Assembly: GCF_040530035.1 (NCBI RefSeq)
Contig: NZ_JBEWCD010000001.1
Location: 1,550,001-1,614,000 of the forward strand
From: Roseibium sp. HPY-6
Lineage (GTDB): Bacteria > Pseudomonadota > Alphaproteobacteria > Rhizobiales > Stappiaceae
DNA: 64,000 nt
Direction: 5' to 3'
A program made the position numbers and the translations under genes. This document shows, piece after piece, positions 1 to 64,000 of the stretch. Position 1 is the stretch's first letter; each line of letters starts with the position of its first letter. A model generated the notes under the pieces. It ran no database searches, was not told the DNA's origin, and saw only the letters and a list, made by a program, of their open reading frames with translations.

Positions 1-1
1 G

Positions 2-2788
2 ATCGAGAATTTCACGACCTATAAGTCGGGCGATCAGGGTATCTGGACGCGATCTACGAGTGGCGTGATCATCGACAATTCCATGTTTGCCGACAACAAG
101 TCCGGATCCTTCCTGGCGGGCCGGCACCTGGTAAAGGACAGTCTGTTCGTTGGCCGCTCCAAAAATGTCACGAATGACGGGGACGCGGACGATCCGGGCT
201 CAAGTCAGTTTGGCGCTGCTTCAGGCGAAGGAGTGCGCGGGCACCAGTTTTACGATTCACCGGTTGCTCTCGAAAGCGTGCACTTTGCCGGTTTCACCGA
301 GGATAAGGACAGCGCGCTGCTGGCAGGGAGCGGGTTCCACAGACGAACAAACAATTCCACCAAAGACCTGACCTTCGATGACGACATGCCAGTGCATAAT
401 CGAATGGACCGGTATCTTGGCCCCGGAAACAGGTCGCCGGAAGACACAAATGCGGCAACTTTCGCGCTGGTTGATCTCGACGGAAGCCTATCCGGAACCT
501 GGGGTGCGTCAATCACCCAGAAAATCATCGATCGTTTTCCAGGTGACAGGATCGACATTCTGGAACAGGGCACAACCGGATTCAATGCACTGGGAAGTGC
601 CCGTTTCGACAGCCGGCAGAACCTTTGGGTCAACAGCGGCAACGTTGATTTTGGCATCCAGCGGTTCGATACCAGTGCCGGAAAACGCGTCAAGTTGGAA
701 ATCGAACGCTCAGACAACGGTGCGAAGCTTCTTCTGAACGAAGATACCGGTGGCAACAATGTCTACCTCGATCTTGTCGCCATAGAAGACCGCGGACAGA
801 CCACCGGCACGGGGTTCGACTTCTATACCGTGCGCTATCCTGACGGTTTGCCGAATGTGATCGACGTAGAACTGCGCGACATGAAAAAGGGCAGCGCAGT
901 TTATTACAAGTTTGTCGACCTGCCCGCCGGATTGACGGTCCGGGGCGCGGATCAGGTTGGTGGTCTGGGCGCACTGAAATCCGCCGACGGAACGGCCTAT
1001 TTCAAAAAGGGCAGTGTTTTATATGTCAAAGCGGTCGCCGACGTTGGCGCATCTGTTCCGAACGCTCAGGATGCACGGGTCGCAAAGGACAATTACGGCG
1101 ACGAATTCCAGCTGCATATCAAGAACTACGGGGCTTACAAGGCGAGCGGTAACAACGCGCCGCACGACGCTGAAACAACAGACTTCGACCCTTACATCCT
1201 CCCAATTCCGGAAAAGCCGAAATCAACCTCTGTCACGTCGGAGATCACCAGCGCAGATGACCGGTGGTCCAGCAGCGCCAGTTGGCAGGGTGGCAAACCG
1301 GGCACGGATGACATCGCCGTCATCGGCAAGGATGACCGGCTGGTTCTGAATGAGAATGCGCAGGTGAAAGGCATTATCGTCGATGGAGGCGAGTTGCTTG
1401 TCGAAGACATCAAGGACCTATCACTGACCGCGGATTGGATTCTCGTCATCAATGGCGGTCTGTTTCAGGTGGGCACCGAGGACAAGCCTCACAAACATGA
1501 TTTCACACTGACACTGACGGGCGACGACCCAAAGAACGACGTGCATGTCGCTAATCTGCTCAAGCCCGGCGCGGCCGGTGTCGTGCATTCCGTCGACAAC
1601 AATGACGGTGAAGCTTTCGCGGGCACTGAGCGCGATCAGGATCTGAACGGACTGAAGATCACGGGCGACCGCCAATTCGGCGGCGACCGCGATGATGTGT
1701 TCCAGGGCACCGATTACAACGACCTGCTCCGCGGAGGTCGAGGGAATGATCAACTCTACGGAAAAGACGGAGACGATCTCCTGAGGGGAGATGCCGGTGA
1801 GAACTACCTCAACGGCGGTGATGGGCAGGACAGGCTCTATGGCGGGGCCGATGCCGACCGTTTGCAGGGAGGTAAGGGGGACGACATCCTTCGCGGTGGG
1901 GATGGCGACGACACCCTGCAAGGCGACGACGGGGACGACAAGCTCTATGGCGGAAAGGACAACGATCAGGTCTACGGCGGGAATGACGCCGATACCATTT
2001 ACGGCGCGGGAGGAGCCGACCAGCTTTACGGCCAGGATGGCAACGACACCCTGCGCGGTGGATGGGATGACGATACGCTCAATGGCGGGGACGGAGCCGA
2101 TGTCCTCTATGGCGGGAAAGGCAAGAACGAGCTTTTCGGCGGGAACGGCAATGACAAGATTTATGGCGGCGGAAGCGATGACCGGGCTTCAGGTGGCGAC
2201 GGTAACGATACGATCCGCGGTTCGTGGGGTGATGACTGGCTGAACGGCGGCAAGGGAAACGATCAGGTCTACGGCGGCACGGGCAACGACGAACTCTTCG
2301 GCGGCGAACAGAATGACAGCCTTTTCGGCGGTTCCAACAAGGACCAACTGCAAGGCCAGGACGGCAATGACCTGATTGATGGCGGCAGTCACGACGACAC
2401 CTTGAATGGTGGCAGGGGTGATGACGTACTCGTGGGCGGCAGCGGCAACGATACGCTTCAAGGGGGCACCGGCGCCGACACAAATATCGATGGAGCCGGC
2501 ACGGATACGATCATCGACTGGGATCCATCAGCGGATCGTTTTGTCTTTGTATCAGACGGCAAGCTTGACGAATTACAGGGCCTCAGAGGCGGCGGAAAAC
2601 TCTACTTCGAAGACATCAGCAAGCTGTCGGCGGAGCGCTCCGGCATCGATCTCACGATCAAGATTGACGGGGTTGCTGAAGTGGTGCTGACAAACTTTCA
2701 TGGCGCGAACACCAGGCAGGATCTCCTGGACATGGGTTTGCTCTTCGAGCATTCGGCTCTGCCGCCAAGCATCCAGGATCTGTTCTGA
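2..2788 (+). CDS. CEMIP/G8-type beta-helix RTX exoprotein, 5' end outside window
   Basis: The reading frame is open from base 2, so the true start lies before the window; 928 residues are visible. The first residues look like the last turns of a right-handed beta-helix of the CEMIP/TMEM2 (hyaluronan-degrading) type. A G8-like domain follows at about bases 1250-1520, with the typical WxxxxSW...DG(G/E)L...ADWILV..G.FQVGTED pattern. Next come about 30 glycine-aspartate RTX nonapeptides and a C-terminal segment that fits a type I secretion signal region. Export through an RTX transporter and calcium-dependent folding outside the cell are inferred. The next gene is a paralogue: its G8 domain matches over most positions. 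Substrate is unknown; a polysaccharide such as hyaluronan is suggested only by family. Confidence 0.8.
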   Translation: MENFTTYKSGDQGIWTRSTSGVIIDNSMFADNKSGSFLAGRHLVKDSLFVGRSKNVTNDGDADDPGSSQFGAASGEGVRGHQFYDSPVALESVHFAGFTEDKDSALLAGSGFHRRTNNSTKDLTFDDDMPVHNRMDRYLGPGNRSPEDTNAATFALVDLDGSLSGTWGASITQKIIDRFPGDRIDILEQGTTGFNALGSARFDSRQNLWVNSGNVDFGIQRFDTSAGKRVKLEIERSDNGAKLLLNEDTGGNNVYLDLVAIEDRGQTTGTGFDFYTVRYPDGLPNVIDVELRDMKKGSAVYYKFVDLPAGLTVRGADQVGGLGALKSADGTAYFKKGSVLYVKAVADVGASVPNAQDARVAKDNYGDEFQLHIKNYGAYKASGNNAPHDAETTDFDPYILPIPEKPKSTSVTSEITSADDRWSSSASWQGGKPGTDDIAVIGKDDRLVLNENAQVKGIIVDGGELLVEDIKDLSLTADWILVINGGLFQVGTEDKPHKHDFTLTLTGDDPKNDVHVANLLKPGAAGVVHSVDNNDGEAFAGTERDQDLNGLKITGDRQFGGDRDDVFQGTDYNDLLRGGRGNDQLYGKDGDDLLRGDAGENYLNGGDGQDRLYGGADADRLQGGKGDDILRGGDGDDTLQGDDGDDKLYGGKDNDQVYGGNDADTIYGAGGADQLYGQDGNDTLRGGWDDDTLNGGDGADVLYGGKGKNELFGGNGNDKIYGGGSDDRASGGDGNDTIRGSWGDDWLNGGKGNDQVYGGTGNDELFGGEQNDSLFGGSNKDQLQGQDGNDLIDGGSHDDTLNGGRGDDVLVGGSGNDTLQGGTGADTNIDGAGTDTIIDWDPSADRFVFVSDGKLDELQGLRGGGKLYFEDISKLSAERSGIDLTIKIDGVAEVVLTNFHGANTRQDLLDMGLLFEHSALPPSIQDLF
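1680..2490 (+). repeat. RTX (hemolysin-type calcium-binding) repeat-coding array
   Basis: The translated sequence is an almost uninterrupted run of nine-residue repeats of the form GGxGxDxLx, such as GGDGDDTLQ and GGKGNDQVY, roughly 30 copies. The DNA units are diverged from each other, so this is protein-level repetition, not a recent tandem expansion. Such arrays bind calcium and mark type I secreted proteins. Confidence 0.9.
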
Positions 2789-2839
2789 ACTCCCCAAAAA
2801 TCAATTCCGGGTTTTGAGCCCAATTCAAGGAGTAAAGCT

Positions 2840-5800
2840 ATGCAGGCTGTTCTCAAGGATGTCGTGTCGAATGGTCATAATTCTCCGGCGACGACAAGTG
2901 ATCGGGACGGCGATGGCGTCGCCATGAAAGTGGAAGCGGTCGACAGCAGGACCGGTGAAACACTCGGCACAGTAACGGATTATTCCATCATCGATACATC
3001 GTCTTTCGACTGGAAGGGGTTCCGCTTACGGGTCAACGCTGATGGGGAAAAGAAAGATGAGGTCGAGCGCTTCATCTATACGCTGGACCGCGTGAACAAA
3101 AATGGAATTGTCACGGAATCGAAAGACTACCTCTTCAACAAGAGCATCACGTTTGATCGCTTCAAAGACGGTGACGATCTGGATGAAGGCATCTACAGGC
3201 TCACGCTAAAGGCAAACGCCGACCATAAAGAGTTTGGACAAGAGTCGTTTTATTTTGGTGTTGTCAAATCCGCCGAGGATGCATCGGGAAGTATCGCCCG
3301 GGTGCGGGCCGATCTGAAGCAAATTCATGAAAAGTCAATGTTGAAACCGGACGCTGAAGGAGACGGCGGCGGCAATCCCATGCTGGTGAAGAACAACGAT
3401 GCTTTCCTGATGGCTATGGGCGCGAACAGCAGAATTGAGGTTCATGCAGCGGATGCCGCCAAGGACAGCTGGACTGTGCTGGATGGTACGGCGGAAAAGG
3501 GGTCTGGCTCAATTACGGTAGCCGAGAAAACCGGTTGGGAAGTCGGCGACAAAATCGCCATCACCTCAACAGACTATGAAGCAGGCCAGGCTGAGACATT
3601 TACAATTTCAGCGGTATCAGCCGACGGACTTAGCTTTACGCTCGATAAGCCTCTCAAATACATGCATTACGGCGAAACACAGACTGTTGAAAATGGTCTG
3701 GAGGGTGCAGAACGGCAAGCCTGGACAATTGACGAGCGGGCACAGGTCGCCCTGCTGTCGCGGAACGTCAAAATCACCGGTGACAGCGATGCCGAGGCTG
3801 ATCGTTTTGGTGGCCACACGATGGTTATGAACGGTGCCGAAATGCATGTCTCGGGCGCGGAATTCACCAAGATGGGCCAGGAAGGAATTGTCGGTCGTTA
3901 TCCCGCACACTGGCACATGCTCGGAGATGCAGGGGCCGGTCAATACATCCAAAACAGCTCGTTTCACAACACCTACAACAAGGGCATTACGATCCACGGG
4001 ACAAACCAGACCGTTCTGAAGGACAATGTTGTCTACGACACGGTTGGGCACAGTTTCTTCATCGAGGACGGTTCGGAAACCGGCAATCTGTTTCAAGGCA
4101 ACATCGGGTTCGGCACCAGGGCCGCCGACGAGGATGAGGCGATCTTGCGGTCCGACATTATGGAGGTGGCAACCTATTGGATCACCAATCCTCATAACGA
4201 TTTTGTCGGAAACATCGCAGGTGGCAGTGAAAACGGAGGATTTTGGTACGCAATCGGTAGAGATTTCACAGGTCTTTCAAAAGGCAATCCGCTGTTCGAG
4301 GGAGATGTGTCACCCGCCCGTCAAAAGGCCGGTTTGTTTGATGACAATGCCGCACACTCCAATGAAGCCGGACTATTCAAGACCTTCAATCCGGATGAGG
4401 GCGGCAAATCCTGGGCTAAAAACGACCTGGAAATTCACGATTTCAATACGTTCCGCAACAGGGAGTGGAGCGCCAATTTCAAGACCGCCGTCGGTGGCGC
4501 GGATTTCTACAATTCAGTGATCGGCGCAGCGCCCGATGGCTTGAATTTCAATGACAACACCTCGATCCAAAATTCATTGTCGTACGGTGTGTCCGGAAAT
4601 ACCGGCAATCCCAATTCCGAGGCCGAAACAGAAGCTGGCCATTCCTTTGCAGATGATGCTTCGCCAAGCGACCGGCTTGAGGGGCTTGCCTTTTACTCCG
4701 GTGAGTTCTTCTTCGAAGACAGCCACTTTGCTTTTTTCGACAACGAGCAGCATTACGCGCTTTCCAGCAAACACGGCGCCGGTCAAGCGAACTATGTTCG
4801 TGACATCACATTTGAAGAAGGTTTCGATCCGGCTGAAAGCTTCTCTTTTCCAACCGGCGGCAATGCCGGCCGAGCGGGACGTGCCATCTACGACGAGGAC
4901 GGCGCGCTTTCCGGTGTTCCGGGTGCCTGGCTTACACAGGCCGCGAACGCTGCGAACAGCAGTGCCGGATCCTATGTTCATCCGGACTTTGACGTATTCG
5001 TTATCACTGATGCGCGCATAGCGGAAATTTTTGAAAGCGGCGGGACTGGCAACGTCGGTCCAAAACGGATGACCCGCCACGATGCCGTCGACGGTTCGAG
5101 AACCGATGGAGACGTTGGCGTTGCCGGAAGGACGCAGCTTGCCGTCATTGGTGATGGGAACGACTACGTTTATGTCTATGATTTCGGCGAGCGCCCGCTG
5201 GAGGACAACCAGAACCGCATCCGCCTGTCGGCTGCCACGAGCGAAGAATATGTCTTCATCGAGTCGCCCAATGCGACTTCTAGGCACTCTGTTGAAGGCG
5301 CGATACGTGTAGGCTCATTTGACCAGCTCAAGGCCGCGCCCCAAAAGGCCTACTACTACGAAGACGGCAGTATCTACGTGAAGCTCTTCGGTGGCGGCAG
5401 TTCAAAAGACGTCGCCGGACCAAGTGTCATCAACTATGAGCTCAACAATGCCCCTCAGCCCGTTGTTGAGGTGCCGGACGTTCCTTACAAACCGATCAAG
5501 TATACGCCTGCGCAGCTTGCAGAATTTGCCCCGTCCAAAGCAGCACCGACCCCGACGCCGGATACGGAAAGGGCAACTCATGATCCGGAGGCCTTCAATC
5601 CGAAAAATGCCCAAACCGCTGACTATGAACCAGGCGATGCGCGCTGGTCTCAAAGCGGTATTTGGAGCAACGGCCGTGAACCTGGATCCGACGACATCGT
5701 CGTTGTGGGCCAGGGCGAACGCGTCGTTCTTGATCGCAGCACCCAGGTAAAAGCCATCTTCGTTGACGGCGGCGAGTTGATTGCCGAGGATGAGCAGGAT

Positions 5801-6514
5801 CTGGAACTTGCCGCTGACTGGATACTTGTCGTCAATGGCGGCCTGTTTCAGGTCGGGACCGAGGACAAACCCTTCCAACACGAATTCACGTTGACTCTGG
5901 AAGGTGATGACCCGGGAAATGATGTGGATATAGCGGCTCTTCGCGCATCCAGGGATCCAAACATTGTTCATGCGGTTGATACGCTGAAGTCATATGAAAA
6001 GACGGATGAATTGCCCGCTTCAATCGATGCTGTAACGCTCGGCGATACAGAGTCCCTCGTATCGGGCGGCAAACCGGAAGCCGATGACGCTGTCACCGGA
6101 GCAAAGGCAACCGAAACCAAACCGGCAGAGCCCGGGGCGGATTATACCCTTTTGAACTTCGCCTTGGTCGACACGGACACGGACCAGGTCATCGCGCAGA
6201 TTACCGACAATGAAGCGATAGACTTTGCGCTGATTGAAGGACGGAACCTGTCTATTTCAGCCAGGGCTGCCAGCGATGCCCTTGAAGAAGAAATTGCGAG
6301 CGTTCTGCTTGAGCTGAACGGGCATAGTCGTATCGAAAATGTGACGCCTTATGCCTTGTTCGGCGACAAGAACGGCGACTATCTGAAAGGTGAGATTATG
6401 GTCAAAGACGAATATGACCTCGCCTATACGGTGTACGCAGACAAAAACGGCAAAGGCGACATCTTGGATAGCGGAAGTCTGGCCTTCAGCTTCGACGATA
6501 TTGCAATGGCATAA
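2840..6514 (+). CDS. CEMIP-like right-handed beta-helix protein with C-terminal G8 domain
   Basis: This is a 1224-residue protein starting at ATG 2840 behind AAGGAG (2827-2832), 51 bases after the preceding paralogue, so the two are probably co-transcribed. The core (about residues 170-700) is CEMIP/TMEM2-like: GRYPAHWHMLGD, ITIHGT and GHSFFIEDG correspond to conserved beta-helix turns. A G8 domain lies C-terminal to the helix (about residues 930-1025), whereas family members usually carry it N-terminally. The first about 130 residues and the last about 120 look like two diverged copies of an Ig-like module found in secreted RTX proteins. There are no RTX repeats and no obvious Sec or Tat signal, so the export route is unclear. 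Polysaccharide binding or cleavage is inferred from family only. Confidence 0.75.
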   Translation: MQAVLKDVVSNGHNSPATTSDRDGDGVAMKVEAVDSRTGETLGTVTDYSIIDTSSFDWKGFRLRVNADGEKKDEVERFIYTLDRVNKNGIVTESKDYLFNKSITFDRFKDGDDLDEGIYRLTLKANADHKEFGQESFYFGVVKSAEDASGSIARVRADLKQIHEKSMLKPDAEGDGGGNPMLVKNNDAFLMAMGANSRIEVHAADAAKDSWTVLDGTAEKGSGSITVAEKTGWEVGDKIAITSTDYEAGQAETFTISAVSADGLSFTLDKPLKYMHYGETQTVENGLEGAERQAWTIDERAQVALLSRNVKITGDSDAEADRFGGHTMVMNGAEMHVSGAEFTKMGQEGIVGRYPAHWHMLGDAGAGQYIQNSSFHNTYNKGITIHGTNQTVLKDNVVYDTVGHSFFIEDGSETGNLFQGNIGFGTRAADEDEAILRSDIMEVATYWITNPHNDFVGNIAGGSENGGFWYAIGRDFTGLSKGNPLFEGDVSPARQKAGLFDDNAAHSNEAGLFKTFNPDEGGKSWAKNDLEIHDFNTFRNREWSANFKTAVGGADFYNSVIGAAPDGLNFNDNTSIQNSLSYGVSGNTGNPNSEAETEAGHSFADDASPSDRLEGLAFYSGEFFFEDSHFAFFDNEQHYALSSKHGAGQANYVRDITFEEGFDPAESFSFPTGGNAGRAGRAIYDEDGALSGVPGAWLTQAANAANSSAGSYVHPDFDVFVITDARIAEIFESGGTGNVGPKRMTRHDAVDGSRTDGDVGVAGRTQLAVIGDGNDYVYVYDFGERPLEDNQNRIRLSAATSEEYVFIESPNATSRHSVEGAIRVGSFDQLKAAPQKAYYYEDGSIYVKLFGGGSSKDVAGPSVINYELNNAPQPVVEVPDVPYKPIKYTPAQLAEFAPSKAAPTPTPDTERATHDPEAFNPKNAQTADYEPGDARWSQSGIWSNGREPGSDDIVVVGQGERVVLDRSTQVKAIFVDGGELIAEDEQDLELAADWILVVNGGLFQVGTEDKPFQHEFTLTLEGDDPGNDVDIAALRASRDPNIVHAVDTLKSYEKTDELPASIDAVTLGDTESLVSGGKPEADDAVTGAKATETKPAEPGADYTLLNFALVDTDTDQVIAQITDNEAIDFALIEGRNLSISARAASDALEEEIASVLLELNGHSRIENVTPYALFGDKNGDYLKGEIMVKDEYDLAYTVYADKNGKGDILDSGSLAFSFDDIAMA

Positions 6515-6546
6515 GTCGCGCTTGTGCGACCAAATCCGCTGCATGG

Positions 6547-6585
6547 ATCAGCCGTCGCGACCGCTGAGTAGTCGCGACGGCTGAT
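6547..6585. terminator. Bidirectional hairpin terminator
   Basis: A perfect 15-bp inverted repeat (6547-6561 with 6571-6585) with a 9-base loop sits between convergent genes ending at 6514 (+) and 6660 (-). There is no long T-run, so termination strength is uncertain. Confidence 0.6.
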
Positions 6586-6659
6586 GATCATTCTGGCAAT
6601 TTGACCGTTCCGTTGATTTTCGGAAATAACAGTTATTTCGCTGAAAAGTCGGAATCTTG

Positions 6660-7454
6660 TTACTTGAGAGACCTGTTGAGCATCGCTTCAATGGCGGCTG
6701 CGACGCGCTCGTTCTTGCGGGCATCCAGTGCATCGTGATGCGGATTGGCAAACCGGCCTTGATCGTTGTCGAAATAACGGCCGGAAGCATCAGCGAACTC
6801 TTCGCTCAATGCAGCACTGACCAGGATATCTGCACCGACGTTCAGGTCATTGCCTTTCACCCCATAAGCCTCCTTTACCATTTTGCTGGCCAGAAAAGAG
6901 GAAGGGTTCACCGCGATAATGGCGGGTCCGTTGTTGCTGAGCGCTCCCGCCAGATGCATGGACCACATGGTCAGGCCCAGTTTGCTTTGTGCATAGGCTT
7001 CGCTGTCGCTCAAAAATGCGCTGCCTGTAAAAACATCCGGATCGACGGAGGCCTGCGCAGCGGAGGACAGATTAACAACGCGGCCTTCACCCGGAATGAT
7101 CGGCAACAGCAACTTGGTCAGGAGATAGGGCGCAACGGTATTGACGATGATCCTGAGATCGAACCCGTAATCCGTCACGGGATTTGGAACTTTGAAGACA
7201 CCCGCATTGTTGATCAACACATCGAGTGTTTCGTTGCTCGCAATGACGGCTTTGGCGAGCGCCTCGACATCTTCCAATTTGGACAGGTCGGCGACGAAAG
7301 CTTCCGCAGTCCCGCCAATATCGGCCAGAGCAGCTTCCAGTTTTTGCTTGCTGCGGCCATGCAAGAGAACCTTGTGGCCCATCGCCGCGAGTTTTTTGGC
7401 TGTGAGAAGCCCAATACCGTCCGTCGAGCCGGTGATGAGGATGGTTTTACTCAT
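6660..7454 (-). CDS. Short-chain dehydrogenase/reductase
   Basis: A 264-residue classical SDR: the N-terminal TGSTDGIG motif binds NAD(P)H, INNAG is the central structural motif, and YAQSK supplies the catalytic Tyr and Lys. No membrane or export segment is seen, so it is cytosolic. Its start overlaps the stop of the luciferase-like monooxygenase gene by four bases (ATGA), indicating translational coupling in a three-gene minus-strand operon (8451-9236, then 7451-8434, then this gene). The substrate cannot be read from sequence; the neighbours suggest oxidation or reduction of a small hydroxylated or aldehyde intermediate. Confidence 0.85.
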   Translation of the reverse strand: MSKTILITGSTDGIGLLTAKKLAAMGHKVLLHGRSKQKLEAALADIGGTAEAFVADLSKLEDVEALAKAVIASNETLDVLINNAGVFKVPNPVTDYGFDLRIIVNTVAPYLLTKLLLPIIPGEGRVVNLSSAAQASVDPDVFTGSAFLSDSEAYAQSKLGLTMWSMHLAGALSNNGPAIIAVNPSSFLASKMVKEAYGVKGNDLNVGADILVSAALSEEFADASGRYFDNDQGRFANPHHDALDARKNERVAAAIEAMLNRSLK

Positions 7455-8434
7455 GGAAGATTTCCTCTGTGTCCAAAGTCGGGCAGAAGCTCATCTGCCA
7501 AAAGTTTGAGTGTTGTTTCTGTGTCTTGCGCATTCAAACGAAGGTTCAGCGCGACATGATTGACGCCAATATCCTGAAGATCCGACAGGTAGTTTTTCAG
7601 GAATTCCGTGCCGGACTGAAAACCCAGATGAATGGGACGCGGTTTGGCATCAGGGTCGTCCAAAAGATCCACATAAAGTGACTGCATCACGGGTCTGTTT
7701 TCCGCCTCACCTTTCGCAAGACGGTTTCGATACTCACTGATGACACGGTGTTGAGAGGCGACGTCACGCGGATAGGTCACCCATCCATCTCCGTGCTCAG
7801 CAACCCAGTCGGGTGATTGCTGGCTGCCTCCCGTGATCAGCATGGGAATGCGCGCTCCGACAGGTTTGGGCAACATGTCCATGGTTCCGCTCAAGACACC
7901 CTGGTGACCCTCATGGCGCGGGCGATCATTTGCAAGCGCACGAATGTAACGGAAGCTATCGCGGAACCGGGCTCCGCGATCAGGAAAGCTCATATTGAGC
8001 GCCGGATACTCTTCTGGTCGATCTCCCGAGGCGACACCCAGGATCAAACGACCATCGGACAACACATCTGCTGTTGCTGCTGCTTTCGCAACATGGGCCG
8101 GATGACGAAGCGGCAAGATGATGCTGGCAGTCCCGAGAGCGATATCATTTGTAAGCGCCGCAAGCGTGCCGAGATAGACAAACGGATCAAATATCTGCCC
8201 TACATCTCCAAACGAGGGCACATCGAACGGGACATCGCGCAGCCAAAGCGCAGAGAACCCGAGCGTCTCCGCCAGTTGTGCCATCTCGATATGCTTCGCC
8301 ATGGTCGGCCTGGCGCCGATCGAATAGCTTTCGAGTGGCACAACAAGCCCGATACTCAGCCGGTTTGGCAAAAATACCGCGTTGTATCCCCGATTGATAA
8401 TCGGAAAATCTGAGAGATCATTTCCGTCCGACAT
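7451..8434 (-). CDS. LLM-class (luciferase-like) flavin-dependent oxidoreductase
   Basis: A 327-residue bacterial luciferase-like TIM-barrel protein: the IGLVVPLESY start strand, LADVLS-like TADVLSDGRL(I)LGVASG and the C-terminal ITGGSQQSPDWVAEHGDGW region are typical of F420- or FMNH2-using monooxygenases. The frame opens further upstream (8515), but that would overlap the upstream gene; the ATG at 8434 leaves 16 bases after that gene's stop and matches family N-termini. The gene overlaps the downstream SDR by four bases. A role in oxidising a small organic molecule together with the CmcJ-like and SDR partners is inferred. Confidence 0.85.
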   Translation of the reverse strand: MSDGNDLSDFPIINRGYNAVFLPNRLSIGLVVPLESYSIGARPTMAKHIEMAQLAETLGFSALWLRDVPFDVPSFGDVGQIFDPFVYLGTLAALTNDIALGTASIILPLRHPAHVAKAAATADVLSDGRLILGVASGDRPEEYPALNMSFPDRGARFRDSFRYIRALANDRPRHEGHQGVLSGTMDMLPKPVGARIPMLITGGSQQSPDWVAEHGDGWVTYPRDVASQHRVISEYRNRLAKGEAENRPVMQSLYVDLLDDPDAKPRPIHLGFQSGTEFLKNYLSDLQDIGVNHVALNLRLNAQDTETTLKLLADELLPDFGHRGNLP

Positions 8435-8450
8435 GTCTCGTGTCCCGCAC

Positions 8451-9236
8451 TCAGTATCGAATGAGCGTTCGGCTTTCGATGCTCTTCCTGATTGTGTGAA
8501 TGCTCTCGTCTTCAATCATATCGAGAGCGCTATGGGCAATCGAAGGCAAACCATCATTGTCGTAGATGTTGAAGATCGCGACCTCATCCGGTGTCATCTT
8601 GGATTGATAAACCCACTCATGATCCGGATTGGCTACAAGTCCGAGTATCTGGCCTTTCCTGTCCGGGTAAATGAGATCAAGCAGCACCCAGTCGGTTTCA
8701 CTGAGGCTGGAAGGACGGACAAAGCCAAGGGGTGCGCTGTTGATCGGATTATCGACCGGGCGCCAGACATTGATAAAGGCGTAGTGGCCTTTGTTCCATT
8801 CGGCAGCCTGATCTTCACCCAGGATATCGATCAGACGTTGTTTTGCACCGTCTTCGCTGTAATCGCTGTGAACATTGCGCGCTGGGGGACGGACGGCATT
8901 TGGGTCGTCAACTCGTATCGTGTGGTCAAATATGATGACTTCTTTCGCACTAAGTTTCTTTTTGAGAAGTTCGGTCAACTCGGTGTCATAGTTTTTTTCC
9001 CAGTCGGCTCTTTCTGCGGAGAAATTCACCTTGGTCGGCGCGTCGGTGAAGGTCACCGAATCCACATCAAATGACACCGAAATGCCGTCTCCCCGGGCAT
9101 CCAGGACTGTAATGTCCGTAGACCGCAGCTCAGGGGAGATCAGATTTCCCTTGATGCCATCCGCGTCCAGATGAAAGGCTTGCTGTTCCGGTTTATGTAC
9201 ATGGTAATTCACTGTGGCTGTCTGGGTCATCGCCAT
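8451..9236 (-). CDS. CmcJ/NvfI-family oxidoreductase (AsaB/GA4-desaturase-like)
   Basis: A 261-residue protein matching the CmcJ/NvfI/AsaB pattern: VHYH-like opening, RNVHSDYSEDGAKQRL around residue 120, the FINVWRPVDNPI block, a late hydrophobic DWVLLDLIYPD strand and HEWVY. HxD plus a later His (AHSALD) may form a 2-oxoglutarate/Fe(II)-type metal site. Members hydroxylate, desaturate or methoxylate secondary metabolites and occur more often in fungi and actinomycetes. It is first in a minus-strand operon and divergent from a LysR gene that probably controls it. ATG 9236 is used; ATG 9230 is nearly as good. Confidence 0.75.
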   Translation of the reverse strand: MAMTQTATVNYHVHKPEQQAFHLDADGIKGNLISPELRSTDITVLDARGDGISVSFDVDSVTFTDAPTKVNFSAERADWEKNYDTELTELLKKKLSAKEVIIFDHTIRVDDPNAVRPPARNVHSDYSEDGAKQRLIDILGEDQAAEWNKGHYAFINVWRPVDNPINSAPLGFVRPSSLSETDWVLLDLIYPDRKGQILGLVANPDHEWVYQSKMTPDEVAIFNIYDNDGLPSIAHSALDMIEDESIHTIRKSIESRTLIRY

Positions 9237-9324
9237 CTCGCTCTGTTTGCTGCGCTCTTGCTTCCTTTTTCACTACGGGGAACATAACCATTGTCATTTG
9301 CAAAATTAATTGCGAAGATCCCAT

Positions 9325-9350
9325 TTCAGAATTCGGGATTTGAATATAAT
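9325..9350. promoter_or_regulatory. Putative LysR operator at the divergent promoter
   Basis: TTCAGAATTCGG followed closely by ATTTGAA and ATAATGGG ends at the LysR start codon. The same string, with few changes, precedes the second LysR gene at 13803-13829. Conservation of non-coding sequence between the paralogues suggests an autoregulatory site; binding is not shown. Confidence 0.45.
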
Positions 9351-10269
9351 GGGTTTGGAAACAGACGGCCTGCGTCTTTTCATTCTGGCTGCCGAAAAAC
9401 TGAATATCAGCGCGGCCGGGCGTGATCTTGGGTTCGCTCCAGCTGTCTCAAGTGCAAAACTTGCCAAGTTGGAACAGTCTATCGGAGCAGATCTCCTTCA
9501 CCGATCGACACGGAAAGTTTCTCTCTCGCTCGAGGGGTCTGAGTTTCTTCCCTACGCGCGCGAGATTGTTGCCCAGGAAGATGCAGCTCGAGCCGCTCTG
9601 GGTCAGCGAGATGCCGAAGCAACAGGAACGCTTCGCTTTACGGCGCCCAGCACCTTCTCCCAGCTCTACATAGCGCCAATCCTACCGGAGTTTTTCAAAG
9701 CTCATCCGAACGTCAAACTCGATCTGAGACTGTCTGATATCCGGCTCAATCTGATTGAGGGCAGTTTCGATCTCGCACTTCGCAACGCGGTTCTGTGTGA
9801 CAGCAGCATGAAAGGCCGCAAGTTGGCGGATGACACACGGATACTGTGTGCATCGCCGGCTTATCTTGAGGTCTTTGGGACACCAGAAACACCTGATGAT
9901 TTAACGAAACATCATCTGATAGGCTTCCAGGACGCATCGCCTCGTGAGCTTGTGTCGCAATCCGGCGAAAAAGGTATTTTTGACCCGCAAAGCTCGTCCA
10001 ACCGCCTCGTTGTCGACGATGGCATGGCTCTGAAGCTCACCACGCTGGCTGGAAGCGGTATTTCTTCAAACTCTCTTTGGAGCGTGGCCCGCGACCTCGC
10101 CGAAGGCAACCTCGTCAGAGTGTTGCCGGACTATCGCATGGCTGAGGAAACCGTCCTCTGGCTCATGTATCCTCACACCAACGTCCTTTCCGCGAAGGTG
10201 AAGGTCTTTATGGACTTCCTTCTAAAGCACATCGGCCGCAACCCGCCCTGGCAAGCAACGAGCAGTTAG
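9349..10269 (+). CDS. LysR-family transcriptional regulator (copy 1)
   Basis: A 306-residue LysR protein with an N-terminal winged helix (LRLFILAAEKLNISAAGRDLG...SSAKLAKLE) and a periplasmic-binding-like effector domain that begins with the TLRFTAPSTF region. The frame extends to a TTG at 9310, but ATG 9349 fits the family N-terminus and the paralogue. It is divergent from the CmcJ-like/LLM/SDR operon, the usual arrangement for a LysR protein and its target. It shares most of its sequence with the second LysR (13827-14774), so the pair arose by duplication. The inducer is unknown. Confidence 0.9.
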   Translation: MGLETDGLRLFILAAEKLNISAAGRDLGFAPAVSSAKLAKLEQSIGADLLHRSTRKVSLSLEGSEFLPYAREIVAQEDAARAALGQRDAEATGTLRFTAPSTFSQLYIAPILPEFFKAHPNVKLDLRLSDIRLNLIEGSFDLALRNAVLCDSSMKGRKLADDTRILCASPAYLEVFGTPETPDDLTKHHLIGFQDASPRELVSQSGEKGIFDPQSSSNRLVVDDGMALKLTTLAGSGISSNSLWSVARDLAEGNLVRVLPDYRMAEETVLWLMYPHTNVLSAKVKVFMDFLLKHIGRNPPWQATSS

Positions 10270-10686
10270 TCAGGTAGGATCGTGTTGTGAAGCACACTTG
10301 TCGAGTGATGCAGTTCGTTGGCACCTTGTCACCCGTGACCTCCCCCTGAAGAACCCTCAATCTGCACAATCAGGTGAACGGTCGGGACCTTGCGCACATC
10401 GTCGATCCCAACTGGTTCCTCATCTGCAAAGACACGTGTTTTCGCATTGGTTTTTTGTAGTGAAAAACTGAGGTTCCATCTGTTTGTCATGAGGCTGGTA
10501 GCTCCTTAAGCACAGGAGGCTTTTGCCAACGACAGGAACGTCACAGAGATATCGTGCGAATATGTGGTATGTGGTATGCGCTCCGTGCAATGGTACTCGG
10601 TCAACAGCGATCCCATCTAAGGTGAAACCGTGGAGACAGCACAAGGATCTGTCACCACACTCAGCCCTAAATCGGAGGTTTAGTTG
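10270..10686. other. Intergenic region, nothing recognised
   Basis: About 415 bases between LysR copy 1 and the next small gene. No convincing ORF, RNA gene, promoter or repeat could be supported, apart from the Shine-Dalgarno CGGAGG (10673-10678) of the downstream gene. Confidence 0.5.
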
Positions 10687-11070
10687 ATGACTATTAAGGT
10701 ATCAAAACCAACCGGGCTGGACCACGTGTCGAAAGCCCTGCAAGCGGTGCACAAGCATCTCTTGACGTTTCAAACGGAACAAACCGGCTTCAATGGTAGC
10801 CCGCTACAATTGTTCGAGCGCGTCACCAAGGATGGCGCTTTTGCCTGGCTGAAACCACTGCGGGAGACCATCGTTGCGATTGACCAGCGTCTTACGGACG
10901 AGCAGCCGATATCAGAAGAAGAAACGAAAGCCTTCGCCAACCAGTGTCGCAATTTGCTGGACGCGAAGTCCGGTTCGTTTCGCGATGGTCTGAACGCCGC
11001 GTATCAGTCTCACCCCGAGGCGATTTTGGCGGTGGCCACAGCCCGAAAGTCTATTGAAGCAATAAAATAG
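10687..11070 (+). CDS. Conserved hypothetical protein
   Basis: A 127-residue protein with no signal peptide or membrane segment, predicted largely helical and rich in charged residues. The start is ATG 10687 (the frame also has a TTG just before it) behind CGGAGG at suitable spacing. A central FxWLKPLRETIVAIDQRL segment resembles small uncharacterised bacterial proteins, but I cannot assign a domain name or function. It stands alone, about 160 bases upstream of the AlkB-like gene, with a hairpin in between. Confidence 0.7.
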   Translation: MTIKVSKPTGLDHVSKALQAVHKHLLTFQTEQTGFNGSPLQLFERVTKDGAFAWLKPLRETIVAIDQRLTDEQPISEEETKAFANQCRNLLDAKSGSFRDGLNAAYQSHPEAILAVATARKSIEAIK

Positions 11071-11152
11071 GCGCGCCGGGCCGGTTGCCTTGACGCAGAC
11101 CAAGTCGAACTTGGCGCATGCAAACCAAAGCATGACGTTCGAAAAACTTCAG

Positions 11153-11195
11153 CAGGATAGCGCGGCAGTCCTTTGATCCGCCCAGCGCTATCCTG
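11153..11195. terminator. Inverted repeat, possible terminator
   Basis: An 11-bp perfect inverted repeat (CAGGATAGCGC at 11153-11163 with its complement at 11185-11195) and a 21-base loop lie 80 bases after the hypothetical gene. There is no T-run, so a terminator or a transcript-end structure is only likely. Confidence 0.4.
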
Positions 11196-11229
11196 TCTCC
11201 CGACTACACCGCTTGAAGACATTTGAAAG

Positions 11230-11811
11230 ATGATGGATCTGTTCGCGCACGAAGACTTTGGACCACGGAATATTCTGCCTCATAGCGGCACCGCAAATTT
11301 CTTTGGTGCTATTCTCCCGCGCGAAGGTGCCGACAGGGCTCTGGCCAGTCTCATGTCTGATATTGAGTGGCGCAATGACGAATATCACTTTGCCGGCAAA
11401 CATATTGTCACTGCGCGAAAAATTGCCTGGTATGGCGATGTACCCAGTCAATCAAGCAAACGACGCGTTTTGCCTTGGCCGCCCCTATTGCTCGATCTGA
11501 AAGAACTTGTGGAACGGACCTGCGGCCATCAATTCCAAAGCTGCCTGTTGAACCTTTATCATTCAGGCGAAGAAGGCCTGGGCTGGCACAGCGATGGGGA
11601 GAAAACACCCGTCGCATCCTTGTCGCTTGGTGCGACGCGTCGATTTGTGTTCAAAAACAAGACCGACAAAGAAACTCTGGAGATCCGCCTCTCGCATGGC
11701 GACCTTCTGGTCATGGAAGGTGAAACCCAGGATGATTGGCTTCATCGTGTACCGCCGATGAAAAGCGTCAAAAATCCGAGGATCAATTTGACATTCCGTC
11801 AAACGGCCTGA
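11230..11811 (+). CDS. AlkB-like 2-oxoglutarate/Fe(II)-dependent dioxygenase
   Basis: A 193-residue protein of the AlkB superfamily, which oxidatively removes alkyl groups from DNA or RNA bases. Signature pieces are the nucleotide-recognition segment LNLYHSGEEGLGWHSDGE with the HxD metal ligands, the SLSLGATRRFVFKNK strand, a distal His in WLHRVPP, and PRINLTFR with the 2-oxoglutarate-binding Arg. Length fits the short ALKBH2/3-like bacterial form. It is cytosolic. It is followed by a convergent esterase gene only 15 bases away. No Ada-type regulator is adjacent. Confidence 0.9.
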   Translation: MMDLFAHEDFGPRNILPHSGTANFFGAILPREGADRALASLMSDIEWRNDEYHFAGKHIVTARKIAWYGDVPSQSSKRRVLPWPPLLLDLKELVERTCGHQFQSCLLNLYHSGEEGLGWHSDGEKTPVASLSLGATRRFVFKNKTDKETLEIRLSHGDLLVMEGETQDDWLHRVPPMKSVKNPRINLTFRQTA

Positions 11812-11826
11812 GCTTGTCAGGAAACG

Positions 11827-12681
11827 TCAGCGAAGCTCGAGTGCCTCAAACCAGTTCATCACGCGTGGTCCCCACCCCTCAGGTGCGCTATGCCCCCCTT
11901 TGTGCAACATCAAGTCGATGCGTCCGGCATCGCAATCGGTCCAGTGTCTCAGCCAGAGTTCGCCATTAAAGGTACTGGTTTCCGGTTGGCGTTTGCCGCA
12001 GCCGTTGGTTTCGCGCAGAACTTTCAGAGATGCCCATACGTCTCCCTGAACAACCGTGTCGTCGAAGAATGATCGGCCTTCCAGGGGAACAACCCTGTCT
12101 GTCCAGCCATGTGTGTGAAAGAGATACACCGGCTGCGCACAACGCGTTGGCAGCCGCTCCCAAAAAGCACCTGCCAGGGGTGCATAAGCATCGGCGAAAT
12201 CCGGTTGCCAGCATGCCATATTCCAAACCATGGATCCCCCACGGGAAAATCCTGACAGCAGAACCGGTGCTTCGGCGAGATCTGTGTTGGATCGGACATC
12301 GGCCAGGACCCTATCTAGAAACTCTGCGTCGTCGCGCTCAAATTCCATATTGTCTGCACGGACCGACCAGTCCTTCGTCCACCGCGCTTCCGGATGCTCA
12401 CCATTTGGAGCAACGAAGACATAGCCGCGCGAATGCGCCTCTCCCGCAAGACCAGACTTGAGTGCGCTGGCACCATTGCCACCACCACCATGCAAATGCA
12501 TCACAATTCCCAGGGGCTCGGACGCCTCGGGATAGATCACATGGTAGGTTCCCCCTTCGATGCTACAGGGTGTCTGAAGATCTCCGCATGCCTGGGCGTG
12601 CAAGCTGGCCGGGTTCAAATAGGCCGCAACCGCAACACACGAAATCTGGAATAAAACCCTGTCCAACATCTCGGTCTCCAA
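11827..12681 (-). CDS. Secreted PHB depolymerase/LpqC-like esterase
   Basis: A 284-residue alpha/beta-hydrolase with an N-terminal signal peptide ending near SLHAQA. It shows an oxyanion-loop LHGGGGNG, the nucleophile elbow GFSRGG, the FHTHGWTDRVVP Asp strand and the late GGHS catalytic His, which together form a complete triad. The family includes extracellular poly(3-hydroxybutyrate) depolymerases and feruloyl esterases; no substrate-binding domain is present, so small soluble esters are as likely as polymer. It stands alone on the minus strand between AlkB and the enoyl-CoA hydratase. ATG at 12669 is an alternative start. Confidence 0.8.
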   Translation of the reverse strand: METEMLDRVLFQISCVAVAAYLNPASLHAQACGDLQTPCSIEGGTYHVIYPEASEPLGIVMHLHGGGGNGASALKSGLAGEAHSRGYVFVAPNGEHPEARWTKDWSVRADNMEFERDDAEFLDRVLADVRSNTDLAEAPVLLSGFSRGGSMVWNMACWQPDFADAYAPLAGAFWERLPTRCAQPVYLFHTHGWTDRVVPLEGRSFFDDTVVQGDVWASLKVLRETNGCGKRQPETSTFNGELWLRHWTDCDAGRIDLMLHKGGHSAPEGWGPRVMNWFEALELR

Positions 12682-12816
12682 TTGTTTCGTGCCTGTTCAG
12701 CTCAAAGCACTAACAATTCAATCAGGTTTGGGTTTTGTTCGCCAAAGGTATTTCCAAGGCAGCGATCAAGCACTGGCCACCACGATACGTGGTGGCCAGC
12801 ACACTTCCGTTCCAGC

Positions 12817-13662
12817 TCAGTTAATTTCCTGGACTTTCATGACAAGTTCACCCCATTTGCGTTGGTTTTCGATGTCATGTTCCAGACCCTGTTCATCAGC
12901 AATGCCGAAGCGCTTGACCGCAGGTGTTTTGCTGGTCGCCTGATAGAGCCAATAGGCCTCGGCCTTCAGCGCGTCCTGGATCGGCCGGTCGATGGATTCA
13001 TACACCATCTGTTTGCAGGCATTGATCGACTCCGCCGGGAATTGCGCAATGCGCTTTGCCAAGGCATCCACATAAGGACCGATCTCATCGGGATCGAGTG
13101 CCTTGTTGATCGTGCCCAAACGTTCCGCGTCGTCCGCATCATAGTCCTGCGCACTGAGGATGATCTCAAGTGCCTTCCCCAACCCGGTCTGGCGGGCCAT
13201 GCGTGACGCGCCCCCGCCGCAAGGCAGGATGCCCATCCCGACTTCCATCTGCATGAATTTGTATTTGCCGCGCGCAACGAAGCGCATATCGAGAGCAAGC
13301 GCCAGCTCATGGCCGCCGCCGCGCGCAAATCCCTCGATCTTCGCTATCGTGGCCTGTGGGACTTTGCTGATGCGCTCACACACGGCTTGTAGATCCAAGA
13401 GCTGAGCCTCATCGCGAGACACCGCTTCAGTCGACATGTCCTTCAACAGTTCGGTGTCATAGTGACATACCCAGACTTCGGGATTGGCCGACTGAAAGAT
13501 CACGACCTTAACCGACCTGTCGCGCTCCAGGCGCATGGCAAGGCTGTTGAGATCCGCCAGCATCTCCTGCCCCTGCACATTTACGGTACCGAAGTCGAAT
13601 GTCACGGTCGCTATCGCGTCCTGAACGTCAACTGTGAACGTCTGGAAATTCTCGTACTTCAT
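12817..13662 (-). CDS. Enoyl-CoA hydratase/isomerase family protein
   Basis: A 281-residue crotonase-fold protein: AKIEGFARGGGHELALALDMRFVA forms the first oxyanion half and the Glu/Gly-rich MEVGMGILPCGGGASRM segment the second. The frame runs upstream to 13782, but ATG 13662 has AAGGA at good spacing and matches family N-termini. The substrate is an acyl-CoA or related thioester; the usual paired glutamates are not clearly both present, so isomerase or another crotonase chemistry is possible. It is divergent from LysR copy 2, which probably regulates it. Confidence 0.85.
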   Translation of the reverse strand: MKYENFQTFTVDVQDAIATVTFDFGTVNVQGQEMLADLNSLAMRLERDRSVKVVIFQSANPEVWVCHYDTELLKDMSTEAVSRDEAQLLDLQAVCERISKVPQATIAKIEGFARGGGHELALALDMRFVARGKYKFMQMEVGMGILPCGGGASRMARQTGLGKALEIILSAQDYDADDAERLGTINKALDPDEIGPYVDALAKRIAQFPAESINACKQMVYESIDRPIQDALKAEAYWLYQATSKTPAVKRFGIADEQGLEHDIENQRKWGELVMKVQEIN

Positions 13663-13802
13663 GGGGAAGTCCTTCTTTAGCTGTCCTGCACCAGGGATGC
13701 AGGGACGGTTGAAACGATTTGGGGCTGTCGGTGCCGAGCGTGACGCGGCTTTGTTTCTGTTATGACTTCTGGTATTTAACAAATAAAGTGGCTATAAAAG
13801 TA

Positions 13803-13829
13803 TTCAGAATTCGGAATTCGAACATAATG
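13803..13829. promoter_or_regulatory. Putative LysR operator, copy 2
   Basis: TTCAGAATTCGGAATTCGAA, directly before the LysR start, contains the palindrome GAATTC-G-GAATTC (13807-13819). It closely matches the sequence before LysR copy 1 (9325-9350). It lies in the 164-base divergent region shared with the enoyl-CoA hydratase gene. Confidence 0.45.
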
Positions 13830-14774
13830 GGCATAGACACAGATGAGCTGCGATTGTTTATCCTCGCAGCCGAGTTACTGAACATCAGCGCTGCAGGTCG
13901 AAAGCTGGGAATGGCACCTGCAGTCTCCAGTGCGAAGCTTTCCAAACTTGAACACAGAGTGGGTTCAGAACTGCTCCACCGAACAACGCGCAAGGTAACT
14001 TTGTCCGTCGAGGGAGCGGATTTCCTTCCATTTGCAAAGGAAATGGTTGCCCAGGAAGAAGCGGGCCTGGCGGCCCTGGGTCATGGGTCGGCAAATGCAA
14101 CCGGCACGCTGCGTTTTACGGCACCGAGCACCTTCGCCCAGATGTATATCGCCCCCATCTTGCACGAGTTCCTGGACCAGTACCCTGAGGTTTCGCTTGA
14201 TTTACGCCTCTCGGACCTTCCGTTCAATCTTACCGAAGGCAGCTTCGACCTTGCACTTCGCTTTGCGCCATTGTCTGAAACGAGCCTCAAAAGACGCAAG
14301 CTTGCGGACGGCAAGCGCATTCTCTGTGCGTCTCCATCTTATCTTGAGGCCTATGGGACACCCGCGACCCCATCCGATCTGGCGCACCACAAACTCATTG
14401 CCTTCGGCCATCTCGATCCCAGACCGCTCAAATCCACTCAGGGCGATATTGCAATGTTCGAATATGGTGACAAAAAGAACCAGCTGATTATGGATGACGG
14501 GCTCAGCCAAAAGCAGGCAACAATATCAGGAGCCGGTATTTCGATGAACGCGGTCTGGAGCGTTCACGAGGAACTGTCTTCGGGACAACTCAAGCGCGTT
14601 TTGCCAGATTATGAAGCCGCGGAAGAAAACGTATTGTGGATGATCTATCCGAAATCCAACGTGCTTTCCCCGAAGGTGCGGGTGTTCATGGACTTCCTCA
14701 TCGCCAAGATCGGCAAAAACCCACCCTGGGAAAGTCAATTACCCGAAGTCTCCAGTGACCATGGCAGAGGCTGA
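13827..14774 (+). CDS. LysR-family transcriptional regulator (copy 2)
   Basis: A 315-residue LysR regulator, clearly paralogous to the one at 9349-10269 (same LRLFILAAE, NISAAGR, GTLRFTAPSTF and VFMDFL blocks). The frame continues 5' to 13719, but ATG 13827 aligns with copy 1 and with family starts. The N-terminal winged helix-turn-helix is followed by the effector-binding domain. It is divergent from the enoyl-CoA hydratase gene and ends in front of a terminator. Two regulators with near-identical upstream elements a few kilobases apart may cross-regulate; the effector is unknown. Confidence 0.9.
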   Translation: MGIDTDELRLFILAAELLNISAAGRKLGMAPAVSSAKLSKLEHRVGSELLHRTTRKVTLSVEGADFLPFAKEMVAQEEAGLAALGHGSANATGTLRFTAPSTFAQMYIAPILHEFLDQYPEVSLDLRLSDLPFNLTEGSFDLALRFAPLSETSLKRRKLADGKRILCASPSYLEAYGTPATPSDLAHHKLIAFGHLDPRPLKSTQGDIAMFEYGDKKNQLIMDDGLSQKQATISGAGISMNAVWSVHEELSSGQLKRVLPDYEAAEENVLWMIYPKSNVLSPKVRVFMDFLIAKIGKNPPWESQLPEVSSDHGRG

Positions 14775-14879
14775 CAGTAGCGCTGATAGAAAAATCTAAC
14801 CTAAACCGCGCTTTACAGGCCAAGCGTGACGAGATGCCCTGGGCCGTCTAGACGGGAACACCGAAAGCCTCAGGCGTAA

Positions 14880-14913
14880 AATCGCAAAGCAACTTGGGCT
14901 GCTTCGCGATTTT
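14880..14913 (+). terminator. Intrinsic terminator after LysR copy 2
   Basis: AATCGC-A-AAGCA pairs with TGCTT-C-GCGATT (14880-14891 with 14900-14911) and is followed by T residues (14910-14913). It lies between the convergent LysR and 2OG-oxygenase genes. Confidence 0.6.
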
Positions 14914-14927
14914 CCGAGCTTCAAAAA

Positions 14928-15839
14928 TTAGAACGGCGCAAAACCATCGTTTTTGGCCTCTGGCAGGCTCCAACGTTCTGCAGGTTCAATCTTGGGCACA
15001 GGCGCGCCTTCGATCGGCAACTGCCCATGATCTCCGTAAAGCCAAAGAACAAAGTTGAAGCGTTCACCGCTGGTAATAGGCTCCGATGCATGGGGCACAC
15101 TGCCGTGGTGGATCAACGCTGTTCCAGGCTCAAAGGTGAGTTTTTCAATACGGCGGGTGGCGGGATCAATGAAACTGACGGCAGAACCGGAATAGTCCTC
15201 ACCGGGCAGGTTCAGGTTGATGTTCAACGTTACCGCCGAAGCATCCGAGTGCGGCCGCAGAGACGTGTCCTTGTTCTCCTGCCATTGGATCGAAAACCCG
15301 AATGTCTGTGTGTCGAAACCTGCGACATCTGGAAACAACAGACGAGATACGGGACGCATGTAGCGGTTCATCAGCTCCTGATAGAACGCTTGGAATGTTG
15401 GTGCCGCAAGATAGCCCTCCGAGCGCGGATCGAGCATCGCTCCACCACGATTGAGGACGATGCCATAGGGTGGACGCAAGGGTATTTCGGCCTCCGAGAC
15501 TGCATCCATATAAGCGCGCAGCGCGTGGAGTTGATCCACATTGAAAAACTGCGTGCGATAGACGCCGGGGAAGACTTCTTTCCAAAGCTCTTTGACATTG
15601 CTTTCCTTGGTCGGATCGACCCATGCAGCCTCAATCGCATCGCGCAGACGCGGGTCGAAGATCGAACTGTCCAGCGCAGAAGAACCGCCGCTGCGGCCGC
15701 TGTCCCACTCTGACCAGGCTTCGGCGAACAGTTCTTTGTTCTCGGTCCAGAAACGCTGGACGGCGGGCGCGCGCTGCAACATCGCCTCGCGCGAAGGCCG
15801 TTCGATGGTGCGGGCGTGGTGTAGGGAAGTCTGTGACAT
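14928..15839 (-). CDS. 2OG-Fe(II) oxygenase (prolyl-4-hydroxylase-like)
   Basis: A 303-residue cytosolic protein with a C-terminal double-stranded beta-helix. RPHSDASAVTLNINLN carries the HxD ligands and LIHHGSVPHASEPITSGERFNF carries the distal His and the Arg that binds 2-oxoglutarate. The N-terminal about 140 residues are helical and not recognised. Family members hydroxylate proline or small molecules; some resemble eukaryotic P4Hc proteins. It is convergent with LysR copy 2 and preceded by a 5' region with nested inverted repeats (15897-15938). The substrate is unknown. Confidence 0.8.
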   Translation of the reverse strand: MSQTSLHHARTIERPSREAMLQRAPAVQRFWTENKELFAEAWSEWDSGRSGGSSALDSSIFDPRLRDAIEAAWVDPTKESNVKELWKEVFPGVYRTQFFNVDQLHALRAYMDAVSEAEIPLRPPYGIVLNRGGAMLDPRSEGYLAAPTFQAFYQELMNRYMRPVSRLLFPDVAGFDTQTFGFSIQWQENKDTSLRPHSDASAVTLNINLNLPGEDYSGSAVSFIDPATRRIEKLTFEPGTALIHHGSVPHASEPITSGERFNFVLWLYGDHGQLPIEGAPVPKIEPAERWSLPEAKNDGFAPF

Positions 15840-15896
15840 GGCAGATAGTCCTTATCAGTATGCGGTTATTGTGCCTGGTCACATATCTATTTTATC

Positions 15897-15938
15897 GAAA
15901 TCAGAATTAAACGATCCAAAACTGATTTCATAATTCTG
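15897..15938. promoter_or_regulatory. Nested inverted repeats upstream of 2OG oxygenase gene
   Basis: Two interleaved perfect 8-bp inverted repeats are visible: GAAATCAG (15897-15904) with CTGATTTC (15922-15929), and CAGAATTA (15902-15909) with TAATTCTG (15931-15938). They lie about 60-100 bases before the start codon and look like a regulator-binding region. CAGAATT also occurs before both LysR genes and at 19832. Confidence 0.5.
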
Positions 15939-16039
15939 GTTTTTGTTATAATCAGCCAATCATCCCAGCCAACGCGGATCTGCCGGCCTGTTCTGGAATA
16001 CTCACGGAACGCGCCTTTGCGCAGCTTGCGAAGAGCACC

Positions 16040-18025
16040 TTACGGTGCCTTCGCCTCGTGGTCCGCGAGTATCGCATCCAGATCCTCTTCGCTCGGCGGG
16101 TGCCAGCCACGGTCTGTACTGAGATCAAATACATCGCGTTTCCCGAAAATCTGCTCCTCGCGCTCCTTCATGAGAGTTTTGGATTTTTCGATGTAAGCGG
16201 TGTTCTGACTGATCGGAATCTTGGGATCATGGACAAGCGCCATCTCCTTGAGGATATGCCGGTCGTCCTCTGCAAACTTCCGCGCCGCCAGTTCGGCATC
16301 GAAGGGGTGCATGCCGAGCCGCTCCAACGCGGAGCGCCCTGTGCGCACACTGGAATCAAACGTTTCGCGAATGATTTCGACACATCCCATGGCAAAAAGA
16401 TCATAAACATGCTGCCGATCAACCGCCCGCGCGATGACTGGCACGTGGGGATAGTTTTCGCGAACGTAATGGACCAGTGCGTTAATCTGCTCCTTGCCGT
16501 CGATGGCAACGATCAGAAGCTTTGCCTTCTCAATACCTGCTGCGTGGATCAAATCGGGGCGCGTTGCATCACCGAAAAACACTTTGAAACCAAAGCTGCG
16601 CAACATGTCCAGATGACTGGCATTGTAGTCGACAACAGTGGTGGCGTAACCCGTTGCGCGCAGCATCCGGTTGACGATCCCTCCGAAACGGCCGTGACCT
16701 GCAATGATCACCTCTCCCACTTCATCGATCTCATCCGCATCGCGTTCCTGCGTTTTCACAAAACGTGGTGCGATGACCTTTTCATAGAGAATGAACAGTC
16801 CCGGCGTCAGCAGCATGGACAGGGCCACAATCAACAACAGCTGATCCGCCAGGTTCTGAGGGATAACATCATTGGCAACCGTGAAGGACAGGAGCACGAA
16901 ACCGAATTCACCGGCTTGAGCAAGCCCCAGACCAAAGAGCCATTTGTCCGCCCCTTGTAGCTGAAACACCCACGCTAGCGCCAAAAGAACAAGAGACTTG
17001 AGTGCAATAAGCCCAAAAGTCATGCAGAGGATCGAGGCTAAATTCCCAAGGAGTAGCTCGAAATCAATCGCTGCACCTACCGTGATGAAGAACAGGCCGA
17101 GAAGCAGTCCACGGAACGGATCGATATCGGATTCCAGTTCATGGCGATATTCGCTGTTGGCCAACACTACACCTGCAAGAAAGGTCCCCAGGGCTGGCGA
17201 AAGGCCTACAAGTGTCATCAGAAGCGCGATGCCGATAACGAACATCAGGGCTGCGGCGACAAACAATTCCCGCAAACCCGCCATGGCGATAAAGCGGAAC
17301 AGCGGACGCGTCAGATAAACGCCCCCAAGGATTACGGCTCCGATCGCGCCAATGGTTATCAGAGCGGCCTGCCAACCCGGCAAACCGTCCACCAGACTTA
17401 AGGACGCACCGTGGTCCCCTGTCCCATGGTCGCTCGCGTGACTGCCACCGTGCGCATCGGCTCCATGCACGCTGGTTCCATGCCCCGCATCAGTCGCCAA
17501 ATCCATCAGCTCAGGCATGGCGAGCAGCGGGATAAACGCCAACATGGGAATGACCGCGATATCCTGAAACAGCAGAACCGAAAAGCTTGATTGCCCACCG
17601 TTGGAACGCATCAAACCCTTTTCGTTCAAAGTCTGCAGCACAATTGCCGTCGAGGAGAGCGCAAGCACAAGGCCAATCGCAAGCGAGATGGTCCAGGGCT
17701 GCCCCAGCATCATGGCCACCCCCATGACCAAAACTGTTGTGCCCCCAACCTGCAGCCCGCCAAGGCCAAGCAGCTTGGCACGCATGTTCCAGAGCATTCG
17801 GGGCTCCAGTTCCAGACCCACCAGAAACAGCATCATAACGACGCCGAATTCAGCGAAGTGCTGGATGGAGATCACGTCAACGCCGAGAGTGGCCAACAGC
17901 GGGCTGATGACAATACCCGCAATCAGGTAACCGAGAACGGATCCCAGACCCAGCCGAGAAGCGATCGGCACAGCAACCACACCGGCGACCAGAAAAACAA
18001 AGGCCAGAAGCAGAAAATCGGTCAT
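16040..18025 (-). CDS. CPA2-family K+/H+ antiporter with RCK domain (KefB/KefC-like)
   Basis: A 661-residue membrane protein. The first about 400 residues form the Na+/H+-exchanger fold, starting with the VAVPIASRLGLGSVLGYLIAG-type helix. A TrkA-N/RCK domain follows (EVIIAGHGRFGGIVNRML, then FGDATRPDLIHAAGI) that binds nucleotide and, in Kef proteins, glutathione adducts. Between helices it carries a His-rich loop (about ten His in 35 residues, bases 17400-17500) not usual for Kef. It follows the flavodoxin-like partner by 3 bases, so they form one operon. A role in K+ efflux and cytoplasm acidification during electrophile stress is inferred from family. Confidence 0.85.
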   Translation of the reverse strand: MTDFLLLAFVFLVAGVVAVPIASRLGLGSVLGYLIAGIVISPLLATLGVDVISIQHFAEFGVVMMLFLVGLELEPRMLWNMRAKLLGLGGLQVGGTTVLVMGVAMMLGQPWTISLAIGLVLALSSTAIVLQTLNEKGLMRSNGGQSSFSVLLFQDIAVIPMLAFIPLLAMPELMDLATDAGHGTSVHGADAHGGSHASDHGTGDHGASLSLVDGLPGWQAALITIGAIGAVILGGVYLTRPLFRFIAMAGLRELFVAAALMFVIGIALLMTLVGLSPALGTFLAGVVLANSEYRHELESDIDPFRGLLLGLFFITVGAAIDFELLLGNLASILCMTFGLIALKSLVLLALAWVFQLQGADKWLFGLGLAQAGEFGFVLLSFTVANDVIPQNLADQLLLIVALSMLLTPGLFILYEKVIAPRFVKTQERDADEIDEVGEVIIAGHGRFGGIVNRMLRATGYATTVVDYNASHLDMLRSFGFKVFFGDATRPDLIHAAGIEKAKLLIVAIDGKEQINALVHYVRENYPHVPVIARAVDRQHVYDLFAMGCVEIIRETFDSSVRTGRSALERLGMHPFDAELAARKFAEDDRHILKEMALVHDPKIPISQNTAYIEKSKTLMKEREEQIFGKRDVFDLSTDRGWHPPSEEDLDAILADHEAKAP

Positions 18026-18028
18026 GAA

Positions 18029-18637
18029 TCAGTCCTTGCTGAGGCTAAGAATGTCGCTGGCGCTTGTGAGCTGGTCAGCGGTTGCATCCTTCAGCTCGAA
18101 TTTGCCATCCCGGATACGGGTCAGGAGCTCGACATACCCATCGATGTGATGTGCCAGTTCGGTGGCCTCGTCTGCCTTCAGCGCACCGAACAGCACGTAA
18201 GGCGGCGGAAACCGCATCTGGCACAGCCCGGCGGTCTGTTCGAGCGGGGTCAGGAACGTGCGCATGGTATGCTGCTGATAACCGTCTTGCGTATAGGCCT
18301 CATCAGACCCACCGGCCGTGATAGCAAGAAGCAAGGCCTTACCCGCAAGCTTGTCACCGCTATGTCCATAGGCAAAACCGTGCTGTAGCACGAGATCCTG
18401 CCATTCCTTCAAGAGACTTGGGGTGGAATACCAATAAAGCGGAAACTGGAACACGATCACATCGTGCTCCAAAAGGCGCGCCTGTTCCTTGTGCACATCG
18501 ATATCATGACGAGGATATTCCGCGTAAAGATCTACGAAGGTTATGCCTTCGATGTCGCTGGCCCGCCTGGCCATAGCGCGGTTCGCCCGGCTGAACGTCT
18601 GGCCGGGATGCGCGTAATAGACGATGAGTTTTGCCAT
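18029..18637 (-). CDS. KefF/KefG-like NAD(P)H:quinone oxidoreductase
   Basis: A 202-residue flavodoxin-fold protein: YYAHPG at the N-terminus, FQFPLYWYSTPSLLKEWQDLVL and the GHSGDKLAGK/TAGGSDEAY FMN-binding loops are diagnostic of the Kef ancillary/NQO1-like family. Start ATG 18637 is preceded by AGGAAGG; a GTG three codons upstream is possible. It reduces quinones and activates the partner Kef channel in enterobacteria. It lies directly upstream of the antiporter gene. Cytosolic, membrane-associated by interaction. Confidence 0.88.
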   Translation of the reverse strand: MAKLIVYYAHPGQTFSRANRAMARRASDIEGITFVDLYAEYPRHDIDVHKEQARLLEHDVIVFQFPLYWYSTPSLLKEWQDLVLQHGFAYGHSGDKLAGKALLLAITAGGSDEAYTQDGYQQHTMRTFLTPLEQTAGLCQMRFPPPYVLFGALKADEATELAHHIDGYVELLTRIRDGKFELKDATADQLTSASDILSLSKD

Positions 18638-18767
18638 CGAAAGCACCTTCCTGTGTTGTCGCTGATAGGCAGCAGTCCTGAGATGCCTGTATTTTTTTGA
18701 AATTTATCAAGATATTTCGGAAGTCGTTCAGCAGACATGCCCCGTGCCATGATGCCTCGTAAGGATC

Positions 18768-19754
18768 CTAAAAATCGATGACAACTTTGCCGATTGCCTG
18801 TCCGCTCGCGAGACGTGCATAGGCCTCATTGACATCGGTAAACCCGAACTTCTTTTCGTCGAGCACGGGTTTCAACGCGCCGGCATCCACGGTTTCAGCG
18901 AGGGATTTGAGGATGTTGCCATGAACTTCGCGGCCAACATCGTGGATCATCGGCAACAGCATGAAAATCACATGCAGCGAAAGCCCCTTAAAATGCGCCG
19001 GAGTCAGGTCGATCTCCAAAAGCGCAACGGTTGAAGATACGTGACCGTTGAGTTTCGCTGCTTCGAAGGAATTGGCCATGTTGGCACCGCCCACGGTGTC
19101 AAAGACCACATCGAATCCAACCCCGCCGGTATTGTCTGCCACGACATCAGCGGTTTTCGCGGTCATGAAGTCAACCGGCCGCGCTCCCAAATCGGAGATC
19201 AGCGCCATTTGTGCAGTACCGGTCCCCGTCGCAGTCACGTCTGCACCCAGGTGATTGGCCAGTTGCACAGCAATATGACCGACACCGCCTGCACCGCCCT
19301 GGACCAGAACCTTCTGACCCTTCGACACATTGGACCGTGTCAAACCCTCATAGGCGGTGATCCCGACAAGAGGCAGCGCCGCCGCCTCACGCATCGACAG
19401 CGTCTTTGGCTTATGTGCAATGAGTCGCGCGTCGGCGCAGATGTACTCCGCAAGAGTTCCCTGAAGCTCCATCAGACCACCGGCGCATCCATTGACCTCA
19501 TCGCCCGCCTGAAATCCCGTAACGCCCTCGCCCACAGCTTCAACCGTACCGGCAAAATCCATACCCAGGACGGCCGGCAGGGCTGGCGAAAGGGGAAGGT
19601 CTGCGCCCATGTTACGGATCATGGTGTCAATCGTATTGACGCTGGTGGCGGCAATTCTGACAAGGACATGGCCCGGTTTCGCTACAGGTTTTTCGATCTC
19701 CGCCAGTTTGAAAACCGAGTCCGCACCATAGCTGTCCAGAGACATTGAATTCAT
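18768..19754 (-). CDS. Zinc-type/quinone-oxidoreductase-like MDR
   Basis: A 328-residue medium-chain dehydrogenase/reductase: GMDFAGTVEAVGEGV and the nucleotide-binding VLVQGGAGGVGHIAVQLA are present, while the catalytic and structural zinc cysteines of alcohol dehydrogenases are absent. This points to the quinone oxidoreductase/enoyl reductase branch, which uses NADPH on quinones or activated alkenes. Start ATG 19754 has AGGAG at seven bases. It is a single-gene unit next to the Kef pair, which fits detoxification of electrophiles. The upstream region contains CAGAATT (19832-19838) as in the LysR promoters. Confidence 0.85.
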   Translation of the reverse strand: MNSMSLDSYGADSVFKLAEIEKPVAKPGHVLVRIAATSVNTIDTMIRNMGADLPLSPALPAVLGMDFAGTVEAVGEGVTGFQAGDEVNGCAGGLMELQGTLAEYICADARLIAHKPKTLSMREAAALPLVGITAYEGLTRSNVSKGQKVLVQGGAGGVGHIAVQLANHLGADVTATGTGTAQMALISDLGARPVDFMTAKTADVVADNTGGVGFDVVFDTVGGANMANSFEAAKLNGHVSSTVALLEIDLTPAHFKGLSLHVIFMLLPMIHDVGREVHGNILKSLAETVDAGALKPVLDEKKFGFTDVNEAYARLASGQAIGKVVIDF

Positions 19755-20100
19755 GGAGTTACTCCTGCGTTTTGTATTCGCAGGAGTGGTACAATCTCTT
19801 CTATTTGGAATAAACGGACGAAATACAGAATCAGAATTTAGATTTTCTATATAATAAGACTAGCGATATCGTACACGAAACCGTGCGATGTCCTGCTTGT
19901 GCCGATCAGCTGTTTTCCCAGACTTTCAAGACAGGCGCGATGGCGATTGCAAGTTCCCAGACTTCAGGGGCAGTCCGCATTCACGAAACTGATGGACGAG
20001 CGGTTCCTGCTCTCATGTTTACCCGACTTCTAGTGAGAAAAATTCGAGCCACCAGCAAGCTGCCCATTGATATCTGAGGTGCACATCCAGGCGCATTTCC
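19755..20100. other. Divergent intergenic region
   Basis: This serves as 5' region for the minus-strand MDR gene and the plus-strand dehydrogenase operon. An AT-rich stretch (19800-19860) holds CAGAATT (19832-19838) and TATAAT-like words. No gene is supported between 19860 and 20100; the short open frames there lack codon bias or ribosome-binding sites. Confidence 0.4.
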
Positions 20101-20155
20101 GTCTCAGAAAATCCAAATCTGTCTCAAACTGTCTCAAACCGTCTCACGAAGAGAC
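20101..20155. promoter_or_regulatory. Helically phased GTCTCA array (candidate activator/repressor sites)
   Basis: GTCTCA occurs at 20101, 20121, 20131 and 20141, and its complement GAGAC at 20151, all in 10-base register, i.e. on one face of the DNA. The last two units form GTCTC-ACGAA-GAGAC. The array ends 115 bases before the first gene of the 2-oxoacid dehydrogenase operon and is the obvious candidate site for the AcoR-like regulator encoded at its far end. Confidence 0.55.
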
Positions 20156-20269
20156 AGGTCAAGACGCACTTCTCCGTCCTCCCGAATCTGCTCTTGCCGA
20201 AAATCACAGTGTCATCCCACCTTTTGAAGCGTCGGAGCGATGTGAGCCGGCCCAAGGGAGGACAAGAAA

Positions 20270-21256
20270 TTGGCACCAACGCGTGAACAACAGCATTGGA
20301 TGTATCGCAACATGGTCACGAGCCGGAAGTTCGAAGAGGCCATTGCGGGCATCTATTTCGAGGGCAAGACGCCGGTCTTCAGCATGGCGGACGGCCCGAT
20401 CCCAGGCGAGATGCACCTGAGCGACGGGCAAGAACCTGTCGCGGTTGGCGTCTGTGCTCATCTGAATGCCGGCGATGTGGTTACAGCCACGCACCGCCCT
20501 CACCACCAGGCAATCGCAAAGGGTGTTGACCTGGACAAGATGGCGGCCGAGATTTTTGGCAAGAAAACAGGTCTGTCTGGCGGACGCGGCGGGCACATGC
20601 ATCTTTTCGATGCGGATGTGAATTTTGCCTGTTCGGGCATTATCGCACAGGGCATGGGTCCCGCAGTTGGCGCCGCGCTTAGCCGCAAGATGCAGAACAA
20701 ACCCGGAGTCGCGGTGGCCTTTGTAGGCGAAGGCGCCGTCAATCAGGGCGGATGGCACGAGGCGATGAACCTTGCGGCCACCTGGAACCTGCCTTTCGTC
20801 TGTGTGATCGAAGACAATGCCTGGGGCATTTCGGTCTCCAAAGAAGACTCGACCGCTATTTCCAACAATGCCGAGCGTGCCTCTGCCTATGGAATGCCGG
20901 GTATTCGCATCGCCGACAATGACCCCTACGCCATTTTTGAAGCCGCCGGCGAGGCCATTTCACAGGCCCGCGAAGGCAACGGCCCATCACTCATCGAAGT
21001 CGAAACCTATCGCCTTGCCGGGCACTTTATGGGGGACGCTGAAGGCTACCGGCCTGAGGGCGAGAAAGACGCGCTTTTTGAAAAAGACCCGATCCCGAAG
21101 ATGCGGGCAAAGATGCTGGCCGACGGAATGGCTGGCGAGGCCGAGCTCGAAACCATCGAGGCAGAAGCCGCAGCACGTGTTGAAGCCGCGATTAAATTTG
21201 CCCGCGACAGTGCGGACCCTGCGCCGGAAGACGCGCTGACATCGGTCTTCGCATAG
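20270..21256 (+). CDS. TPP-dependent dehydrogenase E1 alpha subunit (acetoin/2-oxoacid type)
   Basis: A 328-residue E1 alpha protein. The ThDP-binding region GEGAVNQGGWHEAMN...EDNAWGIS and the RGGHMHLFD loop place it with AcoA/PdhA-type decarboxylating dehydrogenases. The start is TTG 20270, eight bases after a strong GGGAGG; no ATG is nearer. With E1 beta it would decarboxylate or cleave its substrate and acetylate the lipoyl protein. Short E1 alpha/beta heterotetramers next to a butanediol-type dehydrogenase and an AcoR-like regulator favour acetoin or a related alpha-hydroxyketone, but a 2-oxoacid cannot be excluded. Confidence 0.9.
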   Translation: MAPTREQQHWMYRNMVTSRKFEEAIAGIYFEGKTPVFSMADGPIPGEMHLSDGQEPVAVGVCAHLNAGDVVTATHRPHHQAIAKGVDLDKMAAEIFGKKTGLSGGRGGHMHLFDADVNFACSGIIAQGMGPAVGAALSRKMQNKPGVAVAFVGEGAVNQGGWHEAMNLAATWNLPFVCVIEDNAWGISVSKEDSTAISNNAERASAYGMPGIRIADNDPYAIFEAAGEAISQAREGNGPSLIEVETYRLAGHFMGDAEGYRPEGEKDALFEKDPIPKMRAKMLADGMAGEAELETIEAEAAARVEAAIKFARDSADPAPEDALTSVFA

Positions 21257-21272
21257 GGCCAGGGAGGACATC

Positions 21273-22292
21273 ATGAACAAACCAAACGAAAGAAAACTCA
21301 CCATCGCACGCGCAATGGCGGAAGCCGTTGCCCAGGAAATGCGCGTCGACCCGTCGGTCTTTGTGATGGGTGAGGATATTGGCAAACTTGGCGGCGTCTA
21401 CGGCAACACGCGCGGTCTCCTCGAAGAGTTCGGAGCTGAACGCATCCGGGATACGCCAATCTCCGAGACGGCCTTTATCGGCGCAGCCGTGGGTGCGGCC
21501 CAGGACGGAATGCGTCCTGTTGTGGAGTTGATGTTTGTCGATTTCTTCGGCGTCTGTTTCGACGCGATTTACAACCTGATGGCCAAAAACATCTATTTCT
21601 CGGGCGGAAACTTCAAAGTGCCGATGGTTTTGATGACCTCCACGGGGGGCGGCTATTCCGATGCGGGGCAACACTCGCAATGTCTTTATGGAACTTTTGC
21701 TCACCTGCCGGGAATGAAGGTGGTTTGTCCTTCGAATGCCTATGATGCCAAGGGCCTCATGACGGCTGCCATGCGTGACGACAGCCCCGTGGTCTACATG
21801 TACCACAAGAGCCTGCAGGGCATGGGTTGGCTGGCAACCGAGCCGGGGGCAACTGTGCATACCCCCGAAGAAAGCTACACGCTGGAGATCGGCAAGGCCA
21901 AAGTTGTGCGCGAAGGCACCGATGTGACCATCGTCAGTGTCGGTATGGGCGTTCATCACGCACTCAAGGCGGCCGCGCAACTGGAAGAAAAAGGGACCAG
22001 TGCAGAGGTCGTCGACCTTGTCAGCCTTGTGCCGCTCGACCGGGACACGATCCGCAAATCAGTCGCCAAGACGGGACGGCTGATCGTCGTGGACGAGGAT
22101 TACATGTCCTACGGCGTGTCCGGTGAGGTGATTGCCTCCGTTACTGAGCATGACATATCCGTCCTGAAAGCTGCGCCCAAACGCGTTGCCTATCCCGATG
22201 TGCCGATCCCGTTTGCGCGCGTCATGGAGCAGTACTGCCTGCCCAATCCCGACAAGATTGTTGCTGCATTTGACGGCATGAACGCCGCCTGA
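21273..22292 (+). CDS. TPP-dependent dehydrogenase E1 beta subunit
   Basis: A 339-residue transketolase-like E1 beta: FVMGEDIGKLGGVYG, then ETAFIGAAVGAA, and the C-terminal LIVVDEDYMSYGVSGEV are family blocks. It begins 16 bases after the alpha subunit behind GGGAGGA. Together they form the alpha2-beta2 E1 component in the cytosol. The C-terminal transketolase domain ends with FARVMEQYCLPNPDKI. Next comes the free lipoyl protein, so gene order is E1a-E1b-lipoyl-E2-ligase. Confidence 0.92.
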   Translation: MNKPNERKLTIARAMAEAVAQEMRVDPSVFVMGEDIGKLGGVYGNTRGLLEEFGAERIRDTPISETAFIGAAVGAAQDGMRPVVELMFVDFFGVCFDAIYNLMAKNIYFSGGNFKVPMVLMTSTGGGYSDAGQHSQCLYGTFAHLPGMKVVCPSNAYDAKGLMTAAMRDDSPVVYMYHKSLQGMGWLATEPGATVHTPEESYTLEIGKAKVVREGTDVTIVSVGMGVHHALKAAAQLEEKGTSAEVVDLVSLVPLDRDTIRKSVAKTGRLIVVDEDYMSYGVSGEVIASVTEHDISVLKAAPKRVAYPDVPIPFARVMEQYCLPNPDKIVAAFDGMNAA

Positions 22293-22349
22293 CGCAAAAG
22301 GATGCAGGCGGCCACCACCGGTGGCCTCACCAAACACAGGAAAATCACA

Positions 22350-22580
22350 ATGACAGACATCATCATCCCGACCGATCTGTGGGAGGAAGACGAAGACACC
22401 GTCATCACGTCATGGCTCGTGAACGATGGGGCATCCGTCGAAGAGGGTGCCCTGATCGCGGAAATCATGACCGCAAAGGTTCAGTACGAGATCCATGCGC
22501 CCGCCTCGGGCACGATCAGTATCGCGAAAGAGGCAGATGCTGTTGTGCCGAAGGGCGGTGTCATCGGTACGATCTCATGA
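22350..22580 (+). CDS. Stand-alone lipoyl-domain protein
   Basis: A 76-residue protein consisting of one biotin/lipoyl-attachment domain: IIIPTDLWEEDEDTVITSW, then EIMTAKVQYEI where the Lys would carry lipoate, and PKGGVIGTIS. The start is ATG 22350. It overlaps the acyltransferase gene by four bases (ATGA), so the two halves of a normal E2 are made from coupled but separate cistrons. A dedicated lipoate ligase gene follows. It would serve as a freely diffusing swinging arm, comparable in concept to glycine-cleavage H protein. Confidence 0.85.
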   Translation: MTDIIIPTDLWEEDEDTVITSWLVNDGASVEEGALIAEIMTAKVQYEIHAPASGTISIAKEADAVVPKGGVIGTIS

Positions 22581-23257
22581 GTGAGGAGGTTCGCATCGTT
22601 CCACTGAAGGGCGTGCGTGGCATGATCGCCGACGCAATGGTGAAAAGCCTTGCTACCGCAGCGCAGTTGACCCACCACGGCAACGCGGATGCCACTGCCC
22701 TTATGGCGGAAAAAGCGCGCCTGGCGGAGGCTGGAACCAAGGCTTCCGTCGAGGACTTGCTGATGCTTGCCGTGGTCCGGGCGTTAAAGAAAAACCCGGA
22801 CGGCAACGGACGCGTTGAAGGCAAGGAAGTTCACTTGTCTGAGGCGATCGATCTTTCAGTTGCCATTGCCCTGCCGGGCAATCTTCTGGTCGCCCCCGCG
22901 ATTTTTGGTGCGGGAGACATGAACGTCGCCGAATTGAGGGCAGCCCGCCAGGATCTGGCGACGCGAGCAAGGGCCAACAAGCTCTCCGTCACCGAAATGA
23001 CCGGAGGGACCTTCACGGTATCCAATCTTGGGCTGACCAGGGTGGAGCACTTCACCCCGATCATCAATGCTCCTCAGATTTGCATTCTGGGCATAGGCAA
23101 GTTGACCGACCGCGCCGTGCGTTCACCGGATGGCGGCATCGACCTGCGCCCACACGTGGGTTTATCGCTCACCTTCGACCACCGTGCGATAGACGGCGCT
23201 CCTGCCGGAGAATTGCTGACCTCGATTTGCGAAGAAATCGAAGGGATGAGCGCATGA
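22577..23257 (+). CDS. E2 acyltransferase catalytic domain without lipoyl domain
   Basis: A 226-residue 2-oxoacid dehydrogenase acyltransferase core. It starts with VPLKGVRGMIADAMVKS, includes TGGTFTVSNLGLTRVEHFTPIIN and ends with SLTFDHRAIDGAPAGE, the catalytic DHRxxDG motif. The usual N-terminal lipoyl and E3/E1-binding domains are missing; normal E2 chains have 400 or more residues. It transfers the acyl group from lipoyl protein to CoA. ATG 22577 lies within the stop of the lipoyl gene, and its own stop overlaps the next start (ATGA). How E1 and E3 are recruited without a binding domain is unknown. Confidence 0.88.
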   Translation: MSEEVRIVPLKGVRGMIADAMVKSLATAAQLTHHGNADATALMAEKARLAEAGTKASVEDLLMLAVVRALKKNPDGNGRVEGKEVHLSEAIDLSVAIALPGNLLVAPAIFGAGDMNVAELRAARQDLATRARANKLSVTEMTGGTFTVSNLGLTRVEHFTPIINAPQICILGIGKLTDRAVRSPDGGIDLRPHVGLSLTFDHRAIDGAPAGELLTSICEEIEGMSA

Positions 23258-23946
23258 CGGCAGAGTTGCGTCAGGTACGGGATGCTGCAGAAGGTCTGGC
23301 CCTCGAAGCTGCCCTGTTTTCGGGGACCGGTCCGGGTGTTCTGGTCTGGAGCCCTCAATCCCGCGGGATCGTTTACCCGGCGGCTTTGATCCGCAAGCAC
23401 GGACTTGAGAGTTCCACCGCCTTTGAAGGCTGGCCTATCACCATGCGCCCGACAGGCGGCGGGCCTGTGCCGCAAGGCCCTGGCATGCTGAACCTCGCGC
23501 TCGCCTACACAGTTGAGAATGGGGCAACGATCGAAGAGACATATGCGGATCTTACAGAGATCTTACGCGATGCCCTATCCGGTCTGAAGCTGGATCTCGA
23601 ATGCAAAGACATACCGGCGAGCTTTTGCGACGGCAGCTGGAACCTCGGCGTCAATGGCAAGAAATTGGTCGGTACGGCGCAACGTTGGAAACCCTTGCCA
23701 GGCGGCGGATGCCGGGTCCTGGCACATGCCCTGATTTTTGTGGAGGGCAACGTGCAGTCGGACGCTGAGATGATTGCAGATCTCCACCGCCACCTCGGTT
23801 TGCCACCTGTCGATCCGAAGAAACACGTGACCTTGCGTGCCTTGAAAGGAGCAGAAATGCCCGACAGGGCGGAGATTGCGCATCAGCTTTATCACGCCAG
23901 TTGGAGGCGTCTTCGAACAAGGAGGCCGGCACTCGCTGCAGCTTGA
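23254..23946 (+). CDS. Lipoate-protein ligase A family protein
   Basis: A 230-residue BPL/LPL-fold protein with the adenylate-binding RPTGGGPVPQGPG motif and NGKKLVGTAQ carrying the catalytic Lys. Start ATG 23254 overlaps the E2 stop. Length matches LplA large domains; the small accessory domain of E. coli LplA is absent. Its position suggests that it lipoylates the stand-alone lipoyl protein just upstream, so the operon would not depend on LipB/LipA specificity. Whether it ligates free lipoate or transfers octanoate is not decided by sequence. Confidence 0.85.
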   Translation: MTAELRQVRDAAEGLALEAALFSGTGPGVLVWSPQSRGIVYPAALIRKHGLESSTAFEGWPITMRPTGGGPVPQGPGMLNLALAYTVENGATIEETYADLTEILRDALSGLKLDLECKDIPASFCDGSWNLGVNGKKLVGTAQRWKPLPGGGCRVLAHALIFVEGNVQSDAEMIADLHRHLGLPPVDPKKHVTLRALKGAEMPDRAEIAHQLYHASWRRLRTRRPALAAA

Positions 23947-23977
23947 GGCAAGCGGACAAGTAAACGTGGGAGGAAAC

Positions 23978-24340
23978 ATGTCTGAAGCAACAATACACAT
24001 ACATCTTCAAGTCGATGTGCCAGCTCACAAAGCGGCCCGCTTCAAAGATCTCATGAGCGAGCTTGTAGAGCGAGCCCAAAAGGAACCAGGCACCCTGACC
24101 TATGAATGGTCAGAGATCGGGGACACCGGCAAGTGGCACATTCACGAGGTCTATGCTGATGGGGAAAACGGCGACCTGCATGTGAAGGGTTTTGCCGAAA
24201 ACTACGCCGGCCGTTTTTTCGAACTGGTGAGCAGTTGCACCGGCACCGTAAGCGACAACGCAACCCAGTATATCCGGGAGGTGCTAGCGGGAATCTCACC
24301 CACTTATATGACGCGCAAGGGAGGGTTCAACCGGTTCTAG
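23978..24340 (+). CDS. Antibiotic biosynthesis monooxygenase (ABM)-domain protein
   Basis: A 120-residue ferredoxin-like alpha/beta protein: IHIHLQVDVPAHKAARFKDLM, then AQKEPGTLTYEWSE and WHIHEVYADGE match the ABM/YgiN pattern. Start ATG 23978 is preceded by GGGAGGA. Family members range from cofactor-free quinol monooxygenases to small dimeric proteins of unknown role. Its place between lipoate ligase and the GMC pair ties it to the same pathway, perhaps as an auxiliary oxygenase or isomerase; that is inference. Confidence 0.75.
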   Translation: MSEATIHIHLQVDVPAHKAARFKDLMSELVERAQKEPGTLTYEWSEIGDTGKWHIHEVYADGENGDLHVKGFAENYAGRFFELVSSCTGTVSDNATQYIREVLAGISPTYMTRKGGFNRF

Positions 24341-24428
24341 CAACCACCTGTTCCCTGCCCCACGGACAAGCCATTGCGGCTGCTGAAAAGCCGGACTGAC
24401 TGACATTCGGGCACCGGTAAGACACGCA

Positions 24429-24451
24429 CTTCGCTGATGTCATCTGCGAAG
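24429..24451 (+). terminator. Possible hairpin within operon
   Basis: CTTCGC (24429-24434) pairs with GCGAAG (24446-24451), followed by a T-rich stretch, in the 188-base gap between the ABM and GMC small-subunit genes. It may attenuate or divide the operon. The stem is short. Confidence 0.3.
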
Positions 24452-24528
24452 CAGAGTTTCTTTTGCCCGCACGAGCGACTGCGACGCTGAAAAAAACCAA
24501 GCCAAGAGATCGTAGCTAGGAGGAGAAA

Positions 24529-25122
24529 ATGACAATCAACTTCCACAAGTATGTGGTACCGAAAGAGGACTATGCCGGCGTGAGCCGCCGTCTGTTCCTG
24601 ATGACATCGGCCGTGGCGGGGGTCACAACAAGCGCGATGCTGGCCGGGGCGCGACCGGCGTTTGCGTCCGCTTTGGACGCCGATCAATCGGCCATGGTGC
24701 TGCGCATGACGCAGGACATCTACCCGCACCCCGATCTTCTGGATATCGAAGTCTACCAGGCCATTGCCGACGGCGTGATTGCGACGGCGGATGGAGACGA
24801 GACAAACGCCAAGGCGCTCAAGGCCGGACTGGCGCAGATCGAAGAACAGGCCCAAGTGCTCTTTGGCGTGAGTTATGTCGACATTGAGGATGCTGACGCA
24901 CGCGAGGGCCTTCTGCGCAAGTTCCAGAACGAGGGCTTCTTCCAGGGGGTTCGGTGGGCGGCTTATTTCGGCATCTACAACAACCCCGATGTCTGGCCGA
25001 AATTCGGCTACCAGGGCTCTTCAGTGGAGCATGGCGGATACATCGAGCGCGGGTTTTCCGACATCACCTTCGTTCCCCAGGGGCCAAGTCTCGAAGAGCG
25101 CATGGCCAAGGTTGCAAAATAG
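24529..25122 (+). CDS. Gluconate 2-dehydrogenase subunit 3-like Tat protein
   Basis: A 197-residue protein with a twin-arginine signal (SRRLFLMTSAVAGV...ARPAFASA) followed by a gluconate_2-dh3-like helical domain that includes MTQDIYPHPDLLD. Such small subunits pair with a GMC flavoprotein that has no signal of its own and carry it through the Tat pore. The GMC gene follows after 12 bases and indeed lacks a signal. A strong AGGAGGAG precedes ATG 24529. No cytochrome c subunit is encoded nearby, so the electron acceptor is not visible here. Confidence 0.82.
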   Translation: MTINFHKYVVPKEDYAGVSRRLFLMTSAVAGVTTSAMLAGARPAFASALDADQSAMVLRMTQDIYPHPDLLDIEVYQAIADGVIATADGDETNAKALKAGLAQIEEQAQVLFGVSYVDIEDADAREGLLRKFQNEGFFQGVRWAAYFGIYNNPDVWPKFGYQGSSVEHGGYIERGFSDITFVPQGPSLEERMAKVAK

Positions 25123-25134
25123 GGGGACGAAAAA

Positions 25135-26712
25135 ATGGCTACATTCGAACTGAATGATGAAGGTGTTGTTGTCATTATTGGCTCTGGTGCAGGGGGCGGC
25201 ACCGTTGCCAATGAACTGGCCAAAAAGGGCATCAAGTCGGTCGTACTCGAAGCCGGGCCGCGGTTTGATTCCAGCGATATGGTCAATGACGAATGGGGAG
25301 CCTTCCAGAAGCTCTCCTGGCTCGACAAACGCTACTCCGCTGGCGGCTGGCATGGCTCAGTCAACCACGCAAACCTGCCGGCCTGGATCGTGAAGGGCTA
25401 TGGAGGCTCAACGGTACACTGGGCCGGCGTCGCACTGCGTTTCAAGGACTACGAGTTCAAGACCCGCTCGACCTATGGCGAGATCGAAAACGCCAATATC
25501 GAGGACTGGCCGATCTCCCTTGAAGAACTGACGCCTTATTACGAACAAGCAGAGCTCAAGATGGGGGTCACTGGCAAGACCACCGGCATGCCGCACCTGC
25601 CCTGGAACAATGGCTTTCGGGTGTTGGCGGAAGGATGCAGGCGGACCGGGCGCACGGATTACGATTCCGGGCCTATGGCGATCAATTCGCTCGATCGCGA
25701 CGGACGGCCAGCCTGTCAGCAAATCGGCTTTTGCATGCAAGGCTGCGCGGTCGGCGCAAAATGGTCCACCATGGTCACTGAGCTGCCGCAAGCCGAAGAC
25801 ACCGAGTATTGCGAAATCCGCACAGGCGCCATGGCCCTGAAGATCGAACACGATGCCAGTGGCAAGGTGACCGGCGTGCTCTACGCCGATGCGGATGGCA
25901 ATCAGCAACTTCAAAAAGCCCGTATTGTCTGCGTCGCAGGCAACTCCATTGAAAGTCCCCGGCTCCTGCTGAACTCCGCTTCCAATATGTTCCCGGACGG
26001 ACTGGCAAACTCCTCGGGCCAGGTTGGCAAGAACTACATGGTGCATACCACTGGTGGCGTTTATGCCGCGATGCCCGAGCCTGTTCACATGTTCCGGGGG
26101 ACGTCAGTCGCAGGGATCGTCGGCGATGATGTCTATCACGATCCTTCACGCGGATTTTCTGGCGGATTCTATCTGGAATTCCTGTCCCTCGGGCTCCCCT
26201 TTATGGCCGCCTTCATGGAGCCTGGCAACACAGGCTGGGGCAAGAGCGTCGCGCAGGGTCTGGAGAAATACGACCACATGTCGGGTGTCTGGGTGCTGGG
26301 TGAAGACCTCGCGCAGGAGCAAAACGGCGTGACGCTGCATGACAGCGAGGTCGATCAATACGGTCTGCCCGTGCCTATCGTCGCCAAGACGCCGCATATC
26401 AACGACGTCAACATGACCAACTACATGTTCGAGACCTCGGCCCAGATCTATGAAGCGGTCGGGGCCACGGATGTCTATGAGCTTCCCGCGTACCCGGCAT
26501 CGCACAACATGGGCACCAACCGAATGCACGCCGATCCCTCCAAAGGCGTCGTCAATGCCTATGGTCAATCACATGATATCTCGAACCTTTTCGTCTCAGA
26601 TGGCAGCCAGTTCACCTCATCGGCAGCCTGCAATCCGACCTTAACGATTGTGGCCCTGGCGATCCGTCAGGCGGAGTACATCGCCCAGGAGATGAGCGCG
26701 AAGAATATCTGA
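25135..26712 (+). CDS. GMC-family FAD-dependent dehydrogenase, large subunit
   Basis: A 525-residue glucose-methanol-choline oxidoreductase. FAD-binding VVIIGSGAGGGTVANELAKKG lies at residues 10-30, GGSTVHWAGV is the second flavin contact, and the C-terminal SHNMGTNRMHADP and SSAACNPTLTIVALAIRQAE blocks contain the active-site His/Asn region. It has no signal peptide and probably rides with the Tat-borne small subunit. It would oxidise an alcohol, hydroxyketone or sugar acid in the periplasm and feed the respiratory chain. The operon context suggests a diol or hydroxyketone related to the downstream dehydrogenase. Confidence 0.88.
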   Translation: MATFELNDEGVVVIIGSGAGGGTVANELAKKGIKSVVLEAGPRFDSSDMVNDEWGAFQKLSWLDKRYSAGGWHGSVNHANLPAWIVKGYGGSTVHWAGVALRFKDYEFKTRSTYGEIENANIEDWPISLEELTPYYEQAELKMGVTGKTTGMPHLPWNNGFRVLAEGCRRTGRTDYDSGPMAINSLDRDGRPACQQIGFCMQGCAVGAKWSTMVTELPQAEDTEYCEIRTGAMALKIEHDASGKVTGVLYADADGNQQLQKARIVCVAGNSIESPRLLLNSASNMFPDGLANSSGQVGKNYMVHTTGGVYAAMPEPVHMFRGTSVAGIVGDDVYHDPSRGFSGGFYLEFLSLGLPFMAAFMEPGNTGWGKSVAQGLEKYDHMSGVWVLGEDLAQEQNGVTLHDSEVDQYGLPVPIVAKTPHINDVNMTNYMFETSAQIYEAVGATDVYELPAYPASHNMGTNRMHADPSKGVVNAYGQSHDISNLFVSDGSQFTSSAACNPTLTIVALAIRQAEYIAQEMSAKNI

Positions 26713-26797
26713 TCACCCTGCACCTCCCCAGGCGCGGTCAGGTTTTCGGACTTGGCCGTGCTTGGGGGCGACACCCAACTCAACTGAGGAGCACATC

Positions 26798-27850
26798 ATG
26801 AAAGCCGCGCGCTGGTATGGAGCGAAAGATATCCGTGTTGAAGACCTGGATGAACCTGAGCCCGGAAAGGGAGAGGTCAAGGTGAAAGTGGCCTGGGCCG
26901 GCATTTGCGGCAGCGACCTCCACGAGTACCTCGCCGGACCAATCTTTGTGCCGGTCGATGCGGAGCACCCTCTCAGCCACGACAAGGCTCCGGTTGTGAT
27001 GGGCCATGAATACTGTGGTGAAGTCGTTTCGCTTGGCGAAGGTGTCGACAGCATTTCTATAGGTGATCGGGTGGCCATCGAGCCGATCTATGCCTGCGGC
27101 AAATGCGCTGCCTGTTTGGATGGCAAATACAATCTCTGCGAAAAGCTCGGCTTTATGGGGCTGTCCGGTGGCATCGCCGGGTTCTCGTCTTTTTCCATTG
27201 TTCCCGAGCGCATGGCTCACAAGATGCCTGACAGCCTGTCAGTGGAACAAGGCGCTCTGGTTGAACCGGCCGCCGTGGCATTGCACGCCGTACGCCAAAG
27301 TTCAATTCAGGCCGGCGACAAGGCCGCGGTATTTGGCACGGGACCCATCGGGCTGTTGGTGGTTGAGGCTCTGCGCATTGCGGGCGCGTCCGAGATCTAT
27401 GTCGTCGAGCCTTCTGAAGCACGGCGGCAAAAGGCTTTGGACCTCGGTGCGAAGGAGGGATTTGATCCGGGTTCAGTGGATCCGGCCGCCGAGATTATTG
27501 CACGGACCGGCGGCGGCGTTGACGTTGCCTTCGAAGTAACCGGCGTCCCCGCCGTTCTGCCGCAAGCGATCGACTCGACAAAATATGCTGGTCAGACACT
27601 CGTTGTTTCGATCTGGGAAACGGAGGCGAGTTTCCATCCCAACACCGTTGTCATCAGGGAACGCGATATCAAGGGCACGATCGCTTATCGCAACGTTTAC
27701 CCGGCGGTCATGGCCCTGATGGAACAAGGCCATTTCGCTGCGGACCGGTTGGTGACCAAACGTATCGCCCTGAAAGACATTGTCTCCGAGGGGTTCGAGA
27801 CACTCGTCTCAGACAAATCCCAAATCAAGATCCTCGTTGAATCGCCTTGA
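26798..27850 (+). CDS. Zinc-dependent 2,3-butanediol/alcohol dehydrogenase
   Basis: A 350-residue MDR protein with both zinc sites: catalytic GICGSDLHE and GHEYCGEV, and structural CGKCAACLDGKYNLC. The Rossmann motif VFGTGPIGLLVVEAL binds NAD. It most resembles (R,R)-butanediol dehydrogenases, including the Leu-Ser-Gly-Gly FMGLSGGIAGF region. Start ATG 26798 follows GAGGAG; an earlier TTG is less likely. In this operon it could convert butanediol to acetoin or interconvert a related diol before cleavage by the E1 complex. Cytosolic. Confidence 0.87.
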   Translation: MKAARWYGAKDIRVEDLDEPEPGKGEVKVKVAWAGICGSDLHEYLAGPIFVPVDAEHPLSHDKAPVVMGHEYCGEVVSLGEGVDSISIGDRVAIEPIYACGKCAACLDGKYNLCEKLGFMGLSGGIAGFSSFSIVPERMAHKMPDSLSVEQGALVEPAAVALHAVRQSSIQAGDKAAVFGTGPIGLLVVEALRIAGASEIYVVEPSEARRQKALDLGAKEGFDPGSVDPAAEIIARTGGGVDVAFEVTGVPAVLPQAIDSTKYAGQTLVVSIWETEASFHPNTVVIRERDIKGTIAYRNVYPAVMALMEQGHFAADRLVTKRIALKDIVSEGFETLVSDKSQIKILVESP

Positions 27851-27912
27851 GCAAGCAGCTCGCCTGCAAGGACACGGCTCTTTCCAAAACCAAACCAGGA
27901 GGAAGCAGACCC

Positions 27913-28503
27913 ATGAAACCGAGAGCACTGATAATCGCCGCCGCGCTGGCATTGAGCACGCCATTCGCGGCAAATGCTGAAATGCCGGGAATGCGTGGCA
28001 CCCAGCATATTGGAATCACGGTTCCGAATGTGGATGAAGCGGTTGAATTCCTGGTCGATGTGATGGGTTGTGAATCCTTCTTCTCCTTCGGACCGTTCGG
28101 CCCGTTTGACGATGACTGGATGACGAAAAACCTCAACGTCAACCCGCGCGCGGTCATCAACGTCATCACCATGGTGAAATGCGGGAATGGACCTGCCCTG
28201 GAGGTCTTCCAGTATTCATCGCCGGATCAGGATCCCAACCCGCCCAAGAACAGCGATATCGGCGGCTATCACATCGCTTTTTATGTCGACGACATCCACG
28301 CCGCGACACAGTACCTGAAAGACAACGGTGTTCGCGTCTTGGAAGAGCCGCATCCACTGACCGGCACCGGACTTGAGGGCATGGAATGGGTCTATTTCCT
28401 GTCGCCCTGGGGCATGCAGATGGAAATTGTCAGCGCGCCGAATGGCATCATCGACGAAGAACAGAACAACAGAACCTTCTGGAGCCCGAAATCGGATTCC
28501 TGA
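27913..28503 (+). CDS. Periplasmic VOC (glyoxalase/dioxygenase-fold) protein
   Basis: A 196-residue vicinal-oxygen-chelate protein with an N-terminal Sec signal (cleavage near FAANA). Two beta-alpha-beta-beta-beta modules carry the likely metal ligands: His in TQHIGITV, Glu in ALEVFQY, His in GYHIAFYV and Glu in MQMEIVS. Start ATG 27913 follows AGGAGGAAG. Most VOC enzymes are cytosolic, so an exported one is notable and fits a periplasmic step together with the GMC dehydrogenase. The reaction (isomerase, hydratase or extradiol cleavage) is not determined. Confidence 0.8.
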   Translation: MKPRALIIAAALALSTPFAANAEMPGMRGTQHIGITVPNVDEAVEFLVDVMGCESFFSFGPFGPFDDDWMTKNLNVNPRAVINVITMVKCGNGPALEVFQYSSPDQDPNPPKNSDIGGYHIAFYVDDIHAATQYLKDNGVRVLEEPHPLTGTGLEGMEWVYFLSPWGMQMEIVSAPNGIIDEEQNNRTFWSPKSDS

Positions 28504-28561
28504 AGACCGAGCCTTTGCCCGGCCAGGCATTGGCCGGGCATCTTCATTTGGGAGCAGGCAG

Positions 28562-29806
28562 ATGGCACGTTGCAGGTCTTTTTGGAGAAAATTACTAGCG
28601 GCATGCGCCCTGTGCTTCATGTTGTTACCACTTCGGGCAGAAGCACATTTCAGCTACTCAGATCCCCGCATTGTTCATATTGCCGAGAACGAGGCCGGCC
28701 AGATCGCAATTCTCATTCGGATGCCTGCGCCACTCGCGCTTTTGCCGGCAGATTGGCAAGGCGTGGAAGAGACCCGCACGCCCCCATTCGGCACGTACGC
28801 CGCAGACGACATCCTGCTCGATCCGAAGACACTGCGCGATGAAGAACAAGCGTTACATCTACGCCTGTCGGAGGGCCTGACAATCTGGATCGATGGTTCG
28901 CAACAAAGCTTCACCATCGGGAGAACAAGGCTTTGGCCCGATGCGGACCGGCCAACCTTCGGCACGGTGAAGTCAGCCTCAAAGACGTTGGACAAGCAGG
29001 CATCGCAAGCACCGCTTCCCTATTTTGATGCCACGCTCGATGTCGAATTCCTACTTCCGCAAGGCAGCCTGGACGCACCCATTCGCATCACATCTGACCT
29101 TGGAGCGACGTTCCAGGTGATGGACAAATTCGGCACCGTCGTAAAGCTCCATCGCGATACCGGCACCGAAACCCGCGCCACAATTGGAATTCTGGACGCC
29201 CGGTTTGATGGCCTTGTCTCTCCCTTTCAACGGTTCGTAACCATCGCGTGGATTGGGGCGGAGCATATCTATTTGGGCTTTGACCACCTTGCAATGATCC
29301 TGTTGATCGCAATTGCTGCAAAGAGTTGGCGGCAAGCGCTGCTATGGGCCTCAGCATTCACGGTGGGCCATGTGTTGACGCTTGCAGCAGGTCTTTACGG
29401 ATATGCGCCGCACGCGGCCTGGTTCATTCCATCCGTGGAATTGCTGATCGTCTTATCCATTGTCGCGGCCGGTGCAGCGATCGCGTTGAAGCTGCCTCAT
29501 GTGATGAACTGGCCAACGTTGTTCATCATCGGCCTGATCCATGGCTATGGCTTTGCGGCTGCTGCCTCGGTGGCATTGTTTGCCGGTGAAGTGGATGCCC
29601 TTGCCCTTTTGGCCTTCGCGCTTGGTTTGGAGCTTTGCCAGTTGGCCGTCTACGTCGCACTCCTGCCAATCATCTACGTGCTGGACCAGACGCTCAAATC
29701 CAATGATTTGCGCTGGCGCATGCCAGTTGCTCTCGTGCTGGCTGCAGCTGCCGGCGTCTCGGTCATTCAACAACTCATGCAAGTCACCGGCTTTTCTGTC
29801 GTGTGA
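28562..29806 (+). CDS. HupE/UreJ-like membrane protein with periplasmic domain
   Basis: A 414-residue protein: signal peptide (to about AEAHFSYSD), a roughly 200-residue extracytoplasmic beta-rich domain, then six or so membrane helices beginning with AWIGAEHIYLGFDHLAMILLI, the HupE/UreJ_2 signature with conserved His and Asp. Proteins with this layout are widespread and unassigned; the HupE core is linked to nickel or cobalt uptake. Start ATG 28562 fits a lipobox-free Sec signal. Its presence between VOC and E3 genes suggests a membrane role in the same pathway, such as transport, but this is inference. Confidence 0.75.
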   Translation: MARCRSFWRKLLAACALCFMLLPLRAEAHFSYSDPRIVHIAENEAGQIAILIRMPAPLALLPADWQGVEETRTPPFGTYAADDILLDPKTLRDEEQALHLRLSEGLTIWIDGSQQSFTIGRTRLWPDADRPTFGTVKSASKTLDKQASQAPLPYFDATLDVEFLLPQGSLDAPIRITSDLGATFQVMDKFGTVVKLHRDTGTETRATIGILDARFDGLVSPFQRFVTIAWIGAEHIYLGFDHLAMILLIAIAAKSWRQALLWASAFTVGHVLTLAAGLYGYAPHAAWFIPSVELLIVLSIVAAGAAIALKLPHVMNWPTLFIIGLIHGYGFAAAASVALFAGEVDALALLAFALGLELCQLAVYVALLPIIYVLDQTLKSNDLRWRMPVALVLAAAAGVSVIQQLMQVTGFSVV

Positions 29807-29825
29807 CGCAAAAAGGAAGCAGCTC

Positions 29826-31220
29826 ATGTCTGATCAGGCTTTTGATATGGTTGTCATCGGTGCGGGACCCGGCGGTTACGTTGCTGCGATCCGGGGTGCG
29901 CAGCTCGGCTTGAATGTCGCCTGCATCGAACGCGAACATCTTGGCGGCATCTGTCTCAACTGGGGATGCATTCCAACCAAAGCGATGCTGCGCTCCGTAG
30001 ATGTCTTGCATCTGGCACAGCGTGCCAAGGAATTCGGACTGAATATCGATACCGCGACCCATGATCTTGGAGCCATCGTCAAACGCTCTCGATCGGTTGC
30101 AAAGAGACTGTCGAACGGCGTGGGTTACCTTTTCCGCAAAAACAAGGTGACAAGCATCATGGGCGAGGCTCGTCTGGCCGCGAAAGGCGAGGTTGTCGTC
30201 ACCAATGATGACGGGGAACAGACACTTCACTCGGACAACATCGTTGTGGCCACCGGTGCGCGGGCGCGGCAGTTGCCCAGGCTGGAAGCTGACGGCAAGA
30301 GGGTCTGGGCCTACAAGCACGCCTTGCAGCCTCCCCACGAGCCAAAGAAACTCCTTGTTATCGGATCAGGTGCCATCGGGATTGAGTTCGCCAGCTTTTA
30401 CAATGGGATTGGCGCGCGGGTGACTGTTGTCGAGGTGTTGGAGCGCGTCTTGCCCGCTGAAGATGCCGAGATAGCTGCTTTGGCCAGCAAGGCCTTTGTC
30501 AAACAAGGCATGAGAATTCTAGAAGGCAGCAAGGTCACCGATCTTGATCGCCGCGACGACAGGGTCGTGGCCCGTATCCAGACACCGGACGGTATCGTCG
30601 AAGAAGAGTTCGACACCGTAATTTCCGCCGTCGGCATCACAGGCAACGTCGAAGGGCTGGGTCTTGAGGAAGCGGGGGTCAAGGTGGACCGCGGGCATAT
30701 CGTCACCGACCCTTATTGCCGCACCGGCGTCGACGGTCTTTATGCGATTGGGGATGTGGTAGCCGGTCCCTGGCTTGCGCACAAAGCCAGTCATGAGGGC
30801 GTTATGGTGTCGGAGATGATCGCAGGTCTGACCGGACATCCGGTCAAACCCGAAACTATTGCAGGCTGTACCTATTGCAACCCGCAGGTTGCCAGCGTCG
30901 GTCTCACCGAGGATCAGGCGAGAGAGGCCGGATACGAAGTGAAAGTCGGCCGCTTTCCGTTTCAGGGCAACGGCAAGGCCATCGCTCTTGGCGAAACGCA
31001 GGGCATGATCAAGACCGTATTTGACGCCAAGACCGATGAACTGCTGGGAGCACATATGGTGGGTTCAGAGGTAACGGAACTCATCCAGGGCTACGTGGTT
31101 GGTCAGAAACTGGAATCCACCGGACAAGACCTGATGGAAACCGTCTTCCCGCATCCGACTTTGAGCGAAATGATGCATGAGAGCGTGCTCGACGCTTATG
31201 GACGCGTCATCCACATCTGA
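29826..31220 (+). CDS. lpdA: Dihydrolipoyl dehydrogenase (E3)
   Basis: A 464-residue flavoprotein disulfide reductase: FAD motif VVIGAGPGGYVAAIR, redox-active pair in GGICLNWGCIPTKA, NAD motif VIGSGAIGIEFASFY, second FAD motif YAIGDVVAGPWLAHKA and the dimer-interface HPTLSE His-Glu pair. It reoxidises dihydrolipoamide on the stand-alone lipoyl protein and reduces NAD. The gene closes the operon, 19 bases after the HupE-like gene, so all four complex components (E1a, E1b, split E2, E3) are encoded together. Confidence 0.95.
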   Translation: MSDQAFDMVVIGAGPGGYVAAIRGAQLGLNVACIEREHLGGICLNWGCIPTKAMLRSVDVLHLAQRAKEFGLNIDTATHDLGAIVKRSRSVAKRLSNGVGYLFRKNKVTSIMGEARLAAKGEVVVTNDDGEQTLHSDNIVVATGARARQLPRLEADGKRVWAYKHALQPPHEPKKLLVIGSGAIGIEFASFYNGIGARVTVVEVLERVLPAEDAEIAALASKAFVKQGMRILEGSKVTDLDRRDDRVVARIQTPDGIVEEEFDTVISAVGITGNVEGLGLEEAGVKVDRGHIVTDPYCRTGVDGLYAIGDVVAGPWLAHKASHEGVMVSEMIAGLTGHPVKPETIAGCTYCNPQVASVGLTEDQAREAGYEVKVGRFPFQGNGKAIALGETQGMIKTVFDAKTDELLGAHMVGSEVTELIQGYVVGQKLESTGQDLMETVFPHPTLSEMMHESVLDAYGRVIHI

Positions 31221-31261
31221 TCAAGTAACCTGCGTAATCCTGGAAACTGGCGAAGGTCTTC

Positions 31262-33136
31262 TCAGCACGGACGCAAGAGCCCGTGCTGCTTGATCTTCCG
31301 ATTGATCGTGGCCCGCCCAATTCCCAGGGCGCGGGCAGCTTTCGATACGTTCCAATTTGTGCCTGTCAGGGCATCCAACAACATCTGTCTTTCATCATAG
31401 ACCGGCAACCGTATCGCTTGACGAGAGCTGTTTGTCCGTTGCTGCCTAACAGTCTGACGCGAAATCCGCCTCAATGACGGCTGCAGGTCCAACAACGAAA
31501 TGCGCGTTCCGTTCCCCTCAAACAGCGCTTGTTGCAATACGTTGCGCAGCTCCCGGACATTGCCCGGCCAGTCAGATGCCGCGAGCATCTCATGCGCCTC
31601 TTCTGTGATCTCAACGTCAGTGCCGGCAAGTTGTGATCCCACCCGCTGACACAATTCCCTTAGACCTTCCCGCTCACGCAAGGGTGGGAGTTCAACAACG
31701 GCCCCGGCCAGCAAGTAATAAAGATCTTCTCGAAACCGTCCCTCTTCTACTGCTGCAAATAGGCTCTCACGGCTGATAGCCACGATCCTCAATCCGGGCT
31801 TCGCGTGTTGCATATCCAAAGGCGAAGCATCGCGTTCGAACTCTTCCACCAGCTTGCGCAGGCCCGATTGAGCAAATGCAGGCAGTTCGCCGACATTGTC
31901 CAAGACCAGTACGGTGATGCCCTGCCCTTCAGGACCAAATGCGTCGACAACGCGGGCCTGGCTATAGAGGTTTTGAACATAATCCCGATCGGCCTGCGAG
32001 TCCCAGATTGAGGCACAGTCCACAGTTACGATCTGCTCACGCCCAAGCCCAAGCCCACTGCTGATTGCGCTAACAAGAGCAGACTTTCCGGTTCCCGACT
32101 CGCCTTCAATCACTATGGGCGTGGCGCGCTTTATATACGCCTCCACCCTGGCGCAAGCCTTCGCCATTTCATGGCTATCGCTAAACAAGTCTGGCGACAA
32201 TTGTCCGTTCTCGCGGCGATTTTCAGCCGGATTGGGACTTTGCCAGCCGGGTGTGTATCTGGCATCGGCAACTGGTTTACGGACCGCATAACTCAACCCT
32301 GAACGCTGGTCTGAACCGACGCTCGCCATCCGGGTTGGAACAGATTTGAACGTGTCGGACGCAGTACCAAAAACACCATCGAATTGCTGTCCGCACAGGT
32401 TGGTTTCCTTTGGAAGCCCTGCGAGCTCATTTGCCCAGATTGTACTGCTGAGGATTGTGCCTTGGCCATCAATCGCGACAAGACCCTCGCGCCGCAAAAG
32501 ATCGGCAGGCCCTGCTGAGGTGACGGTCACAATTGTGTAGTCTGCATACTTCGCTTCAAAGAGTTTGCTCTGGATCCTGCCAACGGCAGACAGCAACAGT
32601 TTCTTTGCGATCAAATAGTCGGTTGGACTGCCGCGATCGAACGCCGAAAGGCTTACCGCCCCGATGGTTTCGTTGTCCGCATCAAGCATCGGCACGGCCG
32701 TGCAGGCAAAAGCCGTCAGGCTGGTGTGATAATGCTGCGTACCACGCACGGTGACGGCATCGCCAGCTCCCATGGCCACGCTAACACCATTGGTCCCGGC
32801 AATCCGCTCATCCCAGCAAGATCCTAGTCCAATACCGTTGGCCTCGAATGCTTCACGAGTAGCGGACGGGCTTTCAAACCGTACGACAATGCCATCAGAG
32901 TCGGTGACCACCAGGCAATGTCCCGCATCAATGCCCAGTTTGGACAGTTCGCTGAAGACCCCGTGTCTTCCACCGCTTCGATCGACCAGTTCGTCAAGGC
33001 GTGGCGCGATTTCGGACGCCTGCAGCCGTAACACCGGCTTCGCGGTGGTCCTTACGAGACCGTGTCGCCGCTCACATCTCTCCCAGGATGCCTTGATCGT
33101 TTCGTCAAAGGGTTGCCTATGCGCAAGCTCGCCCAT
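31262..33136 (-). CDS. AcoR-like transcriptional regulator with degenerate sigma-54 interaction loop
   Basis: A 624-residue protein: N-terminal GAF-type sensor (about 60-190), a second sensory segment, AAA+ domain with Walker A GESGTGKS (about 345-352), and C-terminal Fis-type HTH (NWNVSKAARALGIGRATINRKI). The AAA+ segment between the VDCASIW strand and Walker B lacks the GAFTGA loop used to contact sigma-54, and Walker B reads LVLDNVG instead of the usual Asp-Glu. It therefore probably acts with the housekeeping sigma factor. ATG 33136 has GGAGG at eight bases; an upstream ATG at 33184 has poor spacing. It is convergent with the dehydrogenase operon. Confidence 0.85.
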   Translation of the reverse strand: MGELAHRQPFDETIKASWERCERRHGLVRTTAKPVLRLQASEIAPRLDELVDRSGGRHGVFSELSKLGIDAGHCLVVTDSDGIVVRFESPSATREAFEANGIGLGSCWDERIAGTNGVSVAMGAGDAVTVRGTQHYHTSLTAFACTAVPMLDADNETIGAVSLSAFDRGSPTDYLIAKKLLLSAVGRIQSKLFEAKYADYTIVTVTSAGPADLLRREGLVAIDGQGTILSSTIWANELAGLPKETNLCGQQFDGVFGTASDTFKSVPTRMASVGSDQRSGLSYAVRKPVADARYTPGWQSPNPAENRRENGQLSPDLFSDSHEMAKACARVEAYIKRATPIVIEGESGTGKSALVSAISSGLGLGREQIVTVDCASIWDSQADRDYVQNLYSQARVVDAFGPEGQGITVLVLDNVGELPAFAQSGLRKLVEEFERDASPLDMQHAKPGLRIVAISRESLFAAVEEGRFREDLYYLLAGAVVELPPLREREGLRELCQRVGSQLAGTDVEITEEAHEMLAASDWPGNVRELRNVLQQALFEGNGTRISLLDLQPSLRRISRQTVRQQRTNSSRQAIRLPVYDERQMLLDALTGTNWNVSKAARALGIGRATINRKIKQHGLLRPC

Positions 33137-33714
33137 GATCTCGTCCTCCAAGGACACGGTATCGCAAATTGAAACGCGCGTCATCCTCAGGGCAGCTGCG
33201 AGTTTTCCGTGACAATCCCGGCCTGACGGATCCGGTTTGTATCTTCATGGAAAATGGCGCATGCGACACGCGTGTGGATCCTAAGACTGAACGCCCACCG
33301 ATAAGCGCGCTGGATCGTTGCCAAGGTGAAGAGGGAGAGAAAAAGCAAAAACAACCTTTTCAAGCTGGCAGGGTGCTTTAGGGAGTTTTGCTGGCCGCAG
33401 GCAACGAGGACTACCTGCAATCCAATCTAAACAATTGCTTGCGTGAAGGCAAAGCCAACAAGGGGCAGCTTGCGCTCGCACGGGGTAGTGGCGGTAGAGG
33501 GTCCACGTTACCAAATCCAGCCTCCAGCGCGTGTCATCCTGATCCGGCAATGGGGGAATTCCTCGTTGGCTGGCTCGATGTCTTTATCAATTTCTAAGGC
33601 TGCAAAAACAGTGTTCCTCGACCCATGTCAGAAAAAACATCTCGTCTTGCGAAAATCAGCCTGGCACTCCAGACACTCAGGAAACGGGTTGCTTCACGTG
33701 CGGTTTTGAGTGCA
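33137..33714. other. Intergenic region upstream of the AcoR-like gene
   Basis: About 580 bases between the AcoR-like start and the end of the GntR gene. No convincing gene, repeat or RNA was found; the short open frames here lack ribosome-binding sites and recognisable motifs. It must hold the promoter of the AcoR-like gene, which I could not locate. Confidence 0.5.
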
Positions 33715-34401
33715 TCAACCGGTCTTCGACTTGCCAATGTCAAACCCAACAACAGCGAGCGTAAATTCCTCGACATAGTCAATGAGCTCCGAAACGGCGA
33801 TCTCTGCAGCTTTCTCATCAGCCCTGGAAACGGCATCCGCGACGGCGGCATGAGCTGTCGCCATCTTCTTTACGTCACCATATTGTTCCTGATTGAATAC
33901 CCAAAACCTCCTTGAAAGTCCCTTGACGGAGGTAAGCGCCCTGGCGGCAAATCTGTTGTCGGAAGCGCTTATCAGCAATGCAAAACACTGAGCATCCAAT
34001 TCGGTCATGATGGACTGTTCAGTCGAAATTGCAGTTTCTCTAAAACCGTTTGCAATCTCCGCAAACTTTTTTCGTTGGGCAGGAGTTGCCCGTTTGGAAG
34101 CAGATCTTGCAACCAGCATCTCAACGACGCGTCGCAACTCAAGTGCGCGAAACTGTTCGGTGTGATCAATCGGGACGATTTGCGCGCCGCGTCTTGGCAC
34201 AATGACAAGAAGACCTTCGTCGGCAAGGCGTTGAATGGCAGATCTGACGGGCGCACGTGTGTGACCTGAAACCTCAACAAGATCGGTCTCGGAAACCCAT
34301 CGGCCGGGTTCCAGGTCACCGTTTACAATCATGCGTTCGATGTCCCGGAAGGCTTCATCTTTGCGATGGACCGCGCCATTTGCACCTTCTGCCAAGCCCA
34401 T
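33715..34401 (-). CDS. GntR-family (FCD) transcriptional regulator
   Basis: A 228-residue GntR/FCD protein: winged HTH with SETDLVEVSGHTRAPVRSAIQRLADEGLL, then an all-helical FCD ligand domain with ELRRVVEMLVARSA. Start ATG 34401 agrees with family N-termini; the frame continues to a TTG at 34428. It is divergent from the ABC importer, and two inverted repeats lie in the shared region (34473-34540). It probably represses the importer-amidohydrolase genes until a substrate or product binds. Confidence 0.88.
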   Translation of the reverse strand: MGLAEGANGAVHRKDEAFRDIERMIVNGDLEPGRWVSETDLVEVSGHTRAPVRSAIQRLADEGLLVIVPRRGAQIVPIDHTEQFRALELRRVVEMLVARSASKRATPAQRKKFAEIANGFRETAISTEQSIMTELDAQCFALLISASDNRFAARALTSVKGLSRRFWVFNQEQYGDVKKMATAHAAVADAVSRADEKAAEIAVSELIDYVEEFTLAVVGFDIGKSKTG

Positions 34402-34472
34402 GTCTCCTGCCCAACAATTACTAGTCAACTGCCCAAATCGGCGGCAACTCCGAACAATCTTGTTTCACAAGT

Positions 34473-34540
34473 TTGACATGTTAGCAATATGAGTTAACAT
34501 TTCAGAATTGAAATGTCACAAGATAACTCTGACATGTCAA
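34473..34540. promoter_or_regulatory. Candidate GntR operators in divergent region
   Basis: Outer arms TTGACATG (34473-34480) and CATGTCAA (34533-34540) are perfect complements. Between them lies ACATTTCA-GAAT-TGAAATGT (34497-34516), also perfect. Such symmetric sites between a GntR gene and its divergent target are typical operators. Confidence 0.55.
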
Positions 34541-34575
34541 CCGAAGTTGAACTCACCAACCTGTGGGAGGTCTTC

Positions 34576-35544
34576 ATGGGTAAATTCAAGTCGCTGGCCC
34601 TGTCAGCAACAGTTGTTATGAGTACTGCAGTGGGCGCAATGGCCCAGGAAGTGGTGAAAGTCGCTGAACCGAATTGGGCTAGTGGACGTGCCATGGCAGG
34701 TCTCATCAAAGTCGTGATTGAGGATAAGCTCGGCGGCAAAGCTGAGTTGGTACCAGGAACGAATGCCGTTATTTTCAAAGCGATGGATCGCGGTAAGGGC
34801 GAAATTGACGTCCATCCAGACGTCTGGCTGCCAAACCAGTCAAACTTTACAGATGAATATGTAGATCAGAACAAATCCGTTGCACTGAGCAACGGCAGCT
34901 ATGAAGGCTTTTCAGCTTTCTGCGCTCCAAAAAAGTTCGCAGAAGAGAACAACATCAAGAGCGTGTTCGATCTTGCGACTCCCGAAGTCGCCCAGCTGAT
35001 GGATAGAGACGGCGACGGAATGGGCGACATTTGGGTTGGAGCTCCTGGTTGGGCATCTACCAAGATCAACTCCGTTAAGGTGCGCGACTACGGCATCACC
35101 AACTTCTTCAAACCGATCGAAGCCGAAGAAGAAGTTGCGACGGCATCAATTTCAGACGCTCTGAACAAGGGTGAAGGCTACGCATTCTATTGCTATGCAC
35201 CCCACTACAACTGGTTTGTGTTCGATATGGTCCGTCTGGACGAGCCGGCATATGACCCGGCAAAATACAACATGAAGCAGCCCGCAGAAGATCCGAAGTG
35301 GTTTGAGAACTCCAAGGTCGAAACCGGCGACAAGCCGAAAACGATACATGTCGGCTATTCCAAGTCTCTGGAAACGCGCACACCAAGCGTGGCTGCATTC
35401 CTCGCAAACATCGATATGGACACCGACAGCGTGAATAATTTCACGCACGAAATAGTCGTGAAAAAACGGTCAAGTGAAGACGTCGCTCGCGAGTGGATCG
35501 CGGCGAATTCCGACCGTGTCGATGCTTGGCTGGGACTGAATTAG
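34576..35544 (+). CDS. Glycine-betaine/proline-type ABC transporter substrate-binding protein
   Basis: A 322-residue OpuAC/ProX-like periplasmic protein with a Sec signal (MGKFKSLALS...GAMAQE). Aromatic residues at expected ligand-cage sites (EPNWASG, HPDVWLPNQ, GAPGWAS and HYNWFVF) suggest a quaternary amine or other cationic ligand. The frame extends to 34513, but ATG 34576 follows GGGAGG by six bases. It is first in an operon with ATPase and permease genes, separated from the ATPase by a GC-rich hairpin. The true substrate may differ from betaine, given the amidohydrolase downstream. Confidence 0.9.
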   Translation: MGKFKSLALSATVVMSTAVGAMAQEVVKVAEPNWASGRAMAGLIKVVIEDKLGGKAELVPGTNAVIFKAMDRGKGEIDVHPDVWLPNQSNFTDEYVDQNKSVALSNGSYEGFSAFCAPKKFAEENNIKSVFDLATPEVAQLMDRDGDGMGDIWVGAPGWASTKINSVKVRDYGITNFFKPIEAEEEVATASISDALNKGEGYAFYCYAPHYNWFVFDMVRLDEPAYDPAKYNMKQPAEDPKWFENSKVETGDKPKTIHVGYSKSLETRTPSVAAFLANIDMDTDSVNNFTHEIVVKKRSSEDVAREWIAANSDRVDAWLGLN

Positions 35545-35563
35545 GTCTCACCTCCCAAGGTCC

Positions 35564-35589
35564 GCCGGCGCGGCTCCTGTCGCGCCGGC
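35564..35589 (+). repeat. GC-rich intercistronic hairpin
   Basis: GCCGGCGCG (35564-35572) pairs perfectly with CGCGCCGGC (35581-35589), loop of 8. It lies between the binding-protein and ATPase genes, where such structures often stabilise the 5' mRNA and lower downstream expression. Confidence 0.55.
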
Positions 35590-35649
35590 AGGCACACGCA
35601 GAAAAAAAATCAGCAAAAGATGCGCACTCAAGCGCGGCAAGGGGGTCGT

Positions 35650-36726
35650 TTGACCAACCAACCACGGCAAAACCTGCAATCCGTGATCGATCTCGAAGGG
35701 GTCTGGAAAATCTTCGGCTCACGGCAGCACGACGCGATGGCTGCAATTCAAAAAGACGGCCTGACAAAGGCGGAGGTGCTTGAACAGTTTGATTGCGTGG
35801 TTGGAGTAGCTGATGCGACGTTCAAGGTCAATCAGGGCGAAATCTTCTGCATCATGGGCTTGTCAGGTTCCGGGAAGTCCACGCTGGTTCGACATGTAAA
35901 CCGCCTCCTGGCACCGACGGCGGGCAAAGTAAAAGTCAGTGGTGTCGACATCATGTCACTTGATGAAGAACAACTCCTCAAGGTGCGCAATGAGAACATT
36001 GCGATGGTCTTTCAGAACTTTGGCTTACTGCCGCATCGTTCCGTACGCGACAACGTGGCAATGCCGCTTGAAATACGTGGGTATTCACAAAACGCACGCT
36101 GGAAAGCAGCAGAGGAGGCGCTTGCGCTTGTTGAATTGGCTGAATGGAAAGACAAGTTCGCACACGAGTTATCAGGCGGAATGCAGCAGCGTGTGGGACT
36201 TGCCCGGGCCATCGCGGCCGACGCCGACGTTCTTCTGATGGATGAACCGTTCAGTGCACTTGACCCGCTGATCAGGCGGCAGTTGCAGGATGAGTTCATG
36301 AAGCTCGCCGACAAGATGCACAAAACAACACTCTTTATCACTCACGACCTGGAAGAGGCCGTTCGGATCGGAGATCGCATCGCAATCATGAAAGATGGTG
36401 TGATCGTCCAAACTGGCACACCAGAAGAGATCATCATGAATCCTGCCGACGACTACGTCATGGATTTCGTCGCCGGGATTTCGAGAATAAATCTTATTCG
36501 CGGCCACAGCTTGGCCAAACCTCTGGCCGAGTTCGAAAAACTGAACGGCAAACTGCCAGAGGATGCCTTGACCGTCTCGGGCAACGACACGCTGCGCCAG
36601 ATCATTGTCAAATCAGCAAACACTGAAGGCGCGATCCTCGTCAAAGATGAGGACATCGGCACGATGGGCGTCATCACAAAGAACGACATCCTCAACGGCG
36701 TAATAAAGGGGACGGAGGACCAATGA
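35650..36726 (+). CDS. ABC transporter ATP-binding protein (ProV-like)
   Basis: A 358-residue ATPase: Walker A GLSGSGKST, Q-loop MVFQNFGLLPHRSV, signature LSGGMQQRVGLARA, Walker B VLLMDEPFSALDP and H-loop ITHDLEEAV. It has the N-terminal extension and a C-terminal tail with CBS-like residues typical of ProV/OpuAA, which sense ionic strength. The start is uncertain: TTG 35650 has AAGGGGG at good spacing, while the in-frame ATG 35620 has no clear ribosome-binding site. The stop overlaps the permease ATG (ATGA), so the two are translationally coupled. Confidence 0.9.
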   Translation: MTNQPRQNLQSVIDLEGVWKIFGSRQHDAMAAIQKDGLTKAEVLEQFDCVVGVADATFKVNQGEIFCIMGLSGSGKSTLVRHVNRLLAPTAGKVKVSGVDIMSLDEEQLLKVRNENIAMVFQNFGLLPHRSVRDNVAMPLEIRGYSQNARWKAAEEALALVELAEWKDKFAHELSGGMQQRVGLARAIAADADVLLMDEPFSALDPLIRRQLQDEFMKLADKMHKTTLFITHDLEEAVRIGDRIAIMKDGVIVQTGTPEEIIMNPADDYVMDFVAGISRINLIRGHSLAKPLAEFEKLNGKLPEDALTVSGNDTLRQIIVKSANTEGAILVKDEDIGTMGVITKNDILNGVIKGTEDQ

Positions 36727-38240
36727 CAGCTGTAACAGATCACATAGCCGTTCCCGCCGATACTTCCGCGGACAGCACCGTTAAGCAGTTTGTTTCGGTC
36801 AATGACGCTTATTATGAGGAACAGTTTAAGTCGATAGGTGACAAGCGCGGGTTCACCTTCACCTGGAACTGGGCGGCCTTCCTGCTCGGTTCCATTTGGT
36901 ATGGCATGCGCAGCCTCTGGTCGTATTTCTTACCCTTTGTGGCACTGGAAACCTTAGCTGTTGTTCAACTCGCCCGAGGGATCTGGGGCGATCTAGGCGC
37001 GCCAATTTTGGCTCGGCTACCGGGCATCGAGGCAACACTCGAACAGCGTTACACTCAATTGGCCGAGGCGAAAGAAAATGCGCCCGACAAGGTTGCCGGT
37101 TTCGAGAACGCGATTGCGTCGCTTGAACGGGCCGTGGAAGGCCTCAAGGCGGATGCCGCTGCCGCAAACGCAACCGCAATGCAGCTTATTGTTTTTGGTT
37201 TGATCGGTCTTTTCGTCGTCAAAGCAATTCAGGCAGGTCTCGCAAACTCAGCCCTTCAATCACGCTATTCCAAATGGCTATCAGATCGGTCCATTGGCTC
37301 TGGATTGACCCCGCAAAAGTTTGCTTTGGCAGCCGCACTTGCCGCCCTCACCTATCTGACTTGCTCTTTGAAGTTCGGGTTCCCCGATCAGGTGCCGAGC
37401 CTGCAAACCTTTCCCTCAGACCCGCAAGTGCAGTCATCGGTCGCGGAAGCCATCAAGGCATGGATGGCAAGCGCGGCGATTTCTTCGGAGTGGTTTTTTG
37501 ACAGTCTGGTCTTTGGTATTCGGACAGTCCTGGACGCCCTTGAGACTATCTTCGTTGAGACCCCATGGCCCGTCATGGGCGGGTTCATAATCCTGCTTAC
37601 CGGTCTGTCAGCCGGTTGGAGGGCCGCGATATTCACCGGGGCGGGCCTTGCGTATCTCGGATATCTGGGCTTTTGGGACAAGAGCATGAAAACGCTGGCA
37701 TTGCTCGGAACAGCTGCCTGCATTTCGATCACACTTGGTATTCCGCTCGGCATCGCCTGTGCACGCAATCCTCGCCTCTATGCCTTTGTGCGACCGGTCC
37801 TGGATTTCATGCAGACAATGCCGGCGTTTGTCTATCTTATCCCGGTTATCGCTTTCTTCGGCACCGGAAAGCCGGCCGCTATCATCGCAACAATGATCTT
37901 TGGCGGGTCTCCGGTGGTGCGCCTCACTGTTCTTGGCTTGCGGGGCGTGCCGGAACACGTTCGCGAAGCGGCAATGGCCTTTGGTGCGAACAAAAGGTAC
38001 CTGCTTTGGAAGGTCGACATACCGCTCGCCATGCCGTCAATCATGGCAGGCATTAATCAGACGATTCTGCTGTCGCTCGCGATGGTTGTCATCGCTTCTC
38101 TGATTGGCGCAAAGGGGCTCGGAGAAGACGTGCTCGAAGCCTTGCAATATGCCTCGGAAGGACAAGGGATCCTTGCCGGCCTTGCGATCCTCGTCTGCGC
38201 CATGATCCTCGACCGCATCATTCAAGGAAAGAGAAGGTAA
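36723..38240 (+). CDS. ProW-like ABC permease with extra N-terminal DUF2628-like/coiled-coil region
   Basis: A 505-residue membrane protein, far longer than ProW (about 350). Residues about 310-500 are the binding-protein-dependent permease core with the EAA-type loop (VPEHVREAAMAFGANKRYLLWKVDIPLAMPS in pieces). Upstream is a segment, GFTFTWNWAAFLLGSIWYGMRS, that resembles DUF2628 membrane domains, then an Ala/Glu-rich helix likely to be coiled coil (about 105-150). This fusion is not usual for OpuA/ProU permeases. It may sense membrane state or anchor a partner; no function is known. Confidence 0.87.
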   Translation: MTAVTDHIAVPADTSADSTVKQFVSVNDAYYEEQFKSIGDKRGFTFTWNWAAFLLGSIWYGMRSLWSYFLPFVALETLAVVQLARGIWGDLGAPILARLPGIEATLEQRYTQLAEAKENAPDKVAGFENAIASLERAVEGLKADAAAANATAMQLIVFGLIGLFVVKAIQAGLANSALQSRYSKWLSDRSIGSGLTPQKFALAAALAALTYLTCSLKFGFPDQVPSLQTFPSDPQVQSSVAEAIKAWMASAAISSEWFFDSLVFGIRTVLDALETIFVETPWPVMGGFIILLTGLSAGWRAAIFTGAGLAYLGYLGFWDKSMKTLALLGTAACISITLGIPLGIACARNPRLYAFVRPVLDFMQTMPAFVYLIPVIAFFGTGKPAAIIATMIFGGSPVVRLTVLGLRGVPEHVREAAMAFGANKRYLLWKVDIPLAMPSIMAGINQTILLSLAMVVIASLIGAKGLGEDVLEALQYASEGQGILAGLAILVCAMILDRIIQGKRR

Positions 38241-38244
38241 GACG

Positions 38245-38583
38245 ATGTCGATCACAGTGTTGATGATGATCAAATACGAAAATGACAAGAAAGCCGAGAT
38301 GCTCAAATCCGTGAGCGACCGTGCGGAAGTTTCGAAAAACGCGGTCGCTGCCATGGGCGGAAAACTTCTCCACGCATATGGCACCGCCGGTGAATTCGAC
38401 ATGATTTTCATTTACGAGATGCCCGATATGACATCAGTTGCGGCCAACATGATGCTTGCGGACGCCAGCGGAATGTCAAAGCATCACAAGATCATCCCTC
38501 TGTTTTCCAATGATGAATTTCTGGCAGCACAGAAAAAGGCCGGGGAGATGACACATACCTACTCCGCGGCAGGTGATAAGTGA
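38245..38583 (+). CDS. GYD-domain protein
   Basis: A 112-residue small alpha/beta protein with the GYD-family pattern: a short N-terminal strand, GGKLLHAYGTAGEFDMIFIYEMPD, and helices. GYD proteins are unassigned dimeric ferredoxin-like proteins that often accompany metabolic enzymes. It begins 4 bases after the permease stop and overlaps the amidohydrolase start (GTGA), so it belongs to the operon. It might bind the imported compound or act as a subunit; neither is shown. Confidence 0.75.
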   Translation: MSITVLMMIKYENDKKAEMLKSVSDRAEVSKNAVAAMGGKLLHAYGTAGEFDMIFIYEMPDMTSVAANMMLADASGMSKHHKIIPLFSNDEFLAAQKKAGEMTHTYSAAGDK

Positions 38584-40199
38584 CCCGGGCGATTTTCTTC
38601 GGCGGCAAGATCACGACAGTGGATGAGGCGTTTCAATCGCCAGAAGCTGTCGCGATTGCAGATGGCAAAATCGTCAAGGTTGGGACCATGGCAGATTGTG
38701 AAACCCAGGCGGGCGAGGTAGCGGAGCGCGTCGATCTTGAGGGAAAGTTTCTCCTGCCCGGCTTCATCGATGCGCATTCGCATCCACTTTGGTCAGCCAA
38801 GACACGCGGCGCTCCTGTCGTAGATATCCGGGCAGAAACCGTTCCCTCGTTTGAAGCTGTTATGGGTAAGATCAAGCGCCGGGTCGCGGCAAGCCTACCG
38901 GGCGAGCATCTCCTTTTCTTCGGGTTGGACGCGCAGCTTCATGATGGGTTCGAAGCGCCGACGCGGGAGCAGTTGGATGACGTCGCGCCAAACAACCCTC
39001 TGGGTATTCAGACGTCCAATTGCCATGCGCTTTTTATGAACTCTGCCGGCTTTGACGCGTGCGGGATTGATGAAAACACCCCAACGCCGACCGGCTCGAT
39101 TATTGAGCGCCATCCATGCGGCAAGCCAAGTGGTAAGATCGCCGAAGCAATTACGTGGCAAGCGATAGAGACATTTTATGAGGCCTGGGGCGATGATCGC
39201 CTGAATGACGAGTTCAAAGCCTCAATTGAGGATTTTATCCAAAACGGCATCACGACAACAACGGAACATCTCTATCTGCCGTTTTACAAAGCCTATTACC
39301 TCAGCGCGTTAAAGAAGGGCTGGCCAATGCCGCGCATTGCCGCCTACCAGCAAGCAGTCACGCCAGACATGAACGTTGATGACATGAAGGTTGGCGAGGA
39401 CCGTCTTTGGATGGCTGGCGTAAAAATTCATGCGGACGGATCACCCTTCATTGGCAATATCTGGCTGACAGAGCCTTATCTTGAAAATGAGGTGACACTG
39501 GATCGCATGGACCTGCGTCCGGGCCATACTGGAGGATTGAATTACCCGCAGGAATTCTTCGAGAAGATGGTGCGAAACTACGTCAGCCAAGGCTGGCAAA
39601 TGACCATCCATACGCAAGGCGACAGAACCATCGACATGGTTCTTGATCTACTGGAGAGCGTTCTTGACGAGACCCCCAAACCGGACCATCGGTTCAGGCT
39701 CGAACATTGCGCGTTGATGCGTGAGGATCAGGTTGAACGCGCCGTAAAGATGGGTGTTCTTTCAAGCTTCTTCATAAATCATATCACTCATTGGGGCGCA
39801 CCCATCGAAGACGTTTTGTTCGGACCGCAACGCGCTGCTCATTACGTCCCGGCCGGCAGTGCCGTTAAGCATGGAATGCGCATTTCCTTACACGCTGATA
39901 CGCCGATGACAGATCCATCATGTCTTGAGCTGATGAAAGCCGCAATGACCCGGCGCGCTGGGGATGGACGCTGTCTTGGTCCGGAGCAGTGTCTTGATGT
40001 CGAAGCCGCGTTGAAAGCGGTGACCATCGATGCCGCGTACCAGATTTGCAAGGACGATGTGCTTGGATCGATCACGCCTGGAAAACATGCCGACTTTGTT
40101 GTCCTGGAAAGTGATCCGCTTGTGACAAAGCCGGAGGAATTATCGGACATAAAAGTGCTCCAGACCTGGCTGGCTGGCGAGAGGGTTTATGATGCATGA
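38580..40199 (+). CDS. Amidohydrolase-3 family metal-dependent hydrolase
   Basis: A 539-residue amidohydrolase of the YtcJ type: the metal-binding HxH in GFIDAHSHPLW, later His residues in MTIHTQGDR and RLEHCALM, and the C-terminal ISLHADTPMTDPS Asp. The start is GTG 38580, overlapping the GYD stop by four bases. It would hydrolyse an amide or cyclic amide brought in by the upstream ABC transporter; homologues act on N-substituted amides and formamides. The stop lies inside the GTPase gene (11-base overlap), suggesting tight co-expression with a metal chaperone. Confidence 0.88.
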   Translation: MTRAIFFGGKITTVDEAFQSPEAVAIADGKIVKVGTMADCETQAGEVAERVDLEGKFLLPGFIDAHSHPLWSAKTRGAPVVDIRAETVPSFEAVMGKIKRRVAASLPGEHLLFFGLDAQLHDGFEAPTREQLDDVAPNNPLGIQTSNCHALFMNSAGFDACGIDENTPTPTGSIIERHPCGKPSGKIAEAITWQAIETFYEAWGDDRLNDEFKASIEDFIQNGITTTTEHLYLPFYKAYYLSALKKGWPMPRIAAYQQAVTPDMNVDDMKVGEDRLWMAGVKIHADGSPFIGNIWLTEPYLENEVTLDRMDLRPGHTGGLNYPQEFFEKMVRNYVSQGWQMTIHTQGDRTIDMVLDLLESVLDETPKPDHRFRLEHCALMREDQVERAVKMGVLSSFFINHITHWGAPIEDVLFGPQRAAHYVPAGSAVKHGMRISLHADTPMTDPSCLELMKAAMTRRAGDGRCLGPEQCLDVEAALKAVTIDAAYQICKDDVLGSITPGKHADFVVLESDPLVTKPEELSDIKVLQTWLAGERVYDA

Positions 40200-41139
40200 C
40201 CCGTCGATAGATAGAGTACCGGTCGTAACCGTAGGGGGCTTTCTGGGCGCGGGAAAGACGACGTTGATCAACCGGATTTTGAAGGAGGTTGACGATGAAC
40301 GTGTCGTTGTCTTCGTCAACGATTTCGGGGCGATCAATATCGATTATGATCTTATTGAAACGGCCGATGAACGCCGAATTTCACTAAAAAATGGCTGCGT
40401 TTGCTGCACGCTCAATGAAGAGTTGATCCAGGGCATCAAAACGTTTCTAGACGAAGATGAAACACCTTCAGCATTTATCATAGAGGCCAGTGGGATCTCG
40501 GACCCGCGGGCTTTAGACAGTTCAATTCTCATGCTTGAGCAGACTGGAACAGTGCGCCTCGACAACCGCGTGTATCTGGTCGATGCGGAGCAGTTTCAGA
40601 CATCTGACTTCGAAGAAACTGAGTTAGTTATCGATCATGCGGCGGCTGCCGACTGCATCATCGTCAACAAGACTGACATTGTCAGTAGCAGCGCCTTGAA
40701 GGCGACTGTGTCGACCCTGAAATCCGCCAGTCCATATGCGACAATCATCGAAAGCGCCTACGGACGGTGCCCCACAGGCATGATACTCAACAAGGTTGAC
40801 CGGGACTTTACATCCAATTTTCAACCCGGCCAATCATCCGTATCGAACCATCATGGCTACGTCAGTTGGTCCCGCCAGACATACAGGATGATCAGCCGCG
40901 ATCGCTTTATGGAATTTGCAAAACGGCTGCCTGATCTTTGCTTTCGGGCAAAAGGCCAGCTGTTCTTTGATGGTGAAAAGTCAGGTGCGAACATCTTTCA
41001 CTTGGTCGGCCGCCGTGCCTCCATGGAAAACAAAGGGTTTGGTGACAACCAACGTCAAACGAAGATAGTGGCGATTGGTAAATCCAGTCAGATGCAAACC
41101 GGTCGGCTAGACCAGTTGTTCGATGAGCTACTCATGTAA
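40189..41139 (+). CDS. COG0523-family metallochaperone GTPase (CobW/YjiA-like)
   Basis: A 316-residue P-loop GTPase: Walker A GGFLGAGKTT, the metal-binding GCVCC motif, Walker B-like IEASG, and NKTD for guanine specificity. The C-terminal CobW domain is complete. The family delivers zinc, cobalt or iron to client enzymes. It overlaps the amidohydrolase gene, so that enzyme is the likely client. No cobalamin or nitrile hydratase gene is near. Cytosolic. It is the last gene before a gap that holds transposase debris. Confidence 0.85.
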   Translation: MMHDPSIDRVPVVTVGGFLGAGKTTLINRILKEVDDERVVVFVNDFGAINIDYDLIETADERRISLKNGCVCCTLNEELIQGIKTFLDEDETPSAFIIEASGISDPRALDSSILMLEQTGTVRLDNRVYLVDAEQFQTSDFEETELVIDHAAAADCIIVNKTDIVSSSALKATVSTLKSASPYATIIESAYGRCPTGMILNKVDRDFTSNFQPGQSSVSNHHGYVSWSRQTYRMISRDRFMEFAKRLPDLCFRAKGQLFFDGEKSGANIFHLVGRRASMENKGFGDNQRQTKIVAIGKSSQMQTGRLDQLFDELLM

Positions 41140-41205
41140 AAGCGCGCGCGACCAGCCCACGTTAAATGGTCCGATGTGATCGTTGGTGCATGCATGGCCG
41201 TTGGT

Positions 41206-41400
41206 TTATTGAGGTGTTGGATGCTGGTGTCGGCGGTCGTTAGCCCAAGCGCTGTGCTGGCGCTTGATAGTGTACTGCTTCCAAAACTGTTCGATGAAGA
41301 TTTGTGCTTCCTTCCGGCTCTGGAAGATTTCGCTATCCGGAAGCTCGTCTCGGAACCTGGCGTTGACGCTTCCGCAATCTCCGTCTCCCGGAACCTTACG
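41206..41400 (-). pseudogene. Decayed IS3-family transposase C-terminus
   Basis: Read on the minus strand, one frame gives NARFRDELPDSEIFQSRKE, then AQIFIEQFWKQYTIKRQHSA and a stop at 41206. This matches the OrfB/integrase end of IS3-family elements (usually NARFRDELL..EIF, EAQ..IE.WR..YNT.RPHSALGY). The upstream half is missing or scrambled and no terminal inverted repeats were seen. It marks an old insertion or recombination point between the amidohydrolase and sox islands. Confidence 0.75.
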
Positions 41401-41666
41401 GCGAACCTCTTCAAAGGAAGAGTGTCAGTTCTTGGGAGATGGTCCCCGATATCATTGCCATGGCCTGGGTGGTTTCATCGCCCGCACGCGATCAAAAGGC
41501 TCACATCGGAAAGCGATGGCCAGGACGAACTTGGCGCACTTTGTGGAAAGCGCCTTGGGGAGAAAACCGGAGGAGCGGCAGGCTTAGCGCTGGAAAGCCA
41601 CTCAACGTGCTCGGGGAATGGGCTGGACACTTCCGGCGAGTCTTGCACAGCGACACTTTATAATAC

Positions 41667-41686
41667 ATATTCATATATAAGAATTT
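41667..41686. promoter_or_regulatory. Candidate SoxR operator 1
   Basis: ATATTC-N8-GAATTT, 18 bases before the ATG of the first metallo-hydrolase gene. One of five 6-8-6 inverted repeats in this island. Confidence 0.6.
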
Positions 41687-41703
41687 AAATTGTGAGCCTC
41701 GTC

Positions 41704-42618
41704 ATGTCTCTGTCCCGCCGCGCCTTTCTGTCCGGGTGTGCTGCCTTGCCTCTTTCCGCGCAATTAAGCCAGTTTGCGATGGCCGAAATTTCCATCGGCC
41801 CTGGGACGCTCACAACCATCCGGGACGGGCATTTGACGATACCTGGTGGATTTGTCTTCGATCCAATGCCGCAGGACCAACTCATACCATTGCTGCAGGA
41901 AGCCGGTATTTCAGGGCAGACCCTTCAGCCGGACTGCAATGTCTCGCTTTACAGGGATGAGACCAACACAGTTTTGTTCGATGTCGGCGCCGGGCCCGAT
42001 TTCCAGTCCTCGGCCGGCAAACTGGTGGAAGGGCTGGAACAGGCAGGCGTTGCCCCGGAAGACATCACCCATGTCGTTTTCACACACGCGCACCCTGATC
42101 ACATCTGGGGGCTGCTCGATGAATTCGACGACCCTCTCTTTTCTGACGCAACTTACATGATCGGCCGTGCCGAGTGGGATTACTGGTGGAACCCGGAGAC
42201 CGTCGACACGATCGGCGAAGCGCGTGTTGCCATGGCCGTCGGTGCTAGGCGCCGGCTCGAGGCCATCGAAGACACGGTCGTGTTCTTTTCAGGCGGCGAG
42301 GAAATCCTGCCGGGGATACGCGCCGTTTCCACACCCGGGCACACGCCCGGTCACATGAGCTTCGAGGTTCGAAGCGGCTCTGAGGCCGCACTCGTTATCG
42401 GCGACGCCATCGGCAACCACCACGTCGCCTTCATGCGGCCAGAGTGGCCGAGCGGGTCGGATCAGGATGCAGAGGTCGCAGCCTCGACACGCATTGCGCT
42501 TCTGGACCGGATTGTCGCCGATGATCTCAAGATCGCCGGCTTTCATTTGCCAGGCGGTGGAATTGGCCGGGTTGAGCGCACGGGCAATACATTCCGTTTT
42601 CTTCCGGAGGCTTCCTAA
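41704..42618 (+). CDS. Tat-exported metallo-beta-lactamase-fold hydrolase (SoxG-like)
   Basis: A 304-residue MBL-fold protein with a twin-arginine type signal (SLSRRAFLSGCAALPLSAQ). The metal site is complete: THAHPDH, then TPGHTPGH and IGDAIG. It carries out hydrolysis of a thioester, sulfur or quinoprotein-related substrate in the periplasm. Size and pairing with the next gene resemble soxG-soxH of Paracoccus, but assignment as SoxG is tentative. An in-frame GTG at 41692 is an alternative start; neither has a strong ribosome-binding site. A SoxR-type inverted repeat lies just upstream. Confidence 0.8.
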   Translation: MSLSRRAFLSGCAALPLSAQLSQFAMAEISIGPGTLTTIRDGHLTIPGGFVFDPMPQDQLIPLLQEAGISGQTLQPDCNVSLYRDETNTVLFDVGAGPDFQSSAGKLVEGLEQAGVAPEDITHVVFTHAHPDHIWGLLDEFDDPLFSDATYMIGRAEWDYWWNPETVDTIGEARVAMAVGARRRLEAIEDTVVFFSGGEEILPGIRAVSTPGHTPGHMSFEVRSGSEAALVIGDAIGNHHVAFMRPEWPSGSDQDAEVAASTRIALLDRIVADDLKIAGFHLPGGGIGRVERTGNTFRFLPEAS

Positions 42619-43565
42619 TGCGTCTTTTCGGCTTGTTCCTCTCCGCTTGCCTTGGCGTTTCTGCGCATGCCAGCGAAGACATTTCCGACCAGTATCCGGG
42701 CTCCGCGCTTTATTCAAAACCTGTGGAGGTCATCCCCCATGTCTGGTCAGCCATTGGTGCAACGGCTCCCCCGACTTACGAAAACTCAGGCCACAACAAC
42801 AACCTCAGTTTCATTGTGACCGGCGACGGTGTCATCGTGATAAACGGAGGCGCAGCCTACGTCCTCGCGAAGGCATTGCACGCGGAAATCAGAGCGGTCA
42901 CCGATCAGCCGGTCAAGCTTGTCATCGACGAGAATGGCCAGGGACACGCAATGCTTGGCAACTCCTACTGGTCCGAACAAGGCGTGCCGATCTTGGCCCA
43001 TGTCGACGCAGCGCATGAAATAGATGAACGCGGCAACCAGATTCTGGAAGCCATGAAACGGTACAATCGGGACAAGGCTGAGGGCACTTTCGTCGCGCCG
43101 CCAACCCAAACATTTGAAGATAAACATGTCATCGAGATGGGCGATTTCCGCATCGAAGTCCTTCACCTCGGGCCAGCCCACGGGCCCGGCGACACCCAGG
43201 TCTGGCTGCCGGAGCAAGGCCTGGTGATCGCGGGCGACATGGCGTTTCACGAGCGCATGCTGCCGATTTTCGAAGACACGATTGTCGCCGACTGGCTGGA
43301 GACCTGGGAAACGGGATTTGAAGCGCTGAACGCCACCTATGTCATTCCGGGCCACGGCCATCCGACAAATATGGCGCAGGTGCGCCGCTACACCCGCGAC
43401 TACCTGCTCTACTTGCGCAAAAAGATCGGTGCCCACCTCGAAGACGGCGGCGAGCTCGCCGATGCTTACTATATCGACCAGTCGCCCTATGCCCATCTGG
43501 ACACATTCGAAGAACTGGCCACCAGGAATGCCGGCAGGGTCTTCGCGCAAATGGAATTTGAATAG
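42618..43565 (+). CDS. soxH: SoxH-like MBL-fold protein with altered metal motif
   Basis: A 315-residue MBL-fold protein with a Sec signal (to about VSAHAS). Its start overlaps the preceding stop by one base (TAATG). Later metal-site elements are present (LGPAHGPGD, VIAGDMAFHE and VIPGHGHP), but the usual HxHxDH is replaced by ENGQGHAML, leaving one His. This is probably a subfamily feature, and the enzyme may bind a single metal. In Paracoccus, SoxH is thiosulfate-induced and dispensable for thiosulfate growth. The C-terminal helices fit the SoxH family. Confidence 0.8.
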   Translation: MRLFGLFLSACLGVSAHASEDISDQYPGSALYSKPVEVIPHVWSAIGATAPPTYENSGHNNNLSFIVTGDGVIVINGGAAYVLAKALHAEIRAVTDQPVKLVIDENGQGHAMLGNSYWSEQGVPILAHVDAAHEIDERGNQILEAMKRYNRDKAEGTFVAPPTQTFEDKHVIEMGDFRIEVLHLGPAHGPGDTQVWLPEQGLVIAGDMAFHERMLPIFEDTIVADWLETWETGFEALNATYVIPGHGHPTNMAQVRRYTRDYLLYLRKKIGAHLEDGGELADAYYIDQSPYAHLDTFEELATRNAGRVFAQMEFE

Positions 43566-43588
43566 ACCAAACGCAGTGACAGCGAACG

Positions 43589-43613
43589 CGCCTGATCAGG
43601 CTTTATTCAGGCG
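43589..43613. terminator. Bidirectional terminator hairpin
   Basis: CGCCTGA (43589-43595) pairs with TCAGGCG (43607-43613) between the convergent soxH-like and DUF302 genes. Short stem, no strong T-run. Confidence 0.45.
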
Positions 43614-43656
43614 ATGCCTGTCAGTCATTAGAGAGACCGTTTGTTGTTGGTAAGCC

Positions 43657-44091
43657 TTAATTGCCAACCGCTTCGGCGACGATTTGCTGCATCAGGTTTT
43701 CGACTGCCTGCATCGATCCGTCGGGATAATCCTTATGCCCGATCGTGACGCCGTCCTCTGTCTCCATGACGAAAATACCGTAAGGACAATGCGTGATGTT
43801 CATCGGATCCTTTTCCATCACCTGACGCGAGATCACGGCGGAGCAGAACAGAAAGATGTCGGCGTTTTTGAAAATCTGGGCGTCGCTGCCCACATCGGCC
43901 CCGGTCCGATTGAGCATTTCACCGACATGGCTGACAAAGTCTATGACCAGTCCCTGACCCACAATGGCGCTCTCGACAGCAAAGGTCGCATCCTCAAAGG
44001 ATCCGTCAAATGAATATGTGAAAGGCTTTTCGGCAGTCGCAGGGGAGCTGAGAGCAAGTCCGAGAGCTGCCGCGAGTAGTAGGGGTTTCAT
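43657..44091 (-). CDS. Exported DUF302 protein
   Basis: A 144-residue DUF302 protein with a Sec signal (MKPLLLAAALGLALSSPATA). The mature part shows the DUF302 pattern: SFEDATFAVESAIVGQGLVI, a Cys-containing IFLFCSAVIS strand, and CPYGIFVMET. Start ATG 44091 follows GGAGG/AAGG; the frame runs on to 44127. It comes 90 bases after soxF on the same strand, and DUF302 genes are often found near sulfur-oxidation genes. Two Cys (in LFCSA and HCPYG) could bind sulfur or metal. Function is unknown. Confidence 0.82.
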   Translation of the reverse strand: MKPLLLAAALGLALSSPATAEKPFTYSFDGSFEDATFAVESAIVGQGLVIDFVSHVGEMLNRTGADVGSDAQIFKNADIFLFCSAVISRQVMEKDPMNITHCPYGIFVMETEDGVTIGHKDYPDGSMQAVENLMQQIVAEAVGN

Positions 44092-44181
44092 AGCCTTATC
44101 CTCCATTGTGACGAGCAAGCTTTGCATGCGGCCGCGCCCCGTGCATTGAGCTATGTCCGTGCCGGGACGCGGAAATCAGGA

Positions 44182-45441
44182 TCAGCCGAGCATGTCCGTG
44201 GTGATGCCGGTGTACCAGCCCTCGGACTCCTCGTAGGTCGCTTTGCGCAGGTCCGCGCTTTCGCCTGTCTTTGAGATGAAACCGTCGACCTTGGCGATTT
44301 TCTCCGGCGTAGCCTCATAGGTGGCACCGACCTTGACACCGTCATCTGGGGCGATCAGCGACCAGCACGTGTTGGAGAACTTCGCCGGGAAGACCTTGGA
44401 TCCGGTCAGCGCCCCGCGCACGGCATTGGCACAGACCTTGGCCTGCGAGTTGGCGGAGAAACCCGATTTCGGCATGTCGCCCTGGCTCGAGGCATCGCCA
44501 AGAACGTAGATATCTGCGTCTGCCTTCGTTGACATGTCCGCGGCATTCACCGGCGCCCAATTGCCATCCGTGACACCGGCGAGATCGGCGATGCGCCCGG
44601 CCTTCATGGCCGGGATGACGTTGCAGACGTCTACCTTTGTCTCTTCGCCATCGATGGTGACGGTCATAGCGCCCGGATCGACGGACACATTGCCACCGCC
44701 AAAGTCTTCGCCGATCCAGTCGACCATGCCTTCGTAGTGGTTCGCCCAACCTTCCTGGAAGAGAGACATCTTGGAGAATTTCGGCTTCGGATCGGCCACG
44801 ATGATTTTCGCGGTCGGATTGTTCTGCTTCAGGAAATGCGCCACCATCGACACCCTCTCATAGGGGCCCGGAGGACAGCGAAAGGGGTTCGGTGGTGCGA
44901 CCATTGCAAAGGTTCCACCTTCCGGCATCGCCATCAGCTGTGCCTTCAAAAGTTCCGATTGGGAACCCGCCTTGTAGGCATGCGGCATCGCGTTTTGCGC
45001 GCTCAAGCCCCAGCCCTCGACAGCCCCTTCCACAAAGTCGATACCCGGGCTCAGGATGAGCTTGTCATAAGGCACCGATCCGCCACCAGCCAATGCGACC
45101 GTTTTGGCGTCCCGGTCGACGCCAACCGCCCAGTCATGGACCACGTTGACACCACCTGCGGCGAGACCGCCATAGGTATGTCCGATATCCTCGATTTCCT
45201 TGAACCCGCCGAGATAGAGGTTGGAGAAAAAGCAGGTGTAGTATTTGCGGGTCGGCTCGATCAGCGTGACGTCGATCGCCCCCTTGCTGTCCTTGGCCAG
45301 ATAGCGTGCCGCAGTGGCACCGCCGGCACCACCGCCGACCACGACAACGCGCGGTGTTCCTTGCGCCTTGACCATGGGAGCGGACAGGACCGCTGCCATT
45401 GCAGCCGTTGTACCGATAAACTGCCTTCTGTTCAGTGTCAT
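44182..45441 (-). CDS. soxF: Flavocytochrome c sulfide dehydrogenase flavoprotein (SoxF/FccB)
   Basis: A 419-residue FCSD flavoprotein with a twin-arginine signal (NRRQFIGTTAAM). FAD motif VVVVGGGAGGATAARYLA follows, and the redox Cys region YYTCFFSNLYLGG and the distal CWSLIAPDDG are conserved. With a cytochrome c subunit (SoxE) it oxidises sulfide to sulfur in the periplasm. Start ATG 45441 has GGGAGGAAG. It lies 22 bases after soxE. It ends the core Sox set on this strand; a DUF302 gene follows. Confidence 0.95.
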   Translation of the reverse strand: MTLNRRQFIGTTAAMAAVLSAPMVKAQGTPRVVVVGGGAGGATAARYLAKDSKGAIDVTLIEPTRKYYTCFFSNLYLGGFKEIEDIGHTYGGLAAGGVNVVHDWAVGVDRDAKTVALAGGGSVPYDKLILSPGIDFVEGAVEGWGLSAQNAMPHAYKAGSQSELLKAQLMAMPEGGTFAMVAPPNPFRCPPGPYERVSMVAHFLKQNNPTAKIIVADPKPKFSKMSLFQEGWANHYEGMVDWIGEDFGGGNVSVDPGAMTVTIDGEETKVDVCNVIPAMKAGRIADLAGVTDGNWAPVNAADMSTKADADIYVLGDASSQGDMPKSGFSANSQAKVCANAVRGALTGSKVFPAKFSNTCWSLIAPDDGVKVGATYEATPEKIAKVDGFISKTGESADLRKATYEESEGWYTGITTDMLG

Positions 45442-45463
45442 TTCTTCCTCCCTAAATGCACTG

Positions 45464-46168
45464 TCATTGTTCAAGCGCGGCAAAATAGGCTGCCAGCGCC
45501 GCGATCTCTTCCGCGTTGAGCCGCCCGGCCATCATTTGCATGACAGGGTGCGCGCGTTTCTTGTTCTTGTAGGCATGCATGGCGACGACGAAGTCTTCCT
45601 CCGGCCACAGCACGATCGACGGAATGCCGTCATCCGCGCCGTCGGCCTGGTGACAGGTCGTGCATTCGCTACTGAGGTATTCTCCGTATTCCGGATCTCC
45701 TTTTAGCGCGAGTATGTCCGGATCAAGATCATGATCCGTCGGAGTGGCTGTCGGGTCCGCTTCCGGAATGTTGGCCGGATCGTCGGAAAACGTGCGCAGG
45801 TAAGCGATGAGATTGAGCCGATCAGCGGGCTTTTTCAGGCCTGAAAAGCTCATGCGCGTCCCGCTTGCAAGCGCCCTTGGTTTTTCCATGAACGCATCCA
45901 GCGTATCGGCATGCCACGCAAGTCCGCCGGTCCCGGCGCGTACAAGCGCCTTGGAATACCGGAAGTCCTGATGCGTGCCGGCCTGCCGGCCGAAGATACC
46001 GTTCAGATGCGGACCGATACGATGCTTTGCGCCGTCGCCCACCATGTGGCAGCTCTTGCATTTTTTGAATACCGCCTCGCCGGCGACGGGATCTCCGAAC
46101 TCATCGGCCGCTGCCGCCGTGCAAAGCAGCGAGACCGCGAGAACCTGGAAAAGTGGAGCGAGGCGCAT
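45464..46168 (-). CDS. soxE: Diheme cytochrome c SoxE
   Basis: A 234-residue periplasmic cytochrome with a signal peptide (to CTAAAADE) and two class-I heme sites: CKSCH with a distal Met in TRMSFSGLKK, and CTTCH. It is the probable electron-accepting subunit of SoxF. The gene starts 6 bases after soxD. The N-terminal half resembles the C-terminal heme domain of SoxD next door, which suggests local duplication. Confidence 0.9.
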   Translation of the reverse strand: MRLAPLFQVLAVSLLCTAAAADEFGDPVAGEAVFKKCKSCHMVGDGAKHRIGPHLNGIFGRQAGTHQDFRYSKALVRAGTGGLAWHADTLDAFMEKPRALASGTRMSFSGLKKPADRLNLIAYLRTFSDDPANIPEADPTATPTDHDLDPDILALKGDPEYGEYLSSECTTCHQADGADDGIPSIVLWPEEDFVVAMHAYKNKKRAHPVMQMMAGRLNAEEIAALAAYFAALEQ

Positions 46169-46174
46169 CTCTCC

Positions 46175-47476
46175 TCACTCTCCGATCGACTTCAGATAAG
46201 CCGTAATGGCATCAAGATCGTTCTGTTTCTTAAGCCCGGAGAAGGCCATTTTCGTGCCTTTCATGTAGGACCTGGGCTTTGCCAGAAACTCTGCCAACGC
46301 CACCTCATCCCAAACCCGGCCTTCTTCGTTGGCAGCGACGAAACCCTTGGAATACTTGTATCCTTCCACGGAACCCATCTGGCGGCCGATCAGGTCATTC
46401 AGATGTGGCCCGGACTTGTTCTTGGCGCCCACGCCAACCGCATGGCAAGCGCTGCATTTCTTGAAAACCTTTTCGCCGGAAGCCACCAGTGCGGGATCGA
46501 CAGAAGGCGAAGCCGCAGCCGACGGCGCTTCCTCTGTGGCAGTGGCATCTGTCCCGGTGGAAGGTGCAGCAGCGACGAATGTCGGCGTGTCGTCTGCCGT
46601 TGCATGGTTCATGACCGACTCGCCACCGTCTTCCGGTGTCACGTCGAGAAACGTCGCGCGCATGGTGATTTCGACGCTCGGCTTGCAATTCTCCATGCAG
46701 GGCTCGCCGCGCCACTTGGCATATTCAAGCTCGGGACGGTCATCGATCACGAACCCGTCCTTGTTATACATCTCGAACTCGGCGAAATTCTCGTGGCTCA
46801 GTTCAAAGTCGTCATCTACGAGATCGTTCGAATAAAGAATATAGGCGACGATTGCATAGGTCTCGTCGGCGGTGAGCGTCTGCGCTTCGCCGAACGGCAT
46901 GGAGCGATGCACATAGTCCCAGACCGTAGAAAGATACGGCCAGTAGGATCCAACGGTCTTTACAGGATCCTTGTCGCCAAGCGTGTCGAACCCGCCTGCA
47001 AGAACCGGCCAGTTGTCCACGCCTTCAGCGAAATCCCCATGACAGGACGCGCATTTTTCCGCGAAGACTTCCTCGCCCCAGTAGGCGTCACCCTTGCCTT
47101 CCGGCAGACCCCGTCCGTCGGGCAGCACGTCGACGTCCCATGCCGCAACCTCCGCAGGTTGTGCTTCCCGGCCAAGACCGAACTTGCCGTCGTTACCCGG
47201 GGCAACTTCGGTCAGATCGGCGGCGTTTGCCTGACGCGCAGCGGCTGCTTCCTGGATTTCCGCGATCTTGTCTCTCAACTCTGATACGACAGCCGCCTCT
47301 TCGTCCGCCCGCCTGTTCGCCGTTTCGGCTTGCAGGGAAACCTGCTCCACGCGCTTTTCAAGCGATCCGATTCTTTTCTGTCCGTAGTCCATATTGGCGA
47401 ACAACAGCGCGGCCGAAAGCGCGAGAGCCGTACCACCGATGACCGGAAGAAAAACCTGGTTAAGAGACTTCGACAT
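46175..47476 (-). CDS. soxD: Diheme cytochrome c subunit SoxD of sulfane dehydrogenase
   Basis: A 433-residue protein with an N-terminal membrane/signal helix, a predicted coiled coil (about 35-85), heme 1 at CASCHGDF and heme 2 at CSACHAVG with the distal Met near GTKMAFSGLKK. An Ala/Pro/Thr-rich linker joins the two domains. SoxD accepts electrons from the SoxC molybdenum site. Its start overlaps the end of soxC by 17 bases. The ATG at 47476 is preferred over one seven codons upstream. Confidence 0.93.
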   Translation of the reverse strand: MSKSLNQVFLPVIGGTALALSAALLFANMDYGQKRIGSLEKRVEQVSLQAETANRRADEEAAVVSELRDKIAEIQEAAAARQANAADLTEVAPGNDGKFGLGREAQPAEVAAWDVDVLPDGRGLPEGKGDAYWGEEVFAEKCASCHGDFAEGVDNWPVLAGGFDTLGDKDPVKTVGSYWPYLSTVWDYVHRSMPFGEAQTLTADETYAIVAYILYSNDLVDDDFELSHENFAEFEMYNKDGFVIDDRPELEYAKWRGEPCMENCKPSVEITMRATFLDVTPEDGGESVMNHATADDTPTFVAAAPSTGTDATATEEAPSAAASPSVDPALVASGEKVFKKCSACHAVGVGAKNKSGPHLNDLIGRQMGSVEGYKYSKGFVAANEEGRVWDEVALAEFLAKPRSYMKGTKMAFSGLKKQNDLDAITAYLKSIGE

Positions 47477-48731
47477 TCTCGGCGACCCCGTTTTCATCCA
47501 CGAACCAGGTCTGGATGCAATTGTTGTGATAGACGGCGTTTTCGCCGCGCATTTCCCGCAGTTGCTGTTTCGTCGGCTGGACGTAGCCGGTCTCGTCCAT
47601 CGCGCGCGATTGCAGAAGCATCGGGTTTCCGTCCCAGTCGATGTCCAGATAGAACCGGGTCAGGGCCTTGGTGTCGCCCTGCTTTCCAAGCCGGGCCGTC
47701 CGCCAGGTGATGCCGCCATCTCTTGAGACATCGACCCGCGTGATCTTGCCGTGGCCGGACCAGGCGAGCCCCGAAATGACAAGGGGGCCTTTGCCGTGCG
47801 GAATGGGCATCTGCGGGCTTGGAGAGGTGATGACGGATTTTGCATCCATCACCCAGGTCCACTTCCGAGCGGTGCCATTCTCGTAGACGTCTGTGTATTT
47901 CGAGGTTTCTTCGCGGCTTTCCACCGCCATGTCGGTCACCTCGATGCGGCGCAGCCACTTCACCCACATGTTGCCTTCCCACCCCGGCACCACGAGGCGA
48001 ACCGGGTAGCCGTGCTCCATGCGCAGGGCTTCACCGTTTGCCTTGAATGCCACAAGGACATCATCCAGGGCCTTTTCCATCGGGATCGAGCGGCCATTCG
48101 ACGAAGCATCGGCTCCTTCGACGTAGACCCACTTGTCTTTGAGGTCACCGGCCGCGCCAAGGCCTGCCTCATTCAACAGCGTGCGAAGCGGAACGCCGGT
48201 ATACTCCATATTGTGGATCATGCCGTGCGTGAACTGCGCCCCATTCAGCTGGGCTCCCGCCCACTCCATGCCGGTATTGGCGGCACATTCGCAGAAATAG
48301 ACGTGGTTCTCTCGCGGGAAGCGCTCCAGATCCGTGTACTGGAACACAAGCGGCTTATCGACCAACCCGTTGATCATGAGCCGGTAATCTTCCTTGCGCA
48401 GCTCGATCGCACCGGAATGGTGGCGTTCGAATGCGCATCCCTGGGGCGTGATTGTCCCGTCGAGCGCGTGTATCGGTGTGAAGTTGATCGAAGAAATAGG
48501 TGAGGCCGTCAGCCATTCGACATTGCGGCGGACGACATCTTTTTCGAAACTGATCGGCATGCCGTAGGGCGTTTCATCCACGCCGGCGCCGGTGATCGAT
48601 GCCCAGTCCTGAACCTCAGTGATCAGCGGATCGGCCTCGGTTGCGCTTGCCGCTCCGGCCACCGACGCGCCTGCGATCGCGACACTGCCCTTCAGAAAGG
48701 ACCTTCGGGATGTTCTGGTTTTCGCGTCCAT
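47460..48731 (-). CDS. soxC: Sulfane dehydrogenase molybdenum subunit SoxC
   Basis: A 423-residue sulfite-oxidase-fold protein with a Tat signal (SRRSFLKGSVAIAG). Molybdopterin-site elements include CECAANTG, where the Cys ligates Mo, and the C-terminal dimerisation domain with SGLAWSGHGKITRVDVS. SoxCD removes six electrons from SoxY-bound sulfane sulfur, so a full Sox pathway with direct oxidation to sulfate is expected, without sulfur globules. ATG 48731 has GGGAG upstream; the frame extends to 48773. Confidence 0.95.
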   Translation of the reverse strand: MDAKTRTSRRSFLKGSVAIAGASVAGAASATEADPLITEVQDWASITGAGVDETPYGMPISFEKDVVRRNVEWLTASPISSINFTPIHALDGTITPQGCAFERHHSGAIELRKEDYRLMINGLVDKPLVFQYTDLERFPRENHVYFCECAANTGMEWAGAQLNGAQFTHGMIHNMEYTGVPLRTLLNEAGLGAAGDLKDKWVYVEGADASSNGRSIPMEKALDDVLVAFKANGEALRMEHGYPVRLVVPGWEGNMWVKWLRRIEVTDMAVESREETSKYTDVYENGTARKWTWVMDAKSVITSPSPQMPIPHGKGPLVISGLAWSGHGKITRVDVSRDGGITWRTARLGKQGDTKALTRFYLDIDWDGNPMLLQSRAMDETGYVQPTKQQLREMRGENAVYHNNCIQTWFVDENGVAENVEVS

Positions 48732-48753
48732 CAAAGAGGACTCCCTGCCTAAA

Positions 48754-50451
48754 CTATGCACCAATGACTTCAACGCTGTTGCTCGGCTGTGTCGTCACCG
48801 TGCCGAGCTTGCGAATGTGAGTTTCAACGACGTCCCAGATCTGCGGTCCTTCCGTGCCCTCATTCACACTGGCCCATCCGGCCACGACGTACGAGCGCGA
48901 CGGATCGATCGCCTCACCGGTCTTCAGAAGGGTCATGTTGGAAATGCGGCTGCCCTGCGGCTGGGCGATATCGATTGTGTAGCCAAGCCCGCCGGTGCGC
49001 ACCATGTCGCCGCCCTGCTGGTAATAGGGATCCGAGTTGAAGATGTTGTCCGCAACATCCTCCAGGACGACTTTCAGGAATTCTCCCGTCATTTCGGTGC
49101 GATAGGCCTTGCCATAGGTCATCGAAGTAACGTTGAAGATGTCCTCGCGCGTGATCTCCTGCCCAGGGATCAGCGACGGCCCCCAGCGTACACCGGGGCT
49201 GAGCGCGATTTCGGCATCGCGTTCAGACAGCAACGCATCGCAGATAAGGTCGTCCCAGGTGCCGTTGAAGTTGCCTCTGCGATAAAGCAGGCTGTCGGTC
49301 TTGCCGACGACCTCAGACAACTCGGCAAGAAACGGCGCACGTTGTTCATCGATGAGAGCGGCAACCTCTGCATCCGGTTCAATAACGTCGGAGAAAACCG
49401 GAATGAGCTTGTGCCGGTAGCCCATGAGCTGTCCGTTGCGAATGTCGAGATCGACGCGGCTCACAAATTTTCCGTTCGACCCGGAGGGAACGATGATGGT
49501 CTTGCCCGCCAGCACCGGCTCCGGCAGTGCATCGTGGGTGTGACCCGATAGGATGACATCGATCCCGCTGACCACGGTCGCCATCTTCTTATCGACATCG
49601 AACCCGTTGTGGCTCAGGACAACGACACATTCCGCGCCTTCCGCGCGCACATCGTCGACCATTGCCTGCATGTTTTCATCACGGATGCCAAACGCGAATT
49701 CGGGGAACATCCAGCCCGGGTTGGCAATCGGCATATAGGGAAAGGCCTGCCCTATGACCGCGACCTTGGTGCCGCTGCGCTCGAACATCTTGTAAGGCGG
49801 AAAAAGCTCCGTTGGCTCGTCCCATTCGACATCGAAAATGTTCTGGCCAAGCGCCGCAAAGGGAAGGCCTTCGACAATTTCGGTAACGCGGTCGCTGCCG
49901 AGAGTGAATTCCCAGTGGAACGTCATGGCGTCCGGGTTCAGTGCATTCATGACATTGACCATGTCCTGCCCCGCCGTCTTGTAGCAGGTGTAGGAGCCGT
50001 GCCAGGTATCGCCGCCATCGAGCAGGATCGCGTCTGGACGATCTGCGCGAATGGCCTTGATGACAGTTGCGACGCGGTCCAGTCCACCGACACGGCCATA
50101 GCCTTTGGCCAGTGACGCGAAGTCGCCCGAGCTCAGGGCATAGTGGCTCGGACTGCCATCCGCTATCCCGTAGAGCTTGCGGAACTGCGCACCGGTTACG
50201 TGCGGCACGGCGCCACGATTATCTCCGACGCCGATATTTTCCGATGGTTCGCGGAAATAGATCGGTTTCAGTTGAGCGTGGATATCAGTTACGTGAATAA
50301 GCGAGACATTTCCGAAGGTGTCGAACTCCAGAAGCTGATCCTGGGTCAGCGCCTGCTGCGCTGCAAGCCGTGCCCAATTGCCGAAGCCCGAAGCGCCGAC
50401 GACCGCTGATGCAGCCATTCCAACCTGAAGAAAATCGCGACGCGATATCAT
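48754..50451 (-). CDS. soxB: Thiosulfohydrolase SoxB
   Basis: A 565-residue dimanganese hydrolase of the 5'-nucleotidase type with a Tat signal (SRRDFLQVGMAASAV). Metal ligands sit in HVTDIHAQ, GGDTWHGS, LSHNGFD and SGHTHD. It releases sulfate from SoxY-bound thiosulfonate. AAGGAG lies 11 bases before ATG 50451. It is separated from soxA by an intrinsic terminator, with a candidate SoxR operator 23 bases upstream of its start, so it probably has its own promoter. Confidence 0.96.
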   Translation of the reverse strand: MISRRDFLQVGMAASAVVGASGFGNWARLAAQQALTQDQLLEFDTFGNVSLIHVTDIHAQLKPIYFREPSENIGVGDNRGAVPHVTGAQFRKLYGIADGSPSHYALSSGDFASLAKGYGRVGGLDRVATVIKAIRADRPDAILLDGGDTWHGSYTCYKTAGQDMVNVMNALNPDAMTFHWEFTLGSDRVTEIVEGLPFAALGQNIFDVEWDEPTELFPPYKMFERSGTKVAVIGQAFPYMPIANPGWMFPEFAFGIRDENMQAMVDDVRAEGAECVVVLSHNGFDVDKKMATVVSGIDVILSGHTHDALPEPVLAGKTIIVPSGSNGKFVSRVDLDIRNGQLMGYRHKLIPVFSDVIEPDAEVAALIDEQRAPFLAELSEVVGKTDSLLYRRGNFNGTWDDLICDALLSERDAEIALSPGVRWGPSLIPGQEITREDIFNVTSMTYGKAYRTEMTGEFLKVVLEDVADNIFNSDPYYQQGGDMVRTGGLGYTIDIAQPQGSRISNMTLLKTGEAIDPSRSYVVAGWASVNEGTEGPQIWDVVETHIRKLGTVTTQPSNSVEVIGA

Positions 50452-50473
50452 ATTACTGGGCGCTCCTTAAAAC

Positions 50474-50493
50474 ATATGCGCATAAGTGAATAT
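50474..50493. promoter_or_regulatory. Candidate SoxR operator 2 (soxB promoter)
   Basis: ATATGC-N8-GAATAT, one mismatch from the 6-8-6 consensus, directly upstream of soxB and downstream of the soxA terminator. Confidence 0.55.
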
Positions 50494-50503
50494 TTCACAT
50501 TGC

Positions 50504-50535
50504 AAAAAGGGCCTCAGCGACAAGCAGAGGCCCTT
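50504..50535 (-). terminator. Intrinsic terminator after soxA
   Basis: Nine-bp perfect stem (50507-50515 with 50527-50535), 11-base loop, and a run of five T on the minus strand at the 3' foot. It starts 5 bases after the soxA stop codon and so lies inside the sox cluster. Confidence 0.8.
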
Positions 50536-50540
50536 AGGCA

Positions 50541-51392
50541 TCAGTTGCGGACGGACGGACCTTCGACACTCAGACCGTTTCCGCGGGAGGCAACATAAAG
50601 CTCAAGCGCGATGAACTCCGGCGACCCGGGTTTGAAGGTCTGCGCGCGCGTATCACGGACACAGCCCTTAAACCTGGCATGCACGGAATTCAGCTTGGTG
50701 TTCTTGAGCCTGTAAGTCGGAAAACCGTTGATCTGCCCCTGGCTCAGGTGATCCGCGCGGATCATCAGGCCATAACTGTCTTCATGGCAGTTCGCGCAGG
50801 AAAGCTCCAGTTGGCCGGTGCGCGTATAGTAGAGTTCCTTGCCCTGCTCCCACGTCTCCTTTGCAGGACCGTTAATGGCGACATTGACCGGCATGCCACG
50901 GGAAACCGAGGAAATCAGAGCCACCATGTCGGTCATATCGCCACCGGTGTATTTCCATTTTTCCGCACCCATGCGGTTCTCGCGGCAATTGTTGACCTCC
51001 ACTTCCAGGGTGGTCACCTTGCCTTTGTCCTCGTTCCACTTCGGGTAAACCGCACGCACGCCTGCCATGTCTTCAGGCGCACCATGACAGCCCGCGCAGG
51101 ATTTTCCCGCAGATCCGTCGACCGTTTCCCAGTTCACCATCGCGTTTTCGACACCGATCATCCCGGGATTGTCGAAATCGTCCATCTGGAATGCCTGGGT
51201 TTCGTCGGAGCGAAACCGCCAACCGGAATAGATTGTCGAGAGGTTCTCCGCGTGCGCCGGGGCCTCGGTCTCCGTGACGATCGAAATATCGCCATTGATC
51301 GTCAGGCTATCATCGTCAGGGCCCGACATGGCAAGTCCGGGGACCAATATCAGCATCGCCGCCGAGCCAATTGCTGTTGTCGTTTTTTTCAC
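50541..51392 (-). CDS. soxA: Diheme cytochrome c SoxA
   Basis: A 283-residue periplasmic protein, GTG start (51392) behind GGAGGAAGG. It has two heme motifs, CAGCHGAP and CANCHEDS, and the active-site Cys in FKGCVRDTRA that in known SoxA becomes the persulfide heme ligand. With SoxX it conjugates thiosulfate to the SoxY Cys. Two heme motifs place it in the Paracoccus-type diheme SoxA group, not the monoheme type. It ends in a terminator. Confidence 0.96.
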   Translation of the reverse strand: MKKTTTAIGSAAMLILVPGLAMSGPDDDSLTINGDISIVTETEAPAHAENLSTIYSGWRFRSDETQAFQMDDFDNPGMIGVENAMVNWETVDGSAGKSCAGCHGAPEDMAGVRAVYPKWNEDKGKVTTLEVEVNNCRENRMGAEKWKYTGGDMTDMVALISSVSRGMPVNVAINGPAKETWEQGKELYYTRTGQLELSCANCHEDSYGLMIRADHLSQGQINGFPTYRLKNTKLNSVHARFKGCVRDTRAQTFKPGSPEFIALELYVASRGNGLSVEGPSVRN

Positions 51393-51431
51393 GCCTTCCT
51401 CCCTCTACGAGACGCTTGAGTGACCTGTCGA

Positions 51432-51761
51432 TCAGCTGACCGTGATCTTTTTTGCAGTGTCGTAGACGGAGCCGTCGTCGTCGTACCAGGTGAACTTGAA
51501 TTCGCCCGATTCCGGAACGACTGCCTCGAACTGGAAATAAGGATTGGTTGATATTGCGGGTTCGAGCACGACATCGATTACGTTCTCACCGTTGAAGTCG
51601 GCGGTGAACCGATTGATGATCGAACGCGGGATGACATTTCCATCATCGTCCTTGCGCTGACCGCTTTCCATCTTGTGGCTGATCAGGGTCTTGATGGTGA
51701 TCGTTTCACCCGCCGCCGCCTCTTTGGGAACCTTCACCCGTGGTTTCACACCAGATGCCAT
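51432..51761 (-). CDS. soxZ: Sulfur carrier partner SoxZ
   Basis: A 109-residue immunoglobulin-like protein: PRVKVPKEAAAGETITIKTLISHKM and FTWYDDDGSVYDTAKKITV are SoxZ blocks. It has no signal of its own and is exported as a complex with Tat-borne SoxY. AGGAGAAAA precedes ATG 51761. It lies 25 bases after soxY and 39 before soxA. Confidence 0.96.
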   Translation of the reverse strand: MASGVKPRVKVPKEAAAGETITIKTLISHKMESGQRKDDDGNVIPRSIINRFTADFNGENVIDVVLEPAISTNPYFQFEAVVPESGEFKFTWYDDDGSVYDTAKKITVS

Positions 51762-51786
51762 GATTTTTCTCCTAATGCCTTGCGGG

Positions 51787-52209
51787 TTAGCCGCCGCAGC
51801 CGCCGATGGTCACTTTCACGTTGGCTTTGGCCATCTGGAAGGAGCCATCTTCCATTTTCGCGATTGCGACGACGTTCTGGGTCGTTGCAAGACGGATGCG
51901 CGTCGAGGCGCTGCGAGATGCGCTCAAAGGACCGAACTTGAAAGTCGCGACATTCGGAACGGGGTTTCCGTCGGCAAAGAGCGTCACTTCCGCCGCGCCC
52001 GGCGCGTCGAAGGCAATTGGGACGGTGTTACCGTTTTCCGCGATTTCCGGTGCGGTCAATGTGATGGCCCCCTCGCCCATGTCCGCCCCGCCTGTCAGCT
52101 CGGCTATCGCGTCGTCGGTCAGGGTGGCAAATGCGGGGAAGCTCGGCAGGGTCGCCAGCACGAAAGTACCGGAGCCGAGTGCGAGCAGTTTTCGCCGTGT
52201 CATTTCCAT
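51787..52209 (-). CDS. soxY: Sulfur carrier protein SoxY
   Basis: A 140-residue carrier ending in the swinging-arm sequence GGCGG, whose Cys holds the substrate throughout the cycle. It has a Tat-type signal (TRRKLLALGSGTF). The start was set at ATG 52209 because GGAG lies six bases before it; ATG 52221 has no ribosome-binding site. It forms the SoxYZ heterodimer. Confidence 0.96.
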   Translation of the reverse strand: MEMTRRKLLALGSGTFVLATLPSFPAFATLTDDAIAELTGGADMGEGAITLTAPEIAENGNTVPIAFDAPGAAEVTLFADGNPVPNVATFKFGPLSASRSASTRIRLATTQNVVAIAKMEDGSFQMAKANVKVTIGGCGG

Positions 52210-52231
52210 GTTGGTCTCCATGTGAGGAAGA

Positions 52232-52705
52232 TCAGTCTTCCTTGAGCGTTACGAGAAAGGCGACAACGTCCTCGATCTGCTGAGCCGTCAGCAGCGGCTG
52301 GACTTCACCATCGCCATGAGCATCGCCCGTGTAGGCGTCCCCCAGACGAACAAATCCCTCGGTTTTGTAAAAAGAAGGCATCATGCTGCCCTCAAACATC
52401 ACCTTCGCATTGGTGACGATGCCGCGAAGCTCCGCGACGGACCAGCGATCGGCGACACCGTCGAGCGGTGGGCCAATCTCACCGTGAAAGGCCAGATGAC
52501 TGAGCGCGGAAATCTGATGACAGGCAATACAGTTGCCTGCGCCCTTGTCCATGATTTCGGCCCCTGCCGCGGGATCGCCGGCGACACCGGATAACGAGAC
52601 GTCAACGGCACCATCGGCAAAGACGACGTCCTTCGGCTTGACTGTTTCGGCAAACGCCGTCGTTGCGGCAAGCATTGCAGATAAGCCGAATAGTGCGTTT
52701 TTCAT
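52232..52705 (-). CDS. soxX: Monoheme cytochrome c SoxX
   Basis: A 157-residue protein with a Sec signal (MKNALFGLSAMLAATTAFAE) and one heme site, CIACHQIS, with a probable Met ligand in EGSMMPSFY. It is the partner of SoxA. ATG 52705 follows GGGAGGG; the frame runs to 52786, but that part would overlap the operator. A perfect SoxR-type inverted repeat lies 74 bases upstream. Confidence 0.95.
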   Translation of the reverse strand: MKNALFGLSAMLAATTAFAETVKPKDVVFADGAVDVSLSGVAGDPAAGAEIMDKGAGNCIACHQISALSHLAFHGEIGPPLDGVADRWSVAELRGIVTNAKVMFEGSMMPSFYKTEGFVRLGDAYTGDAHGDGEVQPLLTAQQIEDVVAFLVTLKED

Positions 52706-52778
52706 GTACCCTCCCTCAGTCGATTCCCGGCGACCTTTGGTGCGACCATACATCACATATTCGCTTTTACGCAATAAC

Positions 52779-52798
52779 AAATTCAATTAAATGAATTT
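52779..52798. promoter_or_regulatory. Candidate SoxR operator 3 (soxW-soxX gap)
   Basis: AAATTC-N8-GAATTT with perfect 7-bp arms when extended. In other alphaproteobacteria SoxR is known to act at the soxW-soxX interval, the same position as here. Confidence 0.65.
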
Positions 52799-52858
52799 AT
52801 CTATTTGTTCGCGAACGCAGCAAAAACGAAATAAAATGTCGCGCCGCAGCATCGACAG

Positions 52859-53419
52859 CTACTTGTTTTGGCTCTCGAACTTGCGTGCGTGGTATTTTTG
52901 GAAGGGTTCGTCGCTTTTGTAGCCCTCCTCAACCACCCAGGTCAGCATATTCAACGTCGTCCACCGTCCGAAGGCACCGGGCATGTTGGCAACAGCTGCT
53001 TGTGTTGCTGTCAGATCATCTGCAACCTCGGCCGGGAAGAAAAATATGTTCGGCGTGAACAGCGCGCCCCACCGTTTAACCATGTCCTTTTCCGGCAGCG
53101 TCGTCCCATCGAAATCAGTGACTTCGACATCTCCGAACATGTTGATCTGGACGACAAAAAAATTGTCCTCGATATACCGGGAGATTTCCGGGATCACGAA
53201 AACCTCTTCGTGCATCCGCTTGCAATAGATGCAACCGCGCTGCTCGACGATCACCATCAGTCGCTTGCCTTCAGCGTTTGCTTCTTCAAGGTCTTCTGAA
53301 AGGTCCTTGAAAGTGTCCCGCATCCAGGCTGCCTTGTGAAGGCCATCGTCGCCTATCTCGGCCGCAAACACGTTTGTTGTCAAAATGACCGCGCAAAGCG
53401 TCAAAAGCAGACGTTTCAT
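52859..53419 (-). CDS. soxW: Periplasmic thioredoxin SoxW
   Basis: A 186-residue thioredoxin-fold protein with a Sec signal (MKRLLLTLCAVILTTNVFAAE) and redox motif CIYC in EQRGCIYCKRM. It would receive electrons from membrane SoxV and keep SoxYZ Cys in a usable state. GGAGGAAGG precedes ATG 53419, 16 bases after soxV. The TPNIFFFP cis-Pro region is intact. Confidence 0.9.
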   Translation of the reverse strand: MKRLLLTLCAVILTTNVFAAEIGDDGLHKAAWMRDTFKDLSEDLEEANAEGKRLMVIVEQRGCIYCKRMHEEVFVIPEISRYIEDNFFVVQINMFGDVEVTDFDGTTLPEKDMVKRWGALFTPNIFFFPAEVADDLTATQAAVANMPGAFGRWTTLNMLTWVVEEGYKSDEPFQKYHARKFESQNK

Positions 53420-53435
53420 TTTCCTTCCTCCTCCA

Positions 53436-54176
53436 CTAGCCAATGGCGCTGAACCAGGGAACGTTTTCCAGCATCCATTGAGCGATGACGTTGATGGAAT
53501 TCGTGGCGATCAGGACCCCGAACAGGATCAGAAAAGCGCCCATGAGTTTTTCAATGACGCCGAGATGTTTCCGAAATCCGGCCATCCAGGACATAAACGG
53601 TCCGATGAAAAGAGCCGCAAAAACAAACGGCAGCGTCATGCCGAGGCCGTAGATGAACAACAGCATGGCCCCCTGCCCCGCAGTCTCCTGACCTGCCGCC
53701 GTGAACAGGATTGCGGCCAGTACCGGCCCGACGCACGGCGTCCAACCGAATGCGAATGCAAGACCAACCGCGAAAGCTCCGAGCAGGCTGACACTCGATG
53801 CGTTTCCGGTCTCGACCCGCAGCTGCCGGTAGAGAATACCGATCCGAACCACACCCAGAAAGTGAAGGCCCATCGCAATGACAAGCGCTGCCGCCCCCCA
53901 GCGCAGAACATCAAAATACTCGCGCACCAACTGACCGAATGTGCTTGCGGTGGCGCCGAGCCCCATGAAAACGGTGATTACGCCAAGGGCAAAACAACAG
54001 GCGGAAAGAAAAGCGCGCATCTTTACGGCGCCGGATACGCCCGTCTCTGCTTCCATCTGGTTCAGCCCGACACCTGCAAGGTAACTCAGATAGAACGGTA
54101 CGATGGGCAGGATGCAGGGCGACAGGAACGACAGAAGTCCTGCCGCCAGCGCACCAACAAAGGTAATCTCGAACAT
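53436..54176 (-). CDS. soxV: CcdA/DsbD-like thiol transporter SoxV
   Basis: A 246-residue membrane protein with six helices. The two redox Cys sit in FLSPCILPIVPFYLSY and GWTPCVGPVLAAIL, as in CcdA. It moves reducing equivalents from cytosolic thioredoxin to SoxW/SoxS. First gene of the minus-strand sox transcript, divergent from soxS with an operator in the 51-base gap. Confidence 0.93.
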   Translation of the reverse strand: MFEITFVGALAAGLLSFLSPCILPIVPFYLSYLAGVGLNQMEAETGVSGAVKMRAFLSACCFALGVITVFMGLGATASTFGQLVREYFDVLRWGAAALVIAMGLHFLGVVRIGILYRQLRVETGNASSVSLLGAFAVGLAFAFGWTPCVGPVLAAILFTAAGQETAGQGAMLLFIYGLGMTLPFVFAALFIGPFMSWMAGFRKHLGVIEKLMGAFLILFGVLIATNSINVIAQWMLENVPWFSAIG

Positions 54177-54201
54177 GGAGTGAGCTGCTTCTCAGCTTGA
54201 T

Positions 54202-54221
54202 ATATTCACAAATTAGATTAT
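54202..54221. promoter_or_regulatory. Candidate SoxR operator 4 (soxS-soxV gap)
   Basis: ATATTC-N8-GATTAT, one mismatch from consensus, in the short divergent gap between soxV and soxS, where it could control both directions. Confidence 0.6.
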
Positions 54222-54227
54222 GATTAA

Positions 54228-54626
54228 GTGTATGCACTCGTCAATCGGGGTTTCGAATTGACTTTGTTGAAGACGCTGATCGTTCTGTTGCTGGCGTTCG
54301 CGCCCGCCGGAGCGCGCGCAGAGACGCTCTTGCTCATGGCGGAGGAAGACGGCTGTCACTGGTGCGCGAAATGGAACAAAGAGATAGCGCACATCTACCC
54401 CAAAACGGTTGAAGGCAGGACGGCGCCGCTGAAACGCTATGATTTGCACGGCGAAGCGCCGGATGTGACATTCGAAAAGAAGGTTCGCTTCACACCAACC
54501 TTCATTCTCGTGCACAATGGCGCGGAAGTCGGTCGAATCGAAGGATATCCCGGTGAGGATTTTTTCTGGAGCTTGCTCAACATGATGTTCACTCAGGCGA
54601 ACATTCCACTGGATCAGACGGGTTGA
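54228..54626 (+). CDS. soxS: Periplasmic thioredoxin-like SoxS
   Basis: A 132-residue thioredoxin-like protein with a signal peptide (to GARAE) and CHWC redox motif, then TPTFILVHNG at the cis-Pro. The GTG at 54228 is very close to operator 4; a TTG 12-13 codons in is possible. Its stop overlaps a TTG of the soxR frame. It probably repairs or reactivates SoxYZ thiols, as in Paracoccus. Confidence 0.85.
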   Translation: MYALVNRGFELTLLKTLIVLLLAFAPAGARAETLLLMAEEDGCHWCAKWNKEIAHIYPKTVEGRTAPLKRYDLHGEAPDVTFEKKVRFTPTFILVHNGAEVGRIEGYPGEDFFWSLLNMMFTQANIPLDQTG

Positions 54627-54631
54627 ACAAT

Positions 54632-55015
54632 ATGACTGCTGACACGCAAGGCACCCCCGAAGGCTCAAGCGAAGGAACGTCCCGCCTGCCAGTGTTCGAC
54701 GCCAACATGTGCGCCGAGGATATGGACAGGATGATGAAGAACGCACAGCGTGCCTCCAATTTCCTGAAGGCGATCAGCCACGAAGGCCGCCTGATGATCC
54801 TGTGTCACCTCGCGTCCGGTGAAAAGTCGGTGGCCGAACTGGAAAATCTGCTTTCTGCCAGGCAGGCGGCCGTATCGCAGCAATTGACACGTTTGCGGCT
54901 TGAGGGTCTGGTAACACCACGGCGCGACGGCAAGGCGATCTATTACAGCCTGGCAGATGACAGGCCGAAGCAAATCATGGAAGTTGTCTATGAACTGTTC
55001 TGTCGGGACGACTAA
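54632..55015 (+). CDS. soxR: ArsR-family sulfur-responsive repressor SoxR (SqrR/BigR type)
   Basis: A 127-residue winged-helix repressor: helix-turn-helix with SARQAAVSQQLTRLRLEGLV and wing RRDGKAIYYSL. With ATG 54632 the Cys residues are C27, C58 (LMILCHLASGE) and C124 (ELFCRDD). C58 and C124 match the sensing pair of SqrR/BigR, which link through sulfur atoms on persulfide exposure and release DNA. It follows soxS by 5 bases. Likely target: the 6-8-6 repeat at five promoters here, including its own. Confidence 0.92.
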   Translation: MTADTQGTPEGSSEGTSRLPVFDANMCAEDMDRMMKNAQRASNFLKAISHEGRLMILCHLASGEKSVAELENLLSARQAAVSQQLTRLRLEGLVTPRRDGKAIYYSLADDRPKQIMEVVYELFCRDD

Positions 55016-55056
55016 CCGAACGCTTTGACAGCGTCCGCTTTTGGGAGGAGCCGGAC

Positions 55057-56112
55057 ATGCTGGAAATGCTCGGAGAAGCCAATTCAGTTGCACTGATCGG
55101 CCTTGTGGGCGGCATCGCCCTCGGGCTTGCCGCACGGATTGGCCGCTTCTGCACTCTTGGTGCCATCGAAGATTTTCTCTATGGCGCGGACGACCGCCGT
55201 CTGCGCATGTGGGGTCTGGCAATCGGTGTCGCCATTATCGGATCGCACGCAGCCATGTCCTCGGGGTTCCTGGAAGGCTCCGGCACAGCTTATCTCGACA
55301 GGGTCTGGAACCCGCTCGGTTCGATCATCGGCGGACTGATGTTCGGTTACGGCATGGCACTTTGCGGCAATTGCGGCTATGGCGCCCTTGCCCGCCTCGG
55401 CGGCGGGGATTTGCGGGCGTTTGTCATGGTCATCGTGATGGGGCTGTCCGCCTATTTTGTCATGTCGGGCCCCCTCGCCCATGCGCGTGTCTGGTTGTTC
55501 CCGGCCGAGACAGGTGCCGAAACGCCACAAGGCGTGAGTCAGTTCTTTGATGCCCGCTTCGGTATTGCGCCCGTCGTAACGGGCCTCGTAATCGGCGGCC
55601 TGATCATCGCGTTTACGCTCGCAAGCGCCACCTTCCGGCAGTCCCCACGCCATATCTTCTGGGGAAGTGTTGTCGGCCTGGCGATCGTTTCGGGATGGGT
55701 CGGCACCTATTGGGTGGCCATGACAGGCTTTGAAGCAGAACCGGTTGAGACGCACACATTCGCCGCGCCCATCGGCGACACGATCTACTACGCCATGACC
55801 GCCTCCGGTAACACGCTCTCTTTCAGCGTCGGATCGGTTGCCGGTGTCATCATCGGTGCGTTTCTCGGATCGTTTTCAAAAGGGCATTTCCGATGGGAAG
55901 CCTGCGAAGATCCACGCGAGCTGCGTCGGCAGATCACAGGAGCGGCAATCATGGGTCCTGGCGCGATCCTGGCCGTAGGGTGCAGTGTCGGCCAGGGTAT
56001 TTCCGCGTTTTCAGTGCTTGCCTACAGCGCACCGGTGACATTTCTTGCCATTTTTGCCGGAGCCGCACTTGGCTTGAAACAGCTCATCACGGGTTTTGCA
56101 CCAGCCGAATAG
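55057..56112 (+). CDS. YeeE/YedE-family sulfur transporter (SoxT-like), copy 1
   Basis: A 351-residue polytopic membrane protein made of two YeeE halves, with conserved Cys in GRFCTLGAIED, LCGNCGYGAL and AVGCSVGQGIS. YeeE from Spirochaeta carries thiosulfate through successive Cys contacts; here the substrate may be thiosulfate or sulfane sulfur moved into the cytosol, which could supply the SoxR signal. GGGAGG precedes ATG 55057. It follows soxR by 41 bases in the soxSR operon. Confidence 0.9.
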   Translation: MLEMLGEANSVALIGLVGGIALGLAARIGRFCTLGAIEDFLYGADDRRLRMWGLAIGVAIIGSHAAMSSGFLEGSGTAYLDRVWNPLGSIIGGLMFGYGMALCGNCGYGALARLGGGDLRAFVMVIVMGLSAYFVMSGPLAHARVWLFPAETGAETPQGVSQFFDARFGIAPVVTGLVIGGLIIAFTLASATFRQSPRHIFWGSVVGLAIVSGWVGTYWVAMTGFEAEPVETHTFAAPIGDTIYYAMTASGNTLSFSVGSVAGVIIGAFLGSFSKGHFRWEACEDPRELRRQITGAAIMGPGAILAVGCSVGQGISAFSVLAYSAPVTFLAIFAGAALGLKQLITGFAPAE

Positions 56113-56162
56113 CTCGGGATAGTTGCGCTAGAGCCATTTGACACGCGTGCCACCGTCGCATC

Positions 56163-56182
56163 ATATTCAAATTATCGAATTT
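56163..56182. promoter_or_regulatory. Candidate SoxR operator 5
   Basis: ATATTC-N8-GAATTT, 105 bases before the second YeeE gene, in a 175-base gap. It implies a separate sulfur-controlled promoter for that transporter. Confidence 0.6.
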
Positions 56183-56287
56183 TTTGATGCGTTCTTGAGA
56201 TCGGTCAATGCGATCCGATCGACGGTCCTCAGAATTGGCACCATCTTCAACTTCTGACAGCGCTGATCCCGCTGCATTGGATCGTAC

Positions 56288-57391
56288 ATGGACCTGACCC
56301 CCGTTCTTGAAAGCTTATCGGAGCCCACAGTGCTCGTCATCGGTGGATTGGTGGTCGGTGTCACGTTCGGCGCTCTCGCCCAGCAGAGCCGTTTCTGCCT
56401 TCGGGCCGCAGCACTTGAGTTCTCGCGCCGCAAACCGTCCGACCGGCTGCCCATCTGGCTGCTTGCTTTTTCAAGCGCCATGATCGCAACGCAGCTTCTC
56501 AATATGTTCGGCGAGATCGCCGCGGACGAAACCCGGCAACTGGCGTCTCCGCAGAGCCTCTCTGGGGCACTGATCGGTGGCCTGTTGTTCGGAACGGGCA
56601 TGGTCATGGCCCGCGGCTGCGCCAGCCGGCTCCTGGTGCTTTCGGCAACCGGCAACCTGAGAGCGCTGCTCTCCGGACTGGTCTTTGCGGTTGTCGCCCA
56701 GTCCAGTCTATATGGCGCTTTGAAACCGATGCGTGACTGGTTGTCCGGATTGTGGACAACGGTTGACACAGGAGGCAACAACCTGACTTCATTCCTTGGA
56801 TTGAGCGAGGCATCCATTTTTCTGTTCGGTGGTCTCTGGCTGCTCGCGGGTCTTGGTTTTGCGTGGCGCAACCGGAGTTCTATATGGCAGACAGTTGCAG
56901 CAGTCGGTGTGGGATTGACGGTCCCGCTTGCGCTTTGGTTCACGACTGCCATGTCACGGCAGGCCTTTGATCCTGTTCAGATTGAAGGCGTGACCTTTAC
57001 CGGACCGTCCGCCGACATGCTGATGCTGTTCCTGTCAGCACCTTTCGAAAGCCTCGGCTTCAATTCCGGACTTGTTCCAGGCGTTTTCCTCGGCTCGTTT
57101 GTTGCGGCGCTCCTGACCCGGCAGTTGGTGCTGCAGGGCTTTGAGAGCGGACCATCCATGGCCCGGTATCTCACCGGCGCTGCCCTGATGGGATTTGGCG
57201 GGATGCTGGCCGGTGGCTGTGCGGTCGGCGCGGGCATATCAGGCGCGTCCCTCTTCGCGGTGACCGCCTGGCTCACGCTCATCGGCATCTGGCTGTCCGC
57301 GATTGTTACGGATCATGTTTTCAAAAACGCAGCGCGCAAGACGAACGTTAGACAGAGCGCGCGCCTGGGCGGGCAACAAGCAGCGCTTTGA
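56288..57391 (+). CDS. YeeE/YedE-family sulfur transporter, copy 2
   Basis: A 367-residue membrane protein of the same superfamily as the preceding gene but distant from it. Its conserved Cys lie in SRFCLRAAA, ARGCASRLLV and AGGCAVGAGIS. The second half is complete, so it is a full transporter and not a half. It has its own upstream SoxR-type operator and is followed by a hairpin. Two different YeeE proteins under the same repressor could import different sulfur species or act in opposite directions. Confidence 0.88.
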   Translation: MDLTPVLESLSEPTVLVIGGLVVGVTFGALAQQSRFCLRAAALEFSRRKPSDRLPIWLLAFSSAMIATQLLNMFGEIAADETRQLASPQSLSGALIGGLLFGTGMVMARGCASRLLVLSATGNLRALLSGLVFAVVAQSSLYGALKPMRDWLSGLWTTVDTGGNNLTSFLGLSEASIFLFGGLWLLAGLGFAWRNRSSIWQTVAAVGVGLTVPLALWFTTAMSRQAFDPVQIEGVTFTGPSADMLMLFLSAPFESLGFNSGLVPGVFLGSFVAALLTRQLVLQGFESGPSMARYLTGAALMGFGGMLAGGCAVGAGISGASLFAVTAWLTLIGIWLSAIVTDHVFKNAARKTNVRQSARLGGQQAAL

Positions 57392-57417
57392 ATTCAATTC
57401 CGCTTCTGCTCTCTTTC

Positions 57418-57436
57418 AACGTCATATTGACGTTTT
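57418..57436 (+). terminator. Hairpin after the second YeeE gene
   Basis: AACGTCA-TAT-TGACGTT (57418-57434) followed by TT. It lies 27 bases after the stop codon and probably ends the sulfur island transcript. Confidence 0.5.
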
Positions 57437-57676
57437 GCAGTCGTTTGTTGAGCTGCCATGCGGGTTCGCGATCAATTTGATCACGAATGTTCAGCACATC
57501 GCGTTATCTCACATCGTCAAACAACAGAACTCATGCATCGCCCGCTTTCTAGTGACTTTTATGAAAGCGCCAACACCACGAAATGCACTTCACTTGGGTG
57601 CTTGCAACGGTGATTGAGATCCTTGAATGTAAAATTCGAGGGTCGTTTCAATCTCTTGCTTTCCAAGCGCGCTTTT

Positions 57677-58612
57677 CTAGCCTTCCAAAATACGCTTGAG
57701 AGAAACGACGGCAGCGGATGTCCGGTTCTCGACCCCGAGTTTTCCGAAAATCCGGTCAAGATGCTTGTTCACCGTTCGCGGGCTCATCTCAAGAATGACC
57801 GCAATTTCCTTGTTCGACTTGCCATTCGCAATCCATGTCAGCACCTCGGCTTCGCGCTCTGTCAAATCGAATGATCTTCGAAGAATGTCGGACGGACCGC
57901 CGCCGACCACTTCGGTGACGCGCAGCAGATGTTCGCCTGAGCTGATTTGACCGGCATAGCTGAACCTGAGCGACAAACCAGACATCGCCGCAACGACGTC
58001 ATTGTTGCCAAGCGCGTGTTTGCTCGCTTCAAGCAGATAGCCGCGCAGCCATTCCGTGGCTTCGACAGGCAACTCGCCGAATGTTTCCTCGTCTCTCGTG
58101 CCTTTGCCATCGAGCAGTGCAAGAGCTTGCGGCGTTGCCCAGCAAATCCGACCGGATAGATCCACCGAAATAAGAAACCGCCCGGATGCGTCCAGCGCGA
58201 CATGCGCACTGTGCGTGTTGCGGGCGTTTGATATATGGACGCGCAATCTTGCAATGAGTTCATCCGGGTCGACAGGTTTGGTGACGTAGTCAACGCCGCC
58301 GGACTCCAGTCCCCTGACGATATGTTCCGTCTGGCTAAGACCGGTCATGAAGAGAACCGGCACGTCGCGAAGGGCATCAAGTTGTTTGATCTGCTTGCTC
58401 GTTTCGAAACCGTCAAGCTCCGGCATGATTGCATCCATCAGGATGGCACTCGGCGTAATTCTTGCCGCGATGTCCAGGGCCTTGCGACCGTCCTGGGCAA
58501 CCAGCACCGTATAACCGGCCTCTTCCAGGGCATCTGTCAGCATGCCCAGGGACGCCGGCGCATCATCGACAACGAGAACGGTTTCGCTGGGACTAGGAGC
58601 ATTCATGATCAT
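57677..58612 (-). CDS. Two-component response regulator, REC plus LuxR-type HTH
   Basis: A 311-residue protein: receiver domain with phospho-acceptor Asp in ILMDAIMPELDGF and the switch Lys in DYVTKPVDP, a central PAS-like segment, and a LuxR/FixJ HTH (LTEREAEVLTWIANGKSNKEIA in pieces). Its start lies inside the end of the kinase gene (ATG 58612 or 58606; kinase stop 58593), so they are translationally coupled partners. It probably controls the divergent urt operon or other nitrogen genes. Confidence 0.88.
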   Translation of the reverse strand: MIMNAPSPSETVLVVDDAPASLGMLTDALEEAGYTVLVAQDGRKALDIAARITPSAILMDAIMPELDGFETSKQIKQLDALRDVPVLFMTGLSQTEHIVRGLESGGVDYVTKPVDPDELIARLRVHISNARNTHSAHVALDASGRFLISVDLSGRICWATPQALALLDGKGTRDEETFGELPVEATEWLRGYLLEASKHALGNNDVVAAMSGLSLRFSYAGQISSGEHLLRVTEVVGGGPSDILRRSFDLTEREAEVLTWIANGKSNKEIAVILEMSPRTVNKHLDRIFGKLGVENRTSAAVVSLKRILEG

Positions 58613-61600
58613 GTCCAAGTCCTTCCAGTACCTTGTCATATCGGGTGAGATCGAATTCACGGATGAGGCGTCGCATATGTCCGACAAACTCCGCCGCATT
58701 TGGTTCGTGCGCCTCAATGTCATCAAGCTTCGCCCTGATGCCACGAACATAGCCCAGACTGCTCAGCTGCTTGAGCATTTCAAGGCTCTCTACCGAAGGC
58801 AGGCTGTCTCCAGCGAACACGCGTTCGGATGCAGCGGCCGGGATGTGAAGCTGTGGGCGTGACTGCATGGGCGAGGTCCGCCAGACGAGTTTCAGACCCT
58901 GTTGCAATTTGTTCTGAAGGTCCTGCAGCCGGACAGGCTTCACCAGATAGTCGTCGTGGTAAATCCTGTGGAGCGGATCTCGTCCGCTGTCATCGGCATT
59001 TGCGGAGATCATGATGATGAGCGCATCGCTGTGTCCTGTTTCGCGAAGCGTTCTGGCAAGGTCCCATCCGTTCATGCCGGGCATGCTGATATCCAGAAGA
59101 AATGCGCTGGGTTTTTCGGTCGCGACCAACTTTAGACATTCGTTGCCGCTGGCGGCGGTCAGCACCTTGAAACCCAACGGATTGAGAAAATCCTGGATCA
59201 GCGATCTTTGAGCCGCATCGTCATCCACCACCATGATCGTTTGGACAGCGCCTTCATAGCCATGGACGTGTTTTTCGGCCGGGGCTGTCTGTGCCGGCGC
59301 ATTCGCGGCACTCAAAAGGATCCGCACCTTGAAGGTGCTGCCCTTGCCTTTCTCGCTTTCAACCTGGATGTCACCACCCATGATCTCGCTCAGGAGCTTG
59401 GTGATCGTCAGCCCGAGACCCGTGCCAGGAATGCCCGACTGCCCTTCGTCCTCAACTCTTTCAAAAGGATTAAAGATCCGCTTCAGGTTCTCTTCGGCAA
59501 TACCGATACCGGTGTCGACAATCGAAAACTCGGCGACCTGACTGTGGTAGGAGACGATCAGACTGACGCGGCCACTGTCCGTCCATTTGATCGCATTCGA
59601 AAGCAGGTTGATAAGCACCTGCCGAAGCCTCTTTTCATCGCCGAATACAAACTGGGGCAGATTGTCCGCGGGACTGAATGCCAATGTCAGTGCCTTGGCG
59701 TCCGTCTGCAGCCGGAACATGTCGACGATCTGCGTGAGGAACTCATGCAGATTAAACCGCTCCCGGTAGATCGTCAGGTGTCCCGCCTCTATTTTGGAAA
59801 TGTCGAGAAGCCCTTCGATCAGGCCGGCCAGATGGTCGGCGGAATGCTGAATGACCTTCACCGCGTCCCGGCGATGGGCCGGGATTGTCGGATCCTTGCG
59901 CATGAGCTGTGCATATCCGGCAATCGCATTCAGCGGAGACCGCAATTCGTGGCTAATGCCGACAACATATCTGCTTTTGGCCTGGTTGGCGGCTTCCGCG
60001 GCTTCCTTGGCTTTTTGCAGTTTGGCGTCCGTTCTCTGGTGCGCCCTGATTTCCTTCATCAAAAGACTGGTCTGGCGCCGTGTCTCTTCATTGGCGAATT
60101 TGCGGCTTTCGTGGACCAGAACGAACAGCCAGGCCATTACGCCGGAAATGAGCAGCAGGATGAAAAAGACCTGGGTCAGCGCCCGGGCGACGCTGTCCGT
60201 CCCATAAAGGGCCTGCTGTGCCCCGGCCTCGACGAAGACAAGGTAGAGAATGCCGCCGAGGGACAGCATCGTGATCAGCATGATCCCAAGATAAATGCCG
60301 ATGCGCGACCCAAGCCAATTGGCTGTACGAGTGGGCAGCAGAGAATGCAGCAGCAGGGATATCTGATCGCCCCATCGGGCGTTTTCCTTGCAATCGTCCT
60401 CGCAGCGCGCATCGAGGGAGCAGCACAGCGAGCAGATCGGACCCGTATAGACCGGGCAATGCGTCATATCCTCGTGTTCAAATGTGTGTTCACAAATACA
60501 GCACTGGACGGTCTGTTTCTTTTCACCGGTCTTGGAAACAAGTTCGACGGCCTCGCGCGCGATGTAATATTTGCCTTTCGTCACGAACGCGATCACGGGC
60601 GCCAGAACGATCGCGGTGAAAAGCGCGATATAGCTGGCAAGCGCATGTGCCGTTTGCCCGAACCAGCCGGCATAGGCCAAGAACGCTATGACGCTCGCGA
60701 CGATCATCGAGCCCAGTCCGACAGGGTTGATGTCATAAAGATGAGCGCGCTTGAACTCGATATAGGACGGGCTGAGACCCAGTGGCTTGTTGATCACAAG
60801 ATCTGCAAACAGCGCTCCGATCCAGGCAACCGCAACGATCGAATAAAGGCCGAGCGTCCGTTCCAGTGCCTTGTAGACGCCCAGCTCCATCAATGTCAGA
60901 GCAATCACGACATTAAATACCAGCCACACAACGCGGCCCGGGTGGCTGTGGGTCAGGCGGGAAAAGAAATTGGACCAGGCAATCGAGCCCGCATAGGAAT
61001 TCGTGATGTTGATCTTGATCTGGCAAACGACCACGAAGATACCTGTCAGCGCGATGGCGACTTCCGGCGTCGTTACCTTGCTGAAGGCAACCAGATACAT
61101 ATGCGTCGGCTCGACGGCTTTGTCCGGTGCAAGCCCGCTCTGCAGAGCAACCACGACAAGGAACGATCCCAGCAGGAGCTTGAAGGCCCCGATTACGATC
61201 CACCCCGGTCCGGCAGCCAGCAACGCGAACCACCAGCCGACCCGACCACCGCGCCTCTGGCGCGGGAGAAAACGCAGAAAGTCGACCTGCTCACCAATCT
61301 GCGCGATGAGCGAAAACAGGACCGCACTCGCTGCACCAAAGAGAAGAAGGTTGAATTGACCGTTCTCATCCCCCAGGCGCCCTGAAAAATTCTGCCAGTC
61401 CTCAATGGGTGCCAGCCCCTGCCAGGCGAGAAAGGCAAAGGGAAGAAGCTGAAGAACGATCCAAAGCGGCTGGGTGTAGACCTGAAGCCGGCTAATGAGT
61501 GTGATGCCGTAGATCACCATCGGAATGACGACGAGTGAGCAAATGAGGTAGCCGACATTGAGCGGAATCCCTAAGAACAGCTCGAGCGCCGTCGCCATAA

Positions 61601-62006
61601 TCGCCGCTTCCAGAGCGAAGAAGATGAAGGTGAAGCTGGCATAGATCAGCGAGGTGACCGTCGAGCCGATATAGCCGAAGCCGGCACCGCGGGTGAGAAG
61701 ATCGATATCGACGCCGTATTTCACCGCGTAATATGAAATCGGCAAACCGGTCACAAAGATAAGCAGGCCGACCAGCATGATCGCCGGAACTGCATTGGAA
61801 AAACCATAGTTGTATGTGATGGCTGCGCCGATCGCTTCCAGCGCGAGAAAGGAAATGGCGCCGAGCGCCGTGTTGGCAACCCACACAGGTGACCACCGCC
61901 GGGCGCTCTTTGCCGTGAAGCGCAGGGCATAGTCCTCAAAGGTCTGGTTGGCGACCCACTGATTATATGTTCGACGCGAGCGCACAACCCGCTGGTAACC
62001 TGCCAT
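58593..62006 (-). CDS. Hybrid histidine kinase fused to an NCS1-like transporter domain
   Basis: A 1137-residue membrane sensor. Residues about 20-490 form a 12-helix NCS1 (purine/cytosine permease)-like domain. A Cys-rich segment follows (about 500-535; CCICEHTF, CPVY, CSLCCSLDARCEDDC) that may bind metal, then two more helices, HisKA with ISHELRSPLN (His near 685), a HATPase (DTGIGI, GTGLGL) and a receiver with Asp in FLLDISMPG (near 972). The last about 80 residues may be an HPt-like helical unit. It is divergent from urtA and upstream of its response regulator. It probably senses or transports a purine, hydantoin or allantoin-like nitrogen source. Confidence 0.88.
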   Translation of the reverse strand: MAGYQRVVRSRRTYNQWVANQTFEDYALRFTAKSARRWSPVWVANTALGAISFLALEAIGAAITYNYGFSNAVPAIMLVGLLIFVTGLPISYYAVKYGVDIDLLTRGAGFGYIGSTVTSLIYASFTFIFFALEAAIMATALELFLGIPLNVGYLICSLVVIPMVIYGITLISRLQVYTQPLWIVLQLLPFAFLAWQGLAPIEDWQNFSGRLGDENGQFNLLLFGAASAVLFSLIAQIGEQVDFLRFLPRQRRGGRVGWWFALLAAGPGWIVIGAFKLLLGSFLVVVALQSGLAPDKAVEPTHMYLVAFSKVTTPEVAIALTGIFVVVCQIKINITNSYAGSIAWSNFFSRLTHSHPGRVVWLVFNVVIALTLMELGVYKALERTLGLYSIVAVAWIGALFADLVINKPLGLSPSYIEFKRAHLYDINPVGLGSMIVASVIAFLAYAGWFGQTAHALASYIALFTAIVLAPVIAFVTKGKYYIAREAVELVSKTGEKKQTVQCCICEHTFEHEDMTHCPVYTGPICSLCCSLDARCEDDCKENARWGDQISLLLHSLLPTRTANWLGSRIGIYLGIMLITMLSLGGILYLVFVEAGAQQALYGTDSVARALTQVFFILLLISGVMAWLFVLVHESRKFANEETRRQTSLLMKEIRAHQRTDAKLQKAKEAAEAANQAKSRYVVGISHELRSPLNAIAGYAQLMRKDPTIPAHRRDAVKVIQHSADHLAGLIEGLLDISKIEAGHLTIYRERFNLHEFLTQIVDMFRLQTDAKALTLAFSPADNLPQFVFGDEKRLRQVLINLLSNAIKWTDSGRVSLIVSYHSQVAEFSIVDTGIGIAEENLKRIFNPFERVEDEGQSGIPGTGLGLTITKLLSEIMGGDIQVESEKGKGSTFKVRILLSAANAPAQTAPAEKHVHGYEGAVQTIMVVDDDAAQRSLIQDFLNPLGFKVLTAASGNECLKLVATEKPSAFLLDISMPGMNGWDLARTLRETGHSDALIIMISANADDSGRDPLHRIYHDDYLVKPVRLQDLQNKLQQGLKLVWRTSPMQSRPQLHIPAAASERVFAGDSLPSVESLEMLKQLSSLGYVRGIRAKLDDIEAHEPNAAEFVGHMRRLIREFDLTRYDKVLEGLGHDHECS

Positions 62007-62458
62007 CTATCCTGCCTTGCGATCCGTTTTCACTTGGATCCGCTCAGATTTTGTGCATCGCAATCCCGCTGTTGCCTTTTGTAGCTCAAACACTCGGCAA
62101 AGAGCACACAGAGAGCAGCTGATACACTCTCGCTCCAACTACGACTTGCAATTATCGTGCCCAATCTCAGCCAATTAATCTTATTGTTACTATGTTACAT
62201 GAAGAATTATTCGGCAAAGAGTTATCTTGCAGCCTCAACGCTCAGTATTTTGAAAGCATCTTTGAATGAAGTCGCTCAGGAATATTTCCACGCGACCAAG
62301 CGAAACATTGTCTCATAGTTCGAACCGAGCCGGAATCAGTCAATTGACCCACAGCAACTGACGCATTGCGGCAGCGCACAAAAAACGTCGACGCTTGGAG
62401 CCAGACAGAGGTGCTTGAAAGCGCCCTGCTCAAACTCGAACCAGATAGGGGTCCAAGT
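62007..62458. promoter_or_regulatory. Divergent kinase-urtA regulatory region
   Basis: About 450 bases without a gene, AT-richer than its surroundings around 62150-62220. The 11-base direct repeat TCGGCAAAGAG occurs at 62094-62104 and 62211-62221 and could be a binding site for the LuxR-type regulator. No sure -35/-10 pair could be fixed. Confidence 0.4.
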
Positions 62459-63712
62459 ATGCGACGCGTGAAAGACATTATTCAAAGCCGGATGTCCCGC
62501 CGGTCCCTCCTGGCGGGAACCGCCGCCACTGCAATTGTCGCGGCGACTGGTGCGGTAACGCCGGCCTTCGCCGACGAAGTCAACACCACGGGGCTCGCCG
62601 TTACCGACGACACTGTTCAGGTCGGTATTCTTCATTCGGTCACGGGCACCATGGCGATCTCCGAGACCGGGTCCGTGCAGGCTGAAAAGCTGGCCATCGA
62701 ACAGATCAACGCCATGGGCGGCGTTCTTGGCCGGAAGATCGAATACATCCAGGAAGACGGCGCCTCCGACTGGCCGACTTTCGCGGAAAAGGCCAAAAAG
62801 CTCCTCGTGAACGACAAGGTCGCTGCCGTCTTCGGATGCTGGACGTCAGCCTCCCGCAAAGCGGTTCTGCCGGTGTTCGAACAGTATAACGGCATGCTCT
62901 ACTATCCGACCTTCTACGAGGGGCTAGAGCAGTCGCCGAACGTGATCTACACGGGCCAGGAAGCGACGCAGCAGATCATTGCCGGGATCGACTGGGTTGC
63001 TGAGGAAAAGGGTGCGAAAAGTTTCTACCTGCTCGGATCCGACTACATCTGGCCGCGCACGTCCAACAAGATCGCCCGCAAGCACATTGAGAAACTTGGC
63101 CACAAGGTTGTCGGCGAGGAGTACTATCCGCTCGGCCATACCCAATTCAACTCGGTCATCAACAAGATCAAGCTGAAGAAGCCGGACGTTATCTACGCCA
63201 TCGTCGTGGGCGGTTCGAACGTTGCTTTTTACAAGCAGCTCAAGGCTGCCGGCATCGACATGACCAAGGAAAAACCGCTTCTGCTGACGATTTCGGTGAC
63301 CGAAGACGAAATCCGCGGCATTGGTGGTGAAAACATCGAGGGCGCTTACGCCGCGATGAAATACTTCCAGTCTCTGGAAAACGAAAACAACATCGAATTC
63401 GTGAAAGCATTCAAGGAGATGTGGGGCGATGATGTCGTCATTGGCGACGTTACCCAGGCCGCTTATCTCGGTCCATGGCTCTGGAAGGCCGCGGTCGAAA
63501 AGGCGGGCAGCTTCGACATCGACAAGGTGCGCCTCGCATCACCGGGCATTGAACTGACCACGGCGCCTGAAGGCTATGTACGCATTCACGAAAACCACCA
63601 CCTGTGGTCCAAGACGCGCATCGGTCTGGCAAAGCCCGACGGTCAGTATGAACTGATCTATGAAACCGCGGAGCTGATGGAGCCGGATCCGTTCCCGGAA
63701 GGCTACCAGTAA
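62459..63712 (+). CDS. urtA: Urea ABC transporter substrate-binding protein UrtA
   Basis: A 417-residue periplasmic binding protein of the HAAT family with a Tat signal (SRRSLLAGTAATAIVAATG). Diagnostic UrtA segments include VGILHSVTGTMAISE, VFGCWTSASRKAVLPVFE and YYPTFYEG. The start is ATG 62459; ATG 62492, nearer the RR pair, is an alternative. It binds urea or short-chain amides such as those made from purine breakdown. urtB follows. The neighbouring NCS1-fused kinase is its probable regulator. Confidence 0.95.
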   Translation: MRRVKDIIQSRMSRRSLLAGTAATAIVAATGAVTPAFADEVNTTGLAVTDDTVQVGILHSVTGTMAISETGSVQAEKLAIEQINAMGGVLGRKIEYIQEDGASDWPTFAEKAKKLLVNDKVAAVFGCWTSASRKAVLPVFEQYNGMLYYPTFYEGLEQSPNVIYTGQEATQQIIAGIDWVAEEKGAKSFYLLGSDYIWPRTSNKIARKHIEKLGHKVVGEEYYPLGHTQFNSVINKIKLKKPDVIYAIVVGGSNVAFYKQLKAAGIDMTKEKPLLLTISVTEDEIRGIGGENIEGAYAAMKYFQSLENENNIEFVKAFKEMWGDDVVIGDVTQAAYLGPWLWKAAVEKAGSFDIDKVRLASPGIELTTAPEGYVRIHENHHLWSKTRIGLAKPDGQYELIYETAELMEPDPFPEGYQ

Positions 63713-63743
63713 GCGGCGTTCCCTCTCTCCCCTGGGACGGAAA

Positions 63744-63809
63744 CGCCCGCCCGATTGACGGGCGACCCGGCAAGGCACTGCGCGCGAGCAGCCCGTGCGG
63801 TGCCTTGCC
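63744..63809 (+). repeat. Two hairpins between urtA and urtB
   Basis: CGCCCG (63744-63749) with CGGGCG (63759-63764), then GGCAAGGCAC (63769-63778) with its exact complement at 63800-63809. Such structures after binding-protein genes often stabilise the upstream mRNA and reduce expression of the permease genes. Confidence 0.55.
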
Positions 63810-63885
63810 CAACCTTCGCACTTGCCATTCCCACAGCAGGGGCACCTTGCCTTCGCATCGCCCCAAAGCCTGGAGACCGCGCGCC

Positions 63886-64000
63886 ATGTTCGCCGACTAC
63901 ACCTGGACGGAACTCGGGTCCATCTTTGCCATGCAGGGTTTTGCCGGACTGATCCTTTTTTCCGTTTTCGTTCTGATGGCCCTGGGCCTTGCAATCATTT
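63886..64000 (+). CDS. urtB: Urea ABC transporter permease UrtB, cut by window end
   Basis: The first 38 codons of a membrane protein: ATG 63886 with GGAG upstream, then MQGFAGLILFSVFVLMALG, which matches the first helix of UrtB/LivH-type permeases. The frame is open to the last base. The gene continues outside the window, presumably followed by urtCDE. Confidence 0.8.
   Translation, partial: MFADYTWTELGSIFAMQGFAGLILFSVFVLMALGLAII

Follow-up and report, generated by a model that had tools for sequence, protein, structure and literature searches.

Computational analysis of a 64,000-nucleotide stretch of DNA from Roseibium sp. HPY-6, referred to here as the window, revealed a hybrid sensor histidine kinase of 1137 residues with an N-terminal NCS1-fold domain (58593..62006, reverse strand), and genome comparisons established its architecture and kinase motifs, its linkage to and co-occurrence with amide and urea genes, and a palindrome accompanying those genes. 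The kinase is probably the sensory partner in a two-component system that is devoted to small nitrogenous amides and activates the genes for their uptake and hydrolysis. A transporter-kinase fusion resembling CbrA had been proposed in a sequence-only reading of the same DNA, and the fusion is confirmed. From the N-terminus, and all on the reverse strand, the protein contains an NCS1/LeuT-fold membrane domain (residues 26-486, 60549..61931, the range taken from structure alignment, with hhalign to a CodB profile), a Cys module (residues 502-539, 60390..60503, from an alignment of 43 sequences and a model of the module alone), two helices that are probably membrane-spanning (residues 568-593 and 603-639, 60090..60305, from the secondary structure of the predicted model), a HisKA domain (residues 677-742, 59781..59978, from Pfam and a motif alignment), a HATPase_c domain (residues 789-897, 59316..59642) and a C-terminal receiver (REC) domain (residues 924-1034, 58905..59237). 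The hallmarks of a hybrid sensor kinase are present in full, namely the H-box His686 in HisKA, the N, G1 and G2 boxes of HATPase_c, and Asp972 and Lys1023 of REC.

The gene environment of the kinase is that of an amide uptake system. The coupled LuxR-type regulator suspected earlier corresponds to a response regulator of the REC and GerE (LuxR/NarL) type (57677..58612, reverse strand), whose reading frame opens at 58750 and whose likely ATG at 58612, an inferred start, overlaps the stop of the kinase. Divergent from the kinase lies a gene for a UrtA-type substrate-binding protein (62459..63712, forward strand, likely ATG at 62459 in a frame open from 62366), followed by the start of a urtB-like permease gene (63795..64000, forward strand), inside which the window ends and which is named from tblastn similarity, no NCBIfam model matching it at E<=1e-20. 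Beyond the window follow urtC, urtD, urtE, fmdA and a gene for a Zn-ribbon protein. The formamidase gene fmdA (C1:1617510-1618739 of the genome) is the next gene after urtE, 57 bases apart, and ends the operon, and its product scores 766.6 bits against NF045496 (curated cut-off 500). The UrtA of the window scores 558.3 bits against TIGR03407, the model for urea UrtA (curated cut-off 492.75), and the canonical UrtA of the same genome scores 563.9 bits, so that this model cannot tell amide from urea.

The linkage of the kinase to amide and urea genes is strong. In an even draw of 299 Pseudomonadota genomes, including that of HPY-6, the fusion kinase was found in 38 and is accordingly widespread. 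A UrtA of the fmd type (at least 73% identity, the next among the matches listed reaching at most 47%) occurs in 29 genomes, all of which also carry the kinase and fmdA, with fmdA and urtA 3.6-6.2 kb apart; in 28 of the 29 the kinase is adjacent to and divergent from this urtA, and in the remaining one (G111) it lies on another contig, a contig end intervening. FmdA itself (E<=1e-60) was found in 31 genomes, the same 29 plus G197 and G114, and 30 of these contain the kinase. The search for such fusions and the tabulation of their neighbours, which the earlier reading had called for, placed fmd or urea genes near 40 of the 43 kinase copies in the draw, the partners being formamidase, aliphatic amidase, urt and urease genes. 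Clusters of urt, urease, kinase and regulator genes occur in two genomes, and a paralogue of the kinase in the HPY-6 genome accompanies the canonical urea genes. Among 74 closely related kinases, 67 are divergent from fmd-type UrtA and 4 from canonical UrtA, one lies 7.7 kb from a canonical UrtA and two are near neither, but this sample is biased, its 80 genome_contigs loci (six of them dropped for too little upstream DNA) being the nearest among at least 595, and the even draw is to be preferred. Fisher values calculated in the comparisons take no account of relatedness.

The promoters of kinase-linked urt and fmd genes are marked by an 18-bp palindrome with the consensus ATACGTCAATTGACGTAT. 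It is matched at 13 or more of its 18 positions in 48 of 71 intergenic regions, against a mean of 0.4 of 71 in shuffled sequences; the consensus was derived from these same 71 regions, and the independent tests are therefore a scan of the HPY-6 genome, a footprint within the genus and a strict scan of the 299 genomes. In the HPY-6 genome (7.03 Mb), the palindrome occurs with at most three mismatches at one place only, the gap between the paralogous kinase and its urtA. Strict matches were found in nine of the 299 genomes, eight of which carry the kinase, and of their 13 places eight are in the kinase-urtA gap or 130 bp before urtA and two sit 100-122 bp upstream of fmdA. The window holds a degenerate copy, ATCAGTCAATTGACCCAC (62335..62352, forward strand), which ends 106 bp upstream of the likely urtA ATG and at 11.2 bits is the second-best match in the 64 kb, weak when taken alone. 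It falls in a footprint block (62334..62373, forward strand) that shows few substitutions in all 17 same-genus loci examined, including 12 fetched loci of the second type (a subset of that type), and is flanked by visibly less conserved sequence. The tie to the neighbouring uptake genes foreseen earlier is thus borne out by the palindrome together with the co-occurrence in 29 of 29 genomes, and this genomic pattern suggests that the kinase switches on the adjoining genes for formamide or urea uptake and breakdown.

The strict divergence of kinase and urtA is also what would be expected if sensing were indirect and the kinase bound no amide itself, the signal coming instead from UrtA with its ligand docking on the NCS1 domain, much as binding proteins dock on the sensor kinases TorS and LuxQ, or from flux through the ABC transporter. 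The pairing of the kinase with two types of UrtA, the canonical type appearing on several branches of a kinase tree built by a quick method, points the same way. This explanation is nevertheless unlikely: neither a Pfam scan nor the predicted structure revealed a periplasmic domain in the kinase, two short forms of the kinase lie about 3 kb from formamidase, and the 13.5 kb around the short form of G197 contain no reading frame matching Urt markers.

The Cys-rich linker, to which about ten Cys had been ascribed, contains nine, eight of which (C502, C505, C517, C525, C528, C529, C535 and C539) are invariant in 43 of 43 relatives. At tblastn-like sensitivity, 43 of the 44 matches to the module in the 299 genomes lie within the fusion family, the one outside having an E-value of 0.0045. 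Matches to the module alone were all weak and no family name was drawn from them; hits to Prok-RING_1 (in 3 of 21 members, best E 1.2) and to a treble-clef model (in 2 of 40, with an E-value of 0.00026 at best) were set aside. The module was compared in fold and metal ligands with the double-zinc treble-clef domains (RING/FYVE/ZZ); its eight invariant Cys and the weakly treble-clef-like predicted model are compatible with a zinc module, but no result obtained shows sensing by it, so that the metal or redox input considered possible earlier may or may not exist. The invariance of these Cys and their confinement to the family, the ZnuA/ABC-3 metal-uptake genes that follow the paralogue in the HPY-6 genome and the nickel requirement of urease could all be accommodated if the module itself received the signal, as a switch responding to metal or redox state, and the NCS1 domain were an anchor or remnant. 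We regard this as quite improbable, since the membrane domain is highly invariant too and a ZnuA neighbour was seen at one of 82 loci, as against the 40 of 43 copies near fmd or urea genes.

The NCS1-like nature of the transporter part, also anticipated earlier, was recovered from structure. Neither Pfam nor NCBIfam (best 25 of 152 matches) assigned the membrane part to a transporter family; PF02133 did not exceed its gathering score in any of the 21 fusion family members scanned with Pfam, and no SSF match appeared in the kinase or the members scanned. A PDB sequence search with the full-length kinase gave kinase or receiver matches throughout the best 60 of 263 sequences, a profile of residues 1-640 gave three weak zinc-protein matches and a standalone relative a single unrelated one. 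The assignment is therefore based on structure comparison and a bridge to PF02133. The NCS1 structures CodB and Mhp1 were the top structural matches, ranked above those of SLC5, and the domain has a LeuT/NCS1 fold and not an SLC5/SSF one. The bridge is the nearest standalone relative, 30% identical, which matches PF02133 at 36.4 bits (cut-off 23.5); with such relatives the family aligned to the CodB profile in hhalign at a probability of 96.8 over 365 columns, an alignment accepted only with this bridge, the fusion family alone giving 14.8-15.2.

Solved NCS1 transporters are reported to carry cytosine and hydantoins and to have conserved nucleobase-stacking aromatics, Trp108 and Phe204 or Trp (PMC9379551). 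By alignment, the fusion family lacks this sandwich of a Trp in TM3 and a Phe or Trp in TM6: position 129, equivalent to Trp108, is F throughout the 72 fmd-type copies (four of them, L122, L126, L130 and L137, labelled by similarity), the 24 urea-type copies having L (19) or F (5) there, and the second aromatic is replaced by L233 in 96 of 96. Of the urea-type labels, 12 reflect canonical urt or urease genes seen nearby, and the other 12 (L139-L150) were given by similarity. The equivalents of CodB Arg216 and Tyr285 are retained as R245 and Y338, and the Na2 sodium site, with its two hydroxyl residues on TM8, would fall either at 331/332, occupied by K and I, or at 334/335, occupied by V/I/L and T/M, the register being ambiguous. 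Of 17 hand-picked membrane-domain positions, 14 are identical across the 72 and 24 copies. When the alignment was screened for columns that tell the amide-type kinases from the urea-type ones, only position 270 (I or V) and one gapped column at its very end remained. By eye, positions 129 and 335 differ between the two types, and no specificity claim is built on these differences. The part of the sequence-only reading that found no support, as fusion, fold, linker, regulator and gene tie did, is its purine- or hydantoin-type ligand, which the NCS1 fold and the substrates of solved members would favour and which is very improbable given the replaced aromatics, an operon ending in fmdA, sister copies in urt-urease clusters and partner genes for formamidase, aliphatic amidase, urt proteins and urease.

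Direct sensing of small amides by the membrane domain, the reading we favour, would proceed as follows. The NCS1-fold domain would act as the receptor, and possibly as a slow transporter too, its very polar pocket taking up formamide, acetamide or urea; the ensuing conformational change would pass through the 8-Cys module in the cytoplasm, most likely a treble-clef-like coupler stabilised by zinc and with the role proposed for STAC in CbrA, and through the two helices to the kinase. His686 would then hand its phosphate to Asp, whence it would reach the LuxR-type regulator. The regulator would bind the 18-bp palindrome, in Roseibium perhaps in diverged form, and activate the divergent urtABCDE-fmdA operon, and the sister kinase copies would serve canonical urea transporter and urease operons in the same way. 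We infer here the ligand, the direction of regulation, the binding of the regulator to the palindrome and the metal of the Cys module.

The closest parallels are the SLC5-STAC kinases CbrA, CrbS and RpuS, termed transceptors (PMC13022988; PMC7096432, PMC9100948, PMC5715377), in which a LeuT-fold transporter domain is likewise fused to a cytoplasmic kinase; CbrA-type kinases, too, govern a nutrient-utilisation regulon. Unlike CbrA, the kinase of the window has an NCS1-fold instead of an SLC5 membrane domain, the 8-Cys module and two helices in place of STAC and PAS (the STAC slot of the family has no Pfam match), a fixed linkage to amide and urea genes, and a LuxR-type partner. It shares its fold and the Arg216 and Tyr285 equivalents with CodB and Mhp1, and differs from these PF02133 proteins in lacking a match to that model, in its changed stacking aromatics and in the fused kinase. 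The operon is of the same kind as the urtABCDE-fmdA/amiE amide cluster (PMC3098086, 2010; PMC13209695, 2026), the substrate of which was argued in Bradyrhizobium to be an amide and not urea (PMC3098086), and no kinase is named in the available portions of either account. Beside urtABCDE operon III of Ectopseudomonas guguanensis G3, where fmdA has the next locus tag, stands a LuxR-type two-component regulator pair, and a figure legend includes a hybrid kinase, the portion available describing neither fusion, Cys module nor function (PMC13296017). A literature search, judged mostly by titles and the beginnings of abstracts, found no paper on an NCS1-kinase fusion; the transporter-kinase fusions described in the papers found, as far as these were available, are SLC5-type, and the S-component is given as another transporter-receptor fold (PMC11109136).

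We consider the chances evenly divided that these kinases form an undescribed, widespread class of transceptors, with an NCS1/LeuT-fold domain as direct receptor for urea and short-chain amides, a private 8-Cys metal module for transmission and a defined palindromic operator. If so, the class would provide urt-fmd amide clusters, and certain urease operons as well, with a regulator that has been missing. A second LeuT-fold family, joined to a kinase by a different, Cys-rich coupler, would help in testing how the movement of a transporter is turned into phosphorylation, and the scavenging of formamide, acetamide and urea in many Proteobacteria, Bradyrhizobium, Pseudomonas, Alcanivorax and Roseibium included, would gain a proposed regulator with a testable operator.

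A protein search with the kinase (58593..62006, minus strand), in which an NCS1-fold domain, a module with eight invariant Cys and HisKA, HATPase and REC domains are fused, yielded at least 7,999 candidates, every one at E<=0.001, and in an even draw of 299 Pseudomonadota genomes the kinase was present in 38 (E<=1e-20), with 43 copies counted. Its strongest companion is the UrtA encoded divergently from it in the window (62459..63712, plus strand), here called fmd-type. This UrtA (at least 73% identity, the next listed matches reaching at most 47%) is found in 29 of the 299 genomes (30 rows), and every one of these carries the kinase (Fisher p 9e-33, computed from genome counts without regard to relatedness); in 28 the two genes are divergent with 330-858 bp between the matches, while in G111 they lie on separate contigs, the kinase at a contig end. 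One genome, G028, has a second fmd-type UrtA with no kinase near it. FmdA (E<=1e-60) occurs in 31 genomes, namely the same 29, where it always lies 3.6-6.2 kb from urtA, together with G197 and G114, of which only G114 lacks the kinase.

The sequence-only reading had placed this fusion beside urea uptake genes, and a tabulation of their neighbours upholds the tie to urt and urea genes, but the main partner operon, that of 29 of the 43 copies, is of the amide (fmd) type. Six further copies lie 0.3-6.6 kb from canonical urtA in divergent orientation (G162, G107, G043, G253, G265 and contig C2 of the Roseibium genome itself), and two (G142, G158) sit within clusters of the order urtABCDE, urease genes, kinase, regulator, where Pfam recognizes UreC, UreD, UreG-type and UreJ in G142 and UreC in G158. 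Canonical urtA lies 4.2 kb downstream of the copy in G246, formamidase lies about 3 kb from two copies (G197 and the second of G091), and three (G019, G224 and the second of G225) are linked to no fmd or urea genes. The kinase is no general-purpose regulator for urea: a UrtA relative of some kind (E<=1e-40) is present in 128 of the 299 genomes, and among the 99 that lack the fmd type only 8 have the kinase. The copies near formamidase are short forms of 894-899 aa (L158:7163-9847 in G197; G091:C3:144251-146131) that, judged by where the sequence ends, apparently stop past the ATPase domain, and in G197 a regulator of 422 aa is encoded separately between kinase and formamidase. A 645-aa Bradyrhizobium diazoefficiens relative (P0098) is about as long as the part preceding the kinase, perhaps reflecting a split gene or frameshift.

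Despite a UrtA scoring above the TIGR03407 cut-off, the window operon is predicted to serve amides, because FmdA (NF045496, 766.6 bits, cut-off 500) is encoded 3' of urtE, as is a Zn-ribbon protein. Across 82 loci (80 from fetched relatives and two from the own genome), with each gene cluster typed by its representative, FmdA was assigned in 38, the Zn-ribbon protein in 24 and an AmiE-like CN_hydrolase in 11, many loci stopping short of this region. A Bradyrhizobium cluster has been argued, in the relevant passages of a 2010 paper, to carry amide rather than urea (PMC3098086), and growth on acetamide and formamide is described for a Pseudomonas having the cluster plus a plasmid amidase operon; the same passages report that amiC/amiR were not found at the cluster and term FmdB a positive regulator (PMC13209695, 2026). 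Some clusters include an AAA ATPase gene, assigned to AAA_2 by Pfam at L060:2584-3627 (a cluster spanning six loci) and by place and length between amiE and fmdA at L153:1804-2874 and L154:1939-2982. On the other side of the kinase and its LuxR-type regulator (57677..58612, minus strand), sulfur-oxidation genes occupy 51787-57391 of the window: SoxY and SoxX by NCBIfam, an ArsR-type regulator nearest BigR and two TsuA/YeeE-like transporters (all three below cut-off), and three more ORFs without a match at E<=1e-10. These genes give no sign of membership in the amide system.

The kinase would work like CbrA, with the transporter fold as receptor acting through a coupler on the kinase; CbrA serves here as a model of function; by the tests made, the window kinase is not a member of the SLC5-STAC kinases. 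Literature searches listed no publication on an NCS1-kinase fusion. A 2026 genome paper notes a LuxR-type regulator pair next to an operon of this kind, and the passages concerned do not describe the fusion (PMC13296017); JGI protein names among the search matches indicate that machine annotation had already noticed it. As to the ligand, CodB sandwiches cytosine between Trp108 and Phe204, aromatics described as conserved in NCS1, and holds Na+ partly by Thr278 and Thr279 (PMC9379551). In a bridged alignment of 96 copies, some of whose type labels were assigned by similarity, Trp108 corresponds to position 129, which is F in 72/72 fmd-type copies and, among the 24 urea-type ones, L in 19 and F in the other 5, and Phe204 to L233 in all 96. 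Also identical in every copy are E57, T126, E133, Q236, E239, Q240, D242, R245, K331, I332, N333, N336 and Y338, so that with L233 14 of the 17 positions printed, which were our choice, do not vary; many further columns are invariant, so the identities attest to conservation of the domain more than to an established pocket. With the base-stacking aromatics replaced, the purine or hydantoin ligand proposed from sequence alone loses ground, and the polar, non-stacking site predicted for both types is a better match for urea and small amides than for bases. K331 on TM8 is a candidate Na2-site residue, the TM8 register being ambiguous in this alignment; K196 is reported to occupy the Na2 site in CbrA (PMC13022988).

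Within the kinase-urtA gaps an 18-bp palindrome, a putative operator, stands out (consensus ATACGTCAATTGACGTAT), matching at 13 or more of 18 positions in 48 of 71 intergenics, where Markov shuffles average 0.4 of 71. Three independent tests of it drew on the 299 genomes, on genus loci of the second type and on the own genome. A strict pattern occurs in 9 of the 299 genomes, 8 of them kinase-bearing (vs 38/299 overall; p 3e-7 on genome counts, relatives in the sample not being independent), and its reversed control matches in 5, G081 included. Seven of the 13 strict places lie inside the kinase-urtA gap, and two precede fmdA by 100-122 bp (G186, G174). In G142, where about 10 kb separates the kinase from the site, the palindrome stands 130 bp ahead of urtA, so it is urtA that it accompanies. 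The remainder comprise one place in G246, 3.6 kb beyond fmdA (L152:3971 = G246:C1:4639970), to which no target gene is assigned, and two 8.4 kb apart in G081 (L155:5039 and L155:13454), a draft genome without a kinase match in which genes near the first resemble, by eye, a restriction system. Locus L079 has, besides the one in the gap, another strong palindrome (L079:2621, 24.2 bits), about 7 kb away from that gap on the downstream side of the urt operon. The window copy (62335-62352) is a degenerate match of 11.2 bits, the second best in 64 kb, and lies within a 40-bp block with few substitutions in 17/17 genus loci examined.

At least one kinase copy is present in 39 of 41 genomes of the genus; the window type (at least 77% identity) occurs in 18 of the 41, each also holding a second copy (54-56%). 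In HPY-6 this paralogue, 55% identical to the window kinase over residues 4-640, is divergent from a canonical urtABCDE with a long UrtB (TIGR03409); a LuxR-type regulator of its own comes after it, and then ZnuA/ABC-3 genes. These metal uptake genes, a ZnuA-like binding protein, an ATPase and two ABC-3 permeases into which the paralogue's operon continues (L113:12604-16244), thus adjoin a Cys-module kinase. A quick tree of 85 copies, some on long branches, places the urea-linked ones in several positions (4 changes needed, 0/500 shuffles equally low), a scatter that makes partner switching or repeated duplication likely. A site of at least 25 bits lies no more than 1.5 kb upstream of the kinase in 11 of 12 fetched second-type loci of the genus, with none in L145. 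Throughout the 7.03-Mb own genome the palindrome recurs at up to 3 mismatches in one place only, the paralogue's gap, with one mismatch, and the reversed pattern in no place. Such divergence of the palindrome between one cell's two paralogous systems would be expected if the systems are insulated from each other.
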